A DNA stretch of 28,869 nucleotides from a virus: the IMG/VR virus record IMGVR_UViG_3300042519_001559, positions 1 through 28,869 of that record; one strand, given 5' to 3'. Both the position numbers and the translations under genes were made by a program. Shown here piece after piece: positions 1-28,869 of this stretch. Within the stretch, counting starts at the first letter, position 1; the number at the start of each line of letters is the position of its first letter. The notes beneath the pieces are model-generated. The model was not told the DNA's origin. It saw only the letters and a list, made by a program, of their open reading frames with translations, and made no database searches.

Positions 1-1
1 G

Positions 2-1243
2 GGTGATGTTGCTCCCTGTATCTACGTGGCAAACCAGAAGAATGAATGTTGGAAAGCAAATCGCTGCCCTTATTACAATTCCCGTAATGACATGCTGACT
101 GCTAAATTCTCCACTCTGAATTACAGTATGTTTTTCTCCTTGCCGAATCATCTCAAGACAAGACAGGTGATGGTGTGTGACGAAGGATCGGAATTGGAAG
201 AGCAATTGGTGAGCCAATTCACATGTGAGGTGGACATTCCATTCCTGATGAAGACGCAGACGTTGGTGACACCGTTTCCCAATGATGATAAGAACAAGCC
301 CAAGGTTCTCTCATGGGTGAACTCCCTGATTGAGAAAGTGGAAACATCTTGCGCGGATTACAAGGAATGGTTCTCATCCAATACCGTCAAGAAAGACATC
401 ATCACGTTCAACAAGAAGAAACAGGAATACACGAAACTGACAAATCTTTTTAATTCTCTTGGATTACTTTCCGAATCTTTCTATGACAGTGATTATATCA
501 TTGAGCGAGTGGAATACGGCATCCGTTTCATTCCCCTGAAAGTTGATGTGCTTTCCAAGCATCTGTTCTCCCATGCGGAGAAGGTGGTTATTATGTCGGC
601 AACGATTATTGATCCCGATGCGTATTGCAAATCTCTGGGAATCAAGGATTATGAATACATCCATGTGGGAACTGATTTTGAGCCTGAGAAATCCCCCATT
701 CATATTATGGCGAAACAAAAGCTGAATTTTAATAATTTAAAGACCATGCTTCCAACGCTGATGAAACAGATTGAAGGAATTCTGGAACATCATAAGGATG
801 AGAAAGGGATCATTCACACCCACACACATTTCCTGACTGAATATATTCAGAATAATGTTAAAACAAATCGTTTTCTGTGTAGGGAAAAGGGGGTGAATAA
901 TGAGCAGCTTTTGGAAATGCATGAGGAATCCGAGGAACCCACTGTTCTGGTGTCTCCATCCATGACCTACGGAGTTGACCTGAAAGGCGATCTGGCGCGG
1001 TTCCAGATCATCCTGAAGGCACCGTGGCTACCAACCAAGGATGTGCGGGTGGAGAAGCTGATGAAGCTTGACAAGGATTGGTATGGTAATCAGATGTTGA
1101 AGACACTGGTACAAGCTTGTGGGCGCGGTGTCCGTTCGGAAGATGATTATTGTGAAACATATATTCTTGACGGGAGCATTTTTGATGCTATAAACAGGAA
1201 CAAGAAGAAGTTGCCGAAGTTCTTTCTGGATAGATTTAATTGA
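2..1243 (+). CDS. DinG/XPD-family superfamily 2 helicase, 5' truncated by window edge
   Basis: Likely ATP-dependent DNA helicase with an iron-sulfur cluster, acting in phage DNA replication, repair or recombination. The frame is open to base 2, so the true start and Walker A lie outside the window; an internal GTG at 26 is probably not the start. Near the visible N-terminus, Cys-x9-Cys-x5-Cys-Pro-Tyr-Tyr matches the Fe-S domain of DinG/XPD proteins. Motif II follows as CDEGSELEEQ, a DEGS form of the usual DEAH. The C-terminal half has motif III (MSATI), motif V (SMTYGVDLKGD) and motif VI (QACGRGVRSEDD), then the DinG-like ILDGS. The stop overlaps the next start by 4 bases. Family assignment is firm; the exact role is not. 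Confidence 0.85.
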   Translation, partial: GDVAPCIYVANQKNECWKANRCPYYNSRNDMLTAKFSTLNYSMFFSLPNHLKTRQVMVCDEGSELEEQLVSQFTCEVDIPFLMKTQTLVTPFPNDDKNKPKVLSWVNSLIEKVETSCADYKEWFSSNTVKKDIITFNKKKQEYTKLTNLFNSLGLLSESFYDSDYIIERVEYGIRFIPLKVDVLSKHLFSHAEKVVIMSATIIDPDAYCKSLGIKDYEYIHVGTDFEPEKSPIHIMAKQKLNFNNLKTMLPTLMKQIEGILEHHKDEKGIIHTHTHFLTEYIQNNVKTNRFLCREKGVNNEQLLEMHEESEEPTVLVSPSMTYGVDLKGDLARFQIILKAPWLPTKDVRVEKLMKLDKDWYGNQMLKTLVQACGRGVRSEDDYCETYILDGSIFDAINRNKKKLPKFFLDRFN

Positions 1244-2472
1244 TACAATTTTTAGTGAAAAAAATAGTAAAACATGGCAAATTTAGAATATTCATTTCAG
1301 ATAAAGTAGAAACGCGAAAATATAATAGTGTGAGTAAAATAAAAACAATAATCGACAAATCGTTGGAAAACGTGTTCTGGGTTTCCCATCAGGGTAAATT
1401 CCTTGGCTCTTCCGACTACCCCCAAGAATTTGAGCAGAAATATGGGAACATCTCCTATGCGTCTCTGGCAATAGATGACTATCTTTTTGACAAGCAGCAG
1501 CTTGAGAGAATCCATGATTTCCTGAGAAAATGGAATTTTGATGTTGCACAGCAATACAAGATCAACGAATACAACACAGGATATTATTACTGCGATGATC
1601 TGACGCTTATGGTTCGGGCAACATTCGGTATGCCGGAAGATAAGATTGATAAAGATGATGATGAAGATGCGTTCACACCAAATAACGGGGGAATTACAAT
1701 TAGTTTTTCTCCGCTGATTAAGAATCGGAAGATGATCGAGGACTTTTTGAAGGAATTTGTGGATGGGGAATTTTGGTTTTTACCTGCTTCGGAGAAGAAT
1801 TTTTATATGATTGCTCAAACTCAGCATGGGTTGACGAAAAGAAAAACAAATTTTGCGAATATTGAAATTAAAGATGATAGATACGATTTATATTACGGTG
1901 AGGATTTCCCGAAAGATAAGATCATGAGCTTTGTTAAGGATAAACATCCTGAAAGTTTGTTACTTTTTCACGGGGTTCCCGGTAGCGGAAAATCAAATTT
2001 GATTAAAAATCTGATTACTGAATGTGAAGATGATGTCATTTACATCCCACCTTCCATGGTATCAGTTATTTCCCAACCATCCTTCATATCATTCATGTTA
2101 GACAATCGCGGATGCGTCCTGCTGATTGAAGATGCTGAAGAGATATTATCCGTTGATAGAAATTCAGGAACACAAAACATTTTGGGTATGACCGATGGTT
2201 TCCTCCGCGACTGCATGGGAATGCGTATAATTTGCACATTTAATTGCGATTTGAAAAAGGTTGATCCCGCCCTTTTGAGGAAGGGGAGGCTTTACCTAGA
2301 ATACCGTTTTGGTGAACTTTCCATCAAAGATGGTCAGAGATTGGCTGATTATTGTGAGCTTGACATTACAATCGATAAGGAAATGACGCTTGCGGATATT
2401 TTCAATTACCATAAGGATAACACATCTACCAAGTCGTTTGAGGATCGTCTAATGGGATTTGGGAATTTTTAA
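1240..2472 (+). CDS. AAA+ ATPase, BCS1-like
   Basis: ATPase of the AAA family, probably a remodeller or chaperone; the substrate is unknown. Walker A is GVPGSGKS near residue 246, Walker B is VLLIEDAEE near residue 292, and a sensor/arginine-finger region (ALLRKGRL) follows, as in BCS1-type AAA proteins. The first ~190 residues have no motif I recognise and may bind the substrate. The start is uncertain: TTG at 1240 gives a TTGA overlap with the helicase stop, GTG at 1255 is an alternative, and neither has a clear Shine-Dalgarno sequence. Tight coupling to the helicase suggests cotranscription. Confidence 0.8.
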   Translation: MIQFLVKKIVKHGKFRIFISDKVETRKYNSVSKIKTIIDKSLENVFWVSHQGKFLGSSDYPQEFEQKYGNISYASLAIDDYLFDKQQLERIHDFLRKWNFDVAQQYKINEYNTGYYYCDDLTLMVRATFGMPEDKIDKDDDEDAFTPNNGGITISFSPLIKNRKMIEDFLKEFVDGEFWFLPASEKNFYMIAQTQHGLTKRKTNFANIEIKDDRYDLYYGEDFPKDKIMSFVKDKHPESLLLFHGVPGSGKSNLIKNLITECEDDVIYIPPSMVSVISQPSFISFMLDNRGCVLLIEDAEEILSVDRNSGTQNILGMTDGFLRDCMGMRIICTFNCDLKKVDPALLRKGRLYLEYRFGELSIKDGQRLADYCELDITIDKEMTLADIFNYHKDNTSTKSFEDRLMGFGNF

Positions 2473-2473
2473 T

Positions 2474-2704
2474 ATGAATGTTGTCATAGATGGTATCAAA
2501 TATGTTCCCGAATACACCATTCCACCATTGGATGATGTAAGATTGGAACGTTGTATCCAAGAATTGTTATCAATTCAAAGATTTCCAGAATACACTAATA
2601 AGCACCGAGCTTGGGCTTGGGACGCTCTAAACGCCATTGCGCCTGATATAGCAAAGCTACCACCTGAAAAAGTTTGGAATCTGTTTTTTGGGGATGATGA
2701 ATAA
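2474..2704 (+). CDS. Hypothetical protein, 76 aa
   Basis: Small soluble acidic protein of unknown function. I use ATG 2474 (MNVVIDGIKYV) rather than the upstream in-frame start inside the ATPase gene, because it begins directly after that gene's stop. The body is mostly helical, with a Trp-rich stretch (HRAWAWDALNAIA). It is the last gene of the helicase-ATPase run; the next gene has its own late-type promoter. Confidence 0.6.
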   Translation: MNVVIDGIKYVPEYTIPPLDDVRLERCIQELLSIQRFPEYTNKHRAWAWDALNAIAPDIAKLPPEKVWNLFFGDDE

Positions 2705-2715
2705 TGTATAATGAT

Positions 2716-2721
2716 TAAGTA
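2716..2721 (+). promoter_or_regulatory. Possible late promoter element TAAGTA
   Basis: TAAGTA 13 nt before the gp15-like start. The gap is wider than the 5-6 nt rule seen elsewhere, so this is a weaker member. Confidence 0.35.
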
Positions 2722-2734
2722 ATCCTATAACGAT

Positions 2735-3814
2735 ATGCTGGATTACAATTATTTCTTTGAAAATTCCCAACTCCTCAACCTGTTCGTAGCAGCGTTTGAT
2801 GACGCTTTTGTATATCGTTATGACGCTCGCACAAGGCAAGCCAAGGAAAAGATTGAGGTTCGCTATGTCAATGGGTCGAAACATCGCGTTCTCCATGATC
2901 TGAGCGACCGAGCCAAGACGCTCACCTTACCAGTGGTGACGATTGAACAGACCGGACTGGCGCGTGATCCATCCCGTATTCACAACAAAGACCAGTTCAT
3001 TTATAGGAAACAGTTGGATTCCACCAACCGATTGGCTAAAATCCCCCAGCCAATCCCCGTCAATATTACGGTGGATGTGAATATCATCTGCTATTTCAAG
3101 GAGGATTTGGATCAGATCATCCAGAACATTGTCACCCAATGCAACCCATACATCATGGTTTCTTGGAAAATTCCTGAGAAATTCAATCTCCCCTTCATTG
3201 ATGAGATTCGTTCGGAGATACAGATGACGGGAGATTTCTCCTATGAAAATCCCAAAGACTTGTCTCCTGATGTGAAATGGCGCATTTCCGCTTCCAATAC
3301 TTTCGTAATCAAGGGTTGGTTGTTCAAGGATCATAATCAAAATCAGAAGCCAATCTATGTCATTAATGCTGATTTTCACGCTCTTCCTGTTAGCAATCGA
3401 TTCTGTGATTACAATCTCTTTGATGTGATCAGCGCAGAAGGAGTTCAGACAGATAGTGTATCAATCAGCGCATACCCCGAATTCACCAATTATTTCGTCA
3501 ATGGCATTCACCAAGGGGATTCTCTGGTTGTCACGGAACTGAACGACAGGAACTTCCAATTCTATGGAAAGCGATTTAATTATAATAATACGTGGTATCT
3601 GTCCGGTGCTTATGATATTCCTGAATTGGTATATACGGAGATTGACACTGATAAATTTCCCACGATTTCCGCCTATCTGTTGCCAGAGAATGTGATTACC
3701 ACGGTGAATGATAATATTGTCACGGTGTCACTAAGTTCCAATTATTTTGCTGATTTGTCGGGTAATATGGTTTTTGTGACGGCAAATGAAGCTGGGTGGG
3801 TTGCTTCCTATTAA
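2735..3814 (+). CDS. 15: Tail terminator / sheath stabiliser, T4 gp15-like
   Basis: Likely caps the tail tube and sheath and provides the head-joining surface, as T4 gp15 does. The match is by pattern: a central hydrophobic beta segment before YFKEDLDQIIQNIVTQCNPY corresponds to T4 gp15 around 'YEDDMFQIVEQILPYFQP', and WRISASNTFVIKGWLF followed by INADFHA corresponds to 'WSLTFEVNGWMY...TDFHA'. At 359 residues it is about 100 longer than T4 gp15; the extra C-terminal part, after about residue 225, looks beta-rich and is unrecognised. Its place just before portal and neck genes fits. Start ATG 2735. Confidence 0.8.
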   Translation: MLDYNYFFENSQLLNLFVAAFDDAFVYRYDARTRQAKEKIEVRYVNGSKHRVLHDLSDRAKTLTLPVVTIEQTGLARDPSRIHNKDQFIYRKQLDSTNRLAKIPQPIPVNITVDVNIICYFKEDLDQIIQNIVTQCNPYIMVSWKIPEKFNLPFIDEIRSEIQMTGDFSYENPKDLSPDVKWRISASNTFVIKGWLFKDHNQNQKPIYVINADFHALPVSNRFCDYNLFDVISAEGVQTDSVSISAYPEFTNYFVNGIHQGDSLVVTELNDRNFQFYGKRFNYNNTWYLSGAYDIPELVYTEIDTDKFPTISAYLLPENVITTVNDNIVTVSLSSNYFADLSGNMVFVTANEAGWVASY

Positions 3815-3817
3815 ATA
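3812..3817 (+). promoter_or_regulatory. Late promoter element TAAATA, 5 nt before start
   Basis: TAAATA overlaps the TAA stop of the gp15-like gene and sits 5 nt before ATG 3823. No Shine-Dalgarno lies between. Confidence 0.7.
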
Positions 3818-3822
3818 TTTTA

Positions 3823-4236
3823 ATGTCTAATTGTTTCAAAGATTTGGGATTGATTTATGAAAGCATGGGTAATGATACCATGTCCTTAAATGATATTTAT
3901 GGAGATATTGAATATGATATACCTGAAAGTGAGGCACTTTATAGTGCTATTGATCCTGAGATGGGGGATATTCAAATTCCAATTAAAACGTTATCACCAG
4001 ATCAATTGTTGAAATTGACGACATATCAAGATGATACTACGGTATTCCAAGCATATAAAGATTTTGCCGATAGAGAACAGAAACAAATCGTGAACCATTA
4101 CAAGAAAAATCGTAATGAATTACACGAAAATCCAATAGTCATTGATAATAATACCGCTTTGGATGGATATCATCGAATCATTGCGGCGATTTTGACCCAA
4201 CAATCTTTGAAAGTATTAGATGTGTCGGATATTTAA
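3823..4236 (+). CDS. ParB-like domain protein, copy 1
   Basis: 137-residue protein with a C-terminal ParB/sulfiredoxin-like motif (ENPIVIDNNTALDGYHRIIA), the short nucleotide-binding segment seen in ParB N-domains; no DNA-binding HTH is visible. The N-terminus carries the LIYESMGN leader shared with other late genes here and may be a capsid-targeting peptide. ATG 3823 is chosen because it follows TAAATA by 5 nt and the paralogue at 7199 begins at the matching place. It is about 90% identical to that paralogue; the pair flank the portal and HNH genes. Enzymatic activity is unknown. Confidence 0.75.
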   Translation: MSNCFKDLGLIYESMGNDTMSLNDIYGDIEYDIPESEALYSAIDPEMGDIQIPIKTLSPDQLLKLTTYQDDTTVFQAYKDFADREQKQIVNHYKKNRNELHENPIVIDNNTALDGYHRIIAAILTQQSLKVLDVSDI

Positions 4237-4258
4237 TTGAATTAATGAAGATTCCCCC

Positions 4259-4264
4259 TAAATA
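4259..4264 (+). promoter_or_regulatory. Late promoter element TAAATA, 6 nt before start
   Basis: TAAATA with 6 nt to the portal ATG at 4271; no Shine-Dalgarno between. Confidence 0.7.
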
Positions 4265-4270
4265 ATAAAT

Positions 4271-6085
4271 ATGGCGGGAATAGGAAGTTCAACAACACCA
4301 TCTTCAAACAAACAATATCAAGGGAGCGATGGTAAGGGTTCCACTTTTGATAGGAACATGCAATCCTATTTGAAGAATCGTGGGAATTTCATTGAGAAAA
4401 CTCCTGACGAAGCGAAGAATACAAAATATAAATATTTCCAAAAAATTGGGTTACGCAGACCTGAAGCGATTGCTCGCAATTCCGTAGCTCTCAATAACGA
4501 CTGGAACAACACGGCATTTTCCGCCATCTACCAAGACAAGTCCTTTACGGATTTGATGTATTCCCAAGCTTCGGAGGAAAAACCCGGACGTTTGCGGGAC
4601 TATCGCATGATTGCCGCTTACTCCGAAGTTGCGGATGCTCTGGATGAGATTTGTGATGAGACAATCAATGTTGATGAGAACGGAGAGATTGTAACTCTGG
4701 AAATCCGCAACACCGATCTGGAATCGGAAAAGAAGGAAGAGATTGAGAAGGAATTCTCCCGTTTCGTCGCTATGATGGAACTGGAAGACAATGGTTGGAA
4801 TTATTTTCGCCAACTCATGATCGAGGGGGAACTGTTTTTCGAATTGATTTTAAAAGAGGATTATATTAAACAAGGGGTTGTCGCCATCAAGAACCTTCCT
4901 GCTGAACAATTTGATCCTGTATATGACAATATACAAACGATGCAGATCAAAGCGTTCATTTACAAAAAGCCGATTTTCTCCACTGTTGATAATAAAAAGG
5001 TGGAACGCTACGAATACATTCCCTTTGAGCAAAACCAAGTCCTCTATGTGAATAGTGGGCAATACAACGAAACCAAGGATTTCATCATCCCTTTCATTGA
5101 GAATTGCCGCAGAGCTTACAGACAGCTTTCCATGATTGAGGATTCTGTGGTGATCCACAGAATGGTTCACGCTCCCCTACGCTTCCTCTTCAATGTGGAT
5201 GTGGGTAGATTACCTGTTCCTCAAGCTGAAGCCTATCTACGCAAGCTACAGAGCCAATACTGGTCAACCAAAACCTTTGACATCGACCAAGGGGATATTG
5301 TCAAGAAATACGCACCCCAATCAACTCTTGATTCGTTCTGGTTCGCCAAGAGACAGGGAATGGAAGCAACGACTGTCGAAACATTCGGGGGTCAAATGTC
5401 TGATGGTAACATGGATGTTCTAGATTGGTTCATCAAGAAACTCTATCGCTCCCTCAAAACACCAACTTCCCGTTTGAATGATGAGACGGGTTATAACGAT
5501 GGAACGGAGATGCTTCGGGAAGAACTGAAGTTCGCCAAGATGATCATCCGTCAGCAACAACGTTTTGCCCAAGGTATCAAGAGAGCGTTTATCACACATC
5601 TCAAGTTCAAGGACATGTTTGATGAATGGGATTTGTTCGATGACAATATCCGTGTGGAATTCAATGTTCCCACGAATTTCTATGACATGCGGGAGAGTCA
5701 GAAGCTCAACCTCAAGATCGAGACTTTCAATAATATTACGGGCAATGAAATGGTTTCCACGATCTATGCCATGAAGAAATATCTGGATTGGAAGGATTCC
5801 GATATCCTTGCCAACCTACACTTCAAGAAGGTGGAAGCGGAACATATGTTTGAAATTGAGCAAATTCGGTCATCAGGCCCCGAGTGGCGCAATCTTTTAG
5901 CTCAACAAGCTGAAGGTGGAGAAGGTGGTGATATGGGTGGTCTTGGTGGCGGTTCCAGTGGAAGCGGCGGCGTGCCAGATTTCGGAGGAGGCCCAGCCGC
6001 TATTGGAGGTGATGACATTGGGGTGGAACCCGATCAAGCAGAAACCCCGGAAGCTCCGTCCAATGAACCAGAGATGGGTGTCTAA
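4271..6085 (+). CDS. 20: Portal vertex protein, T4 gp20-like
   Basis: Forms the dodecameric portal at one capsid vertex, through which DNA is packaged and to which the neck joins. Residues ~110-140 (YRMIAAYSEVADALDEICDE) match the gp20 N-domain. VIHRMVHAPLRFLFNVDVG corresponds to the 'YRISRAPERRVFYIDVGNLP' wing/stem region of gp20. LYRSLKTPTSRL and REELKFAKMI match the conserved gp20 C-half. The last ~45 residues are a Gly/Ser-rich then acidic Pro-rich tail not typical of T4 gp20. The 604-residue length is slightly above T4's 524. The 3' end is overlapped by the antisense HNH gene. Confidence 0.92.
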   Translation: MAGIGSSTTPSSNKQYQGSDGKGSTFDRNMQSYLKNRGNFIEKTPDEAKNTKYKYFQKIGLRRPEAIARNSVALNNDWNNTAFSAIYQDKSFTDLMYSQASEEKPGRLRDYRMIAAYSEVADALDEICDETINVDENGEIVTLEIRNTDLESEKKEEIEKEFSRFVAMMELEDNGWNYFRQLMIEGELFFELILKEDYIKQGVVAIKNLPAEQFDPVYDNIQTMQIKAFIYKKPIFSTVDNKKVERYEYIPFEQNQVLYVNSGQYNETKDFIIPFIENCRRAYRQLSMIEDSVVIHRMVHAPLRFLFNVDVGRLPVPQAEAYLRKLQSQYWSTKTFDIDQGDIVKKYAPQSTLDSFWFAKRQGMEATTVETFGGQMSDGNMDVLDWFIKKLYRSLKTPTSRLNDETGYNDGTEMLREELKFAKMIIRQQQRFAQGIKRAFITHLKFKDMFDEWDLFDDNIRVEFNVPTNFYDMRESQKLNLKIETFNNITGNEMVSTIYAMKKYLDWKDSDILANLHFKKVEAEHMFEIEQIRSSGPEWRNLLAQQAEGGEGGDMGGLGGGSSGSGGVPDFGGGPAAIGGDDIGVEPDQAETPEAPSNEPEMGV

Positions 6086-7124
6086 ATTTTAGATTAGCTC
6101 TCTTGCTATCATTAATAGATTCCGGTATTGTTTGGAGATTTCCATGGTGATGATAACCACCTTTGGTTAGAGGTAAGATATGATCAACATTATATTTGAT
6201 ACCTAAACAATTTTCCAATCTTATTCGCATATCAACATATGTTTTTTCAATGTTCTGATCATGGTCTGGATGAGTTGCATTTTTCTTCAACGCTCTCCTT
6301 TTACTACTATGTAAATTAACTTTATTTCTATTATTGATACAATAATTTTTCTGTCTTTGCTTTCTTTTTTCCGGGTATTGTAGTGAATAATTTTTGTAAT
6401 TTTCAGAAGAACATTTATCACAATATGATGACCTGTTTTTATATTTTTTATTTAAAATGTAAAAATTTTCAATTGGTAAGACGCTACAACACGAATAACA
6501 TTTCTTAGTATCATTCATTTCCATTTTAACCTCTTCAATGTCTAATGCTCGTGTATGTAGAAAGGTTGGAACGTCTCTCCACGATTTTAATATTGGTTGA
6601 TCAGTTTTACACAATTTATTTGCAATAGCTTCTAATGATTTGGGAATAACCTGAATATTTTGATGGTGATGATATCCACCTTTGGTCATAGGTATTATTT
6701 TATGTAATAGAAATTTAATACCTAAACATTTTTGAAGTCTTAATCTCATTTCTATCAAAACCGCTTCAATTTTTGGATCGTGATCTTTGTGATATGAATT
6801 AACTTTACTGGCCGATCTTTTATTACTACTCAATTGTCTAATCACTGGATTGTTTAATTTATAATTTTTAGATCGTAACAATTCTTTTTCTAAATTCTTT
6901 TCCCTATATTTTTTACCTCTTTCATTGCAGATATCACGATTATTTTCTCTATATTTTTTCATATAAGCATCGTGACGATCTTTATTTTTTAATCTCCATT
7001 CCTTGTTTAATATTCTAGAACATGATATGCAATTTGTTTGCAACCCATCTGTAATTTTTTTACACCTGTTGAATGATTCTTTTGGTAATTCCAACTCACA
7101 TCTTTTGCACTTCTTTGTTTTCAC
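6000..7124 (-). CDS. Tandem HNH endonuclease-like protein (two fused copies)
   Basis: Probable homing-type endonuclease, 374 residues, made of two copies of one module (about 1-190 and 205-374). Each copy has an N-terminal Cys-x2-Cys...Cys-x2-Cys zinc site (CKRCELELPKESF; CYSCCSVLPIENF) followed by a basic linker and an HNH core. The second core keeps DHILPLTKGGYHHHGNLQ. In the first, the conserved Asp is replaced (LHKIIPMTKGGYHHHQNIQ), so that copy may be inactive. Start is GTG 7124, set 5 nt after TAAATA; ATG at 7126 stops at once. The stop lies 86 nt inside the portal gene on the opposite strand. Insertion beside the portal and between two ParB-like copies suggests mobility. Confidence 0.82.
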   Translation of the reverse strand: MKTKKCKRCELELPKESFNRCKKITDGLQTNCISCSRILNKEWRLKNKDRHDAYMKKYRENNRDICNERGKKYREKNLEKELLRSKNYKLNNPVIRQLSSNKRSASKVNSYHKDHDPKIEAVLIEMRLRLQKCLGIKFLLHKIIPMTKGGYHHHQNIQVIPKSLEAIANKLCKTDQPILKSWRDVPTFLHTRALDIEEVKMEMNDTKKCYSCCSVLPIENFYILNKKYKNRSSYCDKCSSENYKNYSLQYPEKRKQRQKNYCINNRNKVNLHSSKRRALKKNATHPDHDQNIEKTYVDMRIRLENCLGIKYNVDHILPLTKGGYHHHGNLQTIPESINDSKRANLKFRHPSLVHWTELPGFLLDRVPPQCHHLQ

Positions 7125-7129
7125 ATTAG

Positions 7130-7135
7130 TATTTA
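7130..7135 (-). promoter_or_regulatory. Late promoter element TAAATA, 5 nt before start
   Basis: On the minus strand TAAATA lies 5 nt before the GTG start of the HNH gene. Confidence 0.6.
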
Positions 7136-7187
7136 ACTAAAACGGATCGAATTGGAAAGAAAAAATTGTAATAAATCACTATCAAAT

Positions 7188-7193
7188 TAAATA
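7188..7193 (+). promoter_or_regulatory. Late promoter element TAAATA, 5 nt before start
   Basis: TAAATA then ATATC then ATG 7199, the start of the second ParB-like gene. Confidence 0.7.
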
Positions 7194-7198
7194 ATATC

Positions 7199-7618
7199 AT
7201 GACTTCCCACGACTTTAAAAATATCACAATGCTTTATGAAAGCATGGGTAATAATACCATGTCCCTAAACGATATTTACGGTGATATTGAATATGATATA
7301 CCCGAAAGTGAGGCACTTTACAATGCTGTTGATCCTGAAATGGGAGACATTCAAATTCCGATCAAAACATTATCGCCAGATCAATTGTTGAAATTGACAA
7401 CATACAAAGATGATACCACGGTATTCCAAGCATATAAAGATTTTGCCGGTAGAGATCAAAAGCAAATTGTGAACCATTACAAGAAAAATCGTAATGAATT
7501 ACATGAGAACCCAATTGTAATTGATAATAATACTGCTTTGGATGGTTATCATCGAATTGTTGCTGCAATTTTGACCAAGCAATCCTTGAAGGTTTTAGAT
7601 ATTTCTGATATAGAATAA
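7199..7618 (+). CDS. ParB-like domain protein, copy 2
   Basis: Paralogue of the gene at 3823, 139 residues. From the shared YESMGN onward I count about nine amino-acid differences in ~123 positions, mostly conservative; the first ten residues differ more. It has the same ParB-like ALDGYHRIVAAIL motif and the same LYES-type leader (MLYESMGN). Its stop abuts the stop of the convergent PAS gene. The duplication appears fairly recent. As for copy 1, the role is unknown; a ParB/Srx-like nucleotide-binding or nuclease activity is possible but not shown. Confidence 0.75.
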   Translation: MTSHDFKNITMLYESMGNNTMSLNDIYGDIEYDIPESEALYNAVDPEMGDIQIPIKTLSPDQLLKLTTYKDDTTVFQAYKDFAGRDQKQIVNHYKKNRNELHENPIVIDNNTALDGYHRIVAAILTKQSLKVLDISDIE

Positions 7619-8293
7619 TTAACTCAAAGGAATACCATAAGTCTTGGCATATTCCTTTGATTTCTGATCAAAGGGGTAAATCGTCCCATGCCACAAATAA
7701 TCGTTACCATTATCGATTGGTCCCAGAGGACGAACCCGAACAATCCATTCTCCCATAAATTCTTCTTTGGCATTTTTAAATTTTAATTTACCAGAGAATT
7801 GAGAAAAAACATCAATTGAATCCTCCCATCTACGAACATAATCATCAAGTTGATGTTCGTCTTCCACGAAATTTTTCCAATTCAGACGAAGTAACTCTTC
7901 GGATGATGTCCCACACAGATTACAATAAGCCTCATTTACCATGATATTCAAACCCTTTGAAGTGGTTCGAAATGATGGTTTGGGATTGAGCCAGAACATT
8001 GCTTCTATTTCCGCTTTGATTATTTTCACGGAATCTTTCATGGAACCCCCACCATTTGGGGAGATTTCATACTCAACATTTTTCAATCGGATGTCGATAT
8101 CCGACACAGTTCCTTGAATATTTTTTAAAGATTCTGGTATGGAATTCCGAGATTTAATATATTCCTTGTGTGCCTTGTATTTTTTAATTATAAAAGTTGT
8201 GACCTGTTTCCAAGTCAAGCCAAGCATACCCAACGCACCAATGATAATGGTGACGAAATTGGCATGTTTTTGTAATAAATCGTAAAAATCCAT
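7619..8293 (-). CDS. Membrane-anchored PAS-domain protein
   Basis: 224 residues: an N-terminal hydrophobic segment (about residues 13-27, FVTIIIGALGMLGL), a basic stretch and short coiled coil (~30-75), then a PAS-like sensor domain (~93-205) with the typical VNEAYCNLCGTSSEELLRLNW segment and a closing beta strand near DYLWHGTIYPFD. There is no kinase, cyclase or effector domain, so it could sense a ligand and act by protein contact, or modify host signalling at the inner membrane. Its own TAAATA element sits 5 nt before ATG 8293. PAS proteins are uncommon in phages. Confidence 0.72.
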   Translation of the reverse strand: MDFYDLLQKHANFVTIIIGALGMLGLTWKQVTTFIIKKYKAHKEYIKSRNSIPESLKNIQGTVSDIDIRLKNVEYEISPNGGGSMKDSVKIIKAEIEAMFWLNPKPSFRTTSKGLNIMVNEAYCNLCGTSSEELLRLNWKNFVEDEHQLDDYVRRWEDSIDVFSQFSGKLKFKNAKEEFMGEWIVRVRPLGPIDNGNDYLWHGTIYPFDQKSKEYAKTYGIPLS

Positions 8294-8298
8294 AACAT

Positions 8299-8304
8299 TA
8301 TTTA
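8299..8304 (-). promoter_or_regulatory. Late promoter element TAAATA, 5 nt before start
   Basis: Minus-strand TAAATA then 5 nt to ATG 8293 of the PAS gene. Confidence 0.7.
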
Positions 8305-8310
8305 GGATAA

Positions 8311-8607
8311 TTAATCACAAAAGCTCACACAGTTGAACGCCGAATTATAATAATATTTTGTCCCATTGTTTTCTTCGGCATCCCAACCAATAACAGTGGG
8401 AACTTCACATTCATAGAAGTAGAATTGGCTACCATTATTAGACGATGGGTGGATATATGTCGTGTCTTGACCCCAAAGAATGAAATCGTTGGCTGATAGG
8501 TGATAATACTTAGAACCGTTGTTTGTATTAACATTCCAACCCGAAACGGTGGGGACACCGCAGGATAATTCGTAATAAACGGAACCATTGTTTGATTCAA
8601 AGGACAT
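8311..8607 (-). CDS. Small NNGS-repeat protein, 98 aa
   Basis: Made almost wholly of four tandem units of roughly 23-24 residues, each starting NNGS/NNGT followed by an aromatic pair (VYY, KYY, QFY, KYY) and, in units 1 and 3, a (V)PTVxGWD/N segment. The pattern suggests a small beta-repeat, possibly a capsid-decoration or surface-binding protein; I do not recognise the family. Start ATG 8607 (MSFESNNGS) follows TAAGTA by 5 nt; the longer frame upstream runs through the divergent gp13 gene and is rejected. It ends just before the PAS gene promoter. Confidence 0.65.
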   Translation of the reverse strand: MSFESNNGSVYYELSCGVPTVSGWNVNTNNGSKYYHLSANDFILWGQDTTYIHPSSNNGSQFYFYECEVPTVIGWDAEENNGTKYYYNSAFNCVSFCD

Positions 8608-8612
8608 GATAA

Positions 8613-8618
8613 TACTTA
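8613..8618 (-). promoter_or_regulatory. Late promoter element TAAGTA, 5 nt before start
   Basis: Minus-strand TAAGTA, 5 nt before ATG 8607; back to back with the plus element at 8625, only 6 bp between hexamers. Confidence 0.65.
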
Positions 8619-8624
8619 ACACAT

Positions 8625-8630
8625 TAAATA
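8625..8630 (+). promoter_or_regulatory. Late promoter element TAAATA, 5 nt before start
   Basis: TAAATA then AGAAT then ATG 8636 of the gp13-like neck gene. The same ATTAAATAAGAAT string recurs before the gene at 15734. Confidence 0.7.
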
Positions 8631-8635
8631 AGAAT

Positions 8636-9778
8636 ATGAGTCTTTGCCAAGTTGAACCGATTTCCGCTTTCATGTCCACCAACCTCAATTCCAAGATTGA
8701 GTGTTACCAACGTTTGGGGGAGCGAATTTTAAGAACTTTGGGGCATCCGATGATTAATGTGGAATTGCATTACGATCAGTTATATGAAGCCATATCAATG
8801 GCGGTTGATTTTTTCACCGTATATAGTGGTTATACCAAAGAATATCTCCTTTTTGACAGCCGATTATACGAGGGTAATAAAGGATTGCGCTTAGATCACC
8901 TTTTCACCGTAGCAAATTCGGGATATACACCATCGGAAAAGCTTAATGATAAAAGGACTGGTCCACAACCGGATTACGAAGTAACACTCCCCACCCCCTT
9001 ATATGTTTCCCTTTCAACGATTCCAAGCTCATATTTCACATCATCGTCAGCGTTGAGTGGCGTGGTTCCTTCTGATGGTATCACATCCATGCAAATCATC
9101 GATCAAACCACATATGATCTGTTGGTGGGATTCAATGCTGGTTTGGGCGTTCTCTTCCAACAATCTTACCGAAAGCCGTTCACGATACAGTGTGAACAAC
9201 AGGATGATGTGAACACATTCAATAATATGTTTGATTACGATGTTATGGATTACCGAAAGGTGGTTGATGTGATTGCCTTTGAGGAGGGTTCTTCCACAGG
9301 TGTCAACACATTGTTCTCCGTCGAGCAAACCATGGCTCAACAAAGTTACCATGCTTATTCTCTGGGTAACTATGGATTTGATATCCTTTCTTGGCACACG
9401 GTCAAGGATTGGATCGATACCCGTGAAAAGGTATTTGCCACTCGCAGGGATATTTATTTTGATGCAAGAACGCAATATCTCCGTTTAATTCCCCAACCGA
9501 AGAACACACAATTCTATGGATTACTCACATGTTATGTGGAAAGACCATTGAGGGATTTGGTGAAGGAGAAATGGATTCTGGAATACGCAACCGCCATGTC
9601 CAAGATTATGTGGGGTCGGATACTTACTAAGATAAACGGAATTAATTTACCGGGGGGTGGAACCATCAACGGCGATTCGGTCTTGTCGGAAGGTTTGGAA
9701 GAGAAGAAAGAACTTGAAAATTTCCTGATTGAAGGTGGTTTCGGAAATATGGACCCTCCCTTGATGTTGGTCATGTAA
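8636..9778 (+). CDS. 13: Neck protein, T4 gp13-like
   Basis: Head-completion neck protein that with gp14 forms the collar between portal and tail. The N-terminus (ERILRTLGHPMINVELHYDQ) lines up with T4 gp13 'ILRRLGAPIINVELTPDQ', and the C-terminus (EYATAMSKIMWGRILTKING then LPGGGTINGD and DPP) with T4 'RYATALAKELNGQILARHQG...LPGGVTIDG...DPP'. At 380 residues it is longer than T4 gp13 (309), with an insertion in the middle. ATG 8636 follows a TAAATA element by 5 nt; ATG 8672 is possible but lacks that signal. Confidence 0.88.
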   Translation: MSLCQVEPISAFMSTNLNSKIECYQRLGERILRTLGHPMINVELHYDQLYEAISMAVDFFTVYSGYTKEYLLFDSRLYEGNKGLRLDHLFTVANSGYTPSEKLNDKRTGPQPDYEVTLPTPLYVSLSTIPSSYFTSSSALSGVVPSDGITSMQIIDQTTYDLLVGFNAGLGVLFQQSYRKPFTIQCEQQDDVNTFNNMFDYDVMDYRKVVDVIAFEEGSSTGVNTLFSVEQTMAQQSYHAYSLGNYGFDILSWHTVKDWIDTREKVFATRRDIYFDARTQYLRLIPQPKNTQFYGLLTCYVERPLRDLVKEKWILEYATAMSKIMWGRILTKINGINLPGGGTINGDSVLSEGLEEKKELENFLIEGGFGNMDPPLMLVM

Positions 9779-9788
9779 GATGCTTCAT

Positions 9789-9794
9789 TAAGTA
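9789..9794 (+). promoter_or_regulatory. Late promoter element TAAGTA, 6 nt before start
   Basis: TAAGTA then TTATAA then ATG 9801. Confidence 0.65.
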
Positions 9795-9800
9795 TTATAA

Positions 9801-10526
9801 ATGTTCATCAGAGGCAGCGGACAAGGTAATGAAGCGAGAAGGAACGACGAATCGTTCTACCGTGGAATCGTGGTCAAGAACAACGATCCCCTCAAGATGA
9901 ATCGGGTTAAGATATTCATCCCCGAATTATCAAACCAACCCTTTGACGAATGGTTTGAGAAATATGAGGAAATGAATATCCAAAGACCCGGACTCAATAA
10001 TCCCGAGGATACTTGGGTTGATATAAAGATTTATGAGGAGATTGCGAAACATATTCCATGGGCAGAACCATGTTACCCTCTGATGGGGGAATCCGGCAAT
10101 GGGCGATACTTCAAACAGGATGGGGATGGTTTGGCTGTTATAACGGACAGTAATTATTCTGAGACATATGAAGATAATAATACAGAAGTCCCAACTCTGA
10201 GTGGAGGATCGTTCTCCCCCTCATTTTTATATGAAAACAAATCCACCATGGTATCCGATGCGTTTGCAACCCCTCTGGATGTTTTTTCCGTCAAATGCAA
10301 TCCATATGCGTTTGGATATAAATCAAATAATTTTACCAACAAATCCAAAGGAATGTTCGGCATACCGGAAGTGGGTTCCAAGGTTTGGGTGTTCCATTAT
10401 CTGGGAGATTTGAATTTTCCCATTTACTTTGGAGTGTCACAGGATTTCCGAAGCCTGACACTGATAAATAGAACCGATAATGATAACAAGGTTTCCCCTT
10501 ATTATCCAAATGATTTTGAAAACTGA
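9801..10526 (+). CDS. Baseplate hub OB-fold protein (gp5 N-domain-like)
   Basis: 241 residues with an OB-fold pattern split by an insertion. The opening strands (YRGIVVKNNDPLKMNRVKIF) match the gp5/VgrG N-terminal 'GVVEDRMDPLKLGRVRVRV', and the closing part (GMFGIPEVGSKVWVFHYLGD, then FPIYFGV) matches 'GPVEGTRVYGHFLDK...GIVLGTYGG'. This domain sits at the tip of the tail tube in T4. No lysozyme domain follows, unlike T4 gp5; the spike is apparently the next gene, coupled by a TGATG overlap. Confidence 0.75.
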   Translation: MFIRGSGQGNEARRNDESFYRGIVVKNNDPLKMNRVKIFIPELSNQPFDEWFEKYEEMNIQRPGLNNPEDTWVDIKIYEEIAKHIPWAEPCYPLMGESGNGRYFKQDGDGLAVITDSNYSETYEDNNTEVPTLSGGSFSPSFLYENKSTMVSDAFATPLDVFSVKCNPYAFGYKSNNFTNKSKGMFGIPEVGSKVWVFHYLGDLNFPIYFGVSQDFRSLTLINRTDNDNKVSPYYPNDFEN

Positions 10527-12115
10527 TGAGTAAGATTTATAGAAATAGAACGGTTTTTAATCAAAGGGGTGGCTCTTTGGTGATCACAAACACAACCGAT
10601 CAGGAGAGTGTTCAGCTTTCCCAAAGATCGGGTAGTAATATATTATTAAACAATCTGGTTAATTCAGAGCTTGCCACCAACAATAAGCAAACCCATGTTA
10701 TCAATGATAATTTTGAGACTGTTCTCAACGACGATAATAAATTCGTAAAAGGTGTCCAAACCAATCGTGTGGGAAATACCCGATATGATTTCAAAGGATT
10801 CCTGAAGGATGATGAGATTGAAGCGTTCCAGCAATGGAAAGACACTTTTAATTCGGTTGCGTTAGTAAATTCCAAATTCAAGATCAAGCGGGGAGGAGTA
10901 TCTGGGCCAAATGGTGTCAATACTGATTTGAAGGGAGAACGCGCCGACAATCCAGTAATCGGTTCCAAGGTCTATGTGGTGGAGAACAAGTTCAATGGAT
11001 ATGTTAAATTACCCAAAAGATTATCATCCATTGATGAAGTAACCGATTACTCACCCGTTCCCGATCACGGTAAGACCAAACCCGCGAGCAATAAAGATAT
11101 AAAGGAAGAGGATATTTCCAAGAGTGCGGGTCAACAAGGATCAAAAGCTCCCGGTGTTTTGGAATTTGGTGTGAAGAAATCGGCAGCTACTGAAAACGGG
11201 GAATGGGAGTCGGAAGAGGAAGCACAGAATATTGCTGATGCTGTATTGGAAATTCAGGAACAACTCACCCCCATTGAGGAGAAGATGGGAGATGGGGGAG
11301 ATGAACATATCATCGTCAAGAGAAACAAGATTGAAACGGTGGGGGCTGTTTTTAACGATTATCCATCGGTTCGTATTGATGAGAAAGGGAGAAGCCAACC
11401 TTTTGAGATGCTTGTGGGGGATACTGGTGTGTATAAGAACCATGATTATATCCCCCATGTGGAGGAGATAGATAATTCTTCCAATTTCCCATGTGGGCAG
11501 GACACCAAGATCGTGGGTAATTCTTACAATCGGATCGTGGGTTCGGGCGGCATTTCCCTGAAGACCACCGGAGCCACGGAATTGGGGGGAGCAACCCTAA
11601 AAGCCGGATTCAAAAAAATAAATATCAATGCTTCCCATGGCGTTCACATTGGATCAGAAAATGCAATTGAGTTGCAATCCATGAAAACCATCGTTCTCCG
11701 CACGAACAGACAGGTTTACGTGGAATCATCCCTTGGTGTTAAAAATAATTTAATTGTAGGAGGGGGTCTTGCCGTGGAGGGTCAGACCTACCTACAAGGT
11801 GTTACAGCCCCTCTGGAGGTGCAACAGACGGAAAATACACTGGTGTCCGGTAGGTTCGCCACAACAACGAATCGCAGCCTGTTTATCGGGGAGTGTGAGA
11901 TAGCGGGAGCCTTTTATCCAGTGTATGCCAGAGCCGCTGATGATCTGATTGTAACATATCCCCATAGCCACCACTTCAACAACTTACCGCTGAAGCTCAT
12001 GGAAGCCAATGAGGATGTTCGCAAGGATGCCCATAAGAATGGTATCAATGTCCACAACTCGGTTGCCCAAGCGTATCCTCAGATGCATGAGAAGAAGGAA
12101 CCGCAGAAGGGTTGA
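10526..12115 (+). CDS. Baseplate central spike-like protein
   Basis: 529 residues. The C-terminal ~300 look like a beta-helical spike: short strands with repeated Gly and Val/Ile spacing (KIVGNSYNRIVGSGGISLKT, VHIGSENAIELQSMKTIVLR, VYVESSLGVKNNLIVGGGLA), as in gp5C/VgrG spikes. The end has a His cluster (YPHSHHF), reminiscent of metal-binding spike tips, though it is not at the very terminus. The middle (~180-250) is acidic and probably flexible. It starts within the stop of the OB-fold gene, so the two likely form one hub. Alternative: another beta-helical baseplate protein. Confidence 0.68.
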   Translation: MSKIYRNRTVFNQRGGSLVITNTTDQESVQLSQRSGSNILLNNLVNSELATNNKQTHVINDNFETVLNDDNKFVKGVQTNRVGNTRYDFKGFLKDDEIEAFQQWKDTFNSVALVNSKFKIKRGGVSGPNGVNTDLKGERADNPVIGSKVYVVENKFNGYVKLPKRLSSIDEVTDYSPVPDHGKTKPASNKDIKEEDISKSAGQQGSKAPGVLEFGVKKSAATENGEWESEEEAQNIADAVLEIQEQLTPIEEKMGDGGDEHIIVKRNKIETVGAVFNDYPSVRIDEKGRSQPFEMLVGDTGVYKNHDYIPHVEEIDNSSNFPCGQDTKIVGNSYNRIVGSGGISLKTTGATELGGATLKAGFKKININASHGVHIGSENAIELQSMKTIVLRTNRQVYVESSLGVKNNLIVGGGLAVEGQTYLQGVTAPLEVQQTENTLVSGRFATTTNRSLFIGECEIAGAFYPVYARAADDLIVTYPHSHHFNNLPLKLMEANEDVRKDAHKNGINVHNSVAQAYPQMHEKKEPQKG

Positions 12116-12308
12116 TCCAGAAAAATAAAGACTTTTCCCAAAATTCTTGAATTGTTTGAAATCTCCCTAATTGGATATCCCACACTTTCCGAAAATATTC
12201 TTCATCTGTATATTTTTGATTATGTGATGTTGGTATAATCATACACAATTCGCTACCTTCGTAAAACCATCCCATGTGGTTGTTTTTTCCACTTCTATAT
12301 AATTTCAT
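12045..12308 (-). CDS. Hypothetical protein, 87 aa
   Basis: Small protein of unknown function, with an aromatic N-half (HMGWFYEGSELCMIIPTSHN). It is supported by GAGGGA about 8 nt before ATG 12308, lying inside the end of nrdA, and by its place 5 nt downstream of nrdA on the same strand. The last 71 nt run antisense into the end of the spike gene; the C-terminal residues there may not be under selection. Probably cotranscribed with nrdB-nrdA. Confidence 0.55.
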   Translation of the reverse strand: MKLYRSGKNNHMGWFYEGSELCMIIPTSHNQKYTDEEYFRKVWDIQLGRFQTIQEFWEKSLFFWINPSAVPSSHASEDTLGQPSCGH

Positions 12309-12313
12309 CGTGA

Positions 12314-13966
12314 TTATCCCTCACAGGATTTACAATTCATAATTGATCTTGCCAAATCTTGGGAAGGATTGGAACTTCTCTGATAGTAGAGAGATTTGAT
12401 CCCTTGCTCCCAAGCGAAAATCATAAGCTGATTAATTTCCTTTGGTTTGGTTCCCGCTGGAATCATGACATTTAAGGATTGTCCCTGATCAATATAATTG
12501 CCCCGCTGTGCTGCTTGGACTATGATTTCTTTCTGAGAAATCTCAGCAAATGTCTTGAATATATCTCTCTCTTCTTGAGTTAAGAAATCCAGATGTTGAA
12601 CACTTCCACCGTGAGATAAAATATCTTTCCAAACATCTTTTGTATTTTTATCTTTGGATTTCAACAATTCGATGAGATGGGGATTCTTGTATGTGAACTT
12701 GCCTTTAGCCAAATTCTTCACGAAGTAATTGGAATTGAGAGGTTCAATGGATGGGGAAACTTGTCCAAGAATAAATGCTGAACTTGTTGTCGGAGCAACT
12801 GCTAATGTGGTGGTATTCCGACGACCATAACCTTTTAGGACTTCCGGCTCTCCAAACATTTGAGCCAATTCTTCGGTTGCCTTGTCAGCACGTTTACGAA
12901 TCTCTGAGAAAATTTCAAGATTCTCAAAATGAGCATCCATGCTTTCCCAAGCGATCATTTTGGATTGAAGATAACTATGGTATCCAAGAACACCCATTCC
13001 CAATGCTCTATGATTTTTTGCGAAATTATATGCAGCTTTCATCAGATTGCTATCAGCATTTTTTTCAATGAATTCGCTCATCACCGCATCAAGAAACATC
13101 ACCATAGTCTCAACAGCATCCGTATCTTTAATTTCTTCCCACCAAAGCAAATTTAGGGATGAGAGACAACAAACAAAAGATTCATCGGCGGATGATGGGA
13201 GAAAGATTTCAGAACAAAGATTACTTGATTTGATATCATAGCCCTTATCCTTGTAAACTTGTGGTTTATTATTATTCGCGTTATCTGTGAAAAACACATA
13301 TGGATAACCCGTTTCCGTGCGCTTCTTGATAATTGCTCCCCACCTACGTCTTTTTTCCTTATCTCCCTCAAGCATGGATTTCATCCATTCATCGGATACA
13401 CAGACACCAATCGACATATCTTGAATTGGGTGTCCTTCCGAACGAATTTTCATAAATTCATCGAAGTCATCATGATCAATGGGAAGATATGCGGCAAAGC
13501 TTCCCCTACGTGCGCTACCCTGACTCACAATGCTTGTAACAGTATCAAACAATTCCATACAGCGAACGGCACCTTCCGCAACACCCCCCGTTGAAATCTT
13601 GGAACCACGGGGACGAATATCACCAAAGTATCCAGAGGTTCCCCCTCCCACTTTTGTCATCATACCAACTTCAGCCTGTTTGATCAGGAAATTTTCAATA
13701 CTATCCCCAACATAACTATTGAAACAGGAGATGGGATTACCACGCTTGTTTCCGAAATTCATCCAAACAGGAGTGGCAAGGCTGTAATAACCTTTTGCCA
13801 TATAACCTTGGAATTTCTTAGCGAATCCTTTGATACCAAGTATCTTTTCCGCTGTTTTTGAAATTTCCTCAATCCTTTCAAGAGCGGTTTGCCCTTCTTT
13901 TAAATATCCTCTCTCCAAAAATTTGATGGAGTCCTCGTTCAACCAGTAATAATCTTCTCTTGTCAT
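12314..13966 (-). CDS. nrdA: Ribonucleotide reductase class I large subunit
   Basis: Reduces ribonucleotides to deoxyribonucleotides for phage DNA synthesis, with NrdB. Visible active-site features: first redox Cys in NPISCFNS, NLCSE (radical Cys plus Glu), second redox Cys in FVCCLSSLNL, the radical-transfer tyrosine pair in SLYYQRS, and a C-terminal CxxC (NCKSCEG) that is re-reduced by thioredoxin or glutaredoxin. At 550 residues it lacks the N-terminal ATP cone of E. coli NrdA (761 aa), so overall activity control by ATP/dATP is probably absent. I choose ATG 13966, 4 nt after the nrdB stop; a TTG at 14023 would overlap nrdB. Confidence 0.93.
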   Translation of the reverse strand: MTREDYYWLNEDSIKFLERGYLKEGQTALERIEEISKTAEKILGIKGFAKKFQGYMAKGYYSLATPVWMNFGNKRGNPISCFNSYVGDSIENFLIKQAEVGMMTKVGGGTSGYFGDIRPRGSKISTGGVAEGAVRCMELFDTVTSIVSQGSARRGSFAAYLPIDHDDFDEFMKIRSEGHPIQDMSIGVCVSDEWMKSMLEGDKEKRRRWGAIIKKRTETGYPYVFFTDNANNNKPQVYKDKGYDIKSSNLCSEIFLPSSADESFVCCLSSLNLLWWEEIKDTDAVETMVMFLDAVMSEFIEKNADSNLMKAAYNFAKNHRALGMGVLGYHSYLQSKMIAWESMDAHFENLEIFSEIRKRADKATEELAQMFGEPEVLKGYGRRNTTTLAVAPTTSSAFILGQVSPSIEPLNSNYFVKNLAKGKFTYKNPHLIELLKSKDKNTKDVWKDILSHGGSVQHLDFLTQEERDIFKTFAEISQKEIIVQAAQRGNYIDQGQSLNVMIPAGTKPKEINQLMIFAWEQGIKSLYYQRSSNPSQDLARSIMNCKSCEG

Positions 13967-13970
13967 ATAA

Positions 13971-14945
13971 TTAAAATAATTCGTCTTCTTCGTAACATTG
14001 GCTATTTTTAGAATACTCAACACTTTTTGCGTGAAAAAAATCTGTCATATTTGATCCCATCAATTCTTCTTCAAACCACATAGTTTTTTCAATCAACTCT
14101 TGGTCTATAGTAAATACTTTTTTAAATCCTATTTGTTCAGCACAATCATTTAGGGTGGATTTAACCAATTCTTTTAAAATTGGTGCGGAGAGATTTTCCT
14201 CTTCCATACCATTCACAGCCCAATCAATGATTTTACTTTCTGATATAAAAGATTGTTCCATTTCATGTGCAATTCTCTCTTCCAATTCTTCATCAAATAG
14301 TTCTGGCATTTCTTCCCTGATGGTGTTAATCAACTTGATTCCGACAAGTGCGTGTATGAGTTCTTCATTTCTCGTGTAACGCACTTGTTGATCGGTATCT
14401 TTTAAAACATTTTTAAATCTTCCAAACCAATTAATAATATAAAATTGAGAAAATAATGAAACTCTCTCTACGAATAATGTAAAAAGAATCAACGCATAAA
14501 GATATTGTTTCTTGGAATCCTTGTAGAAACGATGGGTATATTTTTTAAGATACTTCACGCGCCCCTGAATCCAATCCAATTTGAGGTTTTCTTCAAATAC
14601 ATCGTTTAGTCCCAACACATCTAACAGACGTTCATATGCATTGTTATGGATCACCTCCACGTTAGCCATTACAAATCCCAAATCAGATAGGGATGGGTGG
14701 GGAAGGTTATCCCCGAGCTTTGCCCAAAATGTTTTTACAGCAACCTCAATCTGTCCGATAGCAGATAATGTTCTCACGATGATTTCCCGCTCCTGATCCG
14801 TGAGTTGAGTCTTGAACTGATGTAGATCACTCTTAAAAGAGAACTCCTTATCAGTCCAAAAGCCATTGTGCATGGCTTCAATGAATTGTTCTGTCCAAGG
14901 GTATTTGTTTGGTTTCCTGCTTATCTGTTCGTCAAAAATGCTCAT
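13971..14945 (-). CDS. nrdB: Ribonucleotide reductase class I small subunit
   Basis: Carries the metal cofactor that starts radical chemistry in NrdA. Ligands visible: EVIHNNAY (Glu-x2-His, and Tyr at the radical position), FVERVSLF (Glu), and EELIH (Glu-x2-His). The first carboxylate, Asp84 in E. coli, is apparently Glu in GQIEVAVKTFW. This style resembles bacterial NrdBs, including Bacteroidetes types, rather than T4 NrdB. There is no ATP cone. It has its own possible late element 10 nt upstream and runs straight into nrdA. Confidence 0.92.
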   Translation of the reverse strand: MSIFDEQISRKPNKYPWTEQFIEAMHNGFWTDKEFSFKSDLHQFKTQLTDQEREIIVRTLSAIGQIEVAVKTFWAKLGDNLPHPSLSDLGFVMANVEVIHNNAYERLLDVLGLNDVFEENLKLDWIQGRVKYLKKYTHRFYKDSKKQYLYALILFTLFVERVSLFSQFYIINWFGRFKNVLKDTDQQVRYTRNEELIHALVGIKLINTIREEMPELFDEELEERIAHEMEQSFISESKIIDWAVNGMEEENLSAPILKELVKSTLNDCAEQIGFKKVFTIDQELIEKTMWFEEELMGSNMTDFFHAKSVEYSKNSQCYEEDELF

Positions 14946-14955
14946 AGTGCCTGAT

Positions 14956-14961
14956 TATTTA
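14956..14961 (-). promoter_or_regulatory. Possible late promoter element TAAATA
   Basis: Minus-strand TAAATA 10 nt before nrdB ATG; the gap is longer than in the main group. Confidence 0.4.
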
Positions 14962-15044
14962 TCTCTCGTTTTCGCTGATTATCGTTTTGAATTTTGGTTG
15001 TTCGCTGTGCTAAATAATGGCACGGAGATTCCAAAAATCAAGCT

Positions 15045-15686
15045 TTAAATGATCTCATCAACGATTCCGTATTGTAGGCATTCCTCCGCATTGAGCCAGA
15101 TGTCCCTCTTCAAAAGCTCGTCCAATTTTTTCATTGGTAATTTCGTATTCTTTTTATAGAAATCTTTTAAGAGTTTCATCAGGTTGGTGCAATTGAAAAT
15201 CTCATCCTCCATTTCCGAGAACTTTCCATATACACCGGAACTCAATTGATGAATCAGAAGATGGGCATGTTGCCCCATATATCTCTTATGACCAATGGCG
15301 GAAACCAAAGTTCCCGCACTTGCTACACTCCCATCAATGTGGGTATAGACCTTGGATTTCAACCTACGGATGGTATCCACGGTGGAGAACGCGGCAAATA
15401 TGCTACCGCCGAAGGTATTCAAATGAAGATTGATAATCGGATCGTATGCACCATCTAAACCAAGGGCAACACTCTGGAGCTTCAAATCCGTTTCCAAAAG
15501 AACCCGATTCAGTTCCAACATCGCCCCTTCTTCAACATCAGCATAAAATAAAATTTTATTATTGATAACCCGAATACCTTGTGGTGATTGATTTTCCTCA
15601 TTATCTGAAGAATTGATGATAATTTGAGGCATTTGAAATGCATTTGTATTTTCTTTCTCTTCTTCATTTCGGTAACGCCACTTCAT
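15045..15686 (-). CDS. clpP: ClpP-like serine protease
   Basis: ClpP/crotonase-fold protease with all three catalytic residues: Ser123 in GSVASAG, His146 in LLIHQLSSG and Asp195 in KRDIWLNAEE. The 213-residue length is usual for ClpP, with an N-terminal polar extension of ~40 residues that replaces the propeptide. It could partner host ClpX/A or serve as a phage prohead-type protease. No T4 gp21-like protease is in this window, so a head-maturation role cannot be excluded. Own TAAGTA element 6 nt before ATG 15686. Confidence 0.88.
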   Translation of the reverse strand: MKWRYRNEEEKENTNAFQMPQIIINSSDNEENQSPQGIRVINNKILFYADVEEGAMLELNRVLLETDLKLQSVALGLDGAYDPIINLHLNTFGGSIFAAFSTVDTIRRLKSKVYTHIDGSVASAGTLVSAIGHKRYMGQHAHLLIHQLSSGVYGKFSEMEDEIFNCTNLMKLLKDFYKKNTKLPMKKLDELLKRDIWLNAEECLQYGIVDEII

Positions 15687-15692
15687 GAATAA

Positions 15693-15698
15693 TACTTA
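15693..15698 (-). promoter_or_regulatory. Late promoter element TAAGTA, 6 nt before start
   Basis: Minus strand, 6 nt before clpP ATG. AATACTTAACAC on the plus strand here is identical to the site at 8612. Confidence 0.65.
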
Positions 15699-15722
15699 AC
15701 ACGGAAATCTGGGTTCGCAAAT

Positions 15723-15728
15723 TAAATA
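15723..15728 (+). promoter_or_regulatory. Late promoter element TAAATA, 5 nt before start
   Basis: ATTAAATAAGAAT then GTG 15734; divergent from the clpP element. Confidence 0.65.
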
Positions 15729-15733
15729 AGAAT

Positions 15734-16039
15734 GTGGATAAAGAATTAACAAACATCTATTCCGATATTATTTTGGAATACCAATCGGGTTTCAACCCTC
15801 CTCAAAGGGTTCCCAAACAAACGATTCCCGATGAAGCAGGAACAAAATTATCTTATAATAAGCAGACAATCGGAATGGCACCACCTCTGATGACTACCAA
15901 TGTCTATGGGGAACAGGAGGAGGAAGCCGTGGGAATTTTTAAAATTATTCAAGAATTGGAATCGGAATATGTCGGGGATTCTCCGATAAATAATGCCGTG
16001 AGATTGGCATTTGGTAAATTAAAGGAAAAATTGGCATGA
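15734..16039 (+). CDS. Hypothetical late protein, 101 aa
   Basis: Unknown function. The N-terminus (MDKELTNIYSDIILEYQSGF) carries the hydrophobic-Tyr-acidic leader with an ILE site shared with other late genes, so it may be an internal head protein. The middle is polar and Pro-rich; the C-terminus is helical. Start is GTG 15734, because the overlapping ATG at 15732 stops after four codons and the TAAATA spacing supports GTG. It overlaps the next gene by 4 nt (ATGA). Confidence 0.62.
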   Translation: MDKELTNIYSDIILEYQSGFNPPQRVPKQTIPDEAGTKLSYNKQTIGMAPPLMTTNVYGEQEEEAVGIFKIIQELESEYVGDSPINNAVRLAFGKLKEKLA

Positions 16040-16287
16040 ACAAGGATCGGGAAATTTTGGAAGAGATGGTGGGAGAAATCATCGAAGAGATTGCCAAACA
16101 CGGGAAAACTCGCCGTTTGTTTGAACTTTTGGACGATGCTGTGAAAAAAGGATTTGTAAAATACGTTGAAAAAAACGGGAAAGTTATGGTGAAATCCCTG
16201 AAAGATGATCGCCAATATCTGGCGCATTTGGGGGAGGTTGCGGTTGATCCCGTGTCGCGGTTTCTGAAAAAGCTGGGATACGAATAA
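16036..16287 (+). CDS. Hypothetical protein, 83 aa
   Basis: Small charged helical protein, rich in Glu and Lys (DREILEEMVGEIIEEIAKHG), function unknown. It is translationally coupled to the upstream gene by ATGA, with AAGGA about 10 nt before the start. The stop abuts the convergent endolysin gene. No membrane segment is seen. Confidence 0.6.
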   Translation: MNKDREILEEMVGEIIEEIAKHGKTRRLFELLDDAVKKGFVKYVEKNGKVMVKSLKDDRQYLAHLGEVAVDPVSRFLKKLGYE

Positions 16288-16866
16288 TTATCGGTTCACC
16301 GCTTCGTGGTGCATGGCATCGTATCCCCAAAAAGCACCAGCAGAAACCCATCCTTCTTTTGCAAATTCTTCCATAATCTCCAATGGCATGTCGGCTTTCA
16401 TCGGCCAGCTATCACGGAAAGTATTATCATCCGCATCCAAATCAATGGCGGCACCATAGGCATGTAGGGAATAGGACGAACCACCACGTTTCAGGCGGAA
16501 ATTAAACACCCCGCCATAATCTTCAGCTTCGTCTTTAATATCTGGATATTTTGGAATTATATTTTTAATATTGTTAAGCACTCTCAACAAAGAATCAGCA
16601 CATTTTTTATTGACGCGGGTTTTAGTAACCAATTTACCATCGTAATACATGGGATATGGGAAGTTGATCATCACAAGATTTGATTCATCTCCAGCTTTTC
16701 CGTAAAATTTAGTTAGGGATGCTTGATCACTTTTCGGCCATGGGTTATTCTTTGGCATAAGAGAACGCAAATATGTTTTACAAGCGGCTTGTGATTTCGG
16801 CCCCCAAAATCCATCAACAGTGGTTCCGATTTTTTTCTGCATTTTTTTAATTTCATCGCTATTCAT
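16288..16866 (-). CDS. Endolysin: peptidoglycan-binding plus M15 peptidase
   Basis: Probably cleaves peptide cross-links of the cell wall at lysis. Residues ~1-45 are a PG_binding_1-type repeat (IKKMQKKIGTTVDGFWGPKS). The C-terminal part is an M15/VanY-like metallopeptidase: SLHAYGAAIDLD supplies a zinc His and Asp, and the end (DAMHHE) supplies the last His. Length 192 fits small modular endolysins. No signal peptide, so a holin is needed; the small membrane gene at 18547 is one candidate, but unproven. Late element 5 nt upstream. Confidence 0.85.
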   Translation of the reverse strand: MNSDEIKKMQKKIGTTVDGFWGPKSQAACKTYLRSLMPKNNPWPKSDQASLTKFYGKAGDESNLVMINFPYPMYYDGKLVTKTRVNKKCADSLLRVLNNIKNIIPKYPDIKDEAEDYGGVFNFRLKRGGSSYSLHAYGAAIDLDADDNTFRDSWPMKADMPLEIMEEFAKEGWVSAGAFWGYDAMHHEAVNR

Positions 16867-16871
16867 AAAAA

Positions 16872-16877
16872 TACTTA
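16872..16877 (-). promoter_or_regulatory. Late promoter element TAAGTA, 5 nt before start
   Basis: Minus-strand TAAGTA, overlapping the stop of the DUF1353 gene, 5 nt before ATG 16866. Confidence 0.6.
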
Positions 16878-17282
16878 GTCCAGACCATATTTTTCAAATC
16901 TCTTTTTCCAAATTGGGTAAGAACCCAAAGCAACGGCGGAATAGATTGTCCATCTCATGGGGAGGGAGACTCCCGCCTCTTTCATCAATTCCAAAAACAT
17001 CCAATTGGATTCCTTCCAAGTGAATTTATGATTGAAGGGGGAGAAACACCAATCATGCACCAATGCTGCTGGAAATGCTCCTCCGAATGGTCCAACGATA
17101 GGCCAAGCAAATTTTGGGGAACTGATTCCATCCGTAATGAATCCTTTTTTGACTGTGATTAGATGATTTTTGTAAAAACAGCGAAAGTTATCCCCCAACT
17201 CAAATTTTCGAGTCCCTTTATGGATACCCAAATCTTTAAGATATATTGTGTCGGGAAAGGTGTTTTTATTAACGGTGGTCAC
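16875..17282 (-). CDS. DUF1353 family protein
   Basis: 135 residues matching the DUF1353 pattern: GFITDGISSPKFAWPIVGPFGG, then a conserved AALVHDWCF with His-Asp, then a helical tail. The family is common in tailed phages, often near lysis or tail genes, and its biochemical role is not established; the conserved His/Asp hint at a metal site. It lies directly upstream of the endolysin, consistent with a lysis-related role. Start is GTG 17282, 5 nt after TAAATA. Confidence 0.78.
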   Translation of the reverse strand: MTTVNKNTFPDTIYLKDLGIHKGTRKFELGDNFRCFYKNHLITVKKGFITDGISSPKFAWPIVGPFGGAFPAALVHDWCFSPFNHKFTWKESNWMFLELMKEAGVSLPMRWTIYSAVALGSYPIWKKRFEKYGLD

Positions 17283-17287
17283 AATAA

Positions 17288-17293
17288 TATTTA
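17288..17293 (-). promoter_or_regulatory. Late promoter element TAAATA, 5 nt before start
   Basis: Minus-strand TAAATA then 5 nt to GTG 17282; only 2 bp from the -35 of the divergent thyX promoter. Confidence 0.65.
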
Positions 17294-17295
17294 TC

Positions 17296-17323
17296 TTGAC
17301 ATTTGGAAATATTTTATTATACT
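17296..17323 (+). promoter_or_regulatory. Sigma70-type promoter of thyX
   Basis: TTGACA (17296-17301), 16 nt spacer, TATACT (17318-17323). The thyX ATG at 17330 is 6 nt beyond the -10, near the expected +1, so the message would be leaderless. Confidence 0.65.
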
Positions 17324-17329
17324 AATGGA

Positions 17330-17965
17330 ATGAAAGCAGAACTTATTTCACACTTTGGGGACGATTTAATGATCGTCAATGCAGCTAGAGTTTCTTTTGG
17401 GAAAAATAAAGATATTTTGGATGATAAAGATGAAAAGCTGATCAAGTATTTAGTGGAGCATAAACACACCGCACCTTTTCGACATCCCCAATTACAATTC
17501 AGAATTGAATGTCCTATCTTTGTGGAACGACAGCTTTTCAAACATCAGGTAGGGTTATCAGCCAATAGCATTAGTGGAAGATATGTGGATTTCTCCGATA
17601 ATTATTATCATGTCAAGGAACTTAGACAGCAATCGTCTTCATCTAAACAAGGGAGTGATGGGTTGTTGGACAGACCCGATCTGATTGATAAAATGGATGC
17701 TCATATTGAATGGGGGAAGAAATTGTATGCGGAATTGTGTGATGCTGGAGTCGCCAAAGAACAAGCCAGAGTCATTCTTCCTCTTTGTTTGGAGACACAA
17801 TTTATCTGGACTGGATCGTTGTTGGCATTCATTCATATGTGGAAATTGCGACTGAAAAGCGATACTCAACAAGAAACAAGGGAAATCAGTCAACAAATGC
17901 TTGATCTGGTTGAAAACATTGAAGGTAATCCGTTTGAGCATACACTGAAAGCTTGGGGATATTGA
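17330..17965 (+). CDS. thyX: Flavin-dependent thymidylate synthase
   Basis: Makes dTMP from dUMP using FAD, NADPH and methylene-folate. Features: early LISHFGDDLMIVNAARVSFG, HTAPFRHPQLQFRIECPIFV, the ThyX signature region (FKHQVGLSANSISGRYVDF) and the C-terminal LRLKSDTQQETREI. The signature normally reads RHR; here it is KHQ, so one or both arginines are changed. 211 residues from ATG 17330, a normal length. A TTG at 17303 would add nine residues but lies upstream of the expected transcription start. It clusters with other nucleotide genes loosely (nrdAB at 12-15 kb). Confidence 0.9.
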   Translation: MKAELISHFGDDLMIVNAARVSFGKNKDILDDKDEKLIKYLVEHKHTAPFRHPQLQFRIECPIFVERQLFKHQVGLSANSISGRYVDFSDNYYHVKELRQQSSSSKQGSDGLLDRPDLIDKMDAHIEWGKKLYAELCDAGVAKEQARVILPLCLETQFIWTGSLLAFIHMWKLRLKSDTQQETREISQQMLDLVENIEGNPFEHTLKAWGY

Positions 17966-17966
17966 T

Positions 17967-18341
17967 ATGAGAACGATAATGGCTGGGAGCCGCGAAGGTA
18001 TCCATTACGATGATGTGCTTAAAGCCATGGAAACATGTCCATGGACACCCATAGAAATCGTATCCGGCAAAGCCCGTGGTGTGGATACCATGGGGGAACA
18101 ATGGGCAAGGGAGAACGATATCCCGATCAAGGAATTTCCAGCTAATTGGAAACGATATGGTATTGTTGCTGGTATCATAAGAAATGAGGAAATGGGTGAC
18201 TATGCTGATGCTCTCGTAGCTGTATGGGATGGGGAGTCCAAGGGTAGTAAACACATGATAGATTATGCTAAGAAAAAAGGTTTGAAAATCCACATTCATA
18301 TTCCAAGAGAAAAGACTAGACTTGAAGAATTGTTTGAATAA
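17967..18341 (+). CDS. SLOG-type protein, DUF2493 family
   Basis: 124 residues with the DUF2493 pattern: MAGSREG near the start, SGKARGVDTMGEQWA, FPANWKRYGIVAGIIRNEEM, VAVWDGESKGSKHMI. SLOG folds bind nucleotides or NAD-like ligands and often occur in signalling or defence contexts; the ligand here is unknown. It follows thyX by 1 nt, with GGGGA upstream of ATG 17967, so it is in the same operon. Confidence 0.82.
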   Translation: MRTIMAGSREGIHYDDVLKAMETCPWTPIEIVSGKARGVDTMGEQWARENDIPIKEFPANWKRYGIVAGIIRNEEMGDYADALVAVWDGESKGSKHMIDYAKKKGLKIHIHIPREKTRLEELFE

Positions 18342-18344
18342 GTA
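18339..18344 (+). promoter_or_regulatory. Possible late promoter element TAAGTA
   Basis: TAAGTA 8 nt before ATG 18353; it includes the stop of the preceding gene. Confidence 0.35.
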
Positions 18345-18352
18345 ATAAAGTT

Positions 18353-18550
18353 ATGATTAAAATTCTGAAAAATAATAGTGTGAAATTGTGCTGCAAGGGT
18401 CGTAACTGCCCCATCGTCACCGAGCTTGCCGATGGAATGGTGGAGATTGTGGATGATAACGGGAACCGTATTGTAGTCCGCAAGGAAGAAGCCCTTCTTA
18501 TTTCCGATGGGGTGAAAACGATTGATGCCCAAAAATTGATCCTCGGATGA
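18353..18550 (+). CDS. Hypothetical protein, 65 aa
   Basis: Small, predicted beta-rich protein with two Cys near the N-terminus (LCCKGRNCP), possibly metal-binding. Unknown function. Its stop overlaps the next start by ATGA, so it is coupled to the membrane gene downstream. Confidence 0.6.
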   Translation: MIKILKNNSVKLCCKGRNCPIVTELADGMVEIVDDNGNRIVVRKEEALLISDGVKTIDAQKLILG

Positions 18551-18840
18551 GCCTCTGGTTTCAATCATTCGTTTTGATTGGCTGTTGTTTGATCCTGAAA
18601 TACGGATCAATCCTTGAGCCTATCCGTGTCTTTCTCAGACAGTGGGATTTCTTTGAAAAGCTCCTCAAATGCTGCATGTGCATGGGATTTTGGGTTGGGT
18701 GTTTCTTCGGATCGGTTTGGTCTGAGCATGTTTGGGAGATTCCGCTTTGGGGATTCTATGCATCCGCGATCTGCTGGTTTGCAGATTATCTGACGATGGC
18801 ACTTGACAAATATCTGGATTATGGTAATGTGGGGGAGTGA
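18547..18840 (+). CDS. Small membrane protein, 97 aa
   Basis: About two to three hydrophobic segments: ~6-17 (SFVLIGCCLILK), ~45-57 (MGFWVGCFFG region) and ~67-85 (LWGFYASAICWFADYL). A LLKCCMCMGFWVG segment, with Cys-x2-Cys before Gly-Phe-Trp, resembles a phage/plasmid membrane family of the DUF1360 type. A holin role is possible given the endolysin 1.7 kb away, but there is no proof. Coupled by ATGA to the preceding gene and GTGA to the next. Confidence 0.62.
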   Translation: MSLWFQSFVLIGCCLILKYGSILEPIRVFLRQWDFFEKLLKCCMCMGFWVGCFFGSVWSEHVWEIPLWGFYASAICWFADYLTMALDKYLDYGNVGE

Positions 18841-19028
18841 AAACAAAGGAAGAACTTCTTGGAGAATGGAAAGATGATCGTAAAGTATCCGACCCATCAT
18901 ATCCAGAACTTTTCAGATGGCGACGGGCGATCCTAATGGAAGGATACAACACATGTTCCCTGTGGAGAGGTGGTAGTAAAGAAAGGACTCTGTATCAATG
19001 GACTCTACCTTTCTCCAAAAGAGAATAA
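18837..19028 (+). CDS. Hypothetical protein, 63 aa
   Basis: Small protein starting at GTG, with GGGGGA directly upstream and a GTGA overlap with the membrane gene. Basic and Trp-containing (ELFRWRRAILMEGYNTCSLW). Unknown function; one base separates it from the next gene. Confidence 0.5.
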   Translation: MKTKEELLGEWKDDRKVSDPSYPELFRWRRAILMEGYNTCSLWRGGSKERTLYQWTLPFSKRE

Positions 19029-19029
19029 T

Positions 19030-19284
19030 ATGACACTTGAAGAATTATCAAAAAATCTACCCAAAGATTGGTGGGAGAAATTGGAACGTGCTGCCTTTAG
19101 AGAGAGGGGTCGTAGGCACTTTTATGAAAAGAATTACGCTGATAAAATGACATATGATCGTTTCATCTATTTCCAATATTTGGAAAGTGAGATATTATGG
19201 GGTCGTTCTTGTGATGAACGAGCAATTGAATTGTTAAATAAATATGATGAGAACCATCCCACAGAAAGATTTGATAAATCTTGA
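19030..19284 (+). CDS. Hypothetical protein, 84 aa
   Basis: Starts at ATG 19030 (MTLEELSKNLPKDWW), just after the preceding stop; the longer in-frame extension overlaps that gene and is rejected. Helical and charged, with an aromatic middle (DRFIYFQYLESEILWG). Its 3' end overlaps the kinase start by 38 nt and contains that gene's late promoter element. Confidence 0.58.
   Translation: MTLEELSKNLPKDWWEKLERAAFRERGRRHFYEKNYADKMTYDRFIYFQYLESEILWGRSCDERAIELLNKYDENHPTERFDKS
19235..19240 (+). promoter_or_regulatory. Late promoter element TAAATA, 6 nt before start
   Basis: TAAATA inside the end of the 84-aa gene, 6 nt before ATG 19247; it picks the kinase start. Confidence 0.6.
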
Positions 19285-20071
19285 AAATTTTCTAAAAATA
19301 ATTTATGAAAAACAAACACAATACACTCCTGACAGAATCCCATCTGGAGCGGAACAAGGCTATTCTGGAAGAGGTGGAAAGAAACTCAAAGCTGCCACCG
19401 CTGTCGCTTACAGAAGCCATGAATCAATACGAGATGATTCGATCCCAGAGTTCACAGCGGAGAAAGAATACAAGAAAAAGGTCGCTGGTAGAAATGTAAT
19501 GGCGAAACGGGTCAAACCCGTGGAAGAGAAATGGTTGACACATTGGGCCGAGAAAGTTGGTCTGATGATGGATAACAACGAATTTGACAGCAAGTGGAAT
19601 GAACAGGGTCGAAAAGGGGAAGCGGAAAACAATGTTTATTTTGATGAGGAATCCCAGAGATGGTTCAAGAGAAATAACTTATCTTACCACACCACCTATT
19701 TGGAATTCTTTTACAGACTTGTCTTGCACAATGCTTCATTCCCTGAATCGCCGTATAGTCTGGAAGGGTTTGTGATCAATGATGGGGAACTCCAGCCGAT
19801 CATCTCCCAACCTCATGTCCGTGCCACTAAAGGAGCAACGGAAGTGGATGTGGAGGAGTTAATGAATAAATTGGGATACACCAAGATAAAGGGAACCCAG
19901 CATGATTATTATAATGCGGAGAAGGGAATTCGTGTGGAAGATATGCACGATGAGAATGTGCTGATGGATGACGATGGGAATATCTTCGTGGTTGATCCCG
20001 TTATCTATTTGGATGATGAGGGTAAGAAACACCGGATCACATCCGATCAACCCCTACAACACGAAATATAA
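19247..20071 (+). CDS. Kinase-like protein of polyvalent-protein type
   Basis: C-terminal ~160 residues resemble the Ser/Thr/Tyr kinase domain of polyvalent proteins: GEAENNVYFDEESQRWFKRN (nucleotide loop and Lys), SPYSLEGFVINDGELQPIIS, then DMHDENVLMDDDGNIFVVDP, where D-x-H-x-E-N-V-L is the catalytic loop and VDP the metal-binding Asp. The target could be host proteins. N-terminal ~110 residues are polar and unrecognised, and include the leader-like FLKIIYEKQ. I choose ATG 19247 over 19244 because of the TAAATA spacing. A second open frame (19305-19499) overlaps the N-terminus. Confidence 0.7.
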   Translation: MRTIPQKDLINLENFLKIIYEKQTQYTPDRIPSGAEQGYSGRGGKKLKAATAVAYRSHESIRDDSIPEFTAEKEYKKKVAGRNVMAKRVKPVEEKWLTHWAEKVGLMMDNNEFDSKWNEQGRKGEAENNVYFDEESQRWFKRNNLSYHTTYLEFFYRLVLHNASFPESPYSLEGFVINDGELQPIISQPHVRATKGATEVDVEELMNKLGYTKIKGTQHDYYNAEKGIRVEDMHDENVLMDDDGNIFVVDPVIYLDDEGKKHRITSDQPLQHEI

Positions 20072-20074
20072 ATA
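20067..20074 (+). promoter_or_regulatory. Late promoter TATAAATA, 5 nt before start
   Basis: Exact T4 late consensus TATAAATA, 5 nt before ATG 20080. Confidence 0.78.
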
Positions 20075-20079
20075 ATATT

Positions 20080-20304
20080 ATGAAAAAGTTCACAGATTTT
20101 TTCGATGACTATCTCAAGAAAGTTGAGAAATCCGATCAATCAAAATCGGAGATGTCCAAAGGTGAGAAAGTGGAACAAGAGCATGTGACACCATCCAAAC
20201 GTAAAACCAAATTAGGTAAGAAGTTGGTTAAAAGAATCGTCGGAAATCATTTGGACGAAGACCCTGTTTATTACTCCAAGTTGGAAAAGATACACAAGGA
20301 TTAA
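20080..20304 (+). CDS. Small Lys-rich protein, 74 aa
   Basis: Strongly basic C-half (SKRKTKLGKKLVKR) after an N-terminus of aromatic amphipathic helix (MKKFTDFFDDYLKKVEKS) that recalls T4 internal-protein targeting peptides such as MKTYQEF. It could be a packaged DNA-binding internal protein; this is inference. Preceded by a perfect late promoter and convergent with the next gene (4 nt overlap). Confidence 0.62.
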   Translation: MKKFTDFFDDYLKKVEKSDQSKSEMSKGEKVEQEHVTPSKRKTKLGKKLVKRIVGNHLDEDPVYYSKLEKIHKD

Positions 20305-20978
20305 CTTCGTCTGTAATAATCATACCACACACTTCGGGATAATCCGAAATCCACCAATACGATGGATGGTTGATCATCTCTAAGAACTTCTCCATAGGAA
20401 TTCACCCGACCAAAATCTCCGGGATATTCCATATCATAATCCATAATCAAAGAATTTAAATCTTGGAACCATTCGTTCTCTTGAACCTTTTCTTTTAATT
20501 CATCGGATATACTGTGTCCCCACCCTCTCCTCCCTTGATTTTCCGATTTCCACCATGTCAGGTAATCCTGAACTTCGGTATGGGATAATCCAGTCAATGC
20601 TTGGAATCTTTTTGGGGATACTTTATTAGCCAATTCCATTTCAACCCAGAATGGCCCCTCATCCTTGATCCATTCCGCGACTTCAAACACCTTGGCAACC
20701 ACCCCATAATTCTGTAGATAGCGATCTGCCTCCACGCTGTTCTGTCCCAAACCTTTGATGTTTTTGGCAACCTTGAGAACTTTTTCATTATCAACTTGGA
20801 ATATGACACGGGATGAGCCGGAACCCAATCGTTTCAAATGTTGCGTGGCATATTTCAATTTTCCAGCATAGGAAGAAATGGAATTGAATTCGTTGAATGA
20901 AAATGCTTCGGGATAATCTTCCTCTTCGGGTAAGATACTCTCCATCAATTCATGATATAATTTATGAAATCTAACCAT
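20301..20978 (-). CDS. Protein-kinase-fold protein
   Basis: 225 residues with kinase-like elements in order: Gly-rich loop LGSGSSRVIFQV (~55-66), VLKVAK with the ATP-anchoring Lys, NSVEADRY with the helix-C Glu, GDFGRVN as the catalytic-loop Asp-x4-Asn, and VDFGLSR as the DFG metal site. Compact, like phage or aminoglycoside-type kinases. The N-terminus (FHKLYHELMESILPEEE) bears the late leader with LME/LPE sites. Start ATG 20978 sits 5 nt after TAAATA; the longer frame upstream overlaps the 686-aa gene. Confidence 0.7.
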   Translation of the reverse strand: MVRFHKLYHELMESILPEEEDYPEAFSFNEFNSISSYAGKLKYATQHLKRLGSGSSRVIFQVDNEKVLKVAKNIKGLGQNSVEADRYLQNYGVVAKVFEVAEWIKDEGPFWVEMELANKVSPKRFQALTGLSHTEVQDYLTWWKSENQGRRGWGHSISDELKEKVQENEWFQDLNSLIMDYDMEYPGDFGRVNSYGEVLRDDQPSIVLVDFGLSRSVWYDYYRRS

Positions 20979-20982
20979 GTTA

Positions 20983-23043
20983 TTATTTAAGATATTTGGA
21001 ATACACTCGATATAAATTGGTGTAATTGTGTTTTTTGGATAGAACTTCAAAATTACTTTTTTCCGTGGAAGGTGTATCGCGGAAAGAATTTTCTCTCGCT
21101 TCATAGTGTTCAATCTCCATGAGGCAATATAAGCGCAAAGCGTTTAAGATGTGGGGAAAGAATTCATCCAGAAATTGCACGAATTGGAAATTCTTATTAT
21201 CCATATTTTTAAAATTTATCTTGAAATTGTCAGTTACTAACACATTGTTGTAATTATATACCGTGGTGACACCCATCATTAAAAAGTCTATACCTTCCAT
21301 GGGATTGGTATATGATTCAAAAAATTTATCAAATTGTAGCTGTGCTGGATCATCTCCAGCTTTGGGTTTGAAATTTTCCATTGCCAAATTGGTGATAATT
21401 TTTTCGGTAATATCGGTTAAATTTCTCAGGTTGGTTGTTGGATAATCAACACCAGTATTGGTCGCCCACAACAATAATTTAGCTGGAGCATCTACATTAA
21501 ATGCTTTCATGGGTTTATTTCCCTTCAGTGCAAAATTTTCAAACCATTCCTCTTCATCCGCCAGATACTCGGTGATCATGGAATAATTTGGATCACCATC
21601 TGGTGCTTCTTTTATAAAACCAGCTTCCACGAATATTTCCAATAATTCATCCTCATCATCCAACATATCCTCGATCTTATCGTCAAAATTCTTTAGATAA
21701 TGACAATAAGTACCAAATTTATCGGAATCGTTATGATATTCCTCGTCTGAAAAATGGATTTCCAAGCTGGTGTTGGTTAGGATCATTCGATATATGTTTA
21801 TGTCAGCGGCATCATATATGTATTGGAACAATTGGGAATATTCATAATCTTCATCATATTCCCCGTCACGCGCCTTACTAACATCGTAATCTTCAACTTC
21901 CAATTCAACATCATCCGGTAAATTGAACTTGGTTAAATCAATGGTGGATGTTCCATTGGCTTGGAACATGGGTTGTTCATCATTATCATACCAATAATCA
22001 ACACTGCTATATGTCAATCTGTTGTTATACCGCTCTTTTATTTCCTCAAGCTCATCTTTCAGACCCAATTGGGAATGTCTGTTTTCAGTGTTTTCATCAT
22101 CCCAATCATGTTCAATCCTTTTAAAATCGGATGAATCTTGTTGGTTCTCTTCATCCGAAAAATAATTGGCAACCAGATCACGGATTTCATCGTCGTAATA
22201 TGTCCCCCCTTTTTTAGTATAAGAATTGCCCCGGAAATCTTCAGGTGTGGTTGATTGCTTCCCTTTTAGGTAATTCACCAAGGATTTGTAGAAATTGGGA
22301 ATCGTAGTATCCCCATATATCTTGGTATCGGGAATGGCAATCTCATCCCCATTATCATCTACCAGACGGCGAACGCGCAAACGGGACATGGGGCGCAATC
22401 CATAAGCACCGGATATTCCCCTATCGGAATCCACGAATATTTCCCTCTTCTGAAAATCCTCTTCCGTAAGCTCGTTGAAATCCTCTTCTCGCACTACATA
22501 GGCAACAGCACCCCCCGAAATGGCTTCTTGGATGGCGCATTGAAAATATCCCCCACCTTGGGAGTGACAGGATGATATGTTGCGGTGATCGGACATGCGA
22601 ACCACATCAATGGGAGCGCGGGAGAGAATGACTATGAATTCCGGCTTCTCAAAAGCTGCTTCCAGATTGTCCTTATACATCGCAAACCAATCCAGATATT
22701 TTTTCTTTTTGTTTTCCGATACTTTCAGGGCAGCAATCGCTTTGCCAATGTTGATCTTCTGTTCCTTGTGTTCTCCCTGTCCATACTTTGGATCAAGCTT
22801 GATTTTCCTAATGACTTCCCCTTTCTTCAAATCCACCTTGTCAAAATGCTGGATTCTTTTCATGTCATCCATGATACTCTGAGCCGTAATGTCCGTTCCA
22901 ATGGGAAATGCCACGCGCATCTTGTCTCCAAAAATATGATCAAAAGGTAGGTCATCTGAATGTTGGTTGAGATAATCCACGACCTTTTGGTTCATCTCTG
23001 TGATGAGGACGGATTCGTAGAGTTCTTGGAGTTGGAAAATCAT
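20983..23043 (-). CDS. Large protein of unknown function, 686 aa
   Basis: I do not recognise the family. The leader (QELYESVLITEMNQ) matches the putative capsid-targeting type, with an ITE site. Residues ~135-250 contain a well-packed domain (FIVILSRAPIDVVRMSDHRN, ISSCHSQGGGYFQCA, SGGAVAYVV, ISGAYGLRPMSRLRVRRL) that I have the impression recurs in other large phages; the Ser-Ser-Cys-His could be functional. The middle is very acidic (Asp/Glu runs) and the C-terminal third is helical. Large size and late promoter suggest a virion or injected protein. Confidence 0.6.
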   Translation of the reverse strand: MIFQLQELYESVLITEMNQKVVDYLNQHSDDLPFDHIFGDKMRVAFPIGTDITAQSIMDDMKRIQHFDKVDLKKGEVIRKIKLDPKYGQGEHKEQKINIGKAIAALKVSENKKKKYLDWFAMYKDNLEAAFEKPEFIVILSRAPIDVVRMSDHRNISSCHSQGGGYFQCAIQEAISGGAVAYVVREEDFNELTEEDFQKREIFVDSDRGISGAYGLRPMSRLRVRRLVDDNGDEIAIPDTKIYGDTTIPNFYKSLVNYLKGKQSTTPEDFRGNSYTKKGGTYYDDEIRDLVANYFSDEENQQDSSDFKRIEHDWDDENTENRHSQLGLKDELEEIKERYNNRLTYSSVDYWYDNDEQPMFQANGTSTIDLTKFNLPDDVELEVEDYDVSKARDGEYDEDYEYSQLFQYIYDAADINIYRMILTNTSLEIHFSDEEYHNDSDKFGTYCHYLKNFDDKIEDMLDDEDELLEIFVEAGFIKEAPDGDPNYSMITEYLADEEEWFENFALKGNKPMKAFNVDAPAKLLLWATNTGVDYPTTNLRNLTDITEKIITNLAMENFKPKAGDDPAQLQFDKFFESYTNPMEGIDFLMMGVTTVYNYNNVLVTDNFKINFKNMDNKNFQFVQFLDEFFPHILNALRLYCLMEIEHYEARENSFRDTPSTEKSNFEVLSKKHNYTNLYRVYSKYLK
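20984..20989 (-). promoter_or_regulatory. Late promoter element TAAATA, 5 nt before start
   Basis: Minus strand, overlapping the stop of the 686-aa gene; 5 nt before ATG 20978. Confidence 0.7.
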
Positions 23044-23048
23044 ATTAT

Positions 23049-23054
23049 TATTTA
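23049..23054 (-). promoter_or_regulatory. Late promoter element TAAATA, 5 nt before start
   Basis: CTTAAATAATAAT then ATG 23043 on the minus strand, the same string as before the kinase gene at 20978. Confidence 0.7.
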
Positions 23055-23071
23055 AGGGATAATGTGAAAAA

Positions 23072-23145
23072 TGGTAGCCCCACCGAATTTCGAGTTCGGA
23101 ACCTACAGAGTCAAAATCTGTTGCTCTACTTTGAGCTATGGGGCG
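23072..23145 (-). tRNA. tRNA-Gln (TTG)
   Basis: Cloverleaf read on the minus strand: D stem GCTC/GAGC, anticodon stem ACAGA/TCTGT with loop TTTTGAC (anticodon TTG), T stem CCGAA/TTCGG, acceptor GCCCCA/TGGGGC with a first-pair mismatch, and encoded ACCA. Confidence 0.85.
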
Positions 23146-23147
23146 AT

Positions 23148-23237
23148 TGGTGGGTGCCGCTGGAGTCGAACCAGCACAGACTTATTGATGTTGCCGCTAA
23201 TTTACAGTCAGCTTTGCTCTCCAATGCTAGGACACCC
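23148..23237 (-). tRNA. tRNA-Tyr (GTA)
   Basis: Acceptor GGGTGTC/GGCACCC, anticodon loop CTGTAAA (GTA), T arm GCTGG-TTCGACT-CCAGC, a ~20-nt variable arm as expected for class II bacterial tRNA-Tyr, and encoded CCA. Confidence 0.88.
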
Positions 23238-23238
23238 G

Positions 23239-23316
23239 TGGTCAAGTGGGAGGAATTTGAATCCCCAATCTCTCCCGTCCAAAGGGAGCGCGATAGCCAG
23301 ATTACGCCACCACTTG
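23239..23316 (-). tRNA. tRNA-Pro (TGG)
   Basis: Acceptor CAAGTGG/CCACTTG, anticodon stem CTCCC/GGGAG with loop TTTGGAC (TGG), T arm around TTCAAAT, encoded ACCA. Confidence 0.88.
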
Positions 23317-23326
23317 ATGAAAAATA

Positions 23327-23400
23327 AGCCTCTGGTCGGAATCGAACCGAAAACATAACCTGATTACAAATCAGACATTCTACCGTTGAATTACAGAGGC
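23327..23400 (-). tRNA. tRNA-Thr (TGT)
   Basis: Acceptor GCCTCTG/CAGAGGC, anticodon stem TCTGA/TCAGG with loop TTTGTAA (TGT), T loop TTCGATT. CCA is not encoded. Confidence 0.85.
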
Positions 23401-23405
23401 GATAG

Positions 23406-23479
23406 CACACCAGAAGGGACTTGAACCCTCAGAATTACCGCGTGAAAGGCGGTTGGCTTTACCATTTGCCTACTGGTGC
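23406..23479 (-). tRNA. tRNA-Glu (TTC)
   Basis: Acceptor GCACCAG/CTGGTGT, anticodon stem ACCGC/GCGGT with loop CTTTCAC (TTC), T arm GAGGG-TTCAAGT-CCCTT. CCA is not encoded. Confidence 0.85.
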
Positions 23480-23488
23480 ATTGAAAAT

Positions 23489-23581
23489 TGGCTCTTAGGG
23501 GTGGGGTCGAACCACCATACCGCTCGGAGACGGATTACAACAAATTAACAGTTTGCCCTCTTGCCATTAGAGTACCTAAGA
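23489..23581 (-). tRNA. tRNA-Asn (GTT) with long variable arm
   Basis: Acceptor TCTTAGG/CCTAAGA, D stem CTC/GAG, anticodon stem GCAAA/TTTGT with loop CTGTTAA (GTT), T stem GGTGG/CCACC, encoded GCCA. The variable region is about 23 nt and can pair CCG with CGG, unusual for tRNA-Asn. Confidence 0.78.
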
Positions 23582-23583
23582 TT

Positions 23584-23670
23584 TGGTGGGTTCGGCAGAA
23601 TTCGAATCTGCGATGTCCTTGCGGAGACGGATTAAAAGTCCGTTGGTTTCAGCCACTTACCTACAAACCC
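23584..23670 (-). tRNA. tRNA-Lys (TTT) with long variable arm
   Basis: Acceptor GGGTTTG/CGAACCC, anticodon stem ACGGA/TCCGT with loop CTTTTAA (TTT), T stem GCAGA/TCTGC, encoded ACCA. The ~15-nt variable region holds a TCC-GCAA-GGA hairpin, unusual for tRNA-Lys. Confidence 0.8.
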
Positions 23671-23753
23671 ATAAAATATATTTCAACATTTATATTAGTC
23701 TTTCACCACTCTCTAGCTTTTCTGGCAGCTTGGTTCACCCTCAAAACAAAAAA

Positions 23754-23775
23754 CCCCATCTCGTTAAAGATGGGG
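23754..23775 (-). terminator. Rho-independent terminator of the early minus operon
   Basis: Perfect 8-bp stem CCCCATCT/AGATGGGG with a 6-nt loop; on the minus strand it is followed by TTTTTTGTTTT. It closes the small-gene operon and insulates the tRNA cluster. Confidence 0.85.
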
Positions 23776-23804
23776 CGCGAAAAACAGTAGCAATTACCAT
23801 ATAA

Positions 23805-23867
23805 TCATTCACGCCGCCACCCATATGGTGTCGGTTTCTCCTGATTATAATTTTGGTCGTTGCTCAT
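23805..23867 (-). CDS. Possible micro-ORF, 20 aa
   Basis: ATG 23867 to TGA, very hydrophilic (MSNDQNYNQEKPTPYGWRRE), placed between the 55-aa gene and the terminator. TAAATA lies 11 nt before it. It could be a real tiny phage protein or chance. Confidence 0.25.
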   Translation of the reverse strand: MSNDQNYNQEKPTPYGWRRE

Positions 23868-23877
23868 GTCGTTATTC

Positions 23878-24045
23878 TTATTTAGCAGATTGGTTCGTTT
23901 TTTCAAGCGATTTTTTTAATTCTAGTGAAATTTGTATCAAATGTTCAGAATTGAATGGTGAATTGTAGCCTGTTGGTTTTGGATTGCTTGCCAAATATTC
24001 CAAAGCTTTGATGGCTTGTTGGTCACAGTTATTAATGAATTTCAT
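23878..24045 (-). CDS. Hypothetical protein, 55 aa
   Basis: Unknown small protein (begins MKFINNCDQQAIKALEYLAS), helical N- and C-termini around a Pro/Tyr linker. Its ATG overlaps the stop of the 147-aa gene (ATGA, 24042-24045), strong support for coupling. It is the last clear gene before the terminator. Confidence 0.6.
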   Translation of the reverse strand: MKFINNCDQQAIKALEYLASNPKPTGYNSPFNSEHLIQISLELKKSLEKTNQSAK

Positions 24046-24485
24046 TTGTTTGTTTTTTCAAGGAAAATTTTGTCAATAATTCCAATTTGTTGTTTTAGGT
24101 CTTCTCTTTTATCTTGCAATGTTCTTACGATCCCATCTTTATTTTTATCATTATAAGATTCAATTTCAATGATTTCGTCTATGGTGAACACGGAATCATC
24201 AGCTTTTTTGATATTATACCAAGTTCCCCAATAATCCCAATCGTATTCAAATTCAAGACCATTCCATTGAAAATCTTTATATGTGGGAATATGATCACTG
24301 TTCAATCTGAATTGGGTGATCCTAGTCCTCACAATTCTATCAACAATCTCACCGGAAATCCAACCTTTGGATAAAATCTCCTTTGCCCATGTTTCGGCTT
24401 GGTTATCAATTTCCTGTTTCTCCAATTCTTTCTTTCGTTGTTCCAATTGCCAGATTTGCAATTCGATGTCGCTTATCGTTTTCAT
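24042..24485 (-). CDS. Hypothetical coiled-coil protein, 147 aa
   Basis: N-terminal coiled coil (DIELQIWQLEQRKKELEKQE) and a second helical segment near the C-terminus (LQDKREDLKQQIGIID) around an aromatic middle (YDWDYWGTWYNIKK). Function unknown; probably an early host-takeover or regulatory protein. It has its own TTAAAAACTA-type promoter, with the -10 6 nt before ATG 24485. Confidence 0.65.
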   Translation of the reverse strand: MKTISDIELQIWQLEQRKKELEKQEIDNQAETWAKEILSKGWISGEIVDRIVRTRITQFRLNSDHIPTYKDFQWNGLEFEYDWDYWGTWYNIKKADDSVFTIDEIIEIESYNDKNKDGIVRTLQDKREDLKQQIGIIDKIFLEKTNK

Positions 24486-24491
24486 GTCTCT

Positions 24492-24510
24492 ATTGTATTC
24501 TAGTTTTTAA
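24492..24510 (-). promoter_or_regulatory. Early-type promoter with TTAAAAACTA element
   Basis: Minus strand: TTAAAAACTA, GAA, TACAAT, then 6 nt to ATG 24485. The -35 (TGGAGT at 16-nt spacing) is poor, suggesting the spacer element does the recognition. Confidence 0.6.
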
Positions 24511-24731
24511 GGCACTCCAGCCCGCAATCGTTTTGATCTTCCGGTGTGATAGGAATTACTGGCAGCGAACAGCTTACCCTTCTCTTCGTAGATTGGAACC
24601 CTACCAAAGCTGATCATATACCAGAGAAAGTGGATGTCAATCCTTTTGTCCATGCAGATGTGGATACCAAACGAAATATCGGGGTATCCGAAATCGGTGA
24701 TCCAGAATCTTTTAATCTTGTGGAATTTCAT
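24507..24731 (-). CDS. Hypothetical protein, 74 aa
   Basis: Compact aromatic protein (FHKIKRFWITDFGYPDISFG, FLWYMISFGRVPIYE), probably beta-rich; function unknown. ATGA overlap with the upstream gene at 24728. The stop lies inside the TTAAAAACTA promoter of the next gene. Confidence 0.58.
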   Translation of the reverse strand: MKFHKIKRFWITDFGYPDISFGIHICMDKRIDIHFLWYMISFGRVPIYEEKGKLFAASNSYHTGRSKRLRAGVP

Positions 24732-25075
24732 GATAAATTGTAATGTGCCTTCTTCACCAGATCGAGAATCCCCTTATGTTCCACGCAACAGTTCAGGAAT
24801 TTCAACCAGTCCCCAACACCAAAATTCTCAAGAAACGCAGCCTTGAATTCGGGATTCCAATCAAGGTATTCGTATTCATTCCCGTGGAAGGTTTCTTTTT
24901 TATTGATTACCGCTGGTATGATGTTGTTTGGTAATCCCTCCCACCCAATCGTTGGTTTTTGTTCGGGGTCTGATAGCAATTCCGCTTCGGTTGTAATACC
25001 ATCCCCCGTGGCAAAGTATTCAAAAACCGCTAGGGAATAATTCTCAAGGTGTTTCGGTAGTCCTGTTATTGTCAT
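24728..25075 (-). CDS. Hypothetical protein, 115 aa
   Basis: Soluble, acidic, with Trp/Phe-rich C-half (AAFLENFGVGDWLKFLNCCV). Function unknown. Overlaps the upstream gene by 32 nt and the downstream gene by 4 nt; a typical member of the small early operon. Confidence 0.58.
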   Translation of the reverse strand: MTITGLPKHLENYSLAVFEYFATGDGITTEAELLSDPEQKPTIGWEGLPNNIIPAVINKKETFHGNEYEYLDWNPEFKAAFLENFGVGDWLKFLNCCVEHKGILDLVKKAHYNLS

Positions 25076-25298
25076 ATTTTAAAATTTCATTTGATAATTC
25101 GTCGTATATCCAATTCTTCCTACCCTTTCCAAAGATATTCAGAATCCGATTCCAAATTCTTTCCCATAGGGTAGGATAGTAATACATGATGATCGGCTCT
25201 GGATCAATCTCAACAGTCCAATTACCTTCCAATTTTCGGATTCCCTGTTTCACTTCAACTTTTTCAAATTGTATTTCAACGGTCTTCTTCATGTTCAT
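25044..25298 (-). CDS. Hypothetical protein, 84 aa
   Basis: Beta-strand-rich N-half (TVEIQFEKVEVKQGIRKLEG) and an amphipathic Trp-rich segment (TLWERIWNRILNIFG). Function unknown. ATG 25298 or 25292 may be used. Confidence 0.55.
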   Translation of the reverse strand: MNMKKTVEIQFEKVEVKQGIRKLEGNWTVEIDPEPIIMYYYPTLWERIWNRILNIFGKGRKNWIYDELSNEILKYDNNRTTETP

Positions 25299-25395
25299 TC
25301 TTATCCTTACACGTTCTTTTCCACTTGAACCATTTCAACCACTTACAGGTTGAGGTTTCGGTTTTGATTTTCTTTCGTAGCTTTTTGTATTTCAT
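25276..25395 (-). CDS. Possible tiny basic protein, 39 aa
   Basis: ATG directly follows the preceding stop (25396). Highly basic, with a Lys/Trp pattern (CKWLKWFKWKRTCKDK). It overlaps the next gene by 23 nt. Coding is plausible because it fills the only gap in the operon, but it is short. Confidence 0.45.
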   Translation of the reverse strand: MKYKKLRKKIKTETSTCKWLKWFKWKRTCKDKNEHEEDR

Positions 25396-25740
25396 TTAAT
25401 AGATGGATCTGGAGTCATCATTGAAAAAACTTTGAATCTTTTCCATCGCTTCTCGAATCTTTGCGTTTTTAAGTTCAATATCTCCCATACCCCTAGCATC
25501 CCCCAAGCTATTCAATAGGATTCTCATGAAATCATGTAGCCCCATGTTTTTATTCGTCAATCTCCAATGAATTTCATTTTTAGCTGACTCAATCGCTAAT
25601 TTTTCATTACCGTCAAACGTCTTAGCTAAATTCAGTCTTTGGACATCATCCATCATATTTGGGGTGATTTTCAGGGAAGAATTAACCAATGATACAATTG
25701 TATCATCCCCATCTTTTTCTACTTTATATTTCAGTTTCAT
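25396..25740 (-). CDS. Hypothetical protein, 114 aa
   Basis: Start ATG 25740 (MKLKYKVEKDGDD) gives an ATGA overlap with the upstream stop; the longer frame to 25791 is less likely. Mostly helical, charged. Unknown function; likely early. Confidence 0.6.
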   Translation of the reverse strand: MKLKYKVEKDGDDTIVSLVNSSLKITPNMMDDVQRLNLAKTFDGNEKLAIESAKNEIHWRLTNKNMGLHDFMRILLNSLGDARGMGDIELKNAKIREAMEKIQSFFNDDSRSIY

Positions 25741-26018
25741 GACATTCGGGATGCTTCCCAATTCGTTAAAGGTGTCGAATTGTAATGGCAATCAATGTCA
25801 TGGACTTCCCGCCAATTTGCGAGACGGGATAGCTCGATGGCTAGATCATCTGCCAATTTCCTTTCAGCGGCAAGCTTATCAATATTATCGTTTAACATAT
25901 TGATAATATTCTGTAAGGAATCACGAGAACCGATATATAGTTCCCCACATTCCGCGATTTCCAGCTTGCCGTTTTTCCTTCGATGAAGGACTACTTGACT
26001 TGGTTCTCCTGTGTTCAT
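25737..26018 (-). CDS. Hypothetical protein, 93 aa
   Basis: Central coiled-coil-like helix (LQNIINMLNDNIDKLAAERK) preceded by a short beta segment. Function unknown. ATGA overlaps at both ends indicate strict translational coupling within the operon. Confidence 0.6.
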   Translation of the reverse strand: MNTGEPSQVVLHRRKNGKLEIAECGELYIGSRDSLQNIINMLNDNIDKLAAERKLADDLAIELSRLANWREVHDIDCHYNSTPLTNWEASRMS

Positions 26019-26335
26019 AATTCTATTTTTAAATTTTTAACTTTGGAATGAACTCCGTATATTTTACAACACTTGTTACATATGGTTGAAGAACACCACA
26101 CCCCCGTTGACCTTCCAATTTTCAGGGTTCCACAATGGGGACATTTTAGAAGAAACGTCCAAATGGTTTCTTTGATTGGATTTCCCCAAGAATCTATTCC
26201 CTTGAATGGATCACCATACAAATCTGTGTTTGCGTCCCATATTTCTTCGGGTAGGGAATATGCATACACAATATGTTCTTCAGGAATCATTGTTGGTGAT
26301 CTGAAATCCGTCCCCATTTCTTTACCTATGTTCAT
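26015..26335 (-). CDS. Zinc-ribbon hypothetical protein, 106 aa
   Basis: C-terminal zinc ribbon: CPHCGTL then, 13 residues later, CSSTICNKCCKIYG, giving CxxC...CxxC. Such proteins bind nucleic acid or protein; the target is unknown. The N-half contains a Trp/Gly loop (GIDSWGNPIKETIW). Coupled by ATGA to the 93-aa gene. Confidence 0.62.
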   Translation of the reverse strand: MNIGKEMGTDFRSPTMIPEEHIVYAYSLPEEIWDANTDLYGDPFKGIDSWGNPIKETIWTFLLKCPHCGTLKIGRSTGVWCSSTICNKCCKIYGVHSKVKNLKIEL

Positions 26336-26338
26336 AAT

Positions 26339-26629
26339 TTAATCTGTAATATAACACAAATCCCATCTTTCGCAAACAAAATTGAGACTATCCTTGATAA
26401 ATTCCCGCATTGTTTTATCATTGTTTGGTTCAATAGCTTCAAACCAAACCCCTCTAAGTTCTGATAGGAATGAAAAATCTTTTATAAATTCCTGTTTCAA
26501 CGAATCATCGGGTAGCAGTAGCAATCCCTTTGAGTAATTTTCAATGTCTATTGCGACCTGAAAATCATATTTTCCTTCTTCAAGATCGACAATGGTTGCA
26601 TTGTTTTTAGTTCTTATGTAATGTGTCAT
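26339..26629 (-). CDS. Hypothetical protein, 96 aa
   Basis: Acidic, mixed alpha/beta, unknown function. It begins 11 nt after the tRNA-Trp gene on the same strand, so the transcript probably carries tRNAs and mRNA together. Start ATG 26629, no clear Shine-Dalgarno. Confidence 0.58.
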   Translation of the reverse strand: MTHYIRTKNNATIVDLEEGKYDFQVAIDIENYSKGLLLLPDDSLKQEFIKDFSFLSELRGVWFEAIEPNNDKTMREFIKDSLNFVCERWDLCYITD

Positions 26630-26639
26630 ATTTTGAAAG

Positions 26640-26713
26640 TGGCACAGGGAGAGGGTTTCGAACCCCCACCAACCGATTTGGAATCGGACATACTGCCGTT
26701 ATACTATCCCTGA
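26640..26713 (-). tRNA. tRNA-Trp (CCA)
   Basis: Acceptor CAGGGA/TCCCTG (first pair T:T), anticodon arm CCGA/TCGG with loop TTCCAAA (CCA), T arm GGGGG-TTCGAAA-CCCTC, encoded GCCA. Confidence 0.86.
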
Positions 26714-26715
26714 AT

Positions 26716-26789
26716 TGGAGCGGGTGGAGGTAGTCGAAACCTCGTCTTCTGAGTGGAAGTCAGTTGCTCTACCGTTGAGCTACACCCGC
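26716..26789 (-). tRNA. tRNA-Gly (TCC)
   Basis: Acceptor GCGGGTG/CACCCGC, D stem GCTC/GAGC, anticodon loop CTTCCAC (TCC), T arm GAGGT-TTCGACT-ACCTC, encoded TCCA. Confidence 0.88.
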
Positions 26790-26791
26790 TT

Positions 26792-26869
26792 TGGTAGGAG
26801 GAGTCAGATTTGAACTGACGATCTTTGGAGCATGAATCCAATGCTTTAACCTGACTAAGCTATCCTCCA
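26792..26869 (-). tRNA. tRNA with CAT anticodon (Met or Ile2)
   Basis: Acceptor GGAGGA/TCCTCC with a T1:T72 mismatch, anticodon stem TTGGA/TCCAA with loop TTCATGC (CAT), T stem GTCAG/CTGAC, encoded ACCA. Either elongator Met or a lysidine-modified Ile tRNA. Confidence 0.85.
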
Positions 26870-26886
26870 ATTGTTTTTTTGTTGAC

Positions 26887-26980
26887 TGGTTACGGAGGCA
26901 GGATTTGAACCATTTATGCGCGTTTTTGTAGCCTTCGCCTTATGAGGACGACGAGATCGACCAGACTTCTCTACTCCGTG
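26887..26980 (-). tRNA. Initiator-like tRNA (CAT), with insertion
   Basis: Initiator marks: C1:A72 mismatch, A11:T24 D-stem pair, CTCATAA loop, encoded ACCA. The three GC pairs of the anticodon stem are missing (TCGTC/GGCGA). Between variable loop and T loop there are ~18 extra nt; removing TAAAT would restore T stem GCAGG/CCTGC. May be functional with an odd fold, or decayed. Confidence 0.7.
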
Positions 26981-26993
26981 TTTGAAGTTATAT

Positions 26994-27221
26994 TTAATCA
27001 TGATATTCCGGTTTGTCAATGGGAAACCACATCCACTTCGGCATTTTTTGTAAATCGAGATACGTTCTCCCGATTCCGGGGCAGTCCCATATCTCAACAC
27101 TCCGTTCATCGTCTTTGTAATTTTTGGAATGTGTGAAATATTTCAATTCTGGATTTTCGGATTTTTTCTTTATCACCCAATAATACCCAAAGGTTTCCGG
27201 TAGGTTTGGTTCAAATTTCAT
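26994..27221 (-). CDS. Hypothetical protein, 75 aa
   Basis: Trp/Tyr-rich small protein (ETFGYYWVIKKKSENPELKY, KMPKWMWFPIDKPEYHD), of a size common among phage early genes. Unknown function. It leads the transcript that runs through four tRNAs. Strong TTAAAAACTA promoter with the -10 exactly 6 nt before ATG 27221. Confidence 0.65.
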   Translation of the reverse strand: MKFEPNLPETFGYYWVIKKKSENPELKYFTHSKNYKDDERSVEIWDCPGIGRTYLDLQKMPKWMWFPIDKPEYHD

Positions 27222-27227
27222 GTTCCG

Positions 27228-27246
27228 ATTGTATTCTAGTTTTTAA
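27228..27246 (-). promoter_or_regulatory. Early-type promoter with TTAAAAACTA element
   Basis: Minus strand: TTAAAAACTAGAATACAAT, identical over 19 nt to the site at 24492-24510, then 6 nt to ATG. Confidence 0.65.
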
Positions 27247-27611
27247 AGACAATTTGCAGCCATCCTTGCCATGTTCCATCCTTCCGTGGTCGGCTCAAAC
27301 CGCGCACATACGATATGTCCGTCTCCCAGAATGTGGGGATCAAGCTTTCCAAAGTATTTCAAATCGATGTGGCAACGCAATAATAATAATTTATCGCCCT
27401 TGAAAGTGGTGCATCCCTCGTAATTCACCAGAAGGATCATTCCCCTTTCCAACTTTTCCTCTTTCAGAACCTTAAACTTGAAAGGGTTTGGATTGGGGGC
27501 ATAAACCTTTTCCTTTGGAATCCTTAGAAAATTATTGATCGTTGAACTCGATGCCGTTTGGGGCGTTGAGTTGCTGTCACTGCTTTTTGATAATCCGATT
27601 GCCAATCCCAC
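27243..27611 (-). CDS. Hypothetical protein, 122 aa
   Basis: Ser/Thr-rich N-terminus, then a beta-rich part with YEGCTTFKGDKLLLL and HILGDGHIVCARFEP. The first residues are small and hydrophobic (MGLAIGLSKSS), not a convincing signal peptide. Unknown function. Start GTG 27611, 9 nt after the -10 of its promoter. The stop overlaps the next promoter. Confidence 0.58.
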   Translation of the reverse strand: MGLAIGLSKSSDSNSTPQTASSSTINNFLRIPKEKVYAPNPNPFKFKVLKEEKLERGMILLVNYEGCTTFKGDKLLLLRCHIDLKYFGKLDPHILGDGHIVCARFEPTTEGWNMARMAANCL

Positions 27612-27620
27612 GATGGCTTT

Positions 27621-27648
27621 ATCTTAGCCTAGTTTTTAAACAAGTCAA
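27621..27648 (-). promoter_or_regulatory. Early-type promoter with TTAAAAACTA element
   Basis: Minus strand: TTGACT, 16-nt spacer containing TTAAAAACTA, TAAGAT, then 9 nt to GTG 27611. Confidence 0.62.
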
Positions 27649-28121
27649 GCATACAATTCGTCCTGCATTCCCGCAAGATATTCCCCATCCAATTCGCGGA
27701 TCATCTTGGATTGCGCCACGATGTCGGGATTGATGATGATCACGGAAAGGTTCTCGTTCCGAATGTCCCCCTCTCCCGTGTTCTTGTAGAAAGCCAAATC
27801 GTATTGATCCAACCCTTTCACGAAACCGTAGCCATGATCGGAACCGTCATCGGGCAAAAGCTTGGGGAAAACGCTTCCCATTCGTAAAACCAATTCATAC
27901 AAATAATATTTATTATATTTTCCCTCGTCATTTATCATGAAATCAGCACGGATCAAAGCCTGTTGTTCCGTGCCGCAATGGGAACCAGATTGGTAATCGT
28001 TCTTGGACGCTCTGGCGGATGATCGGAAAACCTTGATGTATTCCATTCCTACAATATCTTTCAATTTCGTGGTGGGGGTCAATTCCTGAATGTCATAGAA
28101 GGATTCCAAAAGTGTTCTCAT
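27645..28121 (-). CDS. Unknown protein, possibly ADP-ribosyltransferase-like
   Basis: 158 residues. Order of elements: KVFRSSARAS, then SHCGTEQQALIRADF, YYLYELVLRMG, a DDGSDHGYGF turn, and FYKNTGEGDIRNENLSVIII. The Arg/His-Gly-Thr start and late Glu loosely recall ART folds with an HYE/RSE-type site, but I cannot confirm it. The N-terminus (RTLLESFYDIQELTP) carries the late leader with LLE/IQE sites. Late TAAATA element 5 nt before ATG 28121, so it is probably expressed late and possibly packaged, as T4 Alt is. Confidence 0.5.
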   Translation of the reverse strand: MRTLLESFYDIQELTPTTKLKDIVGMEYIKVFRSSARASKNDYQSGSHCGTEQQALIRADFMINDEGKYNKYYLYELVLRMGSVFPKLLPDDGSDHGYGFVKGLDQYDLAFYKNTGEGDIRNENLSVIIINPDIVAQSKMIRELDGEYLAGMQDELYA

Positions 28122-28126
28122 GGAAT

Positions 28127-28132
28127 TATTTA
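28127..28132 (-). promoter_or_regulatory. Late promoter element TAAATA, 5 nt before start
   Basis: Minus-strand TAAATA, 5 nt before ATG 28121; 4 bp from the divergent -35 at 28137. Confidence 0.65.
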
Positions 28133-28136
28133 ATGG

Positions 28137-28164
28137 TTGACATCCTTAAAAACTAAGGTATGAT
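28137..28164 (+). promoter_or_regulatory. Early-type promoter with TTAAAAACTA element
   Basis: TTGACA (28137-28142), 16-nt spacer containing TTAAAAACTA, TATGAT (28159-28164), then 9 nt including GGGGGA to ATG 28174. Confidence 0.7.
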
Positions 28165-28173
28165 GGGGGAAAC

Positions 28174-28851
28174 ATGGAACGAATCATAGCAATATCCGAT
28201 GTGCATGGGTGCTTGGCAAAGCTTAAGAACCTTTTCAAGAAAATCAAACCCACGGAGGAAGACACCATCATCTTTCTGGGGGATTACATTGATCGGGGGG
28301 AGGACTCCAAGGGTGTAATTGATTTCATCATCAAATTGCAAAAGAAATACAATGTAATTACCCTCAAGGGAAACCACGAACTCTTTGCAATTGATTCCTA
28401 CAAAGCCATGCAAGGGCAAATGTCCAAGATGGACATGAGAAGGTCTTGGATGTTGAACGGAGGTAAGGAATGTCTCCAATCTTATGATAAGGAATCTTTC
28501 AACAGCGGTTATGAAAACGCTGCCTTGGAAAAGATGTTCAGGATTCATGGCAAGTTCTTCAACGATCTTCAATTAACCTATGAGACGGAGAATCATATCT
28601 TTGTGCATGGTTTTCTGGCGCATGAACAGGATGTTGAGGATCAGGAGGAATGGTTGTGTCTCTGGGGTAGGTTTGGGGACATATACCCCCACAAGTCGGG
28701 AAAGATTGTCGTCTGTGGTCATACGACACACGAAGAACCCGTAGATCAGGGATTCAAGGTATGTATTGATACCGGATCGTTCAAGAGGGATGGTTGTATC
28801 ACCGCGATGGTGATTGAAGGAAACAAAACACAATTTTTAAATAGTAACTAA
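28174..28851 (+). CDS. PP2A/lambda-type serine/threonine phosphatase
   Basis: Calcineurin-like metallophosphoesterase, 225 residues, close in length to lambda phosphatase (221). Metal-binding motifs in order: SDVHG (~8-12), GDYIDRGED (~36-44), LKGNHELF, a later FVHGFL and VVCGHTTHEEP, and IDTGSF near the end. It likely dephosphorylates proteins during early infection. Promoter class suggests early expression, opposite to the late kinases. Confidence 0.88.
   Translation: MERIIAISDVHGCLAKLKNLFKKIKPTEEDTIIFLGDYIDRGEDSKGVIDFIIKLQKKYNVITLKGNHELFAIDSYKAMQGQMSKMDMRRSWMLNGGKECLQSYDKESFNSGYENAALEKMFRIHGKFFNDLQLTYETENHIFVHGFLAHEQDVEDQEEWLCLWGRFGDIYPHKSGKIVVCGHTTHEEPVDQGFKVCIDTGSFKRDGCITAMVIEGNKTQFLNSN
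28838..28843 (+). promoter_or_regulatory. Possible late promoter element TAAATA
   Basis: TAAATA in the end of the phosphatase gene, 9 nt before ATG 28853. Confidence 0.3.
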
Positions 28852-28852
28852 T

Positions 28853-28869
28853 ATGATAAACAATATAAT
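28853..28869 (+). CDS. Start of a further gene, cut by window edge
   Basis: ATG 28853 just after the phosphatase stop, with five codons visible (MINNI). Too little to assign; included because the position fits a coupled downstream gene. Confidence 0.35.

Follow-up and report, generated by a model that had tools for sequence, protein, structure and literature searches.

Few bacterial molecules are as well conserved as initiator tRNA, and factor binding should suffer where an insertion divides its T stem. Why, then, does a large phage carry an initiator-like tRNA with extra bases in its T stem? We asked this of a fragment of a large myovirus (an IMG/VR record of 28,869 bases; "the window" denotes this whole stretch), which also encodes a portal protein (phrog_213), a helicase, a tail sheath stabilizer and a ribonucleotide reductase. 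The explanation we favor, to which we assign a probability of roughly 0.55 as a whole, is that the tRNA is a functional phage initiator of a phage-specific structural class, in which the T-stem insertion would most likely serve to exclude EF-Tu.

ARAGORN calls ten tRNAs in the window and Rfam eleven, the one missed by ARAGORN lying at 23075-23145 (54.1 bits, loop TTTTGAC, Gln-TTG). ARAGORN places a tRNA-Met(CAT) at exactly 26887-26980 on the minus strand. Covariance scoring, which a sequence-only reading of the locus had proposed as a check, gave an RF00005 (general tRNA) match at 26890-26980 of 30.4 bits, slightly above the gathering score of 29; this is the lowest-scoring tRNA of the array because of the insertion. 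Its parts are as follows.

26887 to 26980, minus strand: initiator-type tRNA-Met(CAT), 94 nt with encoded CCA (ARAGORN, RF00005, direct reading)
26974 to 26980, minus strand: 5' strand of the acceptor stem, CACGGAG, positions 2-7 pairing with 26892-26897; C1 is unpaired with A72
26953 to 26971, minus strand: D arm, GAGA-AGTCTGGTCGA-TCTC, with A11:U24; D-arm sequence common to the window and contig L030
26935 to 26951, minus strand: anticodon arm, TCGTC-CTCATAA-GGCGA, anticodon CAT at 26942-26944
26922 to 26934, minus strand: expanded variable region, AGGCTACAAAAAC, 13 nt versus 5, found by alignment in the long subfamily only
26920 to 26921, minus strand: T-stem positions 49-50 (GC), paired with 64-65 (GC, 26898-26899)
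26914 to 26919, minus strand: T-stem insertion GCATAA, on the 5' strand only, ending in AA as in all T-insert initiators
26912 to 26913, minus strand: A51 (26913), pairing with U63 (26900), and a bulged U (26912), 5' of G52-G53
26901 to 26911, minus strand: tip of the T arm, GG-TTCAAAT-CC, from the sequence

Read 5' to 3', the molecule is CACGGAG TA GAGA AGTCTGGTCGA TCTC G TCGTC CTCATAA GGCGA AGGCTACAAAAAC GC GCATAA A T GG TTCAAAT CC TGC CTCCGTA A CCA. By the usual identity elements it reads as an initiator: C1xA72, A11:U24 (GAGA/TCTC), anticodon CAU, A73 and the encoded CCA are all present, and direct reading confirmed the C1:A72, A11:T24 and loop CTCATAA reported earlier. With bacterial tRNA-fMet it shares each of these elements, the loop included, as well as clear overall homology, and it has neither the paired 1:72 nor the C11:G24 of tRNA-Ile2 (CAU) and elongator Met. 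The loop had been taken as a mark of an initiator, a claim that does not stand, as many viral tRNAs with CTCATAA have G1:C72 and C11:G24 and resemble tRNA-Ile2 or elongator Met. What identifies the initiator is 1:72 and 11:24 together with homology, the loop alone proving nothing. The window tRNA differs from bacterial tRNA-fMet at 29-31:39-41, where only G29:C41 of the three G:C pairs is kept and U30.G40 and C31:G39 replace the others, and hence the statement that it lacks the three anticodon-stem pairs was right for two of them and wrong for the third. Since most phage initiators fail this test too (all three pairs are kept in 13/51 of normal length and 9/37 with a T-stem insert), the feature is not defining among them. 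That initiators are rare among phage tRNAs, as had also been supposed, is contradicted by at least 51 distinct normal-length phage initiators, recognized by a weak or mismatched 1:72 pair plus A11:U24, in the loci of one scan. Phage initiators already exist in annotation. The normal-length ones, such as the Atu_ph07 copy and those of window relatives, have initiator identity and a phage location, often beside tRNA-Gly or other Met tRNAs; unlike the window tRNA, they are without the T-stem insertion. The copy in Agrobacterium phage Atu_ph07 (L293) is itself unannotated (MF403008.1, 303646-303724). The window tRNA is very probably a functional initiator.

E. coli tRNA-fMet is 77 nt long. The window tRNA is 17 nt longer: its D loop has two additional bases, its variable region eight and its T stem seven, all of these last on the 5' strand; the earlier estimate of about 18 extra nt before the T loop was correct in that extra bases adjoin the loop, and needs amending in that the 17 are spread over three regions. 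The 5' strand of the T stem runs G49, C50, the insert GCATAA, A51, a bulged U, G52 and G53 (GC-GCATAA-A-T-GG, opposite CC-T-GC). Five pairs remain (49:65, 50:64, 51:63, 52:62 and 53:61), split by the insert and the one-base bulge. The excess length, and the calling of the extra bases as one block, might suggest a small intron cut from the precursor. That the extra bases flank the pairing base 51 on both sides makes this scarcely credible, since no contiguous block can be removed to give a normal T stem that keeps 51; bulge-helix-bulge and group I features are also absent, and the initiator is of bacterial type. Thermodynamic single-strand folding does not favor the cloverleaf for this tRNA. 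Of two other T-stem registers considered, a four-base-pair one (GUGG:CCRC) was rejected as fitting only some members of the class. The other, which sets G62, directly after 50, opposite 63, fits the long subfamily nearly as well (G.U in the window); it was rejected for the short subfamily, in which covariation with 63 is seen only for R51, at two bases before G52.

The plain alternative put forward with the sequence-only reading was decay, that is, an initiator tRNA pseudogene, to which the low RF00005 score and the loss of two of the three G:C pairs lend some support. We examined this in the long subfamily, whose nine members (the window, L019, L026, L028, L030, L031, L037, L058 and L067) are marked by the long variable region and an ACGYGC-motif. 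Across these nine, 98.9% of cloverleaf cells, drawn with the split T stem, are paired, and ten pairs show changes on both sides, a count that 0/500 shuffles reached. The double changes take in all five anticodon-stem pairs and three of six acceptor pairs. T-stem 49-50:64-65 is paired in 9/9 members, 50:64 showing a C:G to U:A switch, and the window's 51:63 is a G:C to A:U switch inside the subfamily. The broken stems or uncompensated changes of a pseudogene are thus not what was found. This compensatory pairing in the acceptor, anticodon and T stems therefore rules out decay; given also the intact CCA, the conserved synteny and promoter box described below, and the departure of most phage initiators from the three-pair rule, a pseudogene is extremely improbable. 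Four of the nine initiators (L026, L031, L058 and L067) additionally carry a small covarying D-loop hairpin (GGC-GNAA-GCC, GTC-GAAA-GAC).

Is the insertion a peculiarity of the window or a feature of phage initiators? We scanned IMG/VR by pattern for initiators whose T loop is preceded by extra bases and obtained 65 stretches, most of them with one recurring T-stem plan; more members came from a second scan, and two more contigs from a third that targeted the long form. The 37 distinct sequences, which come from many unrelated phages, share paired 49:65 and 50:64, an insert of 5-7 nt ending in AA, R51:Y63, a single bulged base (C, U or A) and G52-G53. As the first scan required neither the AA nor a purine at 51, their recurrence does not stem from the way the search was framed; in the second scan AAR was required, leaving A versus G free. 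R51:Y63 is G:C in 16 sequences, A:U in 21 and broken in none. When 51 and 63 are masked and a tree is built from the remaining tRNA positions, this pair switches about four times, compared with a mean of 12 and a minimum of six for shuffled labels, a count to be read as a guide because trees from 80 bases are weak; one switch separates the window (A:U) from its neighbor L019 (G:C). The comparison with other phages that had been called for therefore came out positive, and the T-stem insertion, as read from the sequences, is a conserved feature of phage initiators. The T-insert initiators form an apparently undescribed family: no description of the insertion was found in the open-access literature searched, and its novelty is likely.

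Selection, with good probability, has kept the insertion in place. Neutral or relaxed structural drift, with a few founder genes spread by horizontal transfer, would account for the variable length of the insert, for the swapping of initiator types at one locus among related phages, and for the odd variable arms of other tRNAs in the window: tRNA-Lys and tRNA-Asn (23584-23670 and 23489-23581) have long hairpin variable arms that are unusual for these tRNAs, and are also found in L078 and absent from L079. Drift is nonetheless quite improbable in light of the perfect 51:63 covariation over 37 sequences, the invariant AA and the fact that no elongator in the T-insert loci has the insertion. A second class of phage initiator, with a hairpin variable arm and a normal T stem, occurs in the L009 group, L027, L052, L056, L071 and L079, and L043 carries a T-insert and a normal-length initiator on one contig.

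The restriction to initiators was apparent among 341 distinct tRNAs parsed from loci holding a T-insert initiator: 36 CAT tRNAs have the split T stem, compared with 0/291 non-CAT tRNAs and 0/14 other CAT tRNAs, and a wider tRNA set gave the same picture. The restriction to phages emerged from a scan of bacterial and archaeal genomes, one per species for 84,980 species, which returned 27 matches. Three were true, all on contigs of rumen MAGs with phage-family genes; a bacterial origin of the insertion was rejected, as nearly all of the 27 were N runs, variable-arm tRNAs, archaeal tRNAs or chance. Among the plasmid matches listed, the top ones were 72-75 nt, which is normal length. Several cultivated phages have the insertion in a gene annotated as tRNA-Met: Streptomyces phages pSt2308, Alone3, LuckySocke, GiJojo, BRock and Blueeyedbeauty, where the T-insert initiator adjoins an ordinary tRNA-Met in the same array, and Microbacterium phage Cece; it is found as well in the uncultured 484-kb genome LR756508. 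The Streptomyces phage and Cece genes follow the window's T-stem plan, and Cece shares its long form, ACGCGCATAAGTGG; they differ from the window in sequence and in a variable region that is mostly short. All are annotated only as tRNA-Met, with the insertion unmentioned in the annotations examined. The initiators of Cronobacter phage GAP32 (L044) and Serratia phage BF (L014) likewise have extra bases in the 5' strand of the T stem; unlike the window class, these are three bases only, UUU, placed after 51 and without the AA, and are probably a separate case.

That only initiators carry the insertion would fit an attacker specific for initiators. Phage tRNAs have been proposed to evade tRNA-targeting defenses, and VapC cleaves initiator tRNA (PMC10264068; PMC12482277); more generally, phage-encoded tRNAs are an established means against tRNA-cleaving defenses (PMC10264068; PMC7824862). 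The insertion could accordingly hide the phage initiator from a host toxin or nuclease (VapC-type, initiator-modifying or cutting the T arm), such that translation starts survive loss of the host initiator, and the D-loop or variable-arm hairpins of some initiators look as if surface change were favored. We consider this unlikely: known attack hits the anticodon region and not the T stem, the insertion occurs in phages of very different type, and the combination of a covarying, maintained geometry and an invariant AA points to a specific shape as opposed to free variation.

The surroundings of the initiator gene bear on its expression and history.

26991 to 26997, minus strand: TTAAATA late-promoter-like box, ending about 10 nt before the initiator tRNA
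26792 to 26869, minus strand: second CAT-anticodon tRNA, elongator-like, with C11:G24 and a normal T stem
26716 to 26789, minus strand: tRNA-Gly(TCC) (ARAGORN), the constant neighbor of the initiator in relatives
26640 to 26713, minus strand: tRNA-Trp(CCA) (ARAGORN and Rfam)
26339 to 26629, minus strand: 96-aa ORF (MTHYIRTK...), 3' of the tRNA group in the window and in L079

The second CAT tRNA, which adjoins the initiator, has U1xU72, the loop TTCATGC and G at 37, and could be Met or Ile2. The 96-aa ORF, 89-90% identical to the copies in L074-L076, served as a query to find relatives. The portal of the window has counterparts, mostly 71-93% identical, in forty-seven contigs, and we ran a covariance model of initiators on 44 related records. 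An initiator-like tRNA lies beside tRNA-Gly(TCC) in the related jumbo-phage contigs G047, G049, G055, G066, G069 and G082; at the same position, G060 and G061 have a CAT tRNA with C1xU72. L076 has two initiators followed by an elongator Met. The initiators at this locus differ in kind, being of normal length, with a variable arm or with a T insert, which points to a place that is conserved and a molecule that is exchanged or remodelled. In L294, L303 and L322, too, TTAAATA ends about ten bases ahead of the tRNA, and L037 and L298 have a similar box. With this box ahead of it, the initiator probably heads a late operon.

It had been suggested that a phage initiator could support a leaderless regulon. 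The part of this concerning the window's genes held up, as they look leaderless: Shine-Dalgarno-like sites occur in 4% of 24 ORFs, compared with 10% after shuffling, and 50% of the longer ORFs have a TAA[AG]TA box no more than 18 nt from the start, compared with 4% after shuffling. About a dozen genes in the 24042-28121 region have a T4-late-like TTAAATA/TTAAGTA box 5-6 nt before ATG, and TTTAAAAACTAG...TACAAT stands about 6 nt before the starts of the ORFs ending at 24485 and 27221, with a similar arrangement before 27611; both promoter-like arrangements end at the start codon. The part that would have the insertion serve leaderless translation did not hold. The L028/L030/L037 group has the leaderless-type pattern of the window, whereas the L019, L026 and L010 groups combine T-insert initiators with Shine-Dalgarno sites at 55-61% and no TAA[AG]TA box, and close relatives with leaderless-type promoters carry initiators without the insertion. 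Across the groups tested, the insertion and leaderless translation are thus not coupled; having an initiator of its own may still help a phage in such translation.

The same uncoupling weighs on the proposal that the insertion improves docking in the P site or with IF2, its AA making an A-minor contact with rRNA or a factor, and thereby raises initiation, also on mRNAs that lack Shine-Dalgarno sites. Positions 51-52 of the T stem hold a motif linked to IF2 binding (PMC11231383), the AA is invariant and 51:63 is never broken, and the window phage is nearly without Shine-Dalgarno sites. The insertion is, however, found in phages that use such sites and is missing from leaderless relatives, and we regard improved docking as distinctly unlikely.

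We return to the exclusion of EF-Tu. In this model, late transcription of the tRNA operon would start with the initiator, which would depend on host enzymes for its processing, on host MetRS for charging and on the host transformylase for formylation; in the 22 related records searched, no phage-encoded formyltransferase or deformylase was found. IF3 was found only in GAP32 and BF, jumbo phages that pair an IF3 gene with the UUU T-stem bulge in their initiator. The charged and formylated phage initiator would then load ribosomes for phage mRNAs. EF-Tu affinity is set by the T-stem pairs 49:65, 50:64 and 51:63, and tRNA-Sec has antideterminants against EF-Tu at 49:65 and 50:64 (PMC11231383). 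The insertion sits within these three pairs and beside 51-52. It could bar EF-Tu, keeping an abundant phage Met-tRNA from elongation even if unformylated or with a weak 1:72 mismatch. Its location inside the affinity-setting pairs, together with the tRNA-Sec precedent, is why we favor EF-Tu exclusion. Bacterial tRNA-Sec is analogous in that 49:65 and 50:64 work against EF-Tu, and differs from the window tRNA in that this is achieved by base-pair identity and a longer acceptor, with no stem insertion, in an unrelated tRNA (PMC11231383). The insertion is not needed in the window's phage group, because the closest relatives have normal-length or variable-arm initiators.

In E. coli, EF-Tu is already kept off by formylation together with the 1:72 mismatch, and given these an added barrier might be superfluous. 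By analogy with tRNA-Sec, EF-Tu exclusion is a tentative reason for the insertion. At slightly less than even odds, we see here an undescribed class of initiator in many large phages, dedicated, protected and distinct from that of the host, whose insertion replaces or reinforces the EF-Tu barrier or adds a contact with IF2 or the ribosome.

Altogether, phage annotations of "tRNA-Met" hide different molecules. Given that cultivated Streptomyces phages carry a T-insert initiator beside an ordinary Met tRNA, the claim is testable at the bench. One design, confined to initiators and held by covariation in several kinds of phage, suggests that phages alter the start of translation.
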